Translations under genes and position numbers: made by a program
Assembly: GCF_042453785.1 (NCBI RefSeq)
Contig: NC_091675.1
Coordinates: 3,174,501 to 3,238,500 of the forward strand
DNA: 64,000 nt
Source: Malus domestica
Taxonomy: Eukaryota; Streptophyta; Magnoliopsida; Rosales; Rosaceae
Reading direction: 5' to 3'
Shown here: positions 1-64,000 of the stretch, piece after piece
Layout of the letters: every line of letters begins with the position of its first letter
Position numbering within the stretch: position 1 is the first letter of the stretch
Notes under the pieces: generated by a model
The model's input: only the letters and a program-made list of their open reading frames with translations
The model's database searches: none
Told to the model about the DNA's origin: nothing

Positions 1-516
1 GAACATAATCACGGAATTTCTCGGATTCCCTAAAAAAGGATCCTTTTCCCTTGTTTTGTGGTCAATACCAAATCTACTCTCAAGTGCAGCCATTTTTGTT
101 TGGGGCTCGGGAATCCAAAGCCAAGAGCTGTGAGAGCAGGGAGTCGACTACTCTCTCTACTTTCTCACTGAATATTTATTCTCTCTCTCTCTCTCTCTCT
201 CGTTTTATACATATTGGGTTGAAAAGAAAGAAAAATTAACCACCAACCAACCCCTCGTGTGTTTGTGTGTGTTTTTGGTCGTCAACCCCTACAAAAGGAG
301 CTTCCCACGAAGCTTCCCACCTTCCTTCCTCCATAGCTATTTTTCTCCTTCCTTTCTTTCCCTTTCTCTTTTCTCCCAAACACTGCCCAATTTAAAGACG
401 AGGACAAAGACCCACCAACCTCACTCCGTCGCTCTCACTGTCTTCCATTCAGAGCTCACGGCAGCACCACCTTTGAAGCAGCAGCACCGCCGCTGAAGCA
501 GCCGCAGCAGGGGAAG

Positions 517-1412
517 GTACATTTTCTTTCTGTGTTCATCTTCTCTTTTGTCTTCTTGTTGTTCATTTTTCTGCCTCAATTTTATTGGATTTTTGCTGTT
601 AATCTGTCTAAATGTGACATTTTGATTGATGGGTACAACGTTGTTTCTACTAACTCCAAGTCCAACGATTCTTCTACTGTGATTTGGGCAAATTTTATGA
701 CTTTGTGGCGAGATCTGTTGCTTCTGGACATACCAACGGTCCAATTTCATCTTTTGGGTCTGAAAATTTTGACTACGTTTCCAAATTCTGGTTTTTTTGA
801 GTCCCAAATTATGCATTTTCTTATGGGTGGTTTCAAATTTCAATCCTTTTTTAGCTTCAACAATCTCAGTTCATACCTTTTCCTCAATGCTTATTTGTCA
901 GTGCTTTCGACTGAACTGTGATTTCTATCCTCGCATTTTTGTTTATAATGTCGAAAGAAAGTCAGAATCTTTACTCGATGGATTGGATTGTTTTTCAACT
1001 TCTTCGTTGCTATACGAATTGTTTGATCAACAACATAACCAGCAGATAGGAAATAGAAACGGAGGGATAGCGGCTGGGATGGCTAAAGGTGGTTTCTAAA
1101 AACCAAAAGTGCTTTTGGTCCGTAGAAACACCTTCTTCAGAACTTTTGATAAAAATTCCGACATGTTTATAAACCGTCTAGCAGAAGTACTTGTTAGACT
1201 GCTTCCTTCAAATTTAGTCCCAAACGAATCCTAAAACAGTTAAGAACAACATTTTTCGTAGATGTTTGAAGTACCAGCGTCTTTTGATGAGTATTTGATA
1301 GCTAGATTCCCATCACATTCCTCATGTATTTGTTCCGAGCTTTGATATAAATTCACAAGTAACGCCTCCTTCCCTTTTTTGTTACTACAGTTGTCTTATT
1401 ACTAATTTCTAG
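517..1412 (+). other. Predicted 5' UTR intron of the F-box gene
   Basis: A GT donor follows a purine-rich, CAG-rich leader at 516/517, and a TTCTAG acceptor lies at 1412, three bases before the F-box start codon. The stretch between is T-rich and has no convincing coding frame. The leader (about 1-516) holds a (CT)n run at 181-201 and pyrimidine-rich sequence typical of plant 5' UTRs. The intron is inferred from the splice sites only. Confidence 0.5.
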
Positions 1413-1415
1413 TTG

Positions 1416-2663
1416 ATGGAGCACAACAATTCCCCAGCTTTTAAGATGAATCGGAAGAGAAAATCCCAAGAACAAGATGATGGCATTTCAAACACATTTT
1501 ATATGGATGAGGTTAACGAAGACCTTCTTGAAAGGGTACTTTCGAGGCTACCAACATCTGCATTCTTCCGCCTTACTTCGGTATGCAAAAGATGGAAATC
1601 AGTTGCATATTCTCCCAGTTTCAAGCTTGCCTGCTCTCAGATTCCTTCTCGGGATCCTTGGTTTTTCATGGTCGATCCCCTTCTTAACCGGTCAATTGTC
1701 TTTGACTCCGCTGAAAGAAGCTGGAAGAAACTCAATCATCCGCCTCTCCTCCAGACAAAATCCAACTGCAATTCCATGCCTGTTTCAGCTTCTGGTGGCT
1801 TGATCTGTTTCCGCAATTCACAGGGCAACTTCATTGTATCCAACCCTGTGACAGGGGTTTGCAATGAACACCCTCCGCTGGATCCATCCTTACAAAATCT
1901 CACATTCCATGCCATTGTGATGAGCTCAAGTCCCAAGTATGATCAATCATCTTACAAGCTTGTTGTTGTCTTTGGCGAGCTTCCAAATTTGTCCTTCCGA
2001 GTGTATAACTCAAGCACTGCCTGTTGGGAAGAAGAGACTGCCTTGCGTAAAAACTTCGAGGATGATGATTCTACAGAATCTGACTCAACCGATGACAGTG
2101 CTGTTTACTTCCTTAGCAGGGCTGGAAATGTAGTGGCAACCAACATGCAAAGAAGCCCATCCAAGCAATACTCATCCGTAATCACTTCCAAAAAGGGCGA
2201 GGAGACAGTCTATTTCCTCAGCTCATCAGGCTCAGTTGTGGCCTGCAACCTGACCACCAAGTGCTTCTCCGAGTACCCCAGGCTACTCCCTGTCTTCTTC
2301 GAGTACTCCATCGACTTGGTAGAATGCGGAGGCAGAATGCTGGTGGTTCTTCTCTCAGAATTCTTTGAAAGCGCGAACCTCAGGGTGTGGTGCTACGATG
2401 AGGAAGCTCGATCATGGCAACACATCGCAGCAATGCCTCCAGCGATGTCACACGAGTGGTATGGCAAGAATGTGGACATAAACTGTGTTGGTGCCGGTAA
2501 CCAGATACTGATCTGCTTAAGCTCTGCCGAGATTTCGAGGTGTGTTCTGTGTGATTTGGCTGCCAATGATTGGATTGAATTGCCCAAATGTTTTGTGGAT
2601 GGTGAATCCATCAAGTTCTTGTCTGCCTTCTCATTTGAGCCAAGGATCGAGGCTTCTGTGTGA
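1416..2663 (+). CDS. F-box protein, HAWAIIAN SKIRT/LCR-type (kelch-like C-terminus)
   Basis: Single coding exon of 415 residues. The start chosen is the ATG at 1416; the TTG just upstream is not a plausible start. An F-box lies at about residues 31-72 (DLLERVLSRLPTSAFFRLTS, then CKRWKSV), which would bind SKP1 in an SCF ubiquitin ligase. The rest is beta-rich sequence with the PWFFM and FxFEPRIE signatures that I recall from plant F-box/kelch proteins of the HWS (At3g61590) and LCR (At1g27340) clade; FBX13-like proteins are another candidate. An acidic, serine-rich stretch (about residues 215-235, DDDSTESDSTDDS) sits between two similar strands (VYFLSRAGNVVATN and VYFLSSSGSVVACN), which suggests an internal duplication. 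The substrate cannot be told from sequence. Confidence 0.88.
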   Translation: MEHNNSPAFKMNRKRKSQEQDDGISNTFYMDEVNEDLLERVLSRLPTSAFFRLTSVCKRWKSVAYSPSFKLACSQIPSRDPWFFMVDPLLNRSIVFDSAERSWKKLNHPPLLQTKSNCNSMPVSASGGLICFRNSQGNFIVSNPVTGVCNEHPPLDPSLQNLTFHAIVMSSSPKYDQSSYKLVVVFGELPNLSFRVYNSSTACWEEETALRKNFEDDDSTESDSTDDSAVYFLSRAGNVVATNMQRSPSKQYSSVITSKKGEETVYFLSSSGSVVACNLTTKCFSEYPRLLPVFFEYSIDLVECGGRMLVVLLSEFFESANLRVWCYDEEARSWQHIAAMPPAMSHEWYGKNVDINCVGAGNQILICLSSAEISRCVLCDLAANDWIELPKCFVDGESIKFLSAFSFEPRIEASV

Positions 2664-3194
2664 TTTGCAAATTGTGTTCTTGGATTTATTTATTTTTTGC
2701 TTCTTATTGTTTTAGCATTTGTCTTGCATTGTATTTTCTGTATTTGCATTTTTTAGAGCCAAATGGAAAATTGGCTTTGATTTTATTTTACACTGGAAAT
2801 TATTTTAGATTGATGAGGTAGCACAATGTATATTGGCTTTGTAACTCTTCATGTTCTGGTGGATTTTCTCTCTTTGTTAAATAAGGCAAATGATTATGCT
2901 CACCCTTTTCTACTTTCGCAGGTCGTTTCTTGATTTTTCTTTGATTTATTCAATTTAAATGACGGATATCAACATGGTGGGTGGGAGAAGTATGAGGACT
3001 TCTTTAAATAATGTATTTTGTCTTGTGTTATATGGGTTATGTTTGGCTACTAGGATTGGATTTGATTAAGCAAGTAGGAATGTATTAAGCTCATAAGAAT
3101 GGATTAAGAAGGAAAAGTCTACCTCACTAACGTCGATGTCTTAGGTTCGGATCTTGGGTCCACGATCATTGGTATGCCTCAAGCAAATTACAAT
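2664..3194. other. 3' UTR and spacer, no gene seen
   Basis: T-rich sequence after the F-box stop codon, likely 3' UTR up to about 2.9 kb, followed by AT-rich spacer. No coding frame or RNA gene was recognised. Confidence 0.5.
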
Positions 3195-3305
3195 AGTGAT
3201 ATTAAGTATCTTAACTTTTTTTATATATAGATTAAACGAGAGCAACCAAATCTGTCTAACGTAGATATGTGTAATACTCTTAACCACCTAAACTACAAAC
3301 ATCTT
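3195..3305 (-). repeat. Possible tRNA-derived SINE
   Basis: On the minus strand there is a pol III A-box-like string (TTTAGGTGGTTAAGAG) of the kind that heads plant SINEs, followed downstream by an A-rich tract. The B box is poor, so the call is weak. Confidence 0.3.
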
Positions 3306-3694
3306 GCTACCTATCCCAACTCTTTGGTAATCTTTTGCTTCATATTAATTTTCGAGCGTCAAACATGGGATTGGATGAACCCTACCCCACTACTTATCCA
3401 ACCCACCAGGCAACTCAGGCAAGCAACCAAATGTAAAACAAACGACGTTAATACTGGTGTCGTTCGTGAAGTAACGAGAAGGCGTGGGAACGCGGTGACG
3501 TGGAAAGACAGTGGGAAACAGGTAATGTATGAGCCGGCGCGCAGACGATCCGTTCCCTCCTTCGTCTCCCACGGTGACCTCCTCGCCAAGCCAAACTCCA
3601 GAAATATAACTAATCCGAAACCCAAAAACGCAGAAAAAAAAAAAACCGATACAAATCCGATACGATACAAATCTATTCAACCCGAATCCGAAAA

Positions 3695-4917
3695 ATGGAG
3701 TTCAGTTTCAAAGACGAAAAGAAATTGGAGCAGCGATTGGAGGAGCTCCACAAGGACGTTTCGAGGAAGCAGAAATTCGAAGACGCCGTCGCCGCCTTGA
3801 ATTCGCTGCTCCGCGACCACTACTCCTCCGCCTCTCCTTCGCTCCGGAAACTGTTCTACGGCGTCGTTTGCCGAGTCGCCACGGTGTTGAAGACCCGGTA
3901 CACCTCGCTGGGTTTCTGGGCCGCCGGACTCGCCCTCTTTCAGCTCGCCCATTCCCTCGTCTCCGACCCCTCCGAGAAGGCCCACTTACTCGCTTGCATC
4001 GATGAGGCACGACAGGTCGTTCATCAGGAAAACGACCCCCCGCAGCCGTCGTCTTCTCCAAATCAAGGTATGAAAGATCTTCCCTTTTCTGAAAATTACA
4101 GAAACGCTTCGTTCTTTTTATTGATTTTTTGAAAATTTTATGTAATTATTTGGGAAATTTGTTTGAATTTTGGTGGAAATTCACAAAAACCCAAAATTTA
4201 TTTTCTCCTATTGGAATTGAAATATTGGTTTTTTAGGATATTTGTTTGAGGGGCATTTGACGGTGGATCGGGAGCCGCCGCAGCCGCAGTGGCTGGTGCA
4301 GTCGAATCTATTGACGGCGGCCATGGCGGCGGGGTCGTCTTCTGAGTCGGGTCCCGGAAACGAAGAGAACTCGGAAAGCGCGGTGAATCTGCTTCAGTCA
4401 CTCATCGACAACCTCGACAGCGTTTTGCCGCCGGGGGTTTTGGATGACGTGAGGGCGGCTCCAAGGGTCCCGCCTGCGAGCAAACAGGTGGTGGCCAATC
4501 TTCCGGTAGTCACGATCACGGAGGAAGTGTTGAAGAAGCTCGGAGAGGACGCGGACTGCTGCATTTGTAAGGAGAACTTGGTTGTCAATGACAAGATGCA
4601 GGAGTTGCCCTGCAAGCACACTTTCCACCCTCCTTGCCTAAAGCCATGGCTGGTAACTCGAATTTCTGAACATTTGCTATATTGTTATTGTGTCTCATTG
4701 GTTGCGTTCAATTAGATTTTAGAGTGACTCACCAACTGGGGTTTTTGGGTGGTATTGATTGTGGCAGGATGAGCACAATTCTTGTCCGATATGCCGGCAT
4801 GAGCTGCAGACGGATGATCATGCGTACGAGAGTTGGAAGGAGAGGGAGAAGGAAGCCGAAGAAGACAGAAAAGGGGCTGCGAATGCGATTCGTGGTGGTG
4901 AATATATGTATGTTTAA
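3695..4917 (+). CDS. AIP2: AIP2-type RING-H2 E3 ubiquitin ligase
   Basis: Three exons join in frame: 3695-4067, 4237-4652 and 4768-4917, giving 312 residues against about 310 for Arabidopsis AIP2. The N-terminus is an alpha-helical AIP2-like domain (EKKLEQRLEELHKDVSRKQ, then FxAAGLALFQLAHSLV). The second exon opens with GYLFEGHLTV, as in AIP2. A C3H2C3 RING (CCICKENL, CKHTFHPPC, then CPICRHEL) lies at about residues 233-275, and the protein ends in GGEYMYV. Arabidopsis AIP2 ubiquitinates the seed regulator ABI3 and damps abscisic-acid signalling; the same role here is inferred from orthology. Phases at the splice sites are 1 and 0, and the frame is clean. Confidence 0.93.
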
Positions 4918-6510
4918 TGTTTACATCTTCAACAATTTGTCAAATTTGCAGCTTCATTCATAAATTCTTATTCAGTTCGTTACATTAAGCATGTCTATGA
5001 GTGTGGTTTCCTTTTCTGTAATGGCATTTTCATTTGGGAAACAGACTTTCGAGATTATGACGAAGCACATTGCAGATACCGATTCTGATCGTGTTTATGT
5101 TTATCTCCTAGAAAATAAATGTATTATAATCACATGGTATTTGCGTTCTTAACTTTGGCGGAATCAGATTAAGCGGTATGAGCCTGTTTTAAGTGCTTCT
5201 AGAATAGCTAAAAGCGTGCAGACAACGAATACTGTTTTAAGTGCGTCGGTCAGGACTATTTTGTGGAGTTTTTTGCTTGAAAATGAAGACTTGGATGCTA
5301 TATTTCCCTTGAAATACTTGATTTTGTGAGTTTTGAGTGTCCGTTTCGAAAATTTTCGCGGTCTCGTATGCAAAGAGACCTTTAGACAAGGCCATAGGTG
5401 ATAGAGAGCTAACCATTTTTGCAGGTTCAGGGCTTTTATTCCACGCTGGCCAACTATACTATACACCATTCTTGGTCTAAATAGTAACATTCATATTTTT
5501 CTGTACACCATTTTTCTTCCTTTATTAGAAAGAAGTACGATTTTATGAAATAATACATACAAGAGAGAATAGGGTGCACCATTGAAAGGGGTTCTGTAAA
5601 AACCTTGTCGGGAATTTTAACCTGATCAAAGGAGAGAAGAGCGCCACACATCAACTTTACACAGTATGACACCTTTCACAAGGAGATATTCTTTTTTGAA
5701 CAAACGATATTACTACACTAAGGGTGGGGGAGTAAACTACATCTCACAATGGGCTAACAATTAGCTTCCCTATTCACATTATTGTATTTGAACGGTTGGA
5801 AAAAGGCCATGAAGGATCATTAAGCACATGTCCAAACAATGAGGATTCAGCAGAGGAATGCTTTGAGGAATCACTTTCCAATGCCTGCAAGTTCTCATGG
5901 CATTGTGAAGCTGATCAAATTTCAGTTGAAACTTCGGTAGGGGATGTTGATGGTCAACATCACGCTTTTTGCTTCTGCAGAATTCCTAAATTAATAGATG
6001 GAATTTTGATTCAGCAACATCTTTAAAACATTGTCTTAGAATTAAATTTTCTACGAGACAACTAATTTATATGTAGATTAAAGCCAAACAACAAACCTTA
6101 CGAGAAATCTGAAGATGACGCTCCTTAATTTGGCTCACATCCATTTAGTCTCTCGTTTGCTGTGCGAAAATTTGAGCAACTAAGATTAGCGAATTCCTGC
6201 ACCGTGGAAATTTACTATTGAATGTGGCACGTACATATGAATAATTATAAAAAAAACGCATCATAGATTAGCAAGATGTGTGTAAAAAGTTAAATAATCA
6301 TTACTAATTTGATATATATAAAAGAAGAGAATTACCTTTCCAAAGAAGATTATTCTATACTCCTAGCTTGCAAGTCACTACTTGATCCACATTGCTCATG
6401 TCCTTTGAAGATCATTTGAATCCTGAAGAAGAAAAGAAGCAAATTAAACAAATATGATGATAGCATTTGAATTTGATACATAGATAAATGTGTAATAAGA
6501 TAGAGCTCAA
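4918..6510. other. Spacer between AIP2 and the NLR relic, no gene called
   Basis: AT-rich sequence with short open frames only. The open stretch at 5796-6026 (plus) is not recognised; the same DNA could be 3' untranslated exons of the NLR relic on the minus strand. No repeat boundary or RNA gene could be supported. Confidence 0.4.
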
Positions 6511-9375
6511 TTACCAGGATGAGATGTTGATGTTTGGGATTTGAGAAATCTTGGGTCACTCCTCTCCACTGCCTTGTTCACAGCGCATTGAAAGTGTCGA
6601 ACATTTGTAGATGGTAAGCTCCTGCAGAGGTGTTTTGCAGAGGAAGTCTGGCAGTGTTGTTAAGCTTTCGCAGTGATGGATATTTAAGGAGGAAAGGCAT
6701 GGCATGATTGAAATTTCAGAATCCTCTTTGTGCCACCTTTCCACGCCTACTTCCCACTCTTTCAACGCCGGCATGTAGGCGATTTTGAGTTCTTTCAACT
6801 TCAGGAAAAATGAGGATGATGATGATTTCAATGACATTTCATCTTCTTCGTCGACTATTCCCAAAAATTCACTACCAACCTTTTTCACCTTCTCCATTCC
6901 CCATAGAGTCAGGTTTTCAAGGTATGGCAACTTCCCAAGAGGAGGCAAAAACTTGCATTCCTTCCATCCCAAAAGAAAGATGGTTCTTAAGTTGTGCAAA
7001 GACATCATCCAACTTGGGCAGGTGTTGCCTCAATGACCAAAAATGTATAAAGATTCCAGATTTTCGTGCAGTCATAAGACATTCAGTATCTCAACAGTGC
7101 TGGTTGTCTTCTTGTAACGATCATACTCACAATTAATTTCGAGATGAAAGAGTTGCTTCATGTCCCACAACTGTGCTTTCTCAATCTCCCTCTCATCTTT
7201 CACATTCCACTTCAATCTTACGCTGAGACTGCCCTGGAGGTTCAAGAATTTCAGATCTCCCAATCGTAATGTTGCTGTATCATCATCACCACCACAAACC
7301 AAAACACACTCATCAATAGTTTTCAAGTTTTTAATCTCAAAATCCCTTTTGGCAAGTACTTCAGCTTATGACAATACTTAACATAAAGGTGCTTTAAGCT
7401 AATCAACTTTCTCATGTTGTTAGGTAGTCTTTCTAGTGAAAAACAACCATAAAGGCGCAAGGTATACAAATTGTACAACTTACTGATATTGTCCGGCAAT
7501 ATATTCAAACCACCATTCTTTGACAAATCAATGTGCCTCAAATGTATCAAATCACCAATTTCCCTTGGGACTTTGCTTATGCCATTATTTCTCAAATTTA
7601 ACGTGCTAAGACATTTCATTTGTAAAATGAAATTGAAGTCTATTGTCGTAGGACTCGATGAACAAAGAATACTGAGTGTACGCAGACTTTGGCAGTTATA
7701 ATATGCATTAGAAGGTGGAAGTGGCTCACCAAGTTTCAACCTTAAGGTCAAATGGTGAATCTTTTCACCCGAAACCTCTATCTCATTGCCAATATCCTTA
7801 ACGTCGATGATCGAACATTCATTCTTGGTGAGAGATTGCACAAAGTCATAGACAATATCATGCATTTTGCAACCTATAATTTTACCACTGACGCTATCTT
7901 TCTTCAAATCTTGAAAAAAAGATTGTGCTACTAAGTCATCAAAAATAGCATCACCAGTGTCGCCCTCATCCTCATTCCCTTTTGCATTAAGATAATTTTG
8001 TGTCATCCAAAGATTAATCAAACATTCTCTCTCAAACTCTTAATCTTTAGAAAAACTAGCACAATACAAAAGGCAACATTTAATGGATGGCGCCAAATCA
8101 TAAAAACTTAGTAATAGCGGTTGGAAAACTTTTTGCTCCACCTCTTCTCGATCCCATATATTATTGTTCAAACACCTAACCATTCCCTTCTTGTTCTCTT
8201 ATTGTGCATGAGATTGCCTATAACTTTTGCAGCAAAAGGCAAACCCTTACATTTTTCTACAATTTTATTACTAATATCTTCAAATGCCTTAGACTCCTCT
8301 ATCAAAAAATGCCATGTGATTGAAGATTGACAAACAATATTTTTCACTCAAATTCTCCCAAATTAATCGTGTCACTTGTTGCTCTCATCATATCAACAAC
8401 CTCATGCTTTCTTGTGGTCACCAATATTCTACCACCAAGAGCAGCATTCTGGATTAATGGTGCCCTTAATCGTTCCCACTTTTCACTGTTGTAGCTCCGC
8501 ACATCATCTAGACCCTAGGGCAAGGAGAAACCTTTTTCCTTGGAAAGATCTTGACATGCACTGCAAGACACGGTCCAACTTATTTGAACTTGGAGCACCA
8601 TCACTGCTTATGGATTTGGCAATCTTAACCTCATCAAAAGGGTCTGAGACACAAACCCACATTCTCTTTTCAAAATAGGCTTTAACCTTGCCATCATTAT
8701 AAACTAGTTGGGCCAGGGTTGTCTTTCCCATTCCTCCCATCCCTAGAATAGGGATGATAGGGAGCCCCCTCCGAATCCGATCACTCAACAACTTTGTTAT
8801 CAGAATGTCTTTTTCCCTTTCTCGACCAAATACCTTTGACATGACGGCAAAAGATGGGAGTCTTCTGTCGTTCAGGGAATTCTTGAATGCCTCTTTTTAT
8901 GTGTTGAAACTCAAACCTTTTTCTTTGCTCATCAATCACACTTAACTTATCGTTCAAATCTTTTATCTTACTCGCAATGTCATGGAGAAAAATTACCTCT
9001 TTGGCTTTGTGGAAACAAAAGCAGCTAGGGAAAACAGAGAGTTACCTTCTTCTTCTTGTTAGGAACAAGAGCATTTTCACCTTCTCGTTCTTGCTTCTCA
9101 ACTAGTTGTCTCAGCATGTCAGTGTTCCACTTGTCCAGCACGTCCACCATCTGGAAGGATATGCCTTTGAGCTGATCCAACCAGATCCTCACGCTGGCCT
9201 CCTTGAATTGCCTTTGCTCTGCATCTTGGAGAACGGCTTGAATAGCTTCGAGATTACCAGCAAATTCTTCAATATCTTTATTGATGTTCAAAACAAGTTT
9301 CTCCTCTCCGTCCACCTACTCATAAGTTGTTGAAGCCAGCCGATCCAGTAGCATGGAAATGATCCCGTCAGCCAT
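6511..9375 (-). pseudogene. CC-NB-LRR (RGA-type) disease-resistance pseudogene
   Basis: Reading from 9375 down, the parts come in the normal order of an Rx/RGA-like NLR. There is a coiled-coil N domain (MADGIISMLLDRLAS, then DAEQRQFKEASVRIWLDQLK), the P-loop GMGGMGKTTLAQLVYND (about 8722), RNBS-A with WVCVSDPFDE, a degraded kinase-2 region, RNBS-B GGRILVTTRKHEV (about 8420), a GLPFAAK motif, MHDIVYDFVQ (about 7850), and leucine-rich repeats ending in PKISQIPNINISSW (about 6512). It is broken: codon 20 is TAG (9316-9318), the frame shifts between the CC and P-loop parts (about 8850 and 9030), around kinase-2 (about 8510) and before RNBS-D (about 8040), and a tryptophan codon near the end reads TGA (6556-6558). 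NLRs of this class sense pathogen effectors; this copy should make no full-length receptor. Confidence 0.88.
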
Positions 9376-9682
9376 TTGCCTCAAAAATTGGTTGACAGTG
9401 GAAAAGGAAATGATGAACAAGAAATGCAGATGGTTTGTGAAACTGTCTCTCTTCTGATCCAGCTTATATGATGATTCCAATTACCAAGTCAATCAATTTA
9501 TTTATTTAAGTTCGGTCTAAATTTGTCGATCAGTTGCCGTCCCTTCTAAATGAGGTATCTTGTTGGCTTGGCAGAAATCGTTCCCTTCTAAAAACCGTGA
9601 TTTTTGTGAAGAGCTCATACAATGTCAAACACACGCTACTGGTACGCATGATGTCCCACTATTCTGCATCATCATGCAATGA

Positions 9683-10177
9683 ATGAAAATGCAGCTTGAA
9701 GAGACGTTAAAGCCTCGTGTGGAATGTATTGGCGGAACTAGATCTTTTCTTTCCTCAAATCTACGTCATGCTTATGGTGAATCAATTGTGATCATTGAAC
9801 TGCTTACCACACCTCAAAAACAAGGCAAAGAGCCCGGGAAAACAGATCAAGGAATCACATTTGACTTGTATCTTCATCCATATCCTAATGTGAACCCCTT
9901 ATCTTATAGGGACTTCATGTCCATATCGCTGCAAGCTATTAAGCAACAGTCGTTTCAGGCTTCCGGCATTACACGATCTGCATTGTCATAAGAAGTTAAG
10001 AAATATGCATCTCCTCTCTTTTTTTTTCTTTGGCCTGATCAGGAACCCAGGTGGCAAACAGGTTACTCGTACACTCCAGCAGATGCTATTGCTCGGAGTC
10101 TTAAGACGCTTTCGCTAAATGACGTTAGAGTCCTTTCGAGAACTATAAGCGAGTGGTTCAAAGGCTTTGAAGATTGA
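9683..10177 (+). CDS. Unrecognised coding-like stretch, probably a gene fragment
   Basis: An open frame from 9683 to 9991 reads MKMQLEETLKPRVE and continues with FDLYLHPYPNVNPLSYRDF. A second open piece from about 10043, after a CAG acceptor-like site, reads WQTGYSYTPADAIARSLKTL and ends in WFKGFED with a stop at 10175-10177. Both pieces look like real protein sequence rather than chance frames, but a clear GT donor joining them was not found and there is no convincing promoter or full N-terminus. I do not recognise the family. It may be the remnant 3' end of a host gene. Confidence 0.3.
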
Positions 10178-11520
10178 GCTGCCATGGCTTCTGTGAATTC
10201 GTGTTGTTTGCTCCAAGAGGGCACAACATTTTTTCAGCCCAATAGCTTATAGGTTGTGATGTAAAGTTTATGCTACTTTGGAATACATAATTGGGCCACC
10301 AACCAGAAGCAGCTCATGTTTTATTGGCGTCGGCTTGTTAGGAGAAACCCAAACTTTTACAAGAATGACTTGTAACATATTTTTCGTGTATCGCATTTGT
10401 ATTACTTTTTTTTTTAATACAAAAACAATATAAATTTTGCATATAAAATGTGTGATCTCGCATTTTTGTATTTATAATATATTTTGGAAAAAACTATAAA
10501 CCACCACCAAACCTATTTTTGTGAAATATTTTACCTCAATATAGGCCTTGTAAAATTCGTGGACACTCTAGAAATGTTCTAGCCAACGATCTCCGCTAAT
10601 ATTTTTAATCTAATTTTCATTTTTAGGCTTAAAAGTTCAACAAGAAATACGTTGGTGACCCAATAAGTTGTAGTCGCTTACAAATGGCAAAAAATACTCA
10701 TGTGGTAATAGACTGCTTCCAAATGGTTTGTGACTTTCTTCTGGTATATTCAGCAAGAATCATGATATATAGAAGCTGCTTGCAAGATTAATATGACCAA
10801 CTGTCCAACTTTAGGGCAACCTATAGTTTGATTTTGATTCTGTATGCAAATTCTGTTACCTTTTTGCATGCATGTCACCAAATTCTCATGTGCCCACATT
10901 TAATTGACTCTGAAGAACAAAAACAAGACTTTCTAGATAGATAGATAGATCATAAAAACTCATCTCAATCATCTTATATGAAAAGCGGTTAAGAAACATT
11001 TTGATGATGATAACGATCAATAATCGACGGTGGACAAGTAGATAAATATTATCATATATAAGACTAGTTTTCTCATGAGATTTTGCTCAACCAGAGCGAA
11101 AACGAGATTAAGATAATGTTCTTGCATTCACTGTTTTATAATTATTTAGTGATTGTTCAAAATTCAGTAATTTTGTCTTTTCTTTGACTCTACAGCACAA
11201 GTGTATATATGATCCTTATAGGTCACTTGTTCGGAAAATGCATTACTTGACTAATAACCAATTGACACGTAATGAACTCATTACATGAAAGAAGATCTAT
11301 CCTAAAAAAAGAGCTCATATATATACGTGAGTGAATATACACATACACACACGTATGTTGGTATGGTAGGTAACATGAGGATGGAGGATTGGCTTTACTT
11401 GGTTTTTATTGGCTGCAACTTGTCGTATGAAACCTTGACTACCAAAGTTAGCTCCTTTGAATTTAGATCTTTTTTTTTTCTTCTGAAAATGGCTATCAGC
11501 TTCTCTATACCATTCTAGAA

Positions 11521-11524
<4 letters not shown>

Positions 11525-11591
<67 letters not shown>
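11525..11591. repeat. (GA)n microsatellite
   Basis: About 33 uninterrupted GA dinucleotides, long enough to be length-polymorphic between individuals. Confidence 0.97.
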
Positions 11592-11593
<2 letters not shown>

Positions 11594-12559
11594 GAGGGTT
11601 GTAGGTGACGACGGCAGATTAAAAATGTTATGGTCCACTGCCACCCCCACTTATAGCGGAAAGTGACCATACAATTTGGGGTTAAATGAAAATGGGAGAT
11701 GAGCTGCCTGCAGCAATCTGTGTCACTCAAGAGGCTACCAACAGCAGCAGCAGCAGCAGCTACTTGCAATTGCATGCAGAACTCCTCCCACCCTCTCATC
11801 TCATGAGAGGTCCCTATCTAGCTTACCAAGTCCAATAAATGAACAGCTTTCTATTTAATTTACTACATTCAATACCATTCGGCCAATATTTTGTACTTCC
11901 CTATATAATTTTGTTATGATAAAGCAAAAATAATTAAAAATAAAATCTATTTTAAAAAATTGAAAGCAAATAAACTCCTCAAGATCACGCGATTTACATT
12001 ATTTTTGTTATAATTATGACTTTTACACTAAGCCAGTGTTTACGAGTGCTGAACGGGGGTTTCAGGACGCAATAGAGGAGATTACACAAGTTCTATTGGC
12101 TTCAATAGCGTTGACGTGGAACTATGCAGATTTTTGCCACCAATTAAGTAAATTAAAGTCAATATATTCTTTTGCAAAAGACTTTTCTGAGTTGTTACAC
12201 CATTAGGTGCTATTATTTATTTATGTGTTATGATAAAGAATAATATTATAAAATTAAAACATAATGTTGATACATGCACAATTGCACACAATGTGATAGC
12301 ATGAAGAGATTAATAACATGGCATAGTGAATGACTATCACCATGAAATTTACTCATGGCAACAAATCCACAATCTCACCATGAACTCTTAAGTTTTCAAT
12401 TATCCAGAAAAAATGATATTTAAGAGGGCTAGATGATGGTTTTGAAAGATTTACAAAAACATTTCATCAAATCACACTTAAAACGTACCGTATAAAATAT
12501 TTGTCTAAAATTCGTGACGTGGTGGTTGAACAAGAATATGCCTTTTCGTTTTTTATATG

Positions 12560-12870
12560 GTTTTGGCAAATACCAGGACGGTAAATAAGGTTATTGATGG
12601 ATGGCGCAGGCTTTTTATGGCCAGGTGGGCCAGGCTCAATTCCTGCCGATTTCATGTTCCTTTCGTTATTTCCCACGTGGCAGCCTCGCTCTGTTGGAGC
12701 CTTGGACCTCAACCCACGTGGCATCCACATGTGAGCTCCGCTAGTGGAAAGCCGTTTGATTACGATCCGTCACATCATACCCGTCAGTGCCTTCACGGGC
12801 GGTCCCACCGTTCTTTAAGCTGAGAAAAATTTCCGTAATGCGTTGTGCACCTCCACGGTTCCACACTTTC
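12560..12870. other. GC-richer island with two CCACGTGG boxes
   Basis: A block noticeably richer in G and C than its surroundings, with two copies of CCACGTGGCA about 40 bp apart (near 12674 and 12714) and several further CCAC/GTGG strings. CACGTGGC is the G-box/ABRE core bound by bZIP factors. No coding frame is convincing. It could be a promoter-like piece left by a transposition or an unannotated non-coding transcript. Confidence 0.3.
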
Positions 12871-13430
12871 TTCGTGGAGAGGGGAAAAAGGTACAGAAAA
12901 TATTGTAAATTTTGGATATACTACTAAGGAATTGAGGAGATTATTCAATTCTTTTTCATAAGTGATATTGAAGAAAGAAAAGAGCAAGAATTCTTAATGA
13001 TTTGAGCTACGATTTGACTACAACCTTGTTTCTTGAACAATAATTTGAAACGACATTGATGTTTAAGAGCAATTTACGTAGAATATTATCATTCGAGCAT
13101 TGCTAGTATTGTTTGTCAATTATCAAGTCCACTCCTACCGTAATTGCTCTTGCTATAATTCTAACGGTGCTTATGCACATGTGAGTGATTTTGAGAATTA
13201 CTTATTCTTATGTCGCCTATATATGCACATGTGGATGACCAAGGGCAGAACTAGTCCATGGCTGGGTTGTATAACTCACGGTCACCCAAAAATTTCGTTC
13301 TCTTATGTAAATTTGAGTCTCAATTTTTTTATGTAATTGCATTGAGGTCTAGGAGATTTGGGCAAAATCAAATAATGAACTGGCTATAATAAATTAGTAT
13401 TTTAATTTTTATCAACAAGAGTCGAACCTA

Positions 13431-13575
13431 AAGTCAAAATTAGATAATGTTAGAGAGAACAAATTTTATAAATCAAATAACGTGATTATTAATAATTAAA
13501 TTAATATTTAAATGCTGATTAATGTGCTTATTACTTATCAGTGAGTTTATATTTTTTACCTCCCTGGTATTACTC
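13431..13575. repeat. Decayed MITE, GGTAATGCTAGG family
   Basis: The ends (ATAATGTTAGAGAG on the left, CCTGGTATTACTC on the right) are imperfect inverted repeats of the GGTAATGCTAGG end seen at 23814 and 26491. The middle carries the same ATTATTAATAATTAAAT/GCTGATTAATGTGCTTATT theme. It is an older and more diverged member. Confidence 0.4.
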
Positions 13576-14206
13576 ATCAAAATTTACACTTTTAAAACTT
13601 ATCAATAAACTGTAGAATTGAATGATATGAATTACAATCACAAAATTGCATGATGGTGATAGGGTCACACAAACTTTTTACTGTGTTCTAGGCCATGCCC
13701 AATCCATATTAAAACCCTAGTTCCATCACTGCACGGTGATTGTGACTGACATTTACCTTATACTGTTTCTACCCAATTACATGTACAGATAGATTTCTCT
13801 TTGAAATGATATTAATTTGGGTCCATTGTCGGCAAGAGTTAGGTCCTTATTTAATACTACAAGGCAGTCAAGTCCAGCGTACAGCCTACAACCCTAATTC
13901 AGACTTGAGGGGTTATATATATCTTTGTTAATAGGATAACGAGAGGGCAGAGAGAAAATGGCACGACCAGCAGGGGCCTCCAAATCAAATGCCTTTGCTG
14001 CAGTGACTGCAGTAAGGGCAGACAAAAAAAACTGAGCTACTAGTGGGTATGAATGGATTGCACAAGTGCGAGTTCTTTTTCGTGTAAAACCTAAAAGGGT
14101 AATATAAAAACTAGAGCTGATGTTACCATTTGACTCTCAAGAGATAAGAAGTTTTATTTTCTCTCAAAAACACAGCGGTGTGAAATGTGAAATGAATGGA
14201 ATCCCC

Positions 14207-14208
<2 letters not shown>

Positions 14209-14235
<27 letters not shown>
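14209..14235. repeat. (GA)n microsatellite
   Basis: About 13 GA repeats. A second simple repeat, (CT)n, lies close by at 14484-14513. Confidence 0.95.
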
Positions 14236-14237
<2 letters not shown>

Positions 14238-14478
14238 TGAGGCGGTTGGTTAGGGTTTTGGTGGGTGAATGTGATTCGTCAAAAGCCATCTGTTTTGTGA
14301 TTTTATCTCGAAGACAACTGCACCTGCTGCTACGCGAGGGGATTGGTGGAAGCTGGCTGCTTGTCTTTGATTTTATCAGAAAAAAAAAACTCATCAAGTA
14401 ATCAAAAGCCCACATGTATCCATCCATCCACCCATTCAACTCTGATGTTATCCACAGAACACCGCAGAGCAAAAGGCC

Positions 14479-14483
<5 letters not shown>

Positions 14484-14513
<30 letters not shown>
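14484..14513. repeat. (CT)n microsatellite
   Basis: About 15 CT repeats. Confidence 0.95.
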
Positions 14514-14516
<3 letters not shown>

Positions 14517-14918
14517 ACCTTCATACCTTCTTATATATTATGCATTTTATTTTTTTATTATTCCGAATTTTTTATGCCACTCATGTCCCTGTACACTTGT
14601 AAATCATCTGATGTTGTTCTTCTAAGTTACCTTCTGATATAGTTTGCTGATCTATCTGTATCATGCGTATCTTTTTTACCATAACAATTATTGTTAATCC
14701 ATCTCATTTGTTTGTGAATTAATCATCTGCTGAAGTATTTTGCTCCAAGATGATATTTAGTTTGATTTATATTTGTTAAAAGTTAGAGGTTTGACTTACT
14801 CCAAGTTTCTATTTTGTTTAGAAAAGTGGTAAACTAGCACACTTGTTGGAATTAATGATTTTTTATTTTATTTAGTGACGTTAGTGCTTGCGTAGCATAT
14901 TTATATTTATTTCTATGG

Positions 14919-15115
14919 AAAATGCTTCTCTCTAGATTTTTTCTACCTAATCCACCAAGTTCGACGATCCGAACTATTGAAATTTGATCCAACGATTACA
15001 AACAGATGCCCGCTTTAAAAGTTATAATAATTTTAGTCGTTAGATCAAATTTCAATAGTCTGGATTCCCGAACTTAATGGATTAGGAGGAAGGGATCAGG
15101 AGAGGATCCTTTCCC
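14919..15115. mobile_element. Fold-back MITE with 10-bp target duplication (Mutator-like)
   Basis: A 197-bp element whose two halves are imperfect inverted repeats. The left arm has CCTAATCCACCAAGTTCG and CTATTGAAATTTGATC; the right arm has the complements. It is flanked by the direct repeat ATTTCTATGG at 14909-14918 and 15116-15125. A 10-bp duplication points to the Mutator superfamily. It has no coding capacity and would have been moved in trans. Confidence 0.75.
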
Positions 15116-15125
15116 ATTTCTATGG

Positions 15126-16004
15126 CAAGATTTGCTATGTTCCAATCATGAAAACACCATGTGGAGATCAATTTTAGCCTCTGTGGCATAATTTACATTT
15201 GGAATGACCCTATAAATTTTGCTAGCTAGTCAGAAGCTTGTCAAATGATCTACTTGGATGATTGCATTTTATTTAGAACCATATATACTACTCAAAAACT
15301 GCTTTTCGTGATGGTATACATTAGAATTTTGGTGGCTATACATCATAAAATTCATGGTAACTAAGATATATAAGTATATTGAAAGAAAAAAAAAATAGCT
15401 GATTTTAAAATATTTGCAGTCTTTCAATTGGTTTTCACTCAGTTTAGATGAAAACTTGCTGCCACACCCATCTGTTTACATTGTTGCTCTTTATGCATAT
15501 AGTCTGGCAGACATTTCTGACATAGTCAAACAATTTAAGGGACTATTTGAACAGATATCATATGAGGATGTCTTCCCTCTCCTTGTGGATTTAACAATTA
15601 TAACTTCTAGTTTAAAAAACTTTCTCAGTCTATAGCATAGTGTTTAGAGCAGACATTGTCAGTGTAGGATTTTGAAAAGATCTATATCTACTATGTATTG
15701 TTGATTTGTTAAATTATCTATGTCGAGAATAATTTTCATACGAGATATGATATCTCAACTTATGATGTATTATTGGCATCATGATATCTCAGGTGCCTAT
15801 TATGATATATTATATGACTGATATTTCAGATGTAATTAAGTTTCTATCAAACTTCATTTTCGTTGTAATATAAAGTGATTTATACACACTTTATTTCACT
15901 TTACGCATATCTCTCTTAATTTAGTCCTTAGTTCTCCTTTATTTTGTTTAATCCAAAAACTAAATAAAAAAAGATATGGGGAAAAATTATTTTTCCCCGC
16001 TGTC
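15126..16004. other. AT-rich spacer, no gene seen
   Basis: No supported gene. A near-perfect hairpin (GGGGAAAAAT-T-ATTTTTCCCC, about 15978-15998) lies just before the solo LTR target site. Confidence 0.5.
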
Positions 16005-16009
16005 ACGGC

Positions 16010-16532
16010 TATTGAAATGTAATCTTGTTCTTAGCCTAAGAATATGATCCAGCCCATAGAAAACTCATGAAATGTGCTAGAAAATGCTAGCAAAAGGTTA
16101 TCGGTGAAGTGATATGCTAGAAAACTCTAGCAAAGTGCAGCAATTGGTGGTATAGTCAAGTCCACCGCCTTATGCTTAAGAAAATATAAAATGTTTTTGT
16201 TTGTGGTAGAATCTAGAAACATATTGGCTGAAATTGGAAAAGTGTGCATGATCAATGCGCTAGAAAATTCTAGTGAATGTATAAGTCGGCAAAGTATGCC
16301 TATAAATATAGGTATGTGTGTGTGTTGTGAAGTAAGAACTAAGAAGAAGTGAGAGCAAGTAAGAGAGCAAGAAGTGTGAGAGTGTTTCCTCTTGTACTAA
16401 GTTTGTGTGAGAATAAAAAATTTTGTATAACACTTTGAGTGTTCTTTCTCTTGCCTATCAATTCCGCTGCATTTCATTCTTCTTTGTGAGATAAACATCT
16501 CCAAAGTAGTGAAGCCTTTTTAAGTCCCAACA
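16010..16532 (+). mobile_element. Solo LTR with heat-shock-element-like palindromes
   Basis: A 523-bp LTR-like unit begins TATTG (likely once TGTTG) and ends CAACA. It is flanked by the 5-bp direct repeat ACGGC at 16005-16009 and 16533-16537. It has a TATA box (CCTATAAATATAGG, about 16299) and a polyadenylation-type AATAAA near 16412. Upstream of the TATA box sit three short palindromes: TGCTAGAAAATGCTAGCA (16075), a variant at 16114, and GCTAGAAAATTCTAG (16259). No internal coding region adjoins it, so it is a solo LTR left after recombination. The family is probably Ty1/copia-like. Confidence 0.7.
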
Positions 16533-17940
16533 ACGGCTTCTGGTAAACTCTTATATGAGATACAGCACAGCAGCCATGTCTCGTCACCACCAATTAGAGT
16601 AAAGAATGACAGTGAAAAAGTTGATTAGAAAAGGCAGTAACAAGTGAAAAGAAAGAACTAATAATTTAAGAGAAGGTTTTGAGGGAGAGATAAGAGAGAG
16701 GTATGGAGAATTTCTGTCTGTAACATGCTGTGGCATGCCTTTGCAAAAGCCAAGAGGTCCAAGTTCTTTGTTTCATAAACAGATTCAAATCAAGTTGAAC
16801 AACTTGTTTAAAACAGAAAATTTATATGGTTTCCTTTCTCCACCAAAAACCAGAAATTTATAATAGGAAGGTTAGAACGGTAGTGGAGATTCTTCTGTCA
16901 ATCTTTGTGTAGGCTTCTGCTGTGACGTTTTTAGAACCTGGTCCCGTTTTACTTGCAGACAAGATATACTAGAACACCATCCAATTGTTTTATGCCTAAA
17001 GTGTCTGTCCTTAATGTCTTGAGTTAATTACTAGAAAAATTACAGTACCAATGATCATCCAGTATACGTGCATTTAGACGAAGGACTTTGAAATTGTATG
17101 AAACTTCGATCAAATTGGTTAAGAATGCATTATAAAAGTTAAGATGGAGAGAACTGAAACCGGATATATGCAATACTTTTTAGGGAACTTGTAAGGTGTC
17201 ATTTAGAAAGTCCTTTGTTTAGCTTCTTTGCAATGACTTTCTAGTTGTTTTTTGGAGTGCAATGTTGACAATTAAAACTATAATTTCTTAAAACTTCTAA
17301 TCCAAACATAGTATATACTCTACTTACTGATTTCAATTGAATTTGAGTTCTCTTTTCTCCTTTTGCTTCTACATTTTTCTTATTTTCTCTTACGGATTAT
17401 TTACTAGCATACGTTATACAACAATTGTTACGGAGGTGTCTGTCTATGGACCGTGGCTTGCATATATATATATATATATTGTGTGAATTTGTGTCCTGGT
17501 GTTGCATGCATGCATGCCAACTCCATCTGCTATCATTTTCATGGACAATCGTCCAAAATATCCAAAAATCAATTTGTGAAAAATAAACATTTTCGAGTGA
17601 GTAGGCTATATATATATTTCGAGCAATGTCCTAGTTGTGCACGGCAAATATCGCTGCATAAAGATATGGTCGAATTTATATGGCCATCGCTTTCACATCA
17701 GAATTTGTTCTGCTAGGCTTCCATCCACTGACAATAATTTGGAATAGATTTTGATTCTATCTTAGTGTTGATTTAATGAGTATTAACAAGCTTATTATTC
17801 TCATTTCTCTAAATTTATACGACGATTCCAATGTAGGATTTGTATCTTTTTCTTATTCATTTCAAGTCACTTGAGCCAAGATTCATAAACGACTTAGCAC
17901 ATAATTCTATATCACTTGAGGGTAAGAATTATGACCTATT
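16533..17940. other. AT-rich spacer, no gene seen
   Basis: A (TA)n run lies at about 17461-17480. No coding frame, RNA gene or clear element boundary was recognised. Confidence 0.5.
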
Positions 17941-18301
17941 TGTTGACTATAGTAGATGACTTGATGACTTGGCAGCTAACAGATGACATGGTAGATTTGC
18001 AGTTAAAGATTGATGACATGGCACCTGTGGTTATTATTGTTATAAGTGTTGGGTCAAGGTAGTTAGAATGGTTAGGATAATCTGTTAGTATTCTCAAGCT
18101 ATATATATGCTGAGATAACAATGTAAGAAGTGTGGAAAATCATTTCAGAAAATAACAAACTCTCATTTCTCTTTCTCTCTCTAAGCTTTCGAGCCTTTCT
18201 TGCTTCCATTGATTTCTTCATTTGTGATTTCTTTATTGATTTCTTCATTTGTGATTTCTTTATTGATTTCTTCATTTGTGATTTCTTTAGTACTGTTATG
18301 A
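17941..18301 (+). repeat. 5' LTR of the copia element
   Basis: Starts TGTTGACTATAG, as does the 3' LTR. It carries a tandem array of a roughly 26-bp unit (GATTTCTTCATTTGT theme) in about three copies, where the 3' LTR has one, and extra GATGACATGG-type repeats near its start. The LTR pair therefore differs mainly by repeat-mediated gains and losses. Confidence 0.9.
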
Positions 18302-21300
18302 TGGTATCATTTGCCGAGGTATGATCCTAGGATCGCTTTCCGTTGTGCTTCCTGAAAGGATTTCTGGGTGCATTCATCTCACGCGTTCAAGATTTTAGTG
18401 TTTTTGAAGTTCAAGGTTGTAGATTTTCTCAGGTTCATCAGTTCTTGTTCTCTGATTTTTATGTCTATCAAATGTTTGATTAAATGTCTAAGTGAGAAAA
18501 TTTCAGGGTTTCGCATATATTTTCTTGATGAATTAAAGGCCGATGCCAAAGTTGCAAGGAACATTCAAAGGCCGAAGCCAAAGTTGCAAGGAACATTCAA
18601 AAGTTTTCTGTAGTTTTTCTAGGTTTTTCTGCATTTCATAAGGCCGAAGCTGAAGTGTAGTGTTATTCAGAAGTTTGTTTGAAGGAATTTTCTAGGAATC
18701 TCTTGTGCTTGGTTTGTAATACATTTTCTTGGTGTTCAACAATGTTTGAGTATGTGAAGATTGAAGGATTATTGGGTATGCTTATAGTGAAACTCCAAGA
18801 TGATAATTTTGTTAAGTGGAGTTATCAATTCCAATCGGTGCTAAGGGGATATGATATGTTTGATTACTTTACAGGGGAATCACCTTGTCCTCCAAAGTTT
18901 GTAATCAATATAGAAACTGGTGTTACAAAAGAAATCACAGCAACATATAAGAATTGGGTAAAGAAAGATTTGGCATTGCTCAGTTTATTGATTGCAACTC
19001 TGTCTGATGATGTCATGAAGTATGTCATTAGGTGTAAGACTTCCCAAGAAGCATGAACATGCCTGTAGGACAAGTTTGCATCTATTTCTATGGTTCAAAT
19101 TAATCAATTGAAGACTGAGTAAAAGGGTGGAGAATCTGTTGAGAAGTTTATGTTAAAATTGAAGGTTATAAGGGATTAGCTCATTTCTACTGGTGAAAAG
19201 GTCTATATGATTGATGTGCTATCATGACGACTTGCTGAGTTTGAGATAATCAAGACAATGATTCTTACTAGAGAAACAACTATGTCTTTGAAAGATTTTC
19301 AAGCACAACTGATTAGGGCCGAAATAAGTATTGAATCAAGAATGCATTCACTGAGTACGTCCATGTCTACAATGGTGGTATAGGGAGAATGATCTAGTTC
19401 TCAGAGATTTCAAGGGTAATATGAACATGGAGAAAGTTCTAATACTTAGAGAAGTCAACAAGATTATAATGGAGATCATTTTGGTTTTCAAGGAGGAAAT
19501 GGATATGTTAGCAATGGAAATAGGTCTTATCAACAAAGAGGGAATTTCTCTGGTAACAATAGAGATTCAATAATGGGAATCCTAATTCAAAACAGTATTC
19601 TGGTAATGGAAATTTTGGCAACATAAATGGAAATATGGATGACAACAACAGTGCACATTTCTCCGGTACTGACAAACAGTCTCACAATGGCAATTCTAAT
19701 TTTGGAGGTTTATACTTTGGGAATAATGGTTTTTTCTCTGGAAATGAGGGTACAAAAGGCAGTCATTGGAATGGTAACACAGGTTACAAGTCTAGAAGTT
19801 CTCTAGAATGTCAAATCTGTTCAAGAAAGGGTCACACTGCACCTAATTGTTACTATAGAACTGATAATGGTGGCTCTTCTCTAGGGTTTATAGTGTGTCA
19901 AATATGTGGAAAAAAAGAGGTTATATTGCATTGGAATGCTACCATAGGAATAATTTCATCAAGGGACTTCACCACTTCATTCATTGATTGCAATGACTAC
20001 ACAGGGTAATTTTGAGCAACAAGGACCTACATCAAATGGTCATGGTTTTTCTACAGCTGATACCTGGACCATGGATACATGAGCTACCCATCATATGACA
20101 GCCAATGTTAATAATCTCAATCAAGCCACCACATACAATAGGAATGAAAATATCATAATTAGAAATGGGGAAGGTTTGATAGTCAAGCATATAAGCTCCT
20201 CAATTATTTCTCCATCATCACATCATTCCTTCATATTACACAATGTTTTACATGTGCCTACAATCACTGTTAATTTACTGTCAGTTAAGAAATTATGTAA
20301 GGACAATGCTTGCTGGTTTATTTGTGATGATGTGAACTTTTTTATACAAGACAAGGCCACAAGAGTGATTTTATACCAAGGAATGAGTGATGATGGAGAA
20401 TTGTTGAAGATACCAGTCAATACATTTTCAAATGGTTTTGCTGCAAAGTTGAGTAATTGTGCTGCTTTTCTGAGAAAGAAGGTTCAAGCTTCAGTTTGGC
20501 ACCAGAGGCTTGGACATCCATCTGAGGAGATATTAGCTACTATGATTAAAGCTTCAAGTATATCTGTTAGTACATATCTTAGTTCAAGTATGTCTATGTG
20601 TCAATCTTGTATCAAAGGCAAAATAAGTAGACAACCATTTCCTGTAAAACATGATAAGGTTAGAAATATGTTTGATAAGATTCACTCTAATGTATGGGGT
20701 CCATCTCTAACAAAGTCTATAAAGGGGTATAGATAGTATATGAATTTTGTAGATGAATATTCAAGATTGATGTGGGTTTTTCCCATGGTTTATAAATCGC
20801 ATGCTTGTTTTCCAAAAATAAATAAATAAATAAATCAGATGCTTTTGCTATTTTTGTGAAGTTTCATGCATTTGTATCAACTCAATTTAATGCATCCATT
20901 AAGTGTTTTCAATCTGATGGTGGAGGAGAGTTTATGAGTAAAATGTTTAAAGATTTCTTGGCAAATAAAGGAATTAAACACATGGTTTCATGTCCATATA
21001 CCTCTCAGCAGAATGGTCTTGCTGAGAGGAAAAACAGGCATGTTATGGAAAGTGCCATCACACTTATGGCAGAAGCTAATCTAGCACCAAAGTTTTGGTA
21101 TCATGCATGTGCTCATGCAACTTTGTTGATTAACAGAATGTCATGCAAAGTATTTGAAATGAAGTCTCCTTATCAGTGTTTGTTTGGAAGAGTACCTGAA
21201 GTTAATCATTTCAAAAATTTTGGAACATCTGTGTATCCATTTCTTAGACCTTTTAATGCCAACAAGTTACAATTTAGGTCAACTTAGAGTGTTTTTCTTC

Positions 21301-23460
21301 AATGTGCTGCTGGATATAAAGGGGTAATATGTTATAATGGGGAGAATGAGAGGCTGATATTATCTAGGCATGTGATTCATGATGAGACAGTGTGTCTATG
21401 TAAAAAGAAATCTGTTTCAGAAGCAAATAGTATGTCACATTCACAGTGTTCTAGATAACCTATGGTTATGGTTCAGTTACCAATCCCAAGTGGCAATGAT
21501 GTATCCATATCATACTCTGGAATTCTCAAGAAACTCAGGCTATGATTATATCAAATGCTCAACAACAATCAAGTTCATATAGTTCTGGTTCTTCAGAAAT
21601 GTAAGATTCTTTAGAAAATAGAATTCCTCATCATCATCACTCTATTCCAGATTCAACAATGTCACCCTTGATGCCTATCCATCACAGTTCCCAGTTAGAG
21701 GTAATAACTCATGATAACAATACTAGTGCTATTTCAACCTTTGTGATAAATTCTGTTTCAAATCATCCCATGACAACAAGATTGAAGAGTGGAGCAATTG
21801 AGAATAAGAATTATGTAGCTTTACTAGCTACATTTCCAGAGCTGCAATCATTACAATTAAGTGAATAAGAACTATTCACAGGGGGTTTCTCTTTTGTTAC
21901 ACAAAATACTGATATGGCAGAGCCATCAAGCTTTAGAAAAGCTTCTAGCATACCACAGTGACTGCAAGCTATGAAAGAGGAGTATGATTCTTTAAGAGCA
22001 CAAGGGACATGGAGTTTGGTTCCTATGCCTAATGACAGAGCAATTGTGGGGAGTAAATAGGTTTATAAAGTGAAGAACCCCAATGACAGTGTTCCAAGGT
22101 TTAAGTCAAAACTAGTTGCACAAGGCTATTCACAAGAACATGGTGTGAATTATTCAGAAACCTTCAGTCCTGTTGTGAGACATACACCAGTAAGAATTAT
22201 TTTAGCTATTGCTGCAACAAGTCATTGGGATTTAAAGCAACTAGACTTCAAAAATACCTTTCTCCATAGGGACTTGCAAGAGGATATTTACATGAAACAA
22301 CCACAAGGGTTTGTTGATCCTAACTACCCTAATCATGTTTGTAAACTGATAAAGTCTTTATATGATTTAAAACAGGCACCAAGAGCTTGGAACTCCAAGT
22401 TCACAGGTTACCTTCTTGCAATGAGGTTTCATGCATCCTTATCTAATACAAGCTTGTTCATGAGGAATGATGGTTCATACATTGTTATATTGTTGTTATA
22501 TATGGATGACATAATCCTCACAGGCTTAAATAATTTGAGGATTAATCGGGTTGTTCAAGAACTATCTGAAGGCTTTGATTTAAAGGATCTGGGAAAACTC
22601 ACATTCTTTCTTGGTCTACAAATACAATACAAAGAGAATGGAGATATCTTTGTGAATCAAGCTAAATACATCAAAGATCTTATTCATAAGGCATGTTTGA
22701 AATCTTGTAAGCCTGCAACAACACCTTGCAAGCCTCATACCTCAATGCTTATGACTGAAGGCAATCCCTTACAAGATCTTAGCACTTATTAAAGTATAGT
22801 TAGATCTCTACAATACTTGACTTTCACACGACTAGATATTGCATTTGCAGTAAATTTAGTGTGTCAATTCATGACTACACCAATTGAGGTACATTTTGGG
22901 GGTAGTAAAGCAGATATTAAGATATCTTCAAGGGACAATTCAGTCTGGAATTTGTTATTCAGCAAATGTAGAAATGAATTTGAATGCATTATCAGATGCA
23001 AATTGGGCTGCAGACCTTAATACATAAAGATCAGTGACATGGTATGTTGTTTTTCTGGGAAATAACCCTATATCTTGGCAATCAAAGAAGCAAAACTCAG
23101 TTTTAAGAAGCTTAACAGAAGCCGAGTACAAAGCTCTTACACATACTGCTGCAGACATTAGTTGGGTGAGATATATTTTGAAAAACCTGGATGTATTTCT
23201 TCCTAATCATCCTCTAATTCAATGTGATAACATGTATGCAATATCACTGAGTGCAAATCCAGTGTTTCATTATAGGATAAAACATCTGGACACCAATTAT
23301 CATCTCGTGCGAGAAAGAGTTCAACAAGGAGATTTGGAAGTAGTGTATGTTCCAACGGATGATCAAACAACTGATATTTGGACAAAAGGTCTACATAGTC
23401 CTTTGTTTGCTAAGCATTGTTACAATATGCAACTAGGAAATCCTAGCTGCGAGAGAGGGG

Positions 23461-23717
23461 TGTTGACTATAGCAAATGACTTGATGACATGGCAGATATG
23501 GTTATTACTGTTATAACTACTCTATCAAGGTAGTTAGAATGGTTAGGATAATCTGTTGTATTCTCAAGCTATATATATGCTGAGATAACAATGTAAGAAG
23601 TGTGGTAAATCATTTCAGAAAATAACAAACTCTCATTTCTCTTTCTCTCTATAAGTTTTCGAGCCTTTCTTGCTTCCATTGATTTCTTCATTTGTGATTT
23701 CTTTAGTACTGTTGTGA
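23461..23717 (+). repeat. 3' LTR of the copia element
   Basis: A 257-bp unit matching the 5' LTR, including the shared CAAGCTATATATATGCTGAG promoter region. It is about 100 bp shorter because of fewer internal repeats. The polypurine tract directly precedes it. Confidence 0.9.
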
Positions 23718-23813
23718 CGATTTAGTGGTAGAGTGTGCCTTGTATTTTTATTATTATTTTTAAATATTTTAGTGTCTATTTTTATTCACATTATGTCAAG
23801 TAATAAGAAAGAA

Positions 23814-23955
23814 GATAATGCTAGGAGACCAAATTTATAAACCAAATGATGTGTCACTAATAAGATATAAACACGTTAATCAATACTTAACTAACAATCC
23901 AATCATCAACATCCATGTCATTTGGTTTAAAAATTTGGTATTCCTAGCATTACCC
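23814..23955. mobile_element. MITE, GGTAATGCTAGG family
   Basis: Inverted ends: GATAATGCTAGGAG/ACCAAATTTATAAACCAAATGA on the left against the complement of CATTTGGTTTAAAAATTTGG/CCTAGCATTACCC on the right, roughly 40 bp each. The flanks TAAGAAAGA and TACGAAAAT look like a worn 9-bp target duplication. It is the same family as the element at 26491-26885. Confidence 0.6.
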
Positions 23956-24159
23956 TACGAAAATAAATATACAACTTAAGATTAAAAAATTCATCTTGAC
24001 CTACTAGCTTAATTTGCATTAGGGAATTATTGTACACAACTAAATTTTTGAAGTGTTAATAAAAATTACTTGCATTATATATAACTCATTTAATATTTCA
24101 GTAGTGACGAGGATAAAATTCAAAAGACCTTGAAAAAAAAAGATATCATATTTTAACTA

Positions 24160-24280
24160 GGGAATTGTTATTAGCACTCCAAAAATTTCATTCTACACTT
24201 CTCACAAGTGTATTTTCCTTTCTAATTATAGAAAGTTTGGAGTGCCAAATGAGATTTTTGGAGTGCTAATAACAATTACC
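24160..24280. mobile_element. 121-bp MITE with 8-bp target duplication (hAT-like)
   Basis: Terminal inverted repeats of about 32 bp (left GGGAATTGTTATTAGCACTC and on; right end complementary with two mismatches). It is flanked by TTTAACTA at 24152-24159 and 24281-24288. An 8-bp duplication is the mark of the hAT superfamily. Non-coding. Confidence 0.85.
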
Positions 24281-24409
24281 TTTAACTAATGGGAAAAGAG
24301 AAAACGAGGATGGAACCTAATTTATCCTTAATAAAACTGTAACAAATGAGAGGTTTGCCAAATCAGAGAAAAATCCAAGAAAATTTAAAAACACTAGACT
24401 GTCCCCAGC

Positions 24410-24418
24410 TATTTATAA
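24410..24418 (+). promoter_or_regulatory. Candidate TATA box
   Basis: TATTTATAA about 200 bp upstream of the ATG at 24618 in an otherwise mixed-composition leader. Position suits a core promoter. Confidence 0.45.
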
Positions 24419-24617
24419 CACCCAAGAGCACCTCCGGACTTCTCCGGATCAACCTGTGCTTATCTGTACAGTGTGTACTTTGTTCTTCAGAATTTAGGAA
24501 AACACCATGATTCACTCAACCCACCCACCTCCTACATTTCCCACTATTTGCAGCTAAAATTTGTGAGAGAGATGAGGCAGCTGAGTCGATCCTCAAAACT
24601 AAAAAACCAAACAATTA

Positions 24618-27079
24618 ATGGAATTAGATAAACGCAGTAAGCTCAAAGAGGAGCCTCATAATCTCTCTGGTGCTTACATCCGTAGCCTAATGAAACAACT
24701 CACCTCTTCAAGAACCAAAGAGCCCATGAATCCCAACCAGGACATCGCACTGGGCTGCGATGGTATCTCAAGCCACAACACTGCCAAATTTGGCAACAAA
24801 AAATTTGGAGAAACCCAGAAACCCCACCAGCCTCAACAACACAAAAAACAAGTGAGGCGGAGACTCCACACCAGCAGGCCCTACCAAGAGAGGCTTTTGA
24901 ACATGGCTGAGGCTAGGAGAGAGATTGTTACTGCTCTCAAGTTTCATAGGGCAGCTATGAAACAAGCCAGTGAACAACAGCAACAACAAGACCAACAAGC
25001 ACTTGAGCCACAATCCCGACCTCGCTCCGAACAAGAAGCAAGGATCGAATTGAGGAGAAACCCTGGGATTTACCCGTCAAGCACGTCAAATTATCAGGAA
25101 ACTCCGCCCTTCTCATCTGATTTTTCATTCCAATATCCAAACCCAAGTCAATATTCAAATCCATATTCTTGGACTCATTCCACAATTGCACCTCCACTAC
25201 CTTACGAAAATTTTGATTTCACACTTCCAAACCAAACCCTTGGCCTCAACCTCAACTTCCAAGATTTCAACAACATAAACACAACCCTTTACCACAACAC
25301 CAACAGCCCGTCAATTTTCTCCACCTCCGCCTCGTCTCCCTCGTCTTCTTCTTCCCCCACTCTCTCTGCTGCCACTACCGATCCTGAAATTCTCTCAGCT
25401 GCAGGAGCCTCTTCCTCTTTCCATATTGAGGCGGAGGATGCTCCTGCGGTGGCTGATGCTGTTGACTCCGCTGGGGTTATCACAATCAGTGGCGGAGATG
25501 GCATGCATGCAGCAATCGACGACGAGGAGATGGCGGAGATCAGATCGATAGGGGAGCAGCACCAGATGGAGTGGAACGACACCATGAACTTGGTCACGTC
25601 AGCATGGTGGTTTAAGTTTTTGAAGGCTGTGGAGCTCCGTGGGGGCCCACAAGTGAAGGATGAGGACGATGGCGATGGATACCACCATCCGTTTGATGAA
25701 GTCATGGAACTTCCAGCCTGGTTGAATGCAAATGAGAGCTGTTTTCAGAATGATCATTTGAATGCTTGCTACTCAGGCGACTATTTTCAAGATCCTGCCT
25801 TGCCTTGGTAAGAACCCAACAGATTTTTTGCAAACTCGGAAAACTGTTTTTATCTTTTCATCTCCATTTCTTTTTCTTTTTTTTCTTCTGAATTGAAAAT
25901 ATTGTGAGTGAGTGATTGTATGATTAAAATCTGTTCCATCTTGGATTTTTCTGAAAATTAGTAAATTGGATTTTTTTTTTTTTTGGATCGAAGTTGCTGT
26001 CATTCGTAGAGCTAGCCATTAAAATACGAGGGAGGCGAAGAGAACGTGTTGTTGCCACGGGTTTTGTTGTCTCTCATCAGCTTCGTTTTTTTCATTTTTC
26101 TAGTCAGCTTGATCAATTGAGAGGTTTTTTTCCCTTCTGACCAAAAAAGCTTTGCCGAGAGCTGTGTGAGTTTAATTATGAAAGTACGAGTATGTTAAGG
26201 CCTTCAGTTTGAGCGAGAAATGGTAGAAATTTTTCAAGCCACTTACTATTATGGTATAAAAGTATTAAATAAGAGGAGTTAGACTCGAATTTTGTAAATA
26301 ATGAGCTTGATAATAATTTATTTTTTACTCTGTATTATAAAATATTGTTGTATAAAAAAAATGAACGTAAAGCACAAGGGCATAAAATTATCAAACTTGT
26401 GAGCCTTAGCCCAATGGAATTTTTGTTCAAGTCTACATGCCCATGTAAGCTAGTCATAGGCTTTTTCTTTGATGGCTGCATTAGTTTGACGGGTAATGCT
26501 AGGGCAATTAAATTTTTAAAGAATATTTTTATTATCATTATAACTATGGTGTATACTCATCATACACCTCATTATCTAACGTGTCTTTCCAACTAATTTT
26601 GATTAACTTTTACTATTAAATATTTATTTTCCAATTTGAAAAGAAAAAAAAAACAATGGTTAAGTAAAATGACACGTGTCAGATGATGAGGTGTATGGTG
26701 AGCATACATCATAGTTTATGGCGGTAAGCAAAAATGCACCCAATTTTAAACTAAACTTTATAAATCATTTGATGTGGTTGTTGATGATTGAATTATTACT
26801 TAAATGTTGATTAACATGCTTATTTCCTATTGACGACACATTAATTGCAAATTTAGTTTAAAATTTTAGTGTATCTAGCATTACCATTAGTTTGACTAAA
26901 TTAGAGAAATTATTTTCACTTCTTTGAATAATTGGTTGTTACTTTTACTTAGTGAAATCCATATTATTACATGGCCGTACAATTAAAAAACGCAATTTGA
27001 TAAGTTTAACTAATGTTCATTTTCTTGTAGCATGGACATTGGAGAAATTGAAGGTGTTGACGGGGAGTGGTTAGCCTGA
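24618..27079 (+). CDS. Plant protein of unknown function, two exons
   Basis: Exon 1 is 24618-25807 and exon 2 is 27031-27079. They join in frame (CCTTG|GTAAG donor, TTGTAG acceptor) to give 412 residues ending EIEGVDGEWLA. Without the splice, the frame would stop two codons past the donor. Seen: an N-terminal LSGAYIRSLMKQLTSSR segment, a strongly basic helix at about 76-116 (KKQVRRRLHTSRPYQERLLNMAEARR), a Gln-rich tract, a Ser/Pro/Asn-rich middle (about 150-270), and an acidic C-terminal half with MEWNDTMNLVTSAWWFKFLK. I recall similar plant proteins labelled hydroxyproline-rich or uncharacterised, but no function is known to me. Basic, low-complexity and acidic segments would fit a nuclear regulatory protein; this is a guess. 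The intron hosts two nested MITEs. Confidence 0.82.
26491..26885. mobile_element. Outer MITE (GGTAATGCTAGG family) in an intron, 11-bp target duplication
   Basis: Begins GGGTAATGCTAGG and ends CTAGCATTACC, flanked by ATTAGTTTGAC at 26480-26490 and 26886-26896. The 11-bp duplication fits the Mutator superfamily. The element is split by the inner MITE at 26541-26715. It lies wholly inside the intron of the 24618-27079 gene. Confidence 0.8.
26541..26715. mobile_element. Inner MITE inserted in the outer MITE
   Basis: Inverted ends of about 45 bp: AACTATGGTGTATACTCATC on the left, complementary to GAGCATACATCATAGTT on the right, followed by matching CATACACCTCATTATCT-type sequence in both arms. 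A short TAT repeat may be the target duplication. It is younger than its host MITE because it interrupts it. Confidence 0.75.
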
Positions 27080-27700
27080 GCATGACAAGGATTGATGTGT
27101 TTTTATTAATCAAATCTTTGGCTCTTTTTTTGTTTATTAATTCTTTAAATACTTTTTTTTCTTTTCGGTCTCCTTTTCACCTTTGAGTATTAAGGCTTGC
27201 AAAAAAATATATTAGGCAGGCCATAGAGTAAAATAATGGAGTAAGAAAGGAGTATGCCTTTATCTCTTTTATTGGCTTGATATATTGGAAACTTTTACAA
27301 ATCTTTCCTCAATTAAATCTTCAGTTTTTGTAGGTTTCAGGGCTATTGCATCATATAATATATTTAGAAGATTTAATTTCCATGGGCTGCTCTCTGTGTG
27401 TGAGCCAATGATTTATGAGATTTTTTTTTTTTTAACAATATGAGATTTGTATATAGCAATATAATGACAAAAGCATAATTTTATTATTTTATTGAACAAA
27501 CATCTAAACACAGCTTTATTATAAATAATATGAATATGAAAAAGAAATGCTTAAACCAGCATGTGGGGCGCTTAAGAGCCTAACTCCCCGAACGTACGAA
27601 TAGCTGCGCTAGTTACATTAATAAAATTTGAAAGGGAGCTGATATTGACGCTTTAAAACAAACTTTGCCCACTTTGTAGTGCAAATTGCATGTTTCGGTT

Positions 27701-30624
27701 TTAATCTTCTTCTTCGTAGTCTCGGCTGTTATAGGGGCTAAAAGCTTCTGAAAGCCAGTTACTTTTCCGCCAAGATTTCCATCCCATCTCTTCACAAATG
27801 TCGTCGCTGTGGTTGATACTGAAAGTTGAAATGCAGTGCCTCTTGTAAAATCGGGTCGTCTTCTTCATCACTTCAGTCTCTCTGCCTATCTGTTCAAGCA
27901 TTTTTTGGACAGTGGGAAGCTTGAATTTGTTGTCAACCAATCTTCCTAGCCATTTGCACCTCAACTCTGCTGTGTGCAGGTTAGAAACACTCTCTATGAA
28001 TCCCACAAATGCCATGTTGGGAATCAATGGATGAATCGTACCCCTGAAATAGCATGTGCAATCATTATACAATTAGTTACATATTTTATATGTACACACT
28101 ACCACTTGTGAGTAATTAGTTAAAAATATAAGGGTACCTACAACTTTGGTTTAATCTCAAAGCAGTATTTGTTCATACTACTTGACATGTTATGTAAATT
28201 GTATTGTCAATCTCAACTATTAATAAAATGGGTTTGTATCAGATTTGACAATTTGACAACATAACAATACAATCTCAATTTAAAATAAAATGGAGTGTGT
28301 CATGTTAGCGAAAAAAATATATAACATGTCAAATATTTGACGAGTAATTGGGGTTCACCTATACAAGGGCATAGTGCCAGTGGAGTCAACCATGAGGCTG
28401 CGGAAAGGCTCAGGCAATATGGATTGGAGCTTTTGCTTTCCCTCATAGCCAGTTGCAAGAATCACAACATCAGCCTGCAATTTGGTATTGTCTTCAAATT
28501 CAATTCCTCCGCTCCAAAACCACCACTTTGATGACCTTTTGAACAATATTTTTCCCTTGTCTGCCTCGGCGAAGAAATTCTCCGGTAAAATAGCCATCTG
28601 GCATGAAGCATAGTCCTCCAAAAATGGATGATCAGGCTTTAGTCCATACTTCACAAGGGGAAGCTTCCACTCCAAGTACGACTCTATGAACTTTGAAATT
28701 ACCATCCTCTGGTTAAAAAAACAAGTAGCAATATAGTTAGTAAACGAATAACTAGCAGTACATATATAATTAAGAGTAGTACTAGGGTGTTAAATTAGTG
28801 TGTTGAGAAACATGGAATTTACCATAGGCGATGAAAGAAGGCAAAACAAGGCTCGGAATAAGCTCTGGTTTGGCCTTTCGTGGAGGAATTGAGAAGACCT
28901 TGTCGAAAAAAAGAGGAAAAATGGAAGCCCCCAAATCCAGTAAGATGGAACTGTCCAATGTAGAGTCCTTATCACCATTGTACATGCCTGCCCATCGGGT
29001 CCTTGAATTCACCACAATAAAAAAGAAAGCAAACCAAAATGTCACGTTTCAATGATTTAGAGCATTATATTTGAATAAGCTCACTTGATTGCATGTATGA
29101 AAAAAAATTTACCAATTAGCTCTAGTTTTGTAATATTTCTCTTTTAAATGTCGATAGATATCGCAAATTTGTATCAAGCATCCAAATATTGTTACAATGA
29201 TTTTATTTTATCTGAAGTGGCCATGGTGTACTATAAATTGATGCTCATTATGGGTAAGGCTAATTAAGTAGGTGCTTAAGCCTCAAAGCAAGCTACGATC
29301 GATAAAACGGATAACGTGTGGTCAACTGAGTTTAGTACATAATCTATGTTGCTTATGTTACATTTCACACTGACAGTTCCCACTAGGCTGACCATAACTG
29401 TCTCCTGAAGTGAAGAAATATGGGGTCCGGCATCATTGTTAATTAGGTTTTGTAATGTTTTTGAAATTTAATATGATTAGGAATTCGGATCAGATTTTTC
29501 TATTTTATACATACCTTGGTTTGCCTCTGCGCACTCAACTGCCACGTCAATAGCTGACTTCTTGTAGCCAATAACTGCAACTTTCTTGCCTTTGAGGAGC
29601 TCACGAGCTGCTCGTTGGTCAAGCTTAGAGTAATCCAGGGAGTGCAAGACTTTGCCTTGAAATACTTCTTGACCCTTATTGCGCGGGAAACTCGGCATTC
29701 TTGGTATGTCTCCATATTTTCCAATGCAAACTACGATGAACTCGAATGCATACCACTGCTAGGTCCAAAATAAAGTAGGAACAATTAGCTAGTAACTAAC
29801 GAATATTACCAAGACTTAATACGTAAACGTTCACATGTTTATGTGTAACATTTAGTATCATAAGGTGGATTATGTGTACAGAAAATTTTCAATGAATACT
29901 ACATGAAACATGTGAGAGACGTAATCAGCAATACTATGATCAATGAATTGGATATGATAGTACAAGACTGATCACTGATAATACTAATGCTTAACTACTA
30001 AATACATATATAGAAGTTCATATTGATAGCGGATATCTTCATATTTAAGAGTCATGCTTTGTTATTACAGAATTAATCAAGGAGTATGCGTGAACAATAT
30101 GACTAAAACTTGAGTAAAATCAAATCTTCAAGAAAAACAACCTGAATCATGTTTGGATTGTTGGACATCTGAACAGCGACCTCCCAAACAGGATGGCCAT
30201 TCAAAAGGTTACCATACTCCCCGGAGATCGAATTCATGGGAAATTGGGTGGTGGTTTGATGGTCATCAATACCACCAACATAACGTATTTCCACCACTTT
30301 GGACTCAAACTTGACATATTTCAATAGGTCAAAGTGTGTGGCATAGCCATGCAAGTACTCCAAAACCTCTACATGAGAAGGGAAAGATGAATTGTCTCTC
30401 TCAACCCAAGGGTAGTCAGAAAACTCGAAATCGCAACGAGGGGTTTGGAGTTTGGTAGAATTGTAAGAACAGTGTTTCCAAACACCCCCGATGGAATCAG
30501 TGGCCTCAAAGACTACCGGACTGTGACCTGAAAGCTGTTTAGCGGCGGCGATTCCGCTAATACCAGCCCCTATAATCCCAATTTTTGATACTGAGTGAAG
30601 GTGGTGGGTGTTGGCAGCAGCCAT
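27701..30624 (-). CDS. FMO1: Flavin-dependent monooxygenase, plant FMO1 type
   Basis: Five exons (complement): 30142-30624, 29515-29755, 28823-29001, 28359-28708, 27701-28043. All junctions keep frame, giving 531 residues against 530 for Arabidopsis FMO1. The FAD-binding GAGISG lies at about 19-24, the FMO signature FQGKVLHSLDY at about 193-203, and LATGYEGK in exon 4. The second nucleotide site reads GYKKSAID instead of GxGxxG, as in FMO1 itself (GFKKSAID). FMO1 N-hydroxylates pipecolic acid to make the systemic-resistance signal N-hydroxypipecolic acid; this role is inferred from similarity. The frame is clean and the gene looks functional. A partial second copy lies at 62.4-63.8 kb. Confidence 0.93.
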
Positions 30625-30743
30625 TTCGTAAATTTGGTATAGCTGGCTAAGTAGGACAACAATAAGGTCGCTAGAGGAAAAAAGTATATATGAATACTTT
30701 GTAATCGATAATATGCATGTGTTATGGACTTGAGAAATGAGGC

Positions 30744-30753
30744 CTATTTATAG
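30744..30753 (-). promoter_or_regulatory. TATA box of the FMO1-like gene
   Basis: CTATAAATAG on the minus strand, about 120 bp upstream of the start codon at 30624. Confidence 0.65.
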
Positions 30754-33700
30754 AGGGTAAGGCTGACCTTTTCTTCAACTAACCTTGTATACTACTATCG
30801 ATATTGGTATTATATTATATTATAAAATGTTGTTGATGTAGATTCATTACTTAGTCCATTTCTATATCTGTATATTATTTTATATCTGTACCTTCAAACC
30901 CCAGCGGTTAAAATTTCATCTCTAGCTTTGTCTTCAATTATGAACCAATGATTTTTTTTTCTTTATTAAAAGACTACCCAGTAGTTGCACATTTGAGTTA
31001 GATTACTTGTTAAGATAGTATAGCCATTCTTTTGCATTTGAGTTCGAATTTTCTATTTATAAATAAAAATAATTTAAAATATCACTTTGGATATGATAAT
31101 TCATTATCTTAAACATATTTTGAAGGAAAAATTGATGACAATGCCAATATTTTGTCTAAGTTAAAGATACTCAAGAAGAAAAAGTTATGCTTTAGTATAA
31201 TTCTACTATTCTTGTGGGAAATAGTAGGAATAATTTTTTACCTTCAACTTAGACATATGGAAGTTGTTTCTTCTTTGGAAAATTCCTTTAATATAGTAGT
31301 AATCATATCCAAGCTAATTCTCTCTAACAACCACTACCTTAGTGTTAGCTCAAAAGCAAATGAAAATGTGATAAGTTATTTTGTAGCATCGTTCAACCAC
31401 GAAATGAAGAATTAGAACACATACTCTTGAGTATATAAATACTACTCTTAACCACTTGACTTACGAGCCATTATTTGTCATTTCTATTTTTTTTAGGAAA
31501 AAAAAATCAATTCACTAATGGAGAAACCTAATTTTATATGGGATTAGTTAAGCATAACAGTGGTTTGACTTCCTTGTGTTCCCATGGATACAAGTTGACG
31601 ATGCATGTGTGGGTGTTTGTGATGAAATGACAATCAATTTAGGTCAATGCACGTATAGTTAAATCGAGATCTGATCAGTCCACCAAATTAATTGAAATTA
31701 TTTGAACTCTTCGTGTATCAGTGATTTTATGCTACAAGTGCATGCACTTATTGGCTAATAACAAATTAAGAGTTCATATTGAATGATTAATTTTTTTTTA
31801 TTATTACTCAGTATAAGGCCGCGTTCACTAACCATCAGGAGTCTTAGTAGCGAGTACGAATAATTTTGCCGCGGCTTAGACCACATGCCAATATATGAGT
31901 ATCGATATCTGCCATACGGATACGGGTACAGTGTTGCCTTGGCCCCACAAATCAACACTCCACTGTTGTTAGGTAAAATATATCTAAGAATGGCATGGAT
32001 CTTAGACTAATCAACGGTTAATAGTTATTCATGCATATATAGAAGGTTGTTAGGAAACTCTCACTTCAAGTGCATTTTTTCCAAATTCTTCTCAATATGA
32101 GACATTTGTTCTTTTAAGCTTCGAGAAGCTCTCACTTCTACTCAAATTTTTTTTAGCTTTATACTTATTAAGGGTGTAGAATTACTATTTAGAACTTAGG
32201 TTTTAGGGATTAATCCTTCAAATTTTAAATTTCATGTCAAATTTTGGTGTACCTAATTAGAAGTAAAAGTTTAAGCTCTAAGAGTAAACTTGTATACCTT
32301 AACTAAATAGTCAACTACTTTTTGAGGAACTAGGACTCGAGAAATACAATAAAGCTGATTTCACAAAACCAAGCTACTAGCCAACCCTTGGCATAATTCA
32401 AAGGAGCAGACTTGTCCTCAAACCAAATCTGATTACGGAAAAACCAATACAAAAGTACAAACCACAATGAACCAAAGTTTCTTAGTAGAACTTGAAAAGG
32501 CTACAAGAAAATTTTTGGAAAAAAATTGTAACACCAAAAGATAGACATGATAAGTTGTAAAAGATCCGCTTGAGAAAGCATGAGACCTTTCAAATCGAGA
32601 GTTAACATTTTGCTTTATCAGCAATTTTGTCTTGAAACTTTTCAAATTTCACCATAGAGTGAAAAAAAAACTTTGTATTTCTATTCCCAAAAGATAATGA
32701 CGAATCCGAAATTTGTCTCACAGACTTGTCAATGGGCTAATGTTTCTTTTGCAAACCTTTCATCAGAGAGACCGAGAGAAGCAATTTCCTCATGTACCAC
32801 ATCGAGTTCACACAAAGAACTATTCACAACAAAATTTACATCACTAAATAATCAACTATGTTAACAAATAAAACTGAGGTTATACAATAGTTTTATCTTA
32901 TAAATACAAAAATGAGCTCAACCAAATTGGTTAGAGTAATGTGCTCTCCCATCTACACTAAGTTAAATCCTTCTCCCCATACTTAAGAGAAATTCAGTGT
33001 AAAATATTATATTGTTTGTAAAAAAGAAAACTCTTATATTAAATATAAAAAAAATCACCTAATTACATGCCATATATTATCAATCAAACAACATATAGAT
33101 TTATGTAGAACATAAAACTCATCACATAACTTTTTCTTGTTTGTAAACTCAAGTCTAAACAAAAATGGCCCCTATAGTAAACCGTGGCATGGAATTTTTT
33201 CGCATAATATATAGAGTACTTTTCACTTCTTAAAAAGGGATCAGCAAGTGGTTTCGTTACGACAATCCATCTTTTCAGAAGCTGAAAAGATTCACAGAGA
33301 CATTTCAATCTCCCCGACAATCATTGAGTGATTCATTAGCGCCAGAAAATTGAACTCAAGGTCTGCCGTGTGAAATAAAGGTCTGGAATTCGTCTTTAAC
33401 CTAAAGCTCTATAAAGACATTATTTGGAATTACTTGACAAATCAATTGTGGCGTTCGGTGTTTCTCGTAGCTAAAAATCAACCAATCGCGTAAGAAAATT
33501 GGCAAACTTCTAGGCTTCTAGTACTCTGTCTTAAATTTTACATGTTTTTTCTCACTTTCCCATTTATTAAATTTCTAATATGAATTCATTTAACCTGGAT
33601 TCTCAACAACCATATATATGGTCCTGTCCAGTACATTGCGACTGTGCGGTCAAGATTCAAGAACTTGATTTTCTTCTTTTCTTTTCTTTTTTCTTTTTTT

Positions 33701-34086
33701 CTTAAGATAAAATATAACCCACTAGTAAACAGGTATTTGACTTGAGAATATACGTAGAATTTGCATAAAAATATACGTAGAATTTGATAATTCTCACATA
33801 ACATATTCTGGTTTGATGGCCCTTTGGGTTACCTAACTCAGTTGATCATGCAAATATTGTAATTAATTAATACTAAAGTCAGAGAAACTTAAAAAAAAAC
33901 TACGTCAAAGAAACTAACGTGTTTTTATTCATAATTTTGACCTTAAACCACTTGCTAATTAAACTTCCAGGATCCCTTCCTCGGTTTAATTTTCCAAACA
34001 AGGGACCTTTGGTCTTTGTTAACAATTTCCAGATATTCAAGTCCAAGAATGTGCATGAAACACGAGGAGTAGGATCACCAGAGGAT
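30754..34086. other. AT-rich spacer with SINE-like scraps, no gene seen
   Basis: No supported gene in 3.3 kb. tRNA-like A- and B-box scraps occur near 31000-31060 (plus), 31405-31450 (minus) and 32915-33020 (plus); only the last is listed. Open frames here are short and low-complexity. Confidence 0.5.
32915..33020 (+). repeat. Possible tRNA-derived SINE
   Basis: GAGCTCAACCAAATTGGTTA resembles a pol III A box, with GTTAAATCC about 45 bp on as a worn B box. An A-rich tail follows. Not a functional tRNA: no acceptor stem forms. Confidence 0.35.
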
Positions 34087-34096
34087 GTCTTGGGTC

Positions 34097-34317
34097 GGAC
34101 TTGGATTGTCTGCCCTTCCCATCTCATACCCTTTCCATGCATTTCTATTTTTGTAGTCACAGTTAAGCCACGTCAACATTTTATATTTCCATTACTTTTT
34201 ATTTTATTATATCTATAAAAAAATCAATACAAAATGTTAACGTGGCTTAACCGTGACCATAGAATATAAGAGGGTATGGAAAATGTATGAGATGGGAAGG
34301 GTAGACAATCCAAGTCC
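34097..34317. mobile_element. Long-armed MITE with 10-bp target duplication (Mutator-like)
   Basis: Nearly the whole 221 bp is a hairpin. The left arm GGACTTGGATTGTCTGCCCT onward is matched by the right arm ending GACAATCCAAGTCC, about 100 bp each, sharing CCTTCCCATCTCATAC and GTTAAGCCACGT. Flanked by GTCTTGGGTC at 34087-34096 and 34318-34327. TIR length and 10-bp duplication fit the Mutator superfamily. Confidence 0.85.
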
Positions 34318-34561
34318 GTCTTGGGTCGGCTACTACAATGTTCAAAAGGTATTATTTGTTTGTTCCTTTTTCCAAGAAAATGAAGAAACGAGAAATTGTT
34401 TTTTATTGGACAAACAATAGTGGGTCAAATAAATGTTAAAGAGGGGGCGGTAGGTATCGAACCTCCAGAGTACGTATGCATTATTGTTATCCAGCATTGC
34501 GGTAAAATGTCATATACAAAAGAGAGAAGTTGTCTATCAATGTCATCATCTTTGCATCAAA

Positions 34562-34715
34562 GAATTTGTAACTTAGTTGGTTAAACGTATTCTCCTTTAC
34601 ACTTGAGATTTTGAGTTCGAATCCTCATTTTCCCGCTTGTGTATTAAAATTTGATCTTTGCTTCATGGTTTTGGCCCTTATTATAATGATTTTAGTGAAG
34701 AAAAAAACGGATTCA
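34562..34715 (+). repeat. tRNA-derived SINE candidate
   Basis: An A-box-like TAACTTAGTTGGTTAAACG and a good B box GAGTTCGAATCCTC lie about 33 bp apart, followed by non-tRNA sequence and a short A-run at about 34700. The layout is that of a plant SINE head, body and tail. Confidence 0.5.
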
Positions 34716-35348
34716 TTGTGTAGGCTCTAGTTGGTGATCAATGATAAGTTTTTGGGGTTTAATTGCGAACTAATCAACAAAAATTGATGTCTTACTACTT
34801 AGCACCCCTACCAAAACAAGTTAACGGCTTATAACTAAGGGATTTTTTTGCTAAAAAGTGTCCAACCCTAGAACCAATCGGTAAAGGAGGGAGTGACTTA
34901 TCCCTTTATAAGGTCTTACAAGGTTTTGTAGCTTTTCAGCATGAGACAATTCTTAGAATCTTTACGGCTATTAAAATCCCTTTATTTCTTTTGTGTCCTT
35001 CTTTTAACAATTATGGTAACTTTTTAACGTATGATTGCCTTGAGTTTGGTCAGTGTGGTTTTATTATCAATTTCATCACCGTACTTGATTCCGTTCACAA
35101 ATCAAGTCCAAATTGACAACTTTCGTCTACCACTATGGGAGGCATATTAATGCATGATTTGTTTCCTATCGGTGCACATGCACTCTAATGTAAGATCAAG
35201 CTTGGACCGGTCTAGGGTTAAATTATAGCCCGACAGACTGTGAGCCGTACGTGAGCCTTTTCTGTAAATTGAACTCTCAACCAACGTTATGATCACAATT
35301 AATTAGGAGGACATCAGTTTATTGTATTACATAGCTGCATTACAATGA

Positions 35349-35840
35349 TCAATTATTAAGCTTGAGTTGAGAAACCTTATGAATCACATCATCACTAAGC
35401 AGCTTGACGTCGTCAAGTTTCCGGCTCAGCATCGTCAGGATGGTCCGATCGACATCTCTCAGCGCAGCTTGGCACATATTATCGAACCTTCCAAAGTGAA
35501 TCACCATATTCTTCAAAGAATTAGCATCTGTTGTGATGGATGTGTGTTTATTAAGATGTCGAAGCCTCTTAAGCACGCTTTGTGTATCACTTAAGTCGTT
35601 GATCAAGCCCACTACACAATCAACTAGCACTGGTGTGTCGATGGTTTGTAGAGTCTTGAGCCGGGGAATGGTGTTGACAAATTTTCGGGTGTTGGTAACT
35701 TCATTGACAGTTAATGTTATGGCGTCACGAGCTTCCAACCTCAGTCTCTCGCTCTTGGGGTCCTTATAGTGTGAACCTACTACACCAACTACAAAAACGG
35801 TGCTTAGAATCAAGGTGATGAGCCAAGTTTTAGTTGCCAT
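35349..35840 (-). CDS. Secreted invertase/pectin-methylesterase-inhibitor-like protein
   Basis: Single exon of 163 residues. A signal peptide (MATKTWLITLILSTVFVVGVVG) is followed by an all-helical domain. LVDCVVGLINDLSD and FDNMCQAAL resemble the third and fourth cysteine positions of the PMEI/invertase-inhibitor four-helix fold. The first cysteine pair of that family is absent, so the assignment is tentative and any inhibitor function is doubtful. A TATA box lies about 70 bp upstream. PMEI-type proteins act in the cell wall by blocking pectin methylesterase or invertase. Confidence 0.6.
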   Translation of the reverse strand: MATKTWLITLILSTVFVVGVVGSHYKDPKSERLRLEARDAITLTVNEVTNTRKFVNTIPRLKTLQTIDTPVLVDCVVGLINDLSDTQSVLKRLRHLNKHTSITTDANSLKNMVIHFGRFDNMCQAALRDVDRTILTMLSRKLDDVKLLSDDVIHKVSQLKLNN

Positions 35841-35907
35841 GGTACCGTTTCAAGTGGTGGATTAAGGTTTCTGATGCAAGTGTCGGAATAGTGTAGTAAA
35901 ACTCCCG

Positions 35908-35914
35908 TTTTATA
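35908..35914 (-). promoter_or_regulatory. TATA box of the PMEI-like gene
   Basis: TATAAAA on the minus strand, about 70 bp upstream of the start codon at 35840. Confidence 0.6.
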
Positions 35915-37607
35915 CTATGATATGTGGGAGGTGTTAGGTTGAATAGGTGCTTTTGGCATGGCCTAAGCTTGTTGAGTATGGGAACTAATCACATAGTTGC
36001 AATAAGTGCGTGGCCTAAATTTATGCTAACAAAAAGTAGAGGCTCATAATTTCGTGCCAGAAACAAAGTCCATATCAGTTTATCGTTTAAGGCTTGTTTG
36101 GTGGTTAGGATAAGTAATAGGATCAGATTAGTTTAATCCAATCCAATGTTTGGTAGTTAATTGTGAAGAGGGTCGCATTAGAACTGTTAGCCATAATTCC
36201 ATTAAGTTGATATCAACCCAATTTCATTGGAATGTTTTAGGAAAAATTCACATTTTTTTACTATCTTTCTATGTTAAAAACCCTTTTTTTTGTCGAAACT
36301 TTCAATGTTAAAAACTTACCATAGTGAGATTGTGAGGTCACTTAATAGCTAGGGTTCTCATTTGTTATTTTGTTTCATGCCTATTTTACCCTCTATATTT
36401 TATTTTATTTTGTCCATCATCTTTCTAATTTAGTGTTATTTATGTGGAACAAATTAATTTTTTTAGCTTAAAATTTTTTATATTTAAATCTTATTTATGG
36501 ATAATGTGGATGAGCTTAATATCAAATGTGTAGGTATATTGTCCGCAAAATACTTATTATTATTATTATTATTATCATTATTATTATTATTATTTTGTAG
36601 TGATAATGTGGATGGCTTTGATACCAAATCTATTGGTAATGTCAATATATAGGTTTTGAAACCTATCGGGGAGGTGATGTAGATAAGATTTGCTCACCTC
36701 CGTAAGGTTTCAATTGACCATGTGTTAATGATTTTTGGGTTTTGTTTTGTTTAATAGATATATTATTCCACCTCAACAATAGGTTTATGACCGATAAATT
36801 GTTTCTTATGTATTCAAGTTTTTATGACGGCCATTGCAACCTTTCAACATTAAACCCTAACATAGTAAATGCAACGGACATTATTAATTACAAAAATATT
36901 TAATTTGGGTCTTCTCTAAAATACGGGCTGTTGACTGAGTCTACATCAAAAGGCTCCTTTTATTATGTGGGTATGTTTACTTGCCGAGAATATAAATTGA
37001 GATAACTTATTTGTAATCAAATACCTTAAAATTAAAATCATATCAAGTAGAAAAACTAATTAATCTTATTCTTTTTCCTTCATCTATTTCTATGTTCTCT
37101 TATTCCTTCATTCTCCAATTTTTATTAAGCAAACATAATTTTTTTAACGGTAACGCTTTGGATGTTGAATACTTGAAAGGTGTTGACAGCTTGTTAGAAA
37201 AAGTAAGTTAATTAAATTGAAGAACTGACTATAATACTTAATGCATGCAAAAATATAACTCAGAAGGAACTTTTATCACAATAATTCAAGGTTTGCATAT
37301 TCTCCAAATTACTATCTGAAAATCTTTGCAGCAGTGCAAAAATAACACTGATCCACAAAGAAATGCAGAAGTACTGCAAGCCTATAAACATTCAAATACT
37401 TACAAATTAAACACTTTACAAATTAAAAGTCCCCACTTGCCAATATCATAATTATTTTTGGTTAAAAAAAAGGTAATTTGAAAAACAAAAACAAAAGCAA
37501 ATTAAAAGAAAAGGGAAACTTATAGAGTCACTCCAGCATTTTCACCAGATAAATACATTAATACAACCCTAGGCCTCCTCTCTTTAGCATGCATCTCCAA
37601 GGTTAGC
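35915..37607. other. Spacer with (TTA)n microsatellite, no gene seen
   Basis: A (TTA)n run with one interruption lies at about 36550-36593. No coding frame or element with clear ends was found in the rest. Confidence 0.55.
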
Positions 37608-40444
37608 TTAGAGATTCACTGGGTATTTTTCAATGCAGTCAAGCCATGGATTCCTCGAGGACTTCCTAACGCGGCGCATCGACCGCCAAACGATGCTGTT
37701 GCATTTGAATCCAGAACCAAATGACAACTGCCAAACCCTATCTCCTCTCTTCACCTTCTCTTTTGCTTCCAAATAAGCCAACTCATACCATATGCTGCTG
37801 CTCGACGTGTTTCCAAAGCGGTGTAGCGTCATCCTAGAGGCCTCCATGTTTTCCTCACTCAGCTCGAGGTTCCTCTGCAGCTCGTCGAGCACAGTCTTGC
37901 TCGCTGCATGCACGCAAAAGCGCTCGAAAGCCAGCTTGAAGTCCGGAATGTAGGGTCTCTTGCGTGACGCTAAAGATAACTCCGAAGTGCCTTCGCTGGA
38001 AAACAGGTGCCTTGAAACTAATGTGGAAAAGAAGAGGAGCTGCTCAGAGAAAGGCAGCACTAACGGCCCCAAAGTGGTGATGTTGGTTTTCAAGGCATCA
38101 CCACCAATTTCAATTAGGTCTTTGCTGATCTTCAGCCCCTTCAATCTTTGTTCATCTTCCTCTTGGTACACGCACCTGTTGCATCACATGTTGTGGTTAG
38201 GTCAAAACCTAAAAAAGTTAATTCACACTTCACCTATCTAATGAAATAAATTAAGGTGTATATACGTAATTTTTATTGGGGAATACCAATTTAATTATAT
38301 GTTTTTAACAGAGTCGAAATCAGCCAATACAATATTTACCAAATGTTGATCAAATCTTTATGATATATGAGTATTGTACCAATTGGTACGCGATGCCTTA
38401 CATTTCTTTCTTAGTACGTCCAAAAGCGGAGTCCTCTCCTTTTGTCATGTCATCTAATTCGTACCCAAAAATGATTAATATATTGAACCAAAATATTATC
38501 TGTCATGGGCCAAGTTCAAGTTCAACGACACCTATTAATGCTAGTCCATGAACCACTTTTGTGACATGCAGATCCAAATCTCTAAACCTCTGTATCATTT
38601 CTTAGGAAAGATTAATTAGTTTATGGGACTTGGGTCCCAAATTTCAAAGCTTCTATTAAAACGTATTATGACTTGTGATGCAAGTGTAAAAACATATTAA
38701 TCAGCAAGCAAGATAAATAAATTTGATAAACCTGAAGCTCCGATCATCAGCGCCTTTATGTGTCCGAACAATGTGTTCCAGCCTGTACTTGGCACGGTGA
38801 TAATCGCGGCGGCGGTTGGAGAGCAACACAGCGGAGCATCCCAGTCGGAAAAAGCAATTCGGAATGAGCATCGACCTGTCACTACCAGGGTACCAATTAT
38901 ACCCCACACTCTCAGTACTCACCACAACAGCATAATTATTAGGGTTGGCTTGAAGCATGTCTCTAGCCAGATCAACGGCTATGATTCCGGCACTGCACCC
39001 CATTCCACCCAAATTGTAGCTCAAAATGTTGCCTCTCATTTTATAGTGATTTATGATCATTGCAGACAATGAGGGTGTGGGATTGAAGATGCTACAATTT
39101 ACTACCAGGACTCCTACGTCCTTCGGACGGACCCTAGTCTTTTCGAAGAGCTCGTCGAGTGCTCCAAACATGACCATTGAGGCTTCAGCTCGGCCTTCTT
39201 TCATGGTTGCCGTGTTTTCAGTCGACATGATGACGGATTTTGGGATGTAGGTCTCGTCTCCTAAGCCTGATGAGTTTAGAATTCTCTTTTGGAATTCTAG
39301 GCTCGCCTCGTCGAATTTGCCCGATTTTCTTGCTACCTCTATGAATTGTTCCTTAGAGACCTAATTAAGAATATCACAAAGTAACATATACTTATAAATT
39401 ACTTTCATTTGCAGTAATAAATAAATTGCGCGCGACCCCCTTATAATTACAATTCAATCATTTAATTTGAGATTACTTTCCAATTTACAAATGACCAAGG
39501 ACATAATAAAAAAAACACCATATGCATATATCCCATGTATTTCTTTTGAAATATATAGCTACCAGCGAGAGAACATAATAGATTCATCTCAACTTCAATT
39601 ACAAAACACTTTTTTTTTAAATTTATTAAGGAAAAAATAAGCTAATTATGGAAATAAAAGTTAAATATTCTGACAGGTGTAGCGAAATTTAGTATTTGCT
39701 TTAATTATTAGAGATTTAAAGTTCAAGTCTCGTGAATATGTCAAATGAAGAAAAATCAAATCCAAAAATGTTTTCCCATATCAAAAAAAAAGTTAAACCA
39801 AAAAAACATAAAATCAACAAAAAAAAACACAAATATAAGAATGTTTTAATTAATGATTATAACTTGTCACCATACATAATCAACAAAACCATGAAAGATT
39901 AGATGTTGAAATTAAGTCGTCAAAGTCATATATTATATACACACACATGGAAAACCAATGCAAATAAGTCATTGAAAAAGTTACTAATTAATCCATTAAT
40001 TAAACAAAAACCTACCTTAAGATCGTCATTAGGCCGAAAACAAGCGAAATCAACGAGGTAGATGGATCGAGGGCGTGACATTAAGTAAACAGACAAAGTG
40101 AACACAAAAACACCAAAGAACCCTAGCACAGTTGCTAGGTCATAACGTGCATCATCCCAAAGCTTCTTCCACAGCTCCTCCCTACTCAAACTTCCCACCT
40201 CAGCACTAAAAACCAGCACAAGCACAGGGATGGTGGCCAAGTATATGGCATGGTTGATGAGGTGGTGGTACCCTAACTTCACATACTTTAGGTTTACGGA
40301 CTGTAAAAAGTCCGGCAGCCGCCTGCGCACTCTAACGGAGAACGTGAGGGAGCCAGCATTGGGGCCGGACGACTCAACCCCACGGTTGACAATCTCGGTG
40401 GACAGGAGATCTTGCTCACTGGCCATGGTGGGTGGGATTGGCAT
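37608..40444 (-). CDS. 3-ketoacyl-CoA synthase (very-long-chain fatty-acid elongase)
   Basis: Three exons (complement): 40016-40444, 38732-39360, 37608-38175. They join in frame to 541 residues. Two membrane spans lie at about 64-83 and 104-122, then the FAE1/CUT1 domain. The catalytic cysteine sits in [10 protein letters not shown] (about 264). [22 protein letters not shown] and [12 protein letters not shown] carry the conserved His, His and Asn of the family, and FGSGFKCNS is intact near the end. The enzyme condenses malonyl-CoA with acyl-CoA at the ER as the first step of C20-and-longer elongation for waxes, suberin and sphingolipids. The HAASK in place of HAGGR is unusual. The KCS subgroup cannot be fixed here. 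A second ATG (MASEQDL, at 40426) is an alternative start. Confidence 0.95.
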
Positions 40445-41973
40445 GGACAGGATTGGATTGGTTTGTGAGAGAGATGAAAGGAGTGTTAATATATATGAGC
40501 ATCAAAAGTGGTGGTTGGAAAATAGTTAATGCAAACGCCAACTAGAACCAACTCGAACAACCATTAGTTGAGAGCTTTTAAGAGCTTTGCATATTCCTTT
40601 TTTTTTTTTTTTTTTACAATAATGGAATGGAATTTTTGGAGTGTGCAATTCCAATTCTTCTTCTTCTTGGTTTACTCTATTTTGTAAAAAATTTGATTAA
40701 CATTTTTTTTTTCTTTTTGTGAACATGGAAAATTAATTGGTTCTGGTTATAGATGATGCGAGTGATAGTGTCACACACTTTGTTGTGTTTCTTGTGAATA
40801 TTAATGAGTCAAAAACAAAGGAAACTTAAAGAAGGTAGTTGAGGGAAGGGGGCATTTGCCCTTCAAGGCCATTAGCTGGCTTCACCAAAGGAGAAGTTTT
40901 TAAGTGTACCAGTAATCAGGCCGTGTTCTCGGTACATCGAAAAAAAAATTCAAAAGAGAGGCTTGTTATTTTATTCATCTACCATGGTCATCACCATTTA
41001 ATTATATTTATCTGTGGTACGAGAAGTTAATGGAATGCTTAATTAGTGGAGTCCTCTTTACAACTGTTAATATCGGTGGGAAAAATCATAGAAAATGACT
41101 CTTCATGTATCACTTGTTAATGTCGAGTGTAATATTAATAATAGTCAGATGCAGTAACAGTTTAGTCTGGAGAATTGCATCTTCAAAATGTAGTTTTAAG
41201 AGGCTTATTCGTGAAGAATTCAATTACTAGACTCGACAAAAAAAGAAGAAGAGGAATATGGGTAAAGTTTGCTGAAGATGCTCATTCGGTTGGATAACTC
41301 ACTTGTTCTTCCTTCAAATGGGGCAACGATATTAATGTGTTGATCAAAATTCATTGGTGCTGCGTCTCAATCTGTATTTAATATTGGTAGTCAATGAGCA
41401 AAGTTCTACCTTAAAAACACTTTGAGTGATACCATCACGTTATTATTTGGTGTTATTAAGTTATGTGTTACAATATAAGTTGGCAGAGAATTTATTCGAA
41501 TGTGATTGTCTCACTACTATGTGATATTAATAATTTATTCATGTTATAACAAGTGAATCTATTTATTAATACTATATCCCAGGTCCAAAACATATTAAAC
41601 ATGTCATCCATCCATGTTATAACATTTAGATTAATAACTTGAGGTGGGAAGTGTGATTTCACGTCAAACAATTTCTCATATTTTACGTAGTATCAATATA
41701 TAAAACACATTATAATACAAGTTGACTGTAACACCACGACTATGTAATTATGCGATAATCACAACAAAGACTCCAAATTATGACTTGTCTTGAATGCTAG
41801 AACTAACACCAACTCTTGGTTCCCAACTGTCAACCTCTCTTTATTACGCATGGGACCTTTGCACAACCAGAAGTTCCATTATTACAGCCCTAATACAAAT
41901 CACGTTATCCATTACTATTGAGGGTAAAATTACAAAATTTGTAAAGTTAGTGGGAAATAAAATAAATAAAAAT
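40445..41973. other. Spacer, no gene seen
   Basis: Contains the KCS promoter (a TATA-like CATATATATTA on the minus strand near 40490) and otherwise AT-rich sequence without a supported gene. Confidence 0.5.
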
Positions 41974-44900
41974 TTAAGATGACAACAGGGAAACCATGGC
42001 CTTGGCAGAATCTGGTCCGTGATTATTCACACTAGGTATTATTTCCACTGGAGAAACAAGCTTCACAAACTCTTTGAGTTCTGTAAAGCTGGAATGCTCG
42101 CTGTATGGCACCTCATACCTGCAGTGCAAGAGGAGAAAGCGGGAGTGAGAGAATCACTACTCTGTAATGTTTGATATAGTCAAAAGTTTCATCTGAGGCA
42201 ATGTAGTATTGTAGCAGAGAAGGAAATGTCACCTTATAACGGTACCCTGCTGTGATCTTCTTCCTGGGGACTTCTTTCCCTTACCAAAAGTCCAACCAGT
42301 TGGAGAGAAAGCAACGATAAGGCTGAATCGACCCTGAGAGTTAAAGAACAAAGCAACTAGTTAAGCACTTCGAAACTTTAGTCTTGCCCTTGGCCTAATA
42401 TGAAGTGGAATTCGAGATCATGGAAAGGGTAGCTTAATCGAGAAATGTAAGTTCATGATATGATGCTACTTCACAAATCTCAGAGTAAAAAATTTCATTA
42501 TATATCTACATGAGTTACATTTATTCTTCAAAAACACATTTCTCTGGATATGTCTACATACCAAGGTAACATAATAAGGAAAAGGGTAAATCCCTCACCG
42601 AATATTGATTGGAAATATGCTTCAGTCGCTTGAAGCTTGCAAGTGTCCACATAGGGACCACATGGATATGGCTTTCCTGTTCGTTTAATGTAAACCACTG
42701 CATATCTTCTTCAGGAAAATCCAAGCATTTTAATGTATGCAGCTTTCCTGCATTAACATAAATCTTTTTCCGGAGCACACGAGCAACCTCCAAAAAAAGT
42801 CGTTCCTTTCCTGTTGCAAAATGGAGACAAAACACATGGATGGGGAGACAGAAATAAATGAGCTGGGGGTTAAAGAGATAACAGAAATGAAATACAATGA
42901 CCACTTTATGGAGTCATCCAATGATATAGAGCAACACATTGGAATGGATATGTAAAAGCAAAAGGAAGGGAGATAGAAACGAGATAAGCAGTGAACTCTA
43001 CCAATAGTGTAGCTGCCGATCAGAAATAGAGTTTTAGGGTTGAAAGTTTCAGCTTGAATGGCATCAATGACGAACTGTATTACAGCCTCCTGCTTTGGAA
43101 AATCATACTGCAAAGCATAATGAAATGAGAGTAAACGTCACTTCGCTTCTAAATTTGTAGTATGCAGTATATACTTTCCAACAACAAAATGACGAGCAAT
43201 CTATTTTCAAAGGGGATAAAGGAAAGACATGAACTTCATAACATATGCCGTATTCTATGTGGCTGGCTCACCTGTGGATTACAATAAGTGGTATCAAGGA
43301 TGAGAGTATGGATAGAACATGCTTGCAAAAAAGACATGCTTGCTGCGCTGTCGCTATAGCGAAAGTCCCCTGTATGCAGAACAGCCTAGATACACATGGA
43401 ACCGGGACCATTATCCAACAAACATAGAAAAGAAAACAAGAATACCATGGAGTGAGGTTAAAAGGTAAGTTTGGACCACACCTTACTGTCGGGTGGTTCG
43501 AAAAGTATAATTATCGAACCAGGACAGTGGTTTGCATCCAAGCAGGTCACATTAATACCAGCAATATTCATCTTTTGGTTGACGGGTACAACCTGTATGC
43601 TGTCCCATGGAATGCCAATCTTCATATTTACAAGCTTAGCTGTGATGGAGGAGCAATAAATCTTTCCGTGACAGAAGGACTTCGTTAGACCTTGATAATC
43701 TGCAGTAACAAATGCAATCATATCGAACCAGATAACTTTGACCCACAAAGGTCTGCAAATAACTAGCCCTATGTAGTAGCTTCCATCATTCCAAATGGGG
43801 TACATTTCCGGACAAACATCATTCCAAATCAGGTACATTTCCGGACTAACAAGCAAGATTAAATATAAGTTTTAAATGGAAAAATTAGAAAAAGCATTCT
43901 TACGATCCATATGAAAGTGAGTTAGAAACCAATGCGAACAATCCCGTCTAAGATATTTGAAAGCGTCCTGCAAATGGGAACAAATGAACTTGTCAGAAAA
44001 TCAGCCTCAGGCTTATAAATGAAGAGGATGAAAACACCATAACTTATGCTAAAGCTGAAGAACAATACATAGTACATACTAAAAAGTGTAGTACACAGTG
44101 ACATTCACAATCGCCTGCAAGGCCTCTTACCACTCGAAATGGTGTTCCTGGTATGCAACACCATGAGGGAATATCCCTGAGTTTCCGATTTGTGGCATTA
44201 TTGTTCGCCACACCACGTTTCTGACCAGAACCTGACACCCGTTTTTCTACCCTTTGCTGTTCTCTAGAGGTGGTGCAAACTTGCTTCCTAGCAGTTCCAA
44301 ATCCCGGGAAGTAATCTGTGATCAATTTGTTTGCAGCTGTTTTACTAACATCATTAACTGGTGCTTCTGAAGCGTCATTGGGCATATCGACTCCATTGGC
44401 TCTCTTTTTTCTTGGTTGTGCTTCTGTTGAACTAGTAGTAGTAGTAGTGGCACCTTCTCTAAGTTGAGCAAGGGCATGCACAATCTTCTTCTGCGGACCA
44501 AGTGCAGTAATGCCTATGCTAAACAAATCCTTCACAGCAAATAAAAACCAACAAGAAAGAGAAATTCAATCCAAATCCAAATCAAGTAACCAAAAGGGTG
44601 AGTTAATAGGCAGACATATCCTACGTTCTATACCTCTTCTGTGAGCCATTGTAGAGTGTCCCAATCAATCTCTTCTCGAACAAAAACATCCTTGTACTTC
44701 TCTAATCCCAGGCTGCCCAGCCACTCAAGAACTTGCCCGGAATTTTGATGCTCCCTTTCCTCATCGGGACGCGGAGCCTGCTCCAAGCAAAACACTACCA
44801 CAATTAGCATTCACAATCAATAGCCAAAATCTTCAAAAAGATTAATACTTTATACTTACATCTTGCGTTTGAACTTCCTCTTTGTCAAGACACTCATTGC

Positions 44901-45525
44901 TATGGACCTGCCTCTCTTCGTCGCTCAAATCCGAAATGTCAGCCCCACACAGAGGACACAGCACCAAACCCGCATTTTCGTCCTCCACAATTCCAAACCC
45001 TTCCTCCATTCCATTGACGCCAACACTCTCTCCTCCTTCTGCTCGATCGCACAGCTTCAGCAGCACATCGAGCTCCTCAAAATCCTGGCTTTCGCCATCA
45101 CCCGAACCGAAATCCCAATCGGGTCGAGGCTTGATTAACCTAGATTCGATTGAATTGCACAGATATCCCCCTTTGGATTTCAACCCCTTTTCCTCGTCAA
45201 CGCACGCAGAAGAAGAAGCGAGACCGCCACCGTCGAGCGTCCCGCAATCGAAGCTTGCGGGTATCGAATCCAAGCTGCAGTCCTCGAAAACCGAGGATTT
45301 GAAACCCTGGGTCTGCTCCAAAGTCGAGTCTTTGCTGCCTAAACAATTGGGGGGAATATTCTCCTTGCCGCGATAGACGGGTTTGGAGCGCTTCAGCTTT
45401 TTGGAAGGCTTGGGAGCTGTGGCTGTTTGGGTGAGTGGGATCTGAAAGTCGTCGTCGTCAGCGGCGGCGGCGGCGATCATGGAGTTGAACCTGGTGGAAG
45501 AGAAAGGCTGCGACTTTGAGGACAT
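41974..45525 (-). CDS. SNM1-family DNA-repair nuclease with UBZ and SAM domains (At2g45700-like)
   Basis: Ten exons (complement): 44860-45525, 44634-44777, 44131-44529, 43904-43967, 43482-43699, 43272-43385, 43002-43107, 42599-42810, 42233-42333, 41974-42118. All join in frame to 722 residues. A UBZ4-type zinc finger (CPLC, then HSNEC) lies at about 190-212 and a SAM domain at about 237-297. The metallo-beta-lactamase core has HFHMDH (about 420-425) split across exons 4 and 5, DANHCPGS and HTGDFRYSD, followed by the DRMBL/beta-CASP part ending in PYSEHSSFTELKEF. The SNM1 family are 5' exonucleases in interstrand-crosslink repair. Arabidopsis At2g45700 has, as I recall, the same SAM plus DRMBL layout and nearly the same length. 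The active-site residues look complete. Confidence 0.93.
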
Positions 45526-45980
45526 GTTTAGCTCCTCTTCTCCGTTGAGTATTCTGTGCCTATCACTGCTCTCACTCCGTCGAGAGAATGTGTGGTTCTC
45601 TGTAATCTGCCGAGTAAATGTAATGTGGAAGCAGAAAAGCTGAAAAGGAATTACTTTTGGGGGGAGCAATTTGAAATTTGTTTGGAGCAATGGAAATGGG
45701 AGGGAAAAGCAAGCAAATTTGGTTCAAAATCTATTATTGGGCCCAGCAGAAAAGCCCAATTTAATTTTTGAGCTAAGCCCAAAAAAAGCCCAAGTTTCTG
45801 TTGGGCAGATTGGCGGGTCTAACCGTCAGGTAGATTCCTCTGGTTTTCCATCTTTTACATCTCACTCCCACCGTAAATTTCTGTTCACCTTCTTTGCTGA
45901 CTATCTCACACAGTGACACTTCCACTCTCTCTCCGATCCTCGTCACCTTCACCTCCACCGATCGCCGCCATCTTCCTGCC
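45526..45980. promoter_or_regulatory. Shared divergent promoter region
   Basis: Only 455 bp separate the start codons of the SNM1-like gene (minus) and the 3-beta-HSD/D gene (plus). Both 5' UTRs and core promoters must lie here. No clear TATA box was seen for either, as is usual for housekeeping divergent pairs. Confidence 0.6.
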
Positions 45981-48900
45981 ATGTCCGGCGACGAAGAATG
46001 GTGCGTGGTCACCGGAGGCCGAGGCTTCGCGGCGCGCCACTTGGTCCAGATGCTGATCCGATGCGATGTGTTCCGGGTCCGAATCGCCGACCTCGGCTCC
46101 ACCGTTGATCTAGAACCTTCCGAAGAAAACGGCATTCTAGCCGAAGCCCTGAGCACCGGTCGCGCCCAGTACGTGTCCCTCGACCTCCGCAGCAAGAGCC
46201 AAGTTCTTCAAGGTCATCTTTCTTTTTCTCGCAGTCTTGAGTTTGCATCAATGGCGGCTGATTTGTGTGCGTGATTTGATTTTCTGCATTATGCATTCAA
46301 TCTTGTAGCGTTACAAGGCGCGGAGGTTGTGTTCCACATGGCGGCTCCGAATTCGTCCATCAACAATTACAAGCTCCACCACTCGGTCAATGTAGAAGGT
46401 ATACAATCAGAATTGTGCTTTTTTTGCTTCTTGTTTTTGATAAGTTTAGTAAATAATTTCGTAGTTCGGGTTCAGTCAATGGATATGATTGATGTTTGAT
46501 CCTTGGAGTTTTTTTGGGGTTTTATGCAAAGTTTTTTTCTTTTTCTTTTGAAACTTTGCTTTGATTTTGTTCAGGAACTCAGAATGTGATTGATGCTTGT
46601 ACTGAGCTCAAAGTAAAGAGACTTATATATACTAGCTCCCCTAGTGTTGTTTTTGATGGGATTCATGGCATTGTTGACGGAGATGAGTCTTTGCCATATC
46701 CACCTAAGGTACTAGTATTTCCTAATGTATTTACAGTGATGCAAGATGAGGATATCCGGGTAAAGTAGGAGTAGCCGAAATTGAAGGAAAGATGAGAGAA
46801 AATCGGTTACGGTGGTTTGGACATGTGCAAAGAAGGCCTACTGACGCTCCGATTAGAAGATGCGACTATGGGACAGAGGTTCAGGGCCGAAGGGGTAGAG
46901 GAAGACCTAGGAAAACTTTGGAAGAGACTCTAAGAAAAGACTTAGAGTACTTGGATCTAACGGAGGACATGACACAGGATCGAGCACAATGGCGTTCTAA
47001 GATTCATATAGCCGATCCCACTCAGTGACTTGGATTTTCCAAGTCTCCAATCGAGAAGTTTTCCTCACTCGGGAAATTAAGGGAACACTACCCCAACCTA
47101 CATGCTCCACTCAGAAAGCTTCAACATACAAGCTTCAACAAAAGAAAATTCAAAGAACTTAGCGAAGAAGGCTTTGGTGTATTTAACACAATACGTTGAA
47201 ATGAAGGAAAACTTATTTATTGATATCCCCGATCAGCTACAAATATGTACATATACATGAGTCAAAATAAACACACAAGACGGAGCCTTCACAAAGGTTG
47301 CTTAGGAGAAGTTTCAGCAGTCGGTAGAGCCCCAGAAAGAGAAGGCACCGGAGGGGGATCATTTGGAGCCTCAGTACTGGACAGAACCCTAGAAGGAGGA
47401 GGCATCAGAGGTTGATCATTCGGAGCTTCATTACGCGGTACAGCCCCAGAAGACGAAGGCAATAAATGCCTTTGGAACAAACCCACAAATCTCTGATGAT
47501 CAAGTAAAACCTGACCATCAGTTTCCTTCATCTGGTCAAGCTTCCTCTTCATGTTTGTAGCATAGTCATGTGCGAGCCGGTGCAACTGTTTATTCTCATG
47601 CTTGAGCCCTCTAATCTCCTGTTTGAGACTCATCACTTCAGCCGCCAAGGATTCAACTTGGCGGGTTCGAGCAAATAGGCGTTGGGCCATATTAGACACA
47701 GAACCTGCACACTGAACACTGAGAGCCAACGAATCCTTAACAGCTAACTCATCAGACCGTTTGGAAAGTAGTCTGTTATCTTTGGGAGTGAGAAGGTTCC
47801 TGGCCACCACCGCAGCGGTCATATCATTCTTCATCACGGAATCCCCAACGGTAAGAGGACCAGTAGGGGAGACGAAGGATGGGCGCCATATGTTGTCTGG
47901 AGAAGGCGGGGCTGCCTCTTCAACAAGGTTCAAGTCAAAACGACGGTCGGAGGGGCCAGACATTTTCAAAGGTGTTGAAGAGAGAAGAGGTCGGACAAAT
48001 CAAGATCTTAGAAGTGCAAGAATGAAGCTTCTACTGGTGGAGATTCAAGTGTGCTTTGGAACTTAATGTCAGCCTCTATAAAAATCTGCACTCGACGGAG
48101 CTTCGGAAATCGAAGAAGCGCCTGCTCAGAAATCGAAGAGGCGTTTGCTTTCTCAAAAGCTGGGCTGCTTAGAGATCACGAGGGTTGATCTCAGAAATCG
48201 AAGAGGCGTTTGCTTTCTCAAAAGTTGGGCTTCTCAAAGACCACGAAGGCCGATCTCAGAAATCGAAGAGGCGCTCGCTTTCTCAAAAGCTGGGCTCCCC
48301 AGAGACCACGAGGGCCGATCTCAGAAATCGAAGAGGCACCTACTTTTCCAGCCTTGTCAGCACCCGTCACACGCACACTCAGCTTTGCAGAAATTATGGG
48401 CATTCTGTCGAAGACTTCTGGGGAAGTAGAAAACACATGAATCTTACTGTTCAATCACCCACTTCCCACACGCAACAATAGCTCATGGGTACCACAGATA
48501 ACTTTGCCAAAGTTCTCTGCCAAAGTTGAGCACGTGAAGCTTGCAGCTCCCACTACATCGCTCTGACCAAGAAGGGTAAAAGAATAGCAAAGAAACAGCA
48601 CTAACAAAGTTTAGACCCATAAATTTTGAAGGTCTAGCTACCATATTATTACCCACAAAGGTAAAGGAACAGTACTATTGCTGGATAATTGGAAAGTCCC
48701 TGTGTGTCAACCTCTGTGCTTCGTGGCAAGGTAGACTAGCAAACATGCCCAACCTTTACTCACATTCAAGAAAACACTCCCAATAAGATTGCTTGCTCCA
48801 AAATCGAAGAGGCACCGTCCTCCGAATCTCGAGAGCCAGACTCCCAACATGACTACTTTCTTAAAAATCGAAGAGAGGGTAAAGGAACAGTACCATTGCT

Positions 48901-51900
48901 GGATAATTGGAAAGTCCCTGTGTGTCAACCTCTGTGCTTCGTGGCAAGGTAGACTAGCAAACATGCCCAACCTTTACTCACATTCGAGAAAACACTTCCA
49001 ACAAGATTGCTTGCTCCAAAATCGAAGAGGCACCGCCCTCCGAATCTCGAGAGCCAGACTCCCAACGTGATTACTTTCTCAAAAATCGAAGAGACACTGC
49101 TCCCCGAATCCTCGAGAGCCAGACCCCCAGCATGATTGCTTTCTCAAAAATCGATGAGGCATCGTTCTCCGAATCAATCGAAGAGGCGCTCGCTTTCTCA
49201 AAAGCTGGGCTGCTCAGAGACCACGAGGGCCGATCTCAGAAATCGAAGAGGCACCTACTTTTCTAGCCTTGTCAGCACCTGTCACACGCACACTCAGCTT
49301 TGCAGAAATTATGGGCATTCTGTCGAAGACTTCTGGTGAAGTAGAAAGCACATGAATCTTACTGTTCAATCACCCACTTCCCACACGCAACAATAGCTCA
49401 TGGGTACCACAGATAACTTTGCCAAAGTTCTCTGCCAAAGTTGAGCACGTGAAGCTTGCAGCTCCCACTACATCGCTCTGACCAAGAAAGGTAAAAGAAT
49501 AGCAAAGAAACAGCACTAACAAAGTTTAGACACATAAATTTTGAAGGTCTAGCTACCATATTATTACCCACAAGGGTAAAGGAACAGTACCACTGCTGGA
49601 TAATTGGAAAGTCCCTGTGTGTCAACCTCTGTGCTTCGTGGCAAGGTAGACTAGCAAACATGCCCAACCTTTACTCACTTTCGAGAAAACACTCCCAACA
49701 AGATTGCTTGCTCCAAAATCGAAGAGGCACCGTCCTCCGAATCTCGAGAGCCAGACTCCCAACATGACTACTTTCTCAAAAGCGAAGAGAGGGTAAAGGA
49801 ACAGTACCATTGCTGGATAATTGGAAAGTCTCTGTGTGTCAACCTTTGTGCTTCGTGGCAAGGTAGACTAGCAAACATGCCCAACCTTTACTCACATTCG
49901 AGACAACACTCCCAACAGGATTGCTTGCTCCAAAATCGAAGAGGCACCGCCCTTCGAATCTCGAGAGCCAGACTCCCAACATGATTACTTCCTCAAAAAT
50001 CGAAGAGACACTGCTCTACGAATCTCGAGAGCCAGACCCCCAGCATGATTGCTTTCTCAAAAATCGAAAAGGCATCGTTCTCCGAATCTCGAGAGCCAGA
50101 TACCACAGACCACTTTTTCAAAGTGCTCTGACAGAGTTAAAACATGTGAAACTGGCAGCTCCCACTACCGTGCTATGACCAAGCAGGGTAAAGGAATAGC
50201 ATTACTACTTGTTGTTAGGGAGACTCCTATATATGTCGACCTCCATCCCCAACGGACAGGCAGACCTGCAAAAATGCTCAACCTTTCATCATATCTGAGA
50301 GGGCACTCCCAACGAAGCCTTTCGAAATATTCAGCTTTCTTTCCCCCCGATAATACCTCTGCAAACAAGCTATACTAGAGCAAGAATATCTCATATCATC
50401 AGGGTTAAAAGCAAGAGTATCCCATATCATGCTTTTTCCCTGTCTTTTCCTTTGGCCTTGTTTTTACCTGCAAGACAAGGAGAAAGAGAGCAATCAGTCA
50501 GCACTTGGATCAAGCTTCCAGCCAGGAACTGACTGCCTGGAACCCCTTACCTGATTACTTACCTGGCATTGCTCTCGTGTACTCATCTTCAACATCTTAT
50601 GTTTCCAGGGAAGATTCCGCATCTGCTTGAGGAACAGATAGGGCAAGTGCGAAGGATACAAGGAAGCATGTGGAGACAAGCGTAACAACACACGTGCCGA
50701 TACACCCATTACTCTGTCAAAAGCAAAAGTATCCCATATCAGCAGGGTGGAACGTACTCTAGATTTGATGGACTTGTTTTGACCCTCAAATTCTTCAGTC
50801 GGCCTTATACTCTGGAGGAAACCAGAAAACCCTCCAGCTCAGTTCAAGAATAAGCCTGTGGAAAGTTACTTCTTCAAAAGCAAAAGTATCTCATATCATC
50901 TCTTCTCATTTTTCTTCTCTTTATCCTTCATGCTGCTGCAAGATGGGGAGAAGGTGAACAATCAGTCGGAGCTCTGATTGCTTACCTTGTCTGTCACCTC
51001 TTTCAGCAGACCCCCTAGCTCGGCGACTTGGGGGACTCCTACTACATGGTTTGTATCGCGCTTGACCAAGCCTGAGACTACAAGTAAGCTTCAAGTGAAA
51101 TTGATACATTACCTTGTGCATCTCCACCAGTTAAAGATACCACCCCTGGATGGAGGAAGAGTACTTCCAGAGAAGATGCCACATCTACCTATGAGACAGA
51201 TAAGGCAAGTCAAGACGACACCACACTCCGATACTTAGAAGTTTCGTGATTACGAGATCATTCTCCCACAATATTTCCTAATGTCATTTGTACTAAATCA
51301 TTCACTTGTACTCACTAAAGGAGAGCTTGAACCTATGTACTTGTGTAAACCCTTCACAATTAATGAGAACTCTTCTATTCCGTGGACGTAGCCAATATGG
51401 GTGAACCACGTACATCTTGTGTTTGCTTTCCTATCTCTATCCATTTATATACTTATCCACACTAATGACCGGAGCAATCTAGCGAAGATCACAAAAAGCG
51501 ACCGTTTTCGCTACCTAGGATCTATCTTGCAAGAGAACGGAGAATTAGATGGAGATCTCAACCATAGAATACGAGCTGGATGGATGAAGTGTAAGAGTGC
51601 ATCCGGCGTGTTGTGTGACCGTCGTAGGCCACTGAAGCTCAAGGGAAAATTTTATAGGACGGCAATAAGGCCAGCGATGTTGTATGGCACAGAATGTTGG
51701 GCGGTGAAGCATCAACACGTACACAAAATGGGTGTAGCGGAGATGAGGATGCTTCGTGGGATGTGTGGGCACACGAGAAATGATAAGATTGGGAATGAGG
51801 ATATCCGAGGTAAAGTAGGAGTAGCCGAAATTGTAGGAAAGATGAGAGAAAATCGGCTCCGATGATTTGGACATGTGCAAAGAAGGCCGACTGACGCTCC

Positions 51901-54900
51901 GGTTCGAAGATGTGACTACGGGACAGAGGTTCAGGGCCAAAGGGGTAGAGGAAGACCTAGGAAAACTTTGGAAGAGACTCTAAGAAAAGACTTAGAGTAC
52001 TTGGATCTAACGGAGGACATGACACAAAACCGAGCGCAATGGCGTTCTAGGATTCATATAGCCGACCCCACTTAGTGGGAAAAGGCTTTGTTGTTGTTGT
52101 TGTTGTTGTTGTATTTACAGTGATGCAAGAATGTGCGCGGATGCAATTTTAAATACGGAATTGTTATGCGTTGCAACTTATTTCAGCACAATGATTTCTA
52201 TTCTGCAACGAAAGCCCAAGGGGAAGAATTGGTCATCAAGGCAAATGGTGTTAAGGGGCTTCTCACTTGTTGCATTCGCCCTAGCAGCATTTTTGGACCT
52301 GGCGATAGGTTGCTGGTTCCATCATTGATTGTTAATGCCAGGACATGGAAATCCAAGGTAAGTAAGTTGGTGGTCCCTGTTGCTTTAGTCTTGCATCTCC
52401 CTTACACCATTATTAGTTAAGTCCTTCTTTCACAATATCTGATGCTCATTGTTTCTCCTCTTTATTTCAATTGAACAGTTCATCATTGGTGATGGCAACA
52501 ACATTTATGATTTCACATATGTTGAAAATGTGGCACACGCGCATATATGTGCAGAGCGAGCTCTTGCATCAGAAGGGAAGGTTGCAGATAAAGCTGCGGG
52601 GCAGGTACCAATATATTATTAAGTTTTTTGACACCTGAGATAAATACAAGATAGGGTGGGTGGTGTTAAGTATAAATGTATAATAGATGATGAAATAGGA
52701 TTGAATTATTCAACTGCCATGATTTATTTAGTACCACAAGAAAGATTTATTGGATACTGGTTCGATACATGTTCTGAAGTTCACGGGAGATGCAAAGGTT
52801 TCTGGGGAAATAAACTTTCAAAGATGCATTGAATAATCTGACTGTAGATGTAATAATAAGATGCATCTTTTCTACTGAGTCATTCCTTCACGTTTTGTTA
52901 CCTTGAATTTGCTCTAAAACATGGGATAGTCATGCTTTTGAAACTTACTTTGCATGTCTGATTGATGTCAAGCTAAACTATACGGAGACAGATTGTGGCA
53001 TTTCTAGCTAAAGGCCTAAAATGATACTGCTTTTGCAGGCATATTTTATAACCAATATGGAACCTATCAAGTTTTGGGAGTTTGTCTCACTTATTCTGGA
53101 AGGTCTTGGCTATGAAAGGTACTCACTTTTCGTAATCCTTTCGTTTTAAGCAGACCTTAAATGTAATCACTGTACTCCTCAATGCCTAATATAGTGATTG
53201 TTCAATGTCCATTCTCTTTTGTTTTCCCTGAATGAATGTTGTTTGCAGGCCAAGAATAAAAATCCCTGCCTTTGCTGTGATGCCAATTGCACATATGGTG
53301 GAGTTGACATATAAGCTGTTAGGTCCATATGGGATGAAGGTTCCACAGTTGACGCCTTCAAGAATTAGACTCCTCTCTTGCACCCGATCTTTGAAGTGTT
53401 CGAAAGCTCAGGATCGAATCGGCTACACACCCATCGTATCACTTCAGGTTCAGTATTTTTTCATAAAAAGAGTGATAAGTCCTTTGGTTAATAACTTAAT
53501 ACAAGAGAATTGCACTTAGCACTCCAGTTGGCAGAGCGTCCAACATTTATATTTTTCTCTTTCACAGCTTCACCGCCTTGAACATTTGAACCTGTGATTA
53601 GGATGTTGTTTGTGCTATTTTGGAATACAGAATGTGTAGTTAAACTTTATCTCTTATTGGTAAGCACTTAGGAATTAAAAAGGTCTAAGCACTCTCATCA
53701 TGTCATTGTACATTTTGTGTTCAAATTCTAGATAAGGTGCTTTCTTGTGACACTGTGCTATTTACTTTCTTCAGGAGGGTCTGAAGAGGACAATTGAGGC
53801 GTACCCACATTTGAGGGCTGAACATCGACCGAAAAGAGAAGGACCATCTAAAGCGTCAATATATCTTGGAAGCGGAAGGGGTATGAATCCTCAGTTTCTA
53901 CTCATCTTACTTTGATGTTTCTTATAAGTTAACTTAAATCAGGCATAATGACATCCTTATGATTGACTCAGTATGTGCGAAATAACAGTATATGTGCACT
54001 CATGTATTGCACTTGTGGTTTTGACAGTAGCTGACACATTACTATGGAAGGATAAAAAACAGACGTTGAAGGCGTTAATTGTTTTGATTGCAATCTACTA
54101 CAACTTCATTGTACCTGAATCTACAATTATTACTATGCTTTCAAAGGTGCTCCTGGTAGCTTCAGTATTTGTGTTCACTCATGCCGGTTTACCTGAAAAG
54201 ATGTATTGCCTATGCCCTTCTTGTATTTATATTCCTTAGCTTCTTTGTTTGAAACCTGCTGTTTTCCTCAGCTCTCATTATTAAGTGAAACTGACTACTA
54301 ACAACAATTTCACTGCTCCAGATTAGGATACAAAATTGAGAAGCTTCAGTCATCACATTTCCGCTTATCAGAAGAGACGTCGCAACAAATTGCCAAGTCT
54401 CTGGCTTCATCATGGAATGCATCTGTTAAAACTTTGATATCTCTTGCCAAGGGATATGACGGGATATTGTTCCTTAAGGTATTTCTCTGCCGTTCCCATC
54501 TTCTTTTGCGCTTCCAGCTATATATTATTTTGATAGTGTATAAGTTCACGGAAGAGGTGCAGAATGCACATGCTAGCAAGTTATAGAGTTGCATCTCTCT
54601 TCCTTTGTTCTCTTCTTTTCTGATGTTTACTTAATATTTACTGTTGATGTTGTAGGTTGTTCTCACCCTATTGGTTCTTAGCTTCCTTGGAGCGTTTTCA
54701 CTTCAGAACTTATATGTTATAGGTATCTTTCCTCCATTTCACTCACTCACAGAATTCAACACATCGGGAGTTCATTTGAACTTTGAATAATATTAAGATC
54801 TGACATTCTGAAAGTCTGTCCAATTTTATAGAGAAAATCATTAAAATTCATGCACAAAATAGAAGCAACTTTGGGAGTCTGAAAAATTGGTTTGGGTAAT

Positions 54901-55348
54901 TAATGAACAAACCAATGTTTAGGACTTTTAATTTATAGTATTTAAATTTCTTCCAATTTCCTGTTTTTGGGAGAAACCGTTTGTATTGGGAGTTTTCGTT
55001 AGTTTTCCTAAAATTTTAAAGAACCCATCATTTGATATTCTTACACCCTATATTTCAGCCGTTTACGGACTTGATTGGATTGGTCACTGGGTACTCTTAT
55101 TTTCCATTGGACCGGCATTACTCATTCTTTTAGTAGTTGCATCAAAAAGTTCGATTTTGCCCCACCTTGACTCTTAGTTTTTTTGTTCTCTTATTGTTCC
55201 AGGAGTTCCCACTGCCTTTATAGTTTTCTACGCGTACGAGAAGGAGCAGCAAAAAATTGATGACATGGTCCTAGAAGCTCTCTCTCGTGGATGCAAATTG
55301 AAATCTGATGTTGTCAAAAAGTTCTGTACATCCAAGAAGATTGAGTGA
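45981..55348 (+). CDS. 3BETAHSD/D: Sterol 4-alpha-carboxylate 3-dehydrogenase/decarboxylase with reticulon-like C-terminus
   Basis: Twelve exons: 45981-46212, 46309-46398, 46575-46708, 52187-52357, 52479-52604, 53039-53118, 53249-53447, 53775-53880, 54028-54202, 54322-54478, 54656-54722, 55203-55348. They join in frame to 560 residues (Arabidopsis 3BETAHSD/D2 is similar in length). An NAD-binding Rossmann start ([13 protein letters not shown], 9-21), active site YSATK (157-161), and [22 protein letters not shown] are present. The C-terminus has hydrophobic hairpins ([27 protein letters not shown]) typical of a reticulon-homology tail. The enzyme oxidises and decarboxylates 4-carboxysterols in C-4 demethylation at the ER. 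Intron 3 is about 5.5 kb because of a transposon insertion; exon sequence is untouched. Confidence 0.94.
46747..47033 (+). mobile_element. RTE LINE fragment A (reverse transcriptase ORF C-terminus)
   Basis: Codes for the typical plant RTE tail: [20 protein letters not shown], a [20 protein letters not shown]-type basic stretch, then [12 protein letters not shown] and a stop. It is 5'-truncated at the insertion point and breaks off at about 47033, before the usual GGGAAAAGGCTTTG-TTG tail. Confidence 0.85.
47289..47963 (-). CDS. Repeat-borne ORF, coiled coil and proline-rich tail
   Basis: 224 residues from the ATG at 47963. The start is [21 protein letters not shown] leucine-heptad coiled coil lies at about 100-150 ([20 protein letters not shown] onward). 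The tail repeats a Pro/Ser unit of the [14 protein letters not shown] type about three times. I do not recognise a domain. It reads clean across its length, which is notable for DNA buried in a repeat. Confidence 0.45.
   Translation of the reverse strand: MSGPSDRRFDLNLVEEAAPPSPDNIWRPSFVSPTGPLTVGDSVMKNDMTAAVVARNLLTPKDNRLLSKRSDELAVKDSLALSVQCAGSVSNMAQRLFARTRQVESLAAEVMSLKQEIRGLKHENKQLHRLAHDYATNMKRKLDQMKETDGQVLLDHQRFVGLFQRHLLPSSSGAVPRNEAPNDQPLMPPPSRVLSSTEAPNDPPPVPSLSGALPTAETSPKQPL
48104..48345. repeat. 65-bp tandem array
   Basis: Three full 65-bp units (48129-48193, 48194-48258, 48259-48323) plus partial units at each side. Each begins GAAATCGAAGAGGCG, contains CTTTCTCAAAAGCTGGGCT and ends GGCCGATCTCA. 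One more diverged unit recurs near 49185-49250. Confidence 0.9.
48336..50140. repeat. 915-bp higher-order tandem repeat with 218-bp subunits
   Basis: The block starting GCACCTACTTTT at 48336 recurs at 49251, an offset of 915 bp. Within each block the string GTAAAGGAACAGTAC occurs twice about 218 bp apart (48661 and 48879; 49576 and 49793). Subunits carry repeated CCAAAATCGAAGAGGCACCG and CTCGAGAGCCAGACTCCC motifs. Confidence 0.88.
51496..52110 (+). mobile_element. RTE LINE fragment B with intact 3' tail
   Basis: Starts at CGACCGTTTTCGC ([20 protein letters not shown]) and runs through [20 protein letters not shown], the [11 protein letters not shown]-like basic stretch and the ADPT stop, then GGGAAAAGGCTTTG and (TTG)n. 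It overlaps all of fragment A, so it is a second copy. One in-frame TGA replaces the tryptophan codon of LRWFGHV (about 51865). Confidence 0.88.
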
Positions 55349-55719
55349 CTGAATGCTGATAGCTACCTGCCACTGCTTGCCTGAGAATCGATATAGAATT
55401 GCGGTGTTTGATACGTTTGTTGTGCCCTGTATTCATTTCTCTTCAACCCGAACGTCCCTAAAAATATAAGAAACGAAGAAAGATCTTATTTGATTTATTT
55501 TTTGTAACTACATTGTATGATTTTGTGTATTATTGCTCTAGTTTCTCGCTATTTTTGACATATCTTGTAATTTTTAAACTTTTTAACTTGACGTTACATT
55601 TAGTTTCTCGTTCATTGTTCTCTTATTGATTATATAATGTCACTCTCCGAGCTTAAATGCTTGGGTTAGTAGCGCACGAGCCCACGGAGGTTGATCTTGG
55701 CCATTATATTTGTGGAACT

Positions 55720-56401
55720 TGTTGATGCACACCATATATTGGGCCTCATAAAAAAATACTTGGGGGACCTAGCCTATCATTTTTTGTATTGAAGAGCGAA
55801 CTTTTATTCTATAAAAGGGACTCCTTCACCCTTAAACGCCACAAGTCGAGCCAACCAAAGCAACATAAGCCACAAACAGAGTAGCCTCGCAACATGTGCT
55901 ACTTCTGGTTAAGCATCATTTCACTTTGAGCATTGTCTCATATCAAGTATTAGTTCAAGACGACATCTAGTTACTTTGGCCCACACATAGACTGAATTTC
56001 AAGTCTCCAGCCAAAAGACTCTCTTGACTGAAGACTTGGGGGACTATTGTTTGTACCATACTTAAGGTCTCCGTATAAATACTCGAGGGACTCAAATGTA
56101 ATTATGTAATAATGGAAGGGGCAAATATGTAAAAAGGGGATGAGCCCTTATTCTATAAAAGGGTCTTCTCACCCTCATAAACCGAAAAGGCTCAGAAGCC
56201 TCCTCACATCCCCTAAGCTCTAAGCTCTCTGAAAGCCCTCATTCTCATATTCAGAGCTCTCTCTCCCTCAGAAATACAATATAAATGTGGACGTAGCCCA
56301 AACATTGGGGTGAACCACGATACATCTTGTGTTATTTACTTTCTTGCAGATTCACGGTCGGATTTACGTTATTCTAATACCTCCAGTTTTGTGCATCAAC
56401 A
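55720..56401 (+). repeat. 5' LTR of the gene-carrying element
   Basis: 682 bp with two promoter-like strings TTATTCTATAAAAGGG (about 55803 and 56150), a downstream GTGGACGTAGCCC block and the CATCAACA end. The shared CCATATATTGGGCCTCATAA start matches the 3' LTR. Confidence 0.75.
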
Positions 56402-56699
56402 TTTGGCGCCGTTTGTGGGAAACGACACGAAAAGCTGTGTCGGTTTCTCTCTCACTTTTTCACCTCCGCCGTGGATCTGCAAAATCTGCAAAATCCAAGA
56501 AACTAAACACCTACAGAATGGCAGAAGAGAACCCGAATATTTAGGGGAGATAAGGACCCAGATCTGCAAATCCACCGAGACAGAACCTCTCTCTCTGTCT
56601 CTGTCTCTCTCTCTCTCTCCCCCTCGTATTAGCATATTGCAGCCACAAACCAAGTACTTCCATAATCCTGGGCCGTGACTTCACAATGGAAACCAAGTA

Positions 56700-57160
56700 T
56701 CAGACCACAGAGGCTGACTCGGCTTCGCTATATGCGCCAAGTGCTGCGACTCCAGCTTCACCACCAAGCTCCAGAAGCCTTTCCTCCTCGACTCCCCTTC
56801 CATAGCGCTCTCATGGTCCGCCTTTAGCCAGCTAAGGCGGCTCCTGCCAGCAACGGAGGCCTCTCCGTCTCCACGTCCGCCAACGGCTTGAACTCCTCGT
56901 ACGACTTGAGCGCCTTCAAGTTCGACCCCATCAAGGAATCCATCGTCTCCAGGGAGATGACTAGGCACTACATGACTGACATGATCACTTACGCTGACAC
57001 CGGCATCGTCTTAGTTGGTGCTGGCTCCGCCGGGCTCTCATGCGCCTATGAGCTCAGCAAGAACCCCGACGTTCAGGTCGCCATAACAGAGCAGTCCGTC
57101 AGCCTCGGTGGCGGTGCATGGCTCAGTGGCCACCTATTATCTGCCATGGATTCGGATCCC
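56700..57160 (+). other. Captured fragment of THI1/THI4 (thiamine thiazole synthase)
   Basis: The sequence encodes the N-terminal part of the plant thiazole synthase: transit-peptide-like sequence, then [29 protein letters not shown], and the dinucleotide-binding [17 protein letters not shown], then [11 protein letters not shown]. It stops before the catalytic C-terminal part, so it is a fragment. THI1 makes the thiazole half of thiamine in plastids. It lies inside an LTR element and has no THI1 promoter. Confidence 0.88.
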
Positions 57161-57530
57161 AAACCCCATACGACTTCCAGGCGACCCGCGAGAAAATCCG
57201 GTCAATCGACCCAGAACCCAAAAGCTTTAATTATTTTCAGAAAACGAAGGAAACAATGAAGGGTAGAATGAAGAAGTATAGCCAAGTGAGTCCGAAGAGG
57301 GCGAAAGTGTGGACTGAGAAGTCACCCAGGTACCATCAGAACCGCAAAGTTCCTGTGGTTTACTATCTTTCTCGAAATCGGCAACTTGAACACCCGCATT
57401 TCATGAAGGTTCCTGTAACCTCTCCCCAAGGGCTCTACCTTAGAGATGTGATTAATAGACTTATTTGTGACTTCGATCCTCACCAGACTGCGGTCGCCGC
57501 CACCCAACTCTGGTAGGCCCAAACCGAGTC
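57161..57530 (+). other. Captured fragment of a SOSEKI (DUF966) gene
   Basis: Reads GRMKKYSQVSPKRAKVWTEK, then the SOSEKI DIX-like domain start KVPVVYYLSRNRQLEHPHFM and GLYLRDVINRL. SOSEKI proteins are plant polarity proteins that polymerise by this DIX-like domain. Only the N-terminal part is present, joined directly after the THI1 piece, so two unrelated host genes lie next to each other. Confidence 0.85.
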
Positions 57531-57539
57531 TGGCTCATC

Positions 57540-57770
57540 TCGGCGCCTCTACAAGTCTCCCGCCCTGGCAGCAATACCATCATGTAGAAGCCAGAGTCGG
57601 TCAGAATTCAGCAAAGCAGCAAGAGCTGCCGAAGCTCTTTACCTCCTCCGAGACACCTACTTCCCAGCCGACCCGGATGACATATTCTCCAGATTAAACG
57701 CTGATTCCGATCTTGCCCTCAGCCTCCTCGATTCCATACCTCTTGGGAAGATCAAAAGGGGGATGTGGGT
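57540..57770 (+). other. Third coding-like fragment, unrecognised
   Basis: A plausible protein stretch reads AARAAEALYLLRDTYFPADP, then DIFSRLNADSDLALSLLDSI. It reads like part of a helical plant protein rather than a chance frame, but I cannot name the gene. It follows directly on the SOSEKI piece. Confidence 0.4.
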
Positions 57771-58224
57771 TGTCGAATCAGTGAGGACTTTATCAAAGAG
57801 TTTTCAAGTTAGAAAAGATGCTCTACACATTGAATTTCGTCGAATGTGCTCTGCACATCGTCTTCACTTTTGGCTGGAGAATGGGCTAAACGTGGGCTGT
57901 GAGAATATTTAAGAAAAAGAAAAAGGGAGGCTCTCATCGAGAGCATATGGGGGACAATGCAAAAGAAAAAGAAAGGGAAGACCTAGGAGGAAGATAAAGT
58001 TTCCTTACTTTAAAGTGATGTAATTTACTTTTCTTATCTTTTGCAGACATCTGTATAAACCCCATCAGAGGGTAGTAATAAAAAATTAAAAACAAAAAAC
58101 GGCAAGCCCAAAATAATGGACAGGAATGTTATGTGGAGGGCGAAGGCCCATATGCCCAAAAGAGCCAAACCCTCTATTATCGCCAACCAAGTGATCAAAA
58201 GTACGCCCAGTACTTCAAATTATA

Positions 58225-58815
58225 CATGAGCATTACTCATGTCAATCATACATAAACATTCATGAGCATTATTCATATCAATCATACATAAACATTCATG
58301 AGCATCACTCATGTCAACATTCATGAGCATCACTCATGTCAATCAACATAAACATTCATGAGCATCACTCATGTCAATCAGCTTCAAAAGCTTCATTTAC
58401 AGAGCTCTAGCTTCAAAAGCTTCATTTACAAAAGCTCTAGCTTTAAAAGCTTCATTTACAGAGCTTCAGCTTCAAAAACTTCATTTACAAAAGCTCTAGC
58501 TTCAAAAGCTTCATTTACAGAGCTCTAGCTTTGAAAGCTTCATTTACAAAAGTTATAGCTTCAAAAGCTTCATTTACAGAGCTCCAGCTTCAAAAGCTTC
58601 ATTTACAAAAGCTCTAGCTCTAGCTTCAAAAGCTTCATTTACAGAGCTCTAGCTTCGAAAGCTTAATTTACAAAAGCTCTAGCTTCAAAAGTTTAATTTA
58701 CAAAGCTTCAGCTTCAAAAGCTTCATTTACAAAAGTTCTAGCTTCAAAATCTTCATTTACAGAGCTCTAGCTTCAAAGCTTCACTTGCAAAGCTTCACCT
58801 ACAAAGCTTCAGTGC
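58225..58815. repeat. Two tandem arrays inside the LTR element
   Basis: First, about 58225-58380: units of 30-36 bp built on CATGAGCATCACTCATGTCA. Second, about 58385-58815: about fourteen units of roughly 30 bp built on AGCTCTAGCTTCAAAAGCTTC plus ATTTACA, alternating AAA and GAG spacers. Both are non-coding. Confidence 0.9.
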
Positions 58816-58920
58816 AGGGTATGCAAATACTGCATCTGAACAACCGCCACTTCGGCCCATACATGGATTCAATTTGAAGTCTCCAGCCAACAGACTCTAT
58901 TGACTGAAGATTTAGGGGAC

Positions 58921-59489
58921 TACACTATATACCATATATTGGGCCTCATAAAAAAATACTTGGGGGACTTAGCTCATTATTTATGTACTGAGGAGCGAGC
59001 CCTTATTTTATAAAAGGGACTCCCTCACCTTCATTAGAGAGCATCGCCGCCAGCTGAGCAACCGTCTCGCCGCGAGCATCATTCCTAACCCATCACTTAT
59101 GTATTGAGGAGCAAGCCTTTATTCTATAAAAGGGACACCCTCACCATCATTAGAGAGCATCCCCGCCAGCTGAGCAACCGCCTCGCCGCGAGCACCAACT
59201 CTAGCCCATCATTTTTTGTATTGAAGAGCGAACCCTTATTCTATAAAGGGGACGCCCTCACCCTCACAAACCGAAAGGCTCAAAAGCCTCCTCACATCCC
59301 CTAAGCTCTAAGCTCTCTCAAAGCCCTCACTCTCATATTCAGAGCTCTTTCTCTCTCAGAAATACAATATCAGTGTGGACGTAGCCCAAATATTGGGGTG
59401 AACCATGATACATCTTGTGTTATTTACTTTCTTGCAGATTCATGGTCGGATTTACGTTGTTCCAAGACCTCTGGTTTTGTGCATCAACA
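58921..59489 (+). repeat. 3' LTR of the gene-carrying element
   Basis: Matches the 5' LTR from CCATATATTGGGCC to GTGCATCAACA. A segment of about 120 bp with the TTATTCTATAAAAGGG promoter string and a CGCCAGCTGAGCAACCG box is tandemly repeated, giving three TATA-like sites (about 58996, 59116, 59237). Confidence 0.75.
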
Positions 59490-59494
59490 TAACT

Positions 59495-60955
59495 CATAAG
59501 TTTGGATCAGCTTGCAAGTGTGAACGATTGATCTTATTACTCATTTTATTTTTGTTTTATAAGAACAGTCATCCATAATTATAAATAATTTATAGTCAAA
59601 ATTATAATTAGCTAATTGTTTAACCTAGAGGTTGCCATCAAGGAGTCAAGCCAACCGTGAGATTATTTATTTGGTTGCATGTTACATCTCTAGACTTAAT
59701 TTCATATTAGAGTTTAGTTAATAAAAAATTAAGTGTCAACTTTTTGGTTACCCAGAGCCAAAGGTGTCATTTAATTCATGGAAAATGATTGACTTCGGAA
59801 ACGACAGCTATTGAGTTTTCAATAAAATGTCCACATTGTTTTTTTTCAATTGTGGCACCATTTGGCAATTGCGATGCATTGTGCTTAAGTTTTTATATAC
59901 AATTTTGTGGTATTCCCCACCAAGTTCCTAATATCGAAATTTCGGTAAGAGATTCAAACCCAAGTGCAAAGAAACGGATATATTGTCCAAATGTCTAGTG
60001 TCAAAAGCAAGTCATTCAACTAAGAGATTCGAACTTAGGTGCAAATAGACAGACATATTGTCTTAATTGAGCGACTTAACTTATATTTGCACATCAAGAA
60101 AGTTAACACTAACACGGTAATAATTAGAGACTAATTTTGTATAGAGACACAATACTTGATAATCATATATCGTCTTGATTGACTTGATCTTGTTATCAAC
60201 ACGTGTCACTGGTCTCATCACAATTAAAGGGGTCATTGTACCGTTGGACTACTTGCTTTGGTTAATTGATTGAGACTACGACATTATTAAAGCCCTGTGC
60301 AAATTAAAATGAGTATGGATCCATCGGATGTCCCCATGAATAATGAACAACATTTGCATTTAAGTTAAGAAAAATAATTGGTGCATCTTGTTACAAGAGA
60401 ATTTATCTTTTCTTTGATATTTCATATCACAAATGGAAACTTCGAAAGAAATTTATTACACATAAATGACAAAATAAAGATATTTTAAACGAATCAAGCA
60501 TTGTTGTGGGGATTTATTTTTCCTCATGACAATGCAGAACTCGAAGAATTTATGTTCAAAATAATGTGTCTTGTACATGTTTGTGGCCCCACGGCACAAA
60601 ATTATCAGTCAAACACTAAATTTCTCATATTATACTAATTCTGTGACATCTACACGGAAAAACCCAAAACCCATAAAACAAAATCACAGGCCCAATCGAG
60701 GAAACATAAAGCGTTTGACCAAAGTCTGTCTGGCACTTTGAATTCACTTGCATTGCGACTCCCGTTTCTCTTCACTCTTTTTGTTAAAAAAGGCAAATAA
60801 AGTAATTAAAATCTCAAAATCTCACACAAACAGCCCGTAATTCAAAATCTCCCTGCTTTCGCTCTCTCTGTCTCTAAGGAATCCATCTTTTTCAGATTCA
60901 TTCAGTCATTCATTGCTTAACGGTCTGCATCGCCCTCGAGCAGGCCTTCATACTG
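59495..60955. other. AT-rich spacer, no gene seen
   Basis: No coding frame supported. Two GATTCGAAC/GATTCAAAC strings (about 59951 and 60028) resemble worn tRNA B boxes on the minus strand, possibly SINE scraps. Confidence 0.5.
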
Positions 60956-60960
60956 AACTC

Positions 60961-61218
60961 AGTTGAATATCAGAGTGCGCAACGAACGAGACTAACGAAA
61001 TAATAGGAATATTATTAAACTAACTGAGAATGCCGGAACGGCTACAAAACCCTAAGAGACTACATTGTGAATAACTTTTTCTCAAATGAATAACAAACAT
61101 GCTATTTATAATAAACTAACCCTAATCCTAAAATGTAAGAAATCAAAACCCTAATACTAACGGGCTAAGCCCAGAAAACCAAACATTCAAATAAACTAAA
61201 TACTAATATTTTCCAACA
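60961..61218 (-). mobile_element. Solo LTR candidate
   Basis: On the minus strand it starts TGTTGGAAAATATT (61218), has a TATA box TTATAAATAG, and ends near TATTCAACT. The 5-bp repeat AACTC lies on both sides (60956-60960 and 61219-61223). No internal region adjoins it. The right-hand LTR end is not the standard CA, so the exact end is uncertain. Confidence 0.5.
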
Positions 61219-61223
61219 AACTC

Positions 61224-62131
61224 TTATTCAAGGAGAGAGGAGTGCACTCCTTGGGACCTGCATGGACCTCTCGGGTCTCTGTTGCCATTGAAAACAACAT
61301 GCCCAAGGAGAAATGGTTCACCCCGAACCCATTTTTGGCCGAATCGGGCATCTCCTCATCCAAATGGTCAAACCATCGTTGTGGGTTCCCTCTGATGAAG
61401 GATGAAGGATGGACACAATGGATAAATGAGCTCGAGCCAACCTTCAAGCAAAAATGGATGAACAACGGTATCTATGAGCTGATAATGCTCTCTAAGAACA
61501 CCGTGATCGTTAAGCCTGAGCTTCTCACTACAGGCATCCTCTTCTGGAACTCGGGCACGAATACCTTTGACTTTAGGATGGGTCTAATATCCCCAACTAT
61601 CCTGGATATGGCACAGGTCTTTGGGCCAAGGTCCTCGGGTAGAATCGTGGATGTTACCCACAATTGGGCTCCTCCCTCTCGCCCGACCGTCGAGAGCTCG
61701 GGCAGCTCTACCCCTTTTCTTTAATTGGTGTATAACTCTGCGACCTTCAAGAGTTATGGAACTTCCTTCACGGGTTTTATCCCGTTTGCCAAGAAGGAGT
61801 TTGGCCCCTCTTCTTCCAACGCCAACAAGGACCAAGAGCATATGTACTTTCTCCTGTAGTGGCTCAATAAACATGTCTTCCCAAACAAGTCCAACAGAGT
61901 GAAAGTTGAATGGATCCCTCTAGTGGAAGCTTTGCACAACTTTGATGACGTGGCAACGGGCCCCTTTCTCCTTGCTCATCTCTATCATCTCCTGTATGAG
62001 ATTACCAAAGGTGAACCATTTGAAACCAACCTGAATGGGCCAACTTGGATGATTCAGCTTTGGCTTCAATGGTATTTTCCTGAGCCTTGGGCTGCCAACC
62101 TTGAATTCCCCAAGAGTGTTGCTCCTGCCTG
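61224..62131 (+). mobile_element. Broken plant-mobile-domain (PMD) sequence
   Basis: Encodes stretches of the plant mobile domain (aminotransferase-like): PLMKDEGWTQWINELEPTFK, GIYELIMLSKNTVIVKPELL, FDFRMGLISPTILDMAQVFG, then RVKVEWIPLVEALHNFDDVA and TWMIQLWLQWYFPE. PMD sequences occur in transposable elements and in a few domesticated plant genes (MAIN). This copy is a fossil with a few interruptions. It ends close to where the duplicated FMO segment begins. Confidence 0.75.
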
Positions 62132-62184
62132 AATTCTAGTCGAAACTTCTCCAACCAATCACTCTGCATTCGCTTGTATGATAA

Positions 62185-64000
62185 GATATTTAGAAGATTT
62201 GATTTCCATGGGCTGCTCTATGTGAGCCAATGATTTATGAGATTTTTTTTTTTTTTTGAACAATATGAGATTTGTATAGAGCAATATAATAACAAAAGCT
62301 TTATTTTATTATTTTATTGAACAAACAGCTAAACACAGCTTTACTATGAATAACGTGAATATGAAAAAGAAATGCTTAAACCAGCATATGGGAGGCTTAA
62401 GAGCCGAAGTCCCCGAACGTACGAATAGCTACGTTAATTACTTAATAAAATTTAAAAGGGAGCTGATATTGACGCTTTAAAACAAACTTCGCCCACTTTG
62501 TAGTGCAAATTGCATGTTTCGGTTCTTGGTAGTCTCGGCTGTTATAGGGGCTAAAAGCTTCTGAAAGCCAGTTACTTTTCCGCCAAGATTTCCATCCCAT
62601 CTCTTCACAAATTTCGTCGCTGTGGTTGATATTGAAAGTTGAAATGCAGTGCCTCTTGTAAAATCGGGTCGTCTTCTTCATCACTTCAATCTCTCTGCCT
62701 ATCTGTTCAAGCATTTTTTGGACAGTGGGAAGCTTGAATTTGTTGTCAACCAATCTTCCTAGCCATTTGCACCTCAACTCTGCTGTCTGCAGGTTAGAAA
62801 CACTCTCTACGAATCCCACAAATGCCATATTGGGAATCAATGGATGAATCGTACCCCTGAAATAGCATGTACAATCATTATACAATTAGTTACATATTTT
62901 ATATGTACACACTACCACTTGTGAGTAATCAGTTAAAAATATAAGGGTACCTACAACTTTGGTTTAATCTCAAAGCTGTTTTTGTTCATACTGCTTGACA
63001 TATTTGATGACATAACAATACAATCTCAATTTAAAATAAAATGGAGTGTGTCATGTTAGCAGAAAAAATATATAACATGTCAAATATTTGACAAGTAATT
63101 AGGGTTCACCTATACAGGGGCATAGTGCCAGAGGAGTCAACCATGAGGCTGCGGAAAGGCTCAGGCAATATGGATTGGAGCTTTTGCTTTCCCTCATAGC
63201 CAGTTGCAAGAAGCACAACATCAGCCTGCAATTTGGTATTGTCTTCAAATTCAATTCCTCCGCTCCAAAACCACAACTTCGATGACCTTTTGAACAATAT
63301 TTTGCCCTTGTCTGCCTCGGCGAAGAAATTTTGGGGTAAAATAGCCATCTGGCATGAAGCATAGTCCTCCAAAAATGGATGATCAGGCTTTAGTCCATAC
63401 TTCACAAGGGGAAGCTTCCACTCCAAGTACGACTCTATGAACTTGGAAACTATCATCCTCTGGTTAAAAAGCAAGTAGCAATATAGTTAGTAAACGAATA
63501 ACTAGCAATACATATATAATTAAGAGTAGTACTAGGGTGTTAAATTAGTGTGTTAAGAAACATGGAATTTACCATAGGCGATGAAAGAAGGCAAAACAAG
63601 GCTCGGACTAAGCTCTGGTTTGGCCTTTCGTGGAGGAATTGAGAAGACCTTGTCGAAAAAAAAAGGAAAAATGGAAGCCCCCAAATCCAGTAAGATGGAA
63701 CGGTCCAATGTGGAGTCCTTATCACCATTGTGCATGCCTCCCCATCGGGTCCTTATTCACCACAATAAAAAAGAAAGCAAACCAAAATGTCATGTTTCAA
63801 TGATTTAGAGCATTATATTGAATAAGCTCGCTTGATTGTATGAAACAAAAATTACTAATTAGCTCTAATTTTGTAATATTTCTCTTTTAAATGTCGATAG
63901 ATATCACAAATTTGTTTCATGCATCCAAATTAATATTGTTACAATGATTTTATTTCATCTGAAGTGGTCATGGTGTACTATAAATTGATGCTCGTTATGG
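62185..64000. repeat. Segmental duplication of the FMO region
   Basis: From about 62185 to the window end the sequence follows 27357 to about 29240 in the same orientation, exons, introns and 3' flank included, with few substitutions and a deletion of about 60 bp in intron 4. The match starts just beyond the PMD fossil. Confidence 0.9.
62442..63751 (-). CDS. Second FMO1-like gene, 3' part only (cut by window end)
   Basis: Three exons equivalent to exons 3-5 of the 27.7-30.6 kb gene (complement): 63573-63751, 63110-63459, 62442-62856. Splice sites and frames are kept. GEACTMVIRTPHWTVPSYWI, LPEPFRSLMVDSSGTMPLYR and RFYKRHCISTFNINHSDEIC are close matches to copy 1. A small deletion has removed the copy-1 stop, so the frame runs about 24 residues into former 3' UTR (ending LPFKFY). 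Exons 1 and 2 lie beyond the window. It may be functional if those are intact. Confidence 0.85.

Follow-up and report, generated by a model that had tools for sequence, protein, structure and literature searches.

Multi-gene host cargo with lost introns in a non-autonomous LTR retrotransposon of apple and its sampled relatives

How did pieces of unrelated host genes come to lie next to each other between the LTRs of one apple retroelement? The question is raised by a 3.77-kb element at positions 55720-59489 of the window, the whole 64-kb stretch of Malus domestica DNA analysed here (C15:3174501-3238500). The first-pass annotation had read it as a matching LTR pair that encloses, in place of gag and pol, exonic fragments of a thiamine thiazole synthase gene (THI1) and a SOSEKI gene side by side, with perhaps a third host gene behind them, and had proposed capture through RNA.

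The element and its host-derived interior

We conclude that the window element is a non-autonomous LTR retrotransposon. It has TG..CA LTR ends, a primer-binding site (PBS) and a polypurine tract (PPT)-like sequence, arranged as follows in window coordinates.

55715..55719, left flank, GAACT; right copy TAACT at 59490-59494
55720..59489, LTR element, 3.77 kb; starts TGTTGATG..., ends ...TGTGCATCAACA
55720..56401, + strand, 5' LTR region; core (about 56048-56401) like the LTR of sibling L055
56402..56500, + strand, primer-binding site and family leader; TGGCGCC starts at 56404
56593..56714, + strand (as in the element), piece 1, unnamed; best matches are three C3 loci, the best at 88%; CT-rich start
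56722..56771, - strand, piece 2, ATP synthase delta (OSCP), 96%; 50 nt, antisense to the element
56758..57148, + strand, piece 3, THI1 (Thi4) exon 1; 93% to C11:31358030; stops at the parental 5' splice site
57149..57223, + strand, piece 4, 5' portion of a gene for a PPR protein; 75 nt; 92% to C15:17472866
57207..57466, + strand, piece 5, SOSEKI exon 1 followed by ~20 nt from the start of exon 2; 95% to C11:13514806
57483..57569, + strand (probably sense), piece 6, unnamed gene at C10:26214866; 89%; no Pfam match
57612..57746, + strand, piece 7, exon 1 of a gene matched at six places in the genome; 90-94%; ends at a 5' splice site
57815..57896, + strand, family sequence 3' of the cargo, common to many elements
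57990..58930, + strand, family 3' tail; 29/59-bp and 36-bp tandem repeats; PPT-like GGGGA end
58929..59489, + strand, 3' LTR region; 116-bp tandem units (58981-59266) repeating a TATA-like TTCTATAAAAGGG-type motif

The LTRs are real, though they are not collinear. Their 3' ends show 21 differences in 259 aligned positions (91.9% identical) and their 5' ends are 87% identical across 100 bases, while the middles differ, so the annotated match holds at the ends and fails in between. Upstream of the core LTR, 55720-56047 resembles the family 3' tail and includes a copy of the PPT-like sequence. The flanking 5-mers agree at 4/5 bases, which makes the target-site duplication imperfect; a sibling element on C17 (L055) has 371-bp LTRs with 16 differences between them and a perfect CTTTT duplication on both sides. 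The TGGCGCC motif is presumably a Gypsy-lineage PBS, and its tRNA assignment is likewise our assumption; no tRNA genes were found in the 64-kb window, where the primer tRNA thus has no match. Nor did blastn at 1e-5 find further copies of the element inside the window. As the annotation had held, gag and pol are absent from what was scanned: Pfam searches of two window ORFs returned Thi4 and SOK, and those of the longer ORFs of relatives returned no gag or pol among 43 sense and 20 antisense ORFs, which rejects an autonomous LTR retrotransposon.

The cargo was traced by searching the element's own genome (651 Mb, 19 contigs) with three interior slices, together with local alignment, parental flanks, parental frames and Pfam. 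It is a chain of about seven host-gene pieces, with best parental identities of 88-96%. The parents sit on different chromosomes, which rules out a single read-through locus for all pieces. THI1 and SOSEKI were correctly named (Thi4, 1.6e-24; SOK, 2.7e-16) and do occupy one element; the count of two or three fragments was too low, and the two are not side by side, as the 75-nt PPR piece lies between them. Neighboring pieces overlap by 14 nt at the ATP synthase delta/THI1 boundary and by 14-17 nt at PPR/SOSEKI. THI1, PPR and SOSEKI are in sense orientation by their protein frames, piece 7 is so by its donor site and piece 6 probably is; the ATP synthase delta piece, which also occurs in several other elements, is antisense. 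The gene behind piece 7, an exon with no Pfam match, is one that we take to be TPR-like. Compared with its C11 parent, the THI1 piece has dN 0.052 and dS 0.127 over 86 codons, values that are not diagnostic of a coding function. Best matches in the genome recur in the contig pairs 3/11, 5/10, 9/17 and 8/15, and matches are found across seventeen large contigs, a pattern consistent with an apple-tribe karyotype.

The proposal of capture through RNA is borne out for SOSEKI. With exon boundaries marked by a slash, the parent reads CTCAGAG/gtattc...ttgcag/ATGTGATTAATAG and the window reads CTTAGAG/ATGTGATTAATAG; exon 1 is joined to exon 2 at 57445/57446, and parental intron 1 is absent. The THI1 and TPR-like pieces each lie within one exon and are therefore uninformative about introns on their own. 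In the ORF at 56888-57259 THI1 and PPR each keep the native frame, and that at 57118-57516 holds SOSEKI in its native frame and piece 6 too, if the C10 frame with an initial Met is correct; such agreement of phase arises by chance fairly often.

Cargo of relatives and the origin of the window copy

The element has many relatives. Leader DNA (56385-56530) gave 2,156 first-look candidates genome-wide, the best 40 of which were scored and all 40 matched, so that the family copy number is a rough figure resting on 40 scored candidates. Leader-to-tail interiors are mostly 1.1-1.9 kb long. Of the 27 that were selected by their leader, from 25 loci, 14 hold a block of at least 900 nt that is absent from all others in a set of 48 interiors. 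Among the sense ORFs of 21 leader-selected elements, 7 of 43 pass Pfam cut-offs, in 6 elements, as M16 peptidase, GH17 (two ORFs), MIOX, SWIRM, inositol-phosphate kinase and RAM2-like acyltransferase. The antisense scan, which was smaller, gave one pass in 20 (DUF3444, in L081), and these two rates by themselves are no proof of a sense bias. Antisense pieces number two, the DUF3444 piece and the ATP synthase delta piece of the window.

Multi-fragment cargo, which the first-pass annotation had called uncommon, is not peculiar to the one element. All seven leader-selected relatives searched for cargo (the six Pfam-positive elements and one Pfam-negative, L085) carry chains of at least three pieces in succession, whose best matches fall on different chromosomes. 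Comparison with parental DNA finds exons in order with their introns gone in the MIOX cargo (4 exons, 3 introns lost) and, in L072, for both a C6 gene (4 exons, 3 introns lost) and the M16-peptidase gene (3 exons, 2 introns lost). For L064, L073, L088 and L085, ordered exons without introns are deduced from the spacing of matches. A point against the reading favored below is that two blocks of one C17 gene in L086 lie 784 nt from each other and lack canonical splice sites. Since parental DNA was read at four ends only for L064 and at none for L088, L073 and L085, some of the presumed parental loci may themselves be elements of this kind. Cargo from several genes that has lost introns is strongly supported, as is its recurrence in the sampled relatives.

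Other copies of the same fragments exist, as the first-pass annotation had suggested checking. Elements L057 and L058 carry THI1 with PPR, L055 and L056 carry SOSEKI with piece 6, and L036 carries piece 7. The SOSEKI piece extends further upstream in L055 (+19 nt) and L056 (+275 nt), the PPR piece further downstream in L057 and L058 (~30-37 nt) and piece 7 further upstream in L036 (+44 nt). Because the sibling pieces continue past the window breakpoints, the window copy must have been assembled by recombination among cargo-bearing elements. At least three lineages with cargo are joined in it, at short shared sequence, and we regard this recombinant origin as strongly supported. The host pieces are indeed within this element, as annotated, but they need not all be captures made by this copy. 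Two further elements, L020 and L021, retain PPR sequence upstream of the acceptor; the THI1-PPR elements are without it.

Piece ends at splice sites and how the cargo may have been assembled

Several pieces end where parental exons end. In the window, THI1 halts at ATG/gtaatt and piece 7 at CTTG/gtaatt, both parental exon ends, and the PPR piece begins right after an AG acceptor-like (cryptic) site of its parent. On the other side, a 2-nt overlap would also account for the THI1-PPR join, and the acceptor in PPR falls within its parent's open frame. Element L082 has a C15-gene exon (cag/AAGAAG...CTCT/gtaag) that abuts a MIOX exon (cacag/ATTCTC) with an overlap of 0.

We scored 39 ends with parental flanks from five elements (the window element, L082, L086, L072 and L064), counting a splice motif of the right kind within 2 nt at a fixed score threshold and using four slacks. 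Such motifs occur at 12 of the 39, compared with 1.77 expected for random positions in the same loci and 1 in a control with donor and acceptor swapped; none of 100,000 simulated runs reached 12. At slack 0 the count is 5 versus 0.36 expected (control, 0). The donor of the L082 C15 exon (CTCT/gtaag) is under the threshold and so outside the 12. The set omits the SOSEKI 3' end, query-edge ends, an unclear match in L072 (C6:722450) and, from L064, the C7 piece together with the outer ends; L088, L073 and L085 contribute no ends. The test was not blind, as its choices were made after several flanks had been viewed and its splice weights were entered by hand. A first version was weak, with short spurious hits setting some ends (4/37 versus 2/37 in the control; Fisher p 0.048, binomial 0.11). 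A second, with tighter alignment and the slack raised from 2 to 3 nt, gave 10/37 at the 5% level and 1/37 in the control (Fisher p 4e-5); the 39-end test adds two ATP synthase delta ends. The other 27 of 39 ends lie inside exons or have no visible splice motif, and splicing therefore accounts for only part of the joins.

Nothing in a mature mRNA would make a piece of it stop at an exon boundary, and we infer that some joins were made within introns and that the resulting hybrid introns were spliced out later. The PPR sequence that L020 and L021 keep upstream of the acceptor agrees with this. We hold this hybrid-intron splicing of element RNA with moderate confidence; no unspliced or hybrid-intron intermediate was found in the elements. 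Our preferred reading, which we consider probable, is that the element belongs to a high-copy non-autonomous LTR family in which each copy has its own interior patchwork of pieces from host transcripts, formed by capture, template switching and partial splicing. An autonomous Gypsy-type element would supply the proteins, although we suggest such a mobilising partner only weakly, and any function equally so. Element RNA would be packaged together with host RNAs and other element RNAs, and reverse transcriptase would change from one template to another where they share short homologies, so that pieces are added or exchanged. Part of the captured RNA may be unspliced, which would place joins within introns and create hybrid introns; their removal from element RNA before the next round would fuse, at splice sites, exons that stem from unrelated genes. 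Candidate examples are the weld of the C15-gene exon to the MIOX exon in L082 and that of THI1 exon 1 to the cryptic PPR acceptor in the window.

Other accounts explain part of this evidence. Reverse transcriptase could have switched solely among mature, spliced host mRNAs and element RNA, with the exon-edge ends owed to pausing, alternative transcripts or chance. The missing introns, the majority of ends off splice motifs and the short overlaps at several joins fit such a process, which has a precedent in the exon-only TRIMs of soybean (PMC4717578). We think it unlikely, however, given 12 splice-motif ends where 1.77 were expected and the control gave 1, and given an L082 join that pairs a GT donor with an AG acceptor and has no overlap. 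Capture from DNA through break repair or recombination, with introns lost later as element RNA was spliced and copied, would account for both the splice-site ends and the antisense pieces. It is harder to reconcile with the orientation of the window cargo (THI1, PPR, SOSEKI and piece 7 sense and piece 6 probably so, versus one antisense) and with Pfam-matched pieces that are sense in 6 relatives and antisense in 1, the antisense scan being the smaller. Nor is any intron retained where the parental exon structure is visible (SOSEKI, MIOX, the C6 gene and the M16 gene), and we judge this account the less likely of the two.

Two further possibilities fall well below these. Stepwise transduction, in which read-through transcripts bring neighboring genes in singly, is a mechanism named for Bs1 in a review (PMC13317346), but with parents on several chromosomes it would need many landings, and the recombinant siblings offer a shorter path; we regard it as very improbable. 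That two unrelated LTR fragments flank a host-gene mosaic, or that the assembly is at fault, is barely credible: the non-collinear LTRs and the 4/5 duplication would be expected, but other loci have the same leader, tail and pieces, and L055 combines 371-bp LTRs with a perfect duplication.

Known systems and the meaning of the family

The patchwork family favored here has precedents. As in gene-transducing elements of the Bs1 kind, cellular exon pieces without introns lie between the LTRs, both in the window element and in its relatives. LARDs have a long conserved non-coding interior, and the interiors here vary from copy to copy, which excludes that class. The TRIM class is set aside on size (3.77 kb, compared with 1.17-1.45 kb for the gene-carrying TRIMs described in PMC4717578), and the TGTT/AACA subfamilies of Rosaceae, whose LTRs end in TG..TT or AA..CA, on the TG..CA ends found here (PMC5659011).

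Bs1 of maize likewise carries fragments from three host genes within an LTR element, and the review that describes its three transductions also treats template switching in cereals (PMC13317346); Bs1 is one element, whereas here a large family has sampled copies whose cargo is not the same and which recombine with one another. A further paper cites transduction by Bs1 as well as in rice and sorghum (PMC11963269). The TRIM study reports 30 gene-carrying elements in seven subfamilies from Medicago and soybean, with exons only and one with three genes; its table includes apple TRIMs, none of them among the gene carriers it names (PMC4717578). One soybean TRIM, GmaRetroS15, is a non-coding LTR element that holds parts of three genes without introns and has 5-bp duplications, and in this it resembles the apple element; but gene-carrying TRIMs are small (1.17-1.45 kb), and the apple element is 3.8 kb long, with more pieces and per-copy cargo (PMC4717578). 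A catalogue of captured genes also places host genes within LTR elements, without patchworks or splice-site joins in its passages on captured genes (PMC3726574). For complex Triticeae elements, template switching in reverse transcription has been proposed, as here, but these fuse two retrotransposon sequences rather than chains of host exons (PMC1950507). Pack-MULEs also pack host-gene fragments but are DNA transposons carrying introns as well as exons (PMC4717578). Neither "captur" nor "gene fragment" appears in the main text of studies of Rosaceae transposons (PMC11197308) and pear LTR elements (PMC4668562), and our full-text searches of the open literature, as distinct from subscription papers, preprints and repeat databases, gave no account of the present family. 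Multi-gene capture by LTR elements is thus already known (Bs1, GmaRetroS15); as far as this search reaches, the scale, the per-copy patchwork, the recombination of cargo and the splice-site joins are new.

Exon shuffling by LTR elements has so far been argued from few cases. We tentatively raise the possibility, to which we give somewhat less than even odds, that this family, which may number two thousand elements or more, works as a standing engine of exon shuffling: partly unspliced host RNAs would be taken in, cargo recombined and unrelated exons welded by the spliceosome, yielding chimeric transcripts that differ per copy, some of them in-frame (e.g., THI1-PPR). A high-copy family whose sampled copies hold differing spliced chains would make capture, switching, splicing and recombination countable and datable in one genome. 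Many host genes may then have spliced fragments under LTR promoters, and such fragments could give rise to siRNA and to false chimeric gene models in genomes of this kind.

Repeated blocks around the LTRs

The LTR regions and 3' tail of the window element contain the following repeats (window coordinates):

55973-56047, PPT-like block, first site, within the 5' LTR region
56142-56166 and 58981-59266, 116-bp tandem units with a TTCTATAAAAGGG-type motif
58380-58794, 3' tail, tandem array of 29/59 bp, AGCTTCAAAAGCTTCATTTACA
58849-58930, PPT-like block, second site, ahead of the 3' LTR

Because the TTCTATAAAAGGG-type motif recurs in the 116-bp units, the 3' LTR region carries about three TATA-like copies, and these units may have multiplied the promoter there. 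Initiation at the duplicated PPT could explain why the LTRs of this element are long and non-collinear. The 29/59-bp array is also present in many of the relatives fetched from the same genome.

Cargo in related elements

Of the other elements fetched, at least seven (L015, L016, L025-L028, and L057) also contain the 50-nt piece of ATP synthase delta that lies antisense at window 56722-56771, so this piece has spread along with the element family. In L057, the THI1 piece is interrupted by a 1.8-kb insertion (L057 2550-4362), with a 3-base overlap at the insertion site. Most of the length of the L057 interior is common to one other interior in the sample, probably that of L070, judged by length.

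Copies elsewhere in the genome

The 3' part of the interior of L085, another relative, has four matches on contig C9 (C9:14747797-14757828), spaced by exactly 3,289 bp, in what looks like a tandem array. The cargo of L064 has a second copy at C15:9671083-9672811 (87-91%), on the contig of the window itself, so patchworks of host-gene pieces are propagated once they have been assembled.
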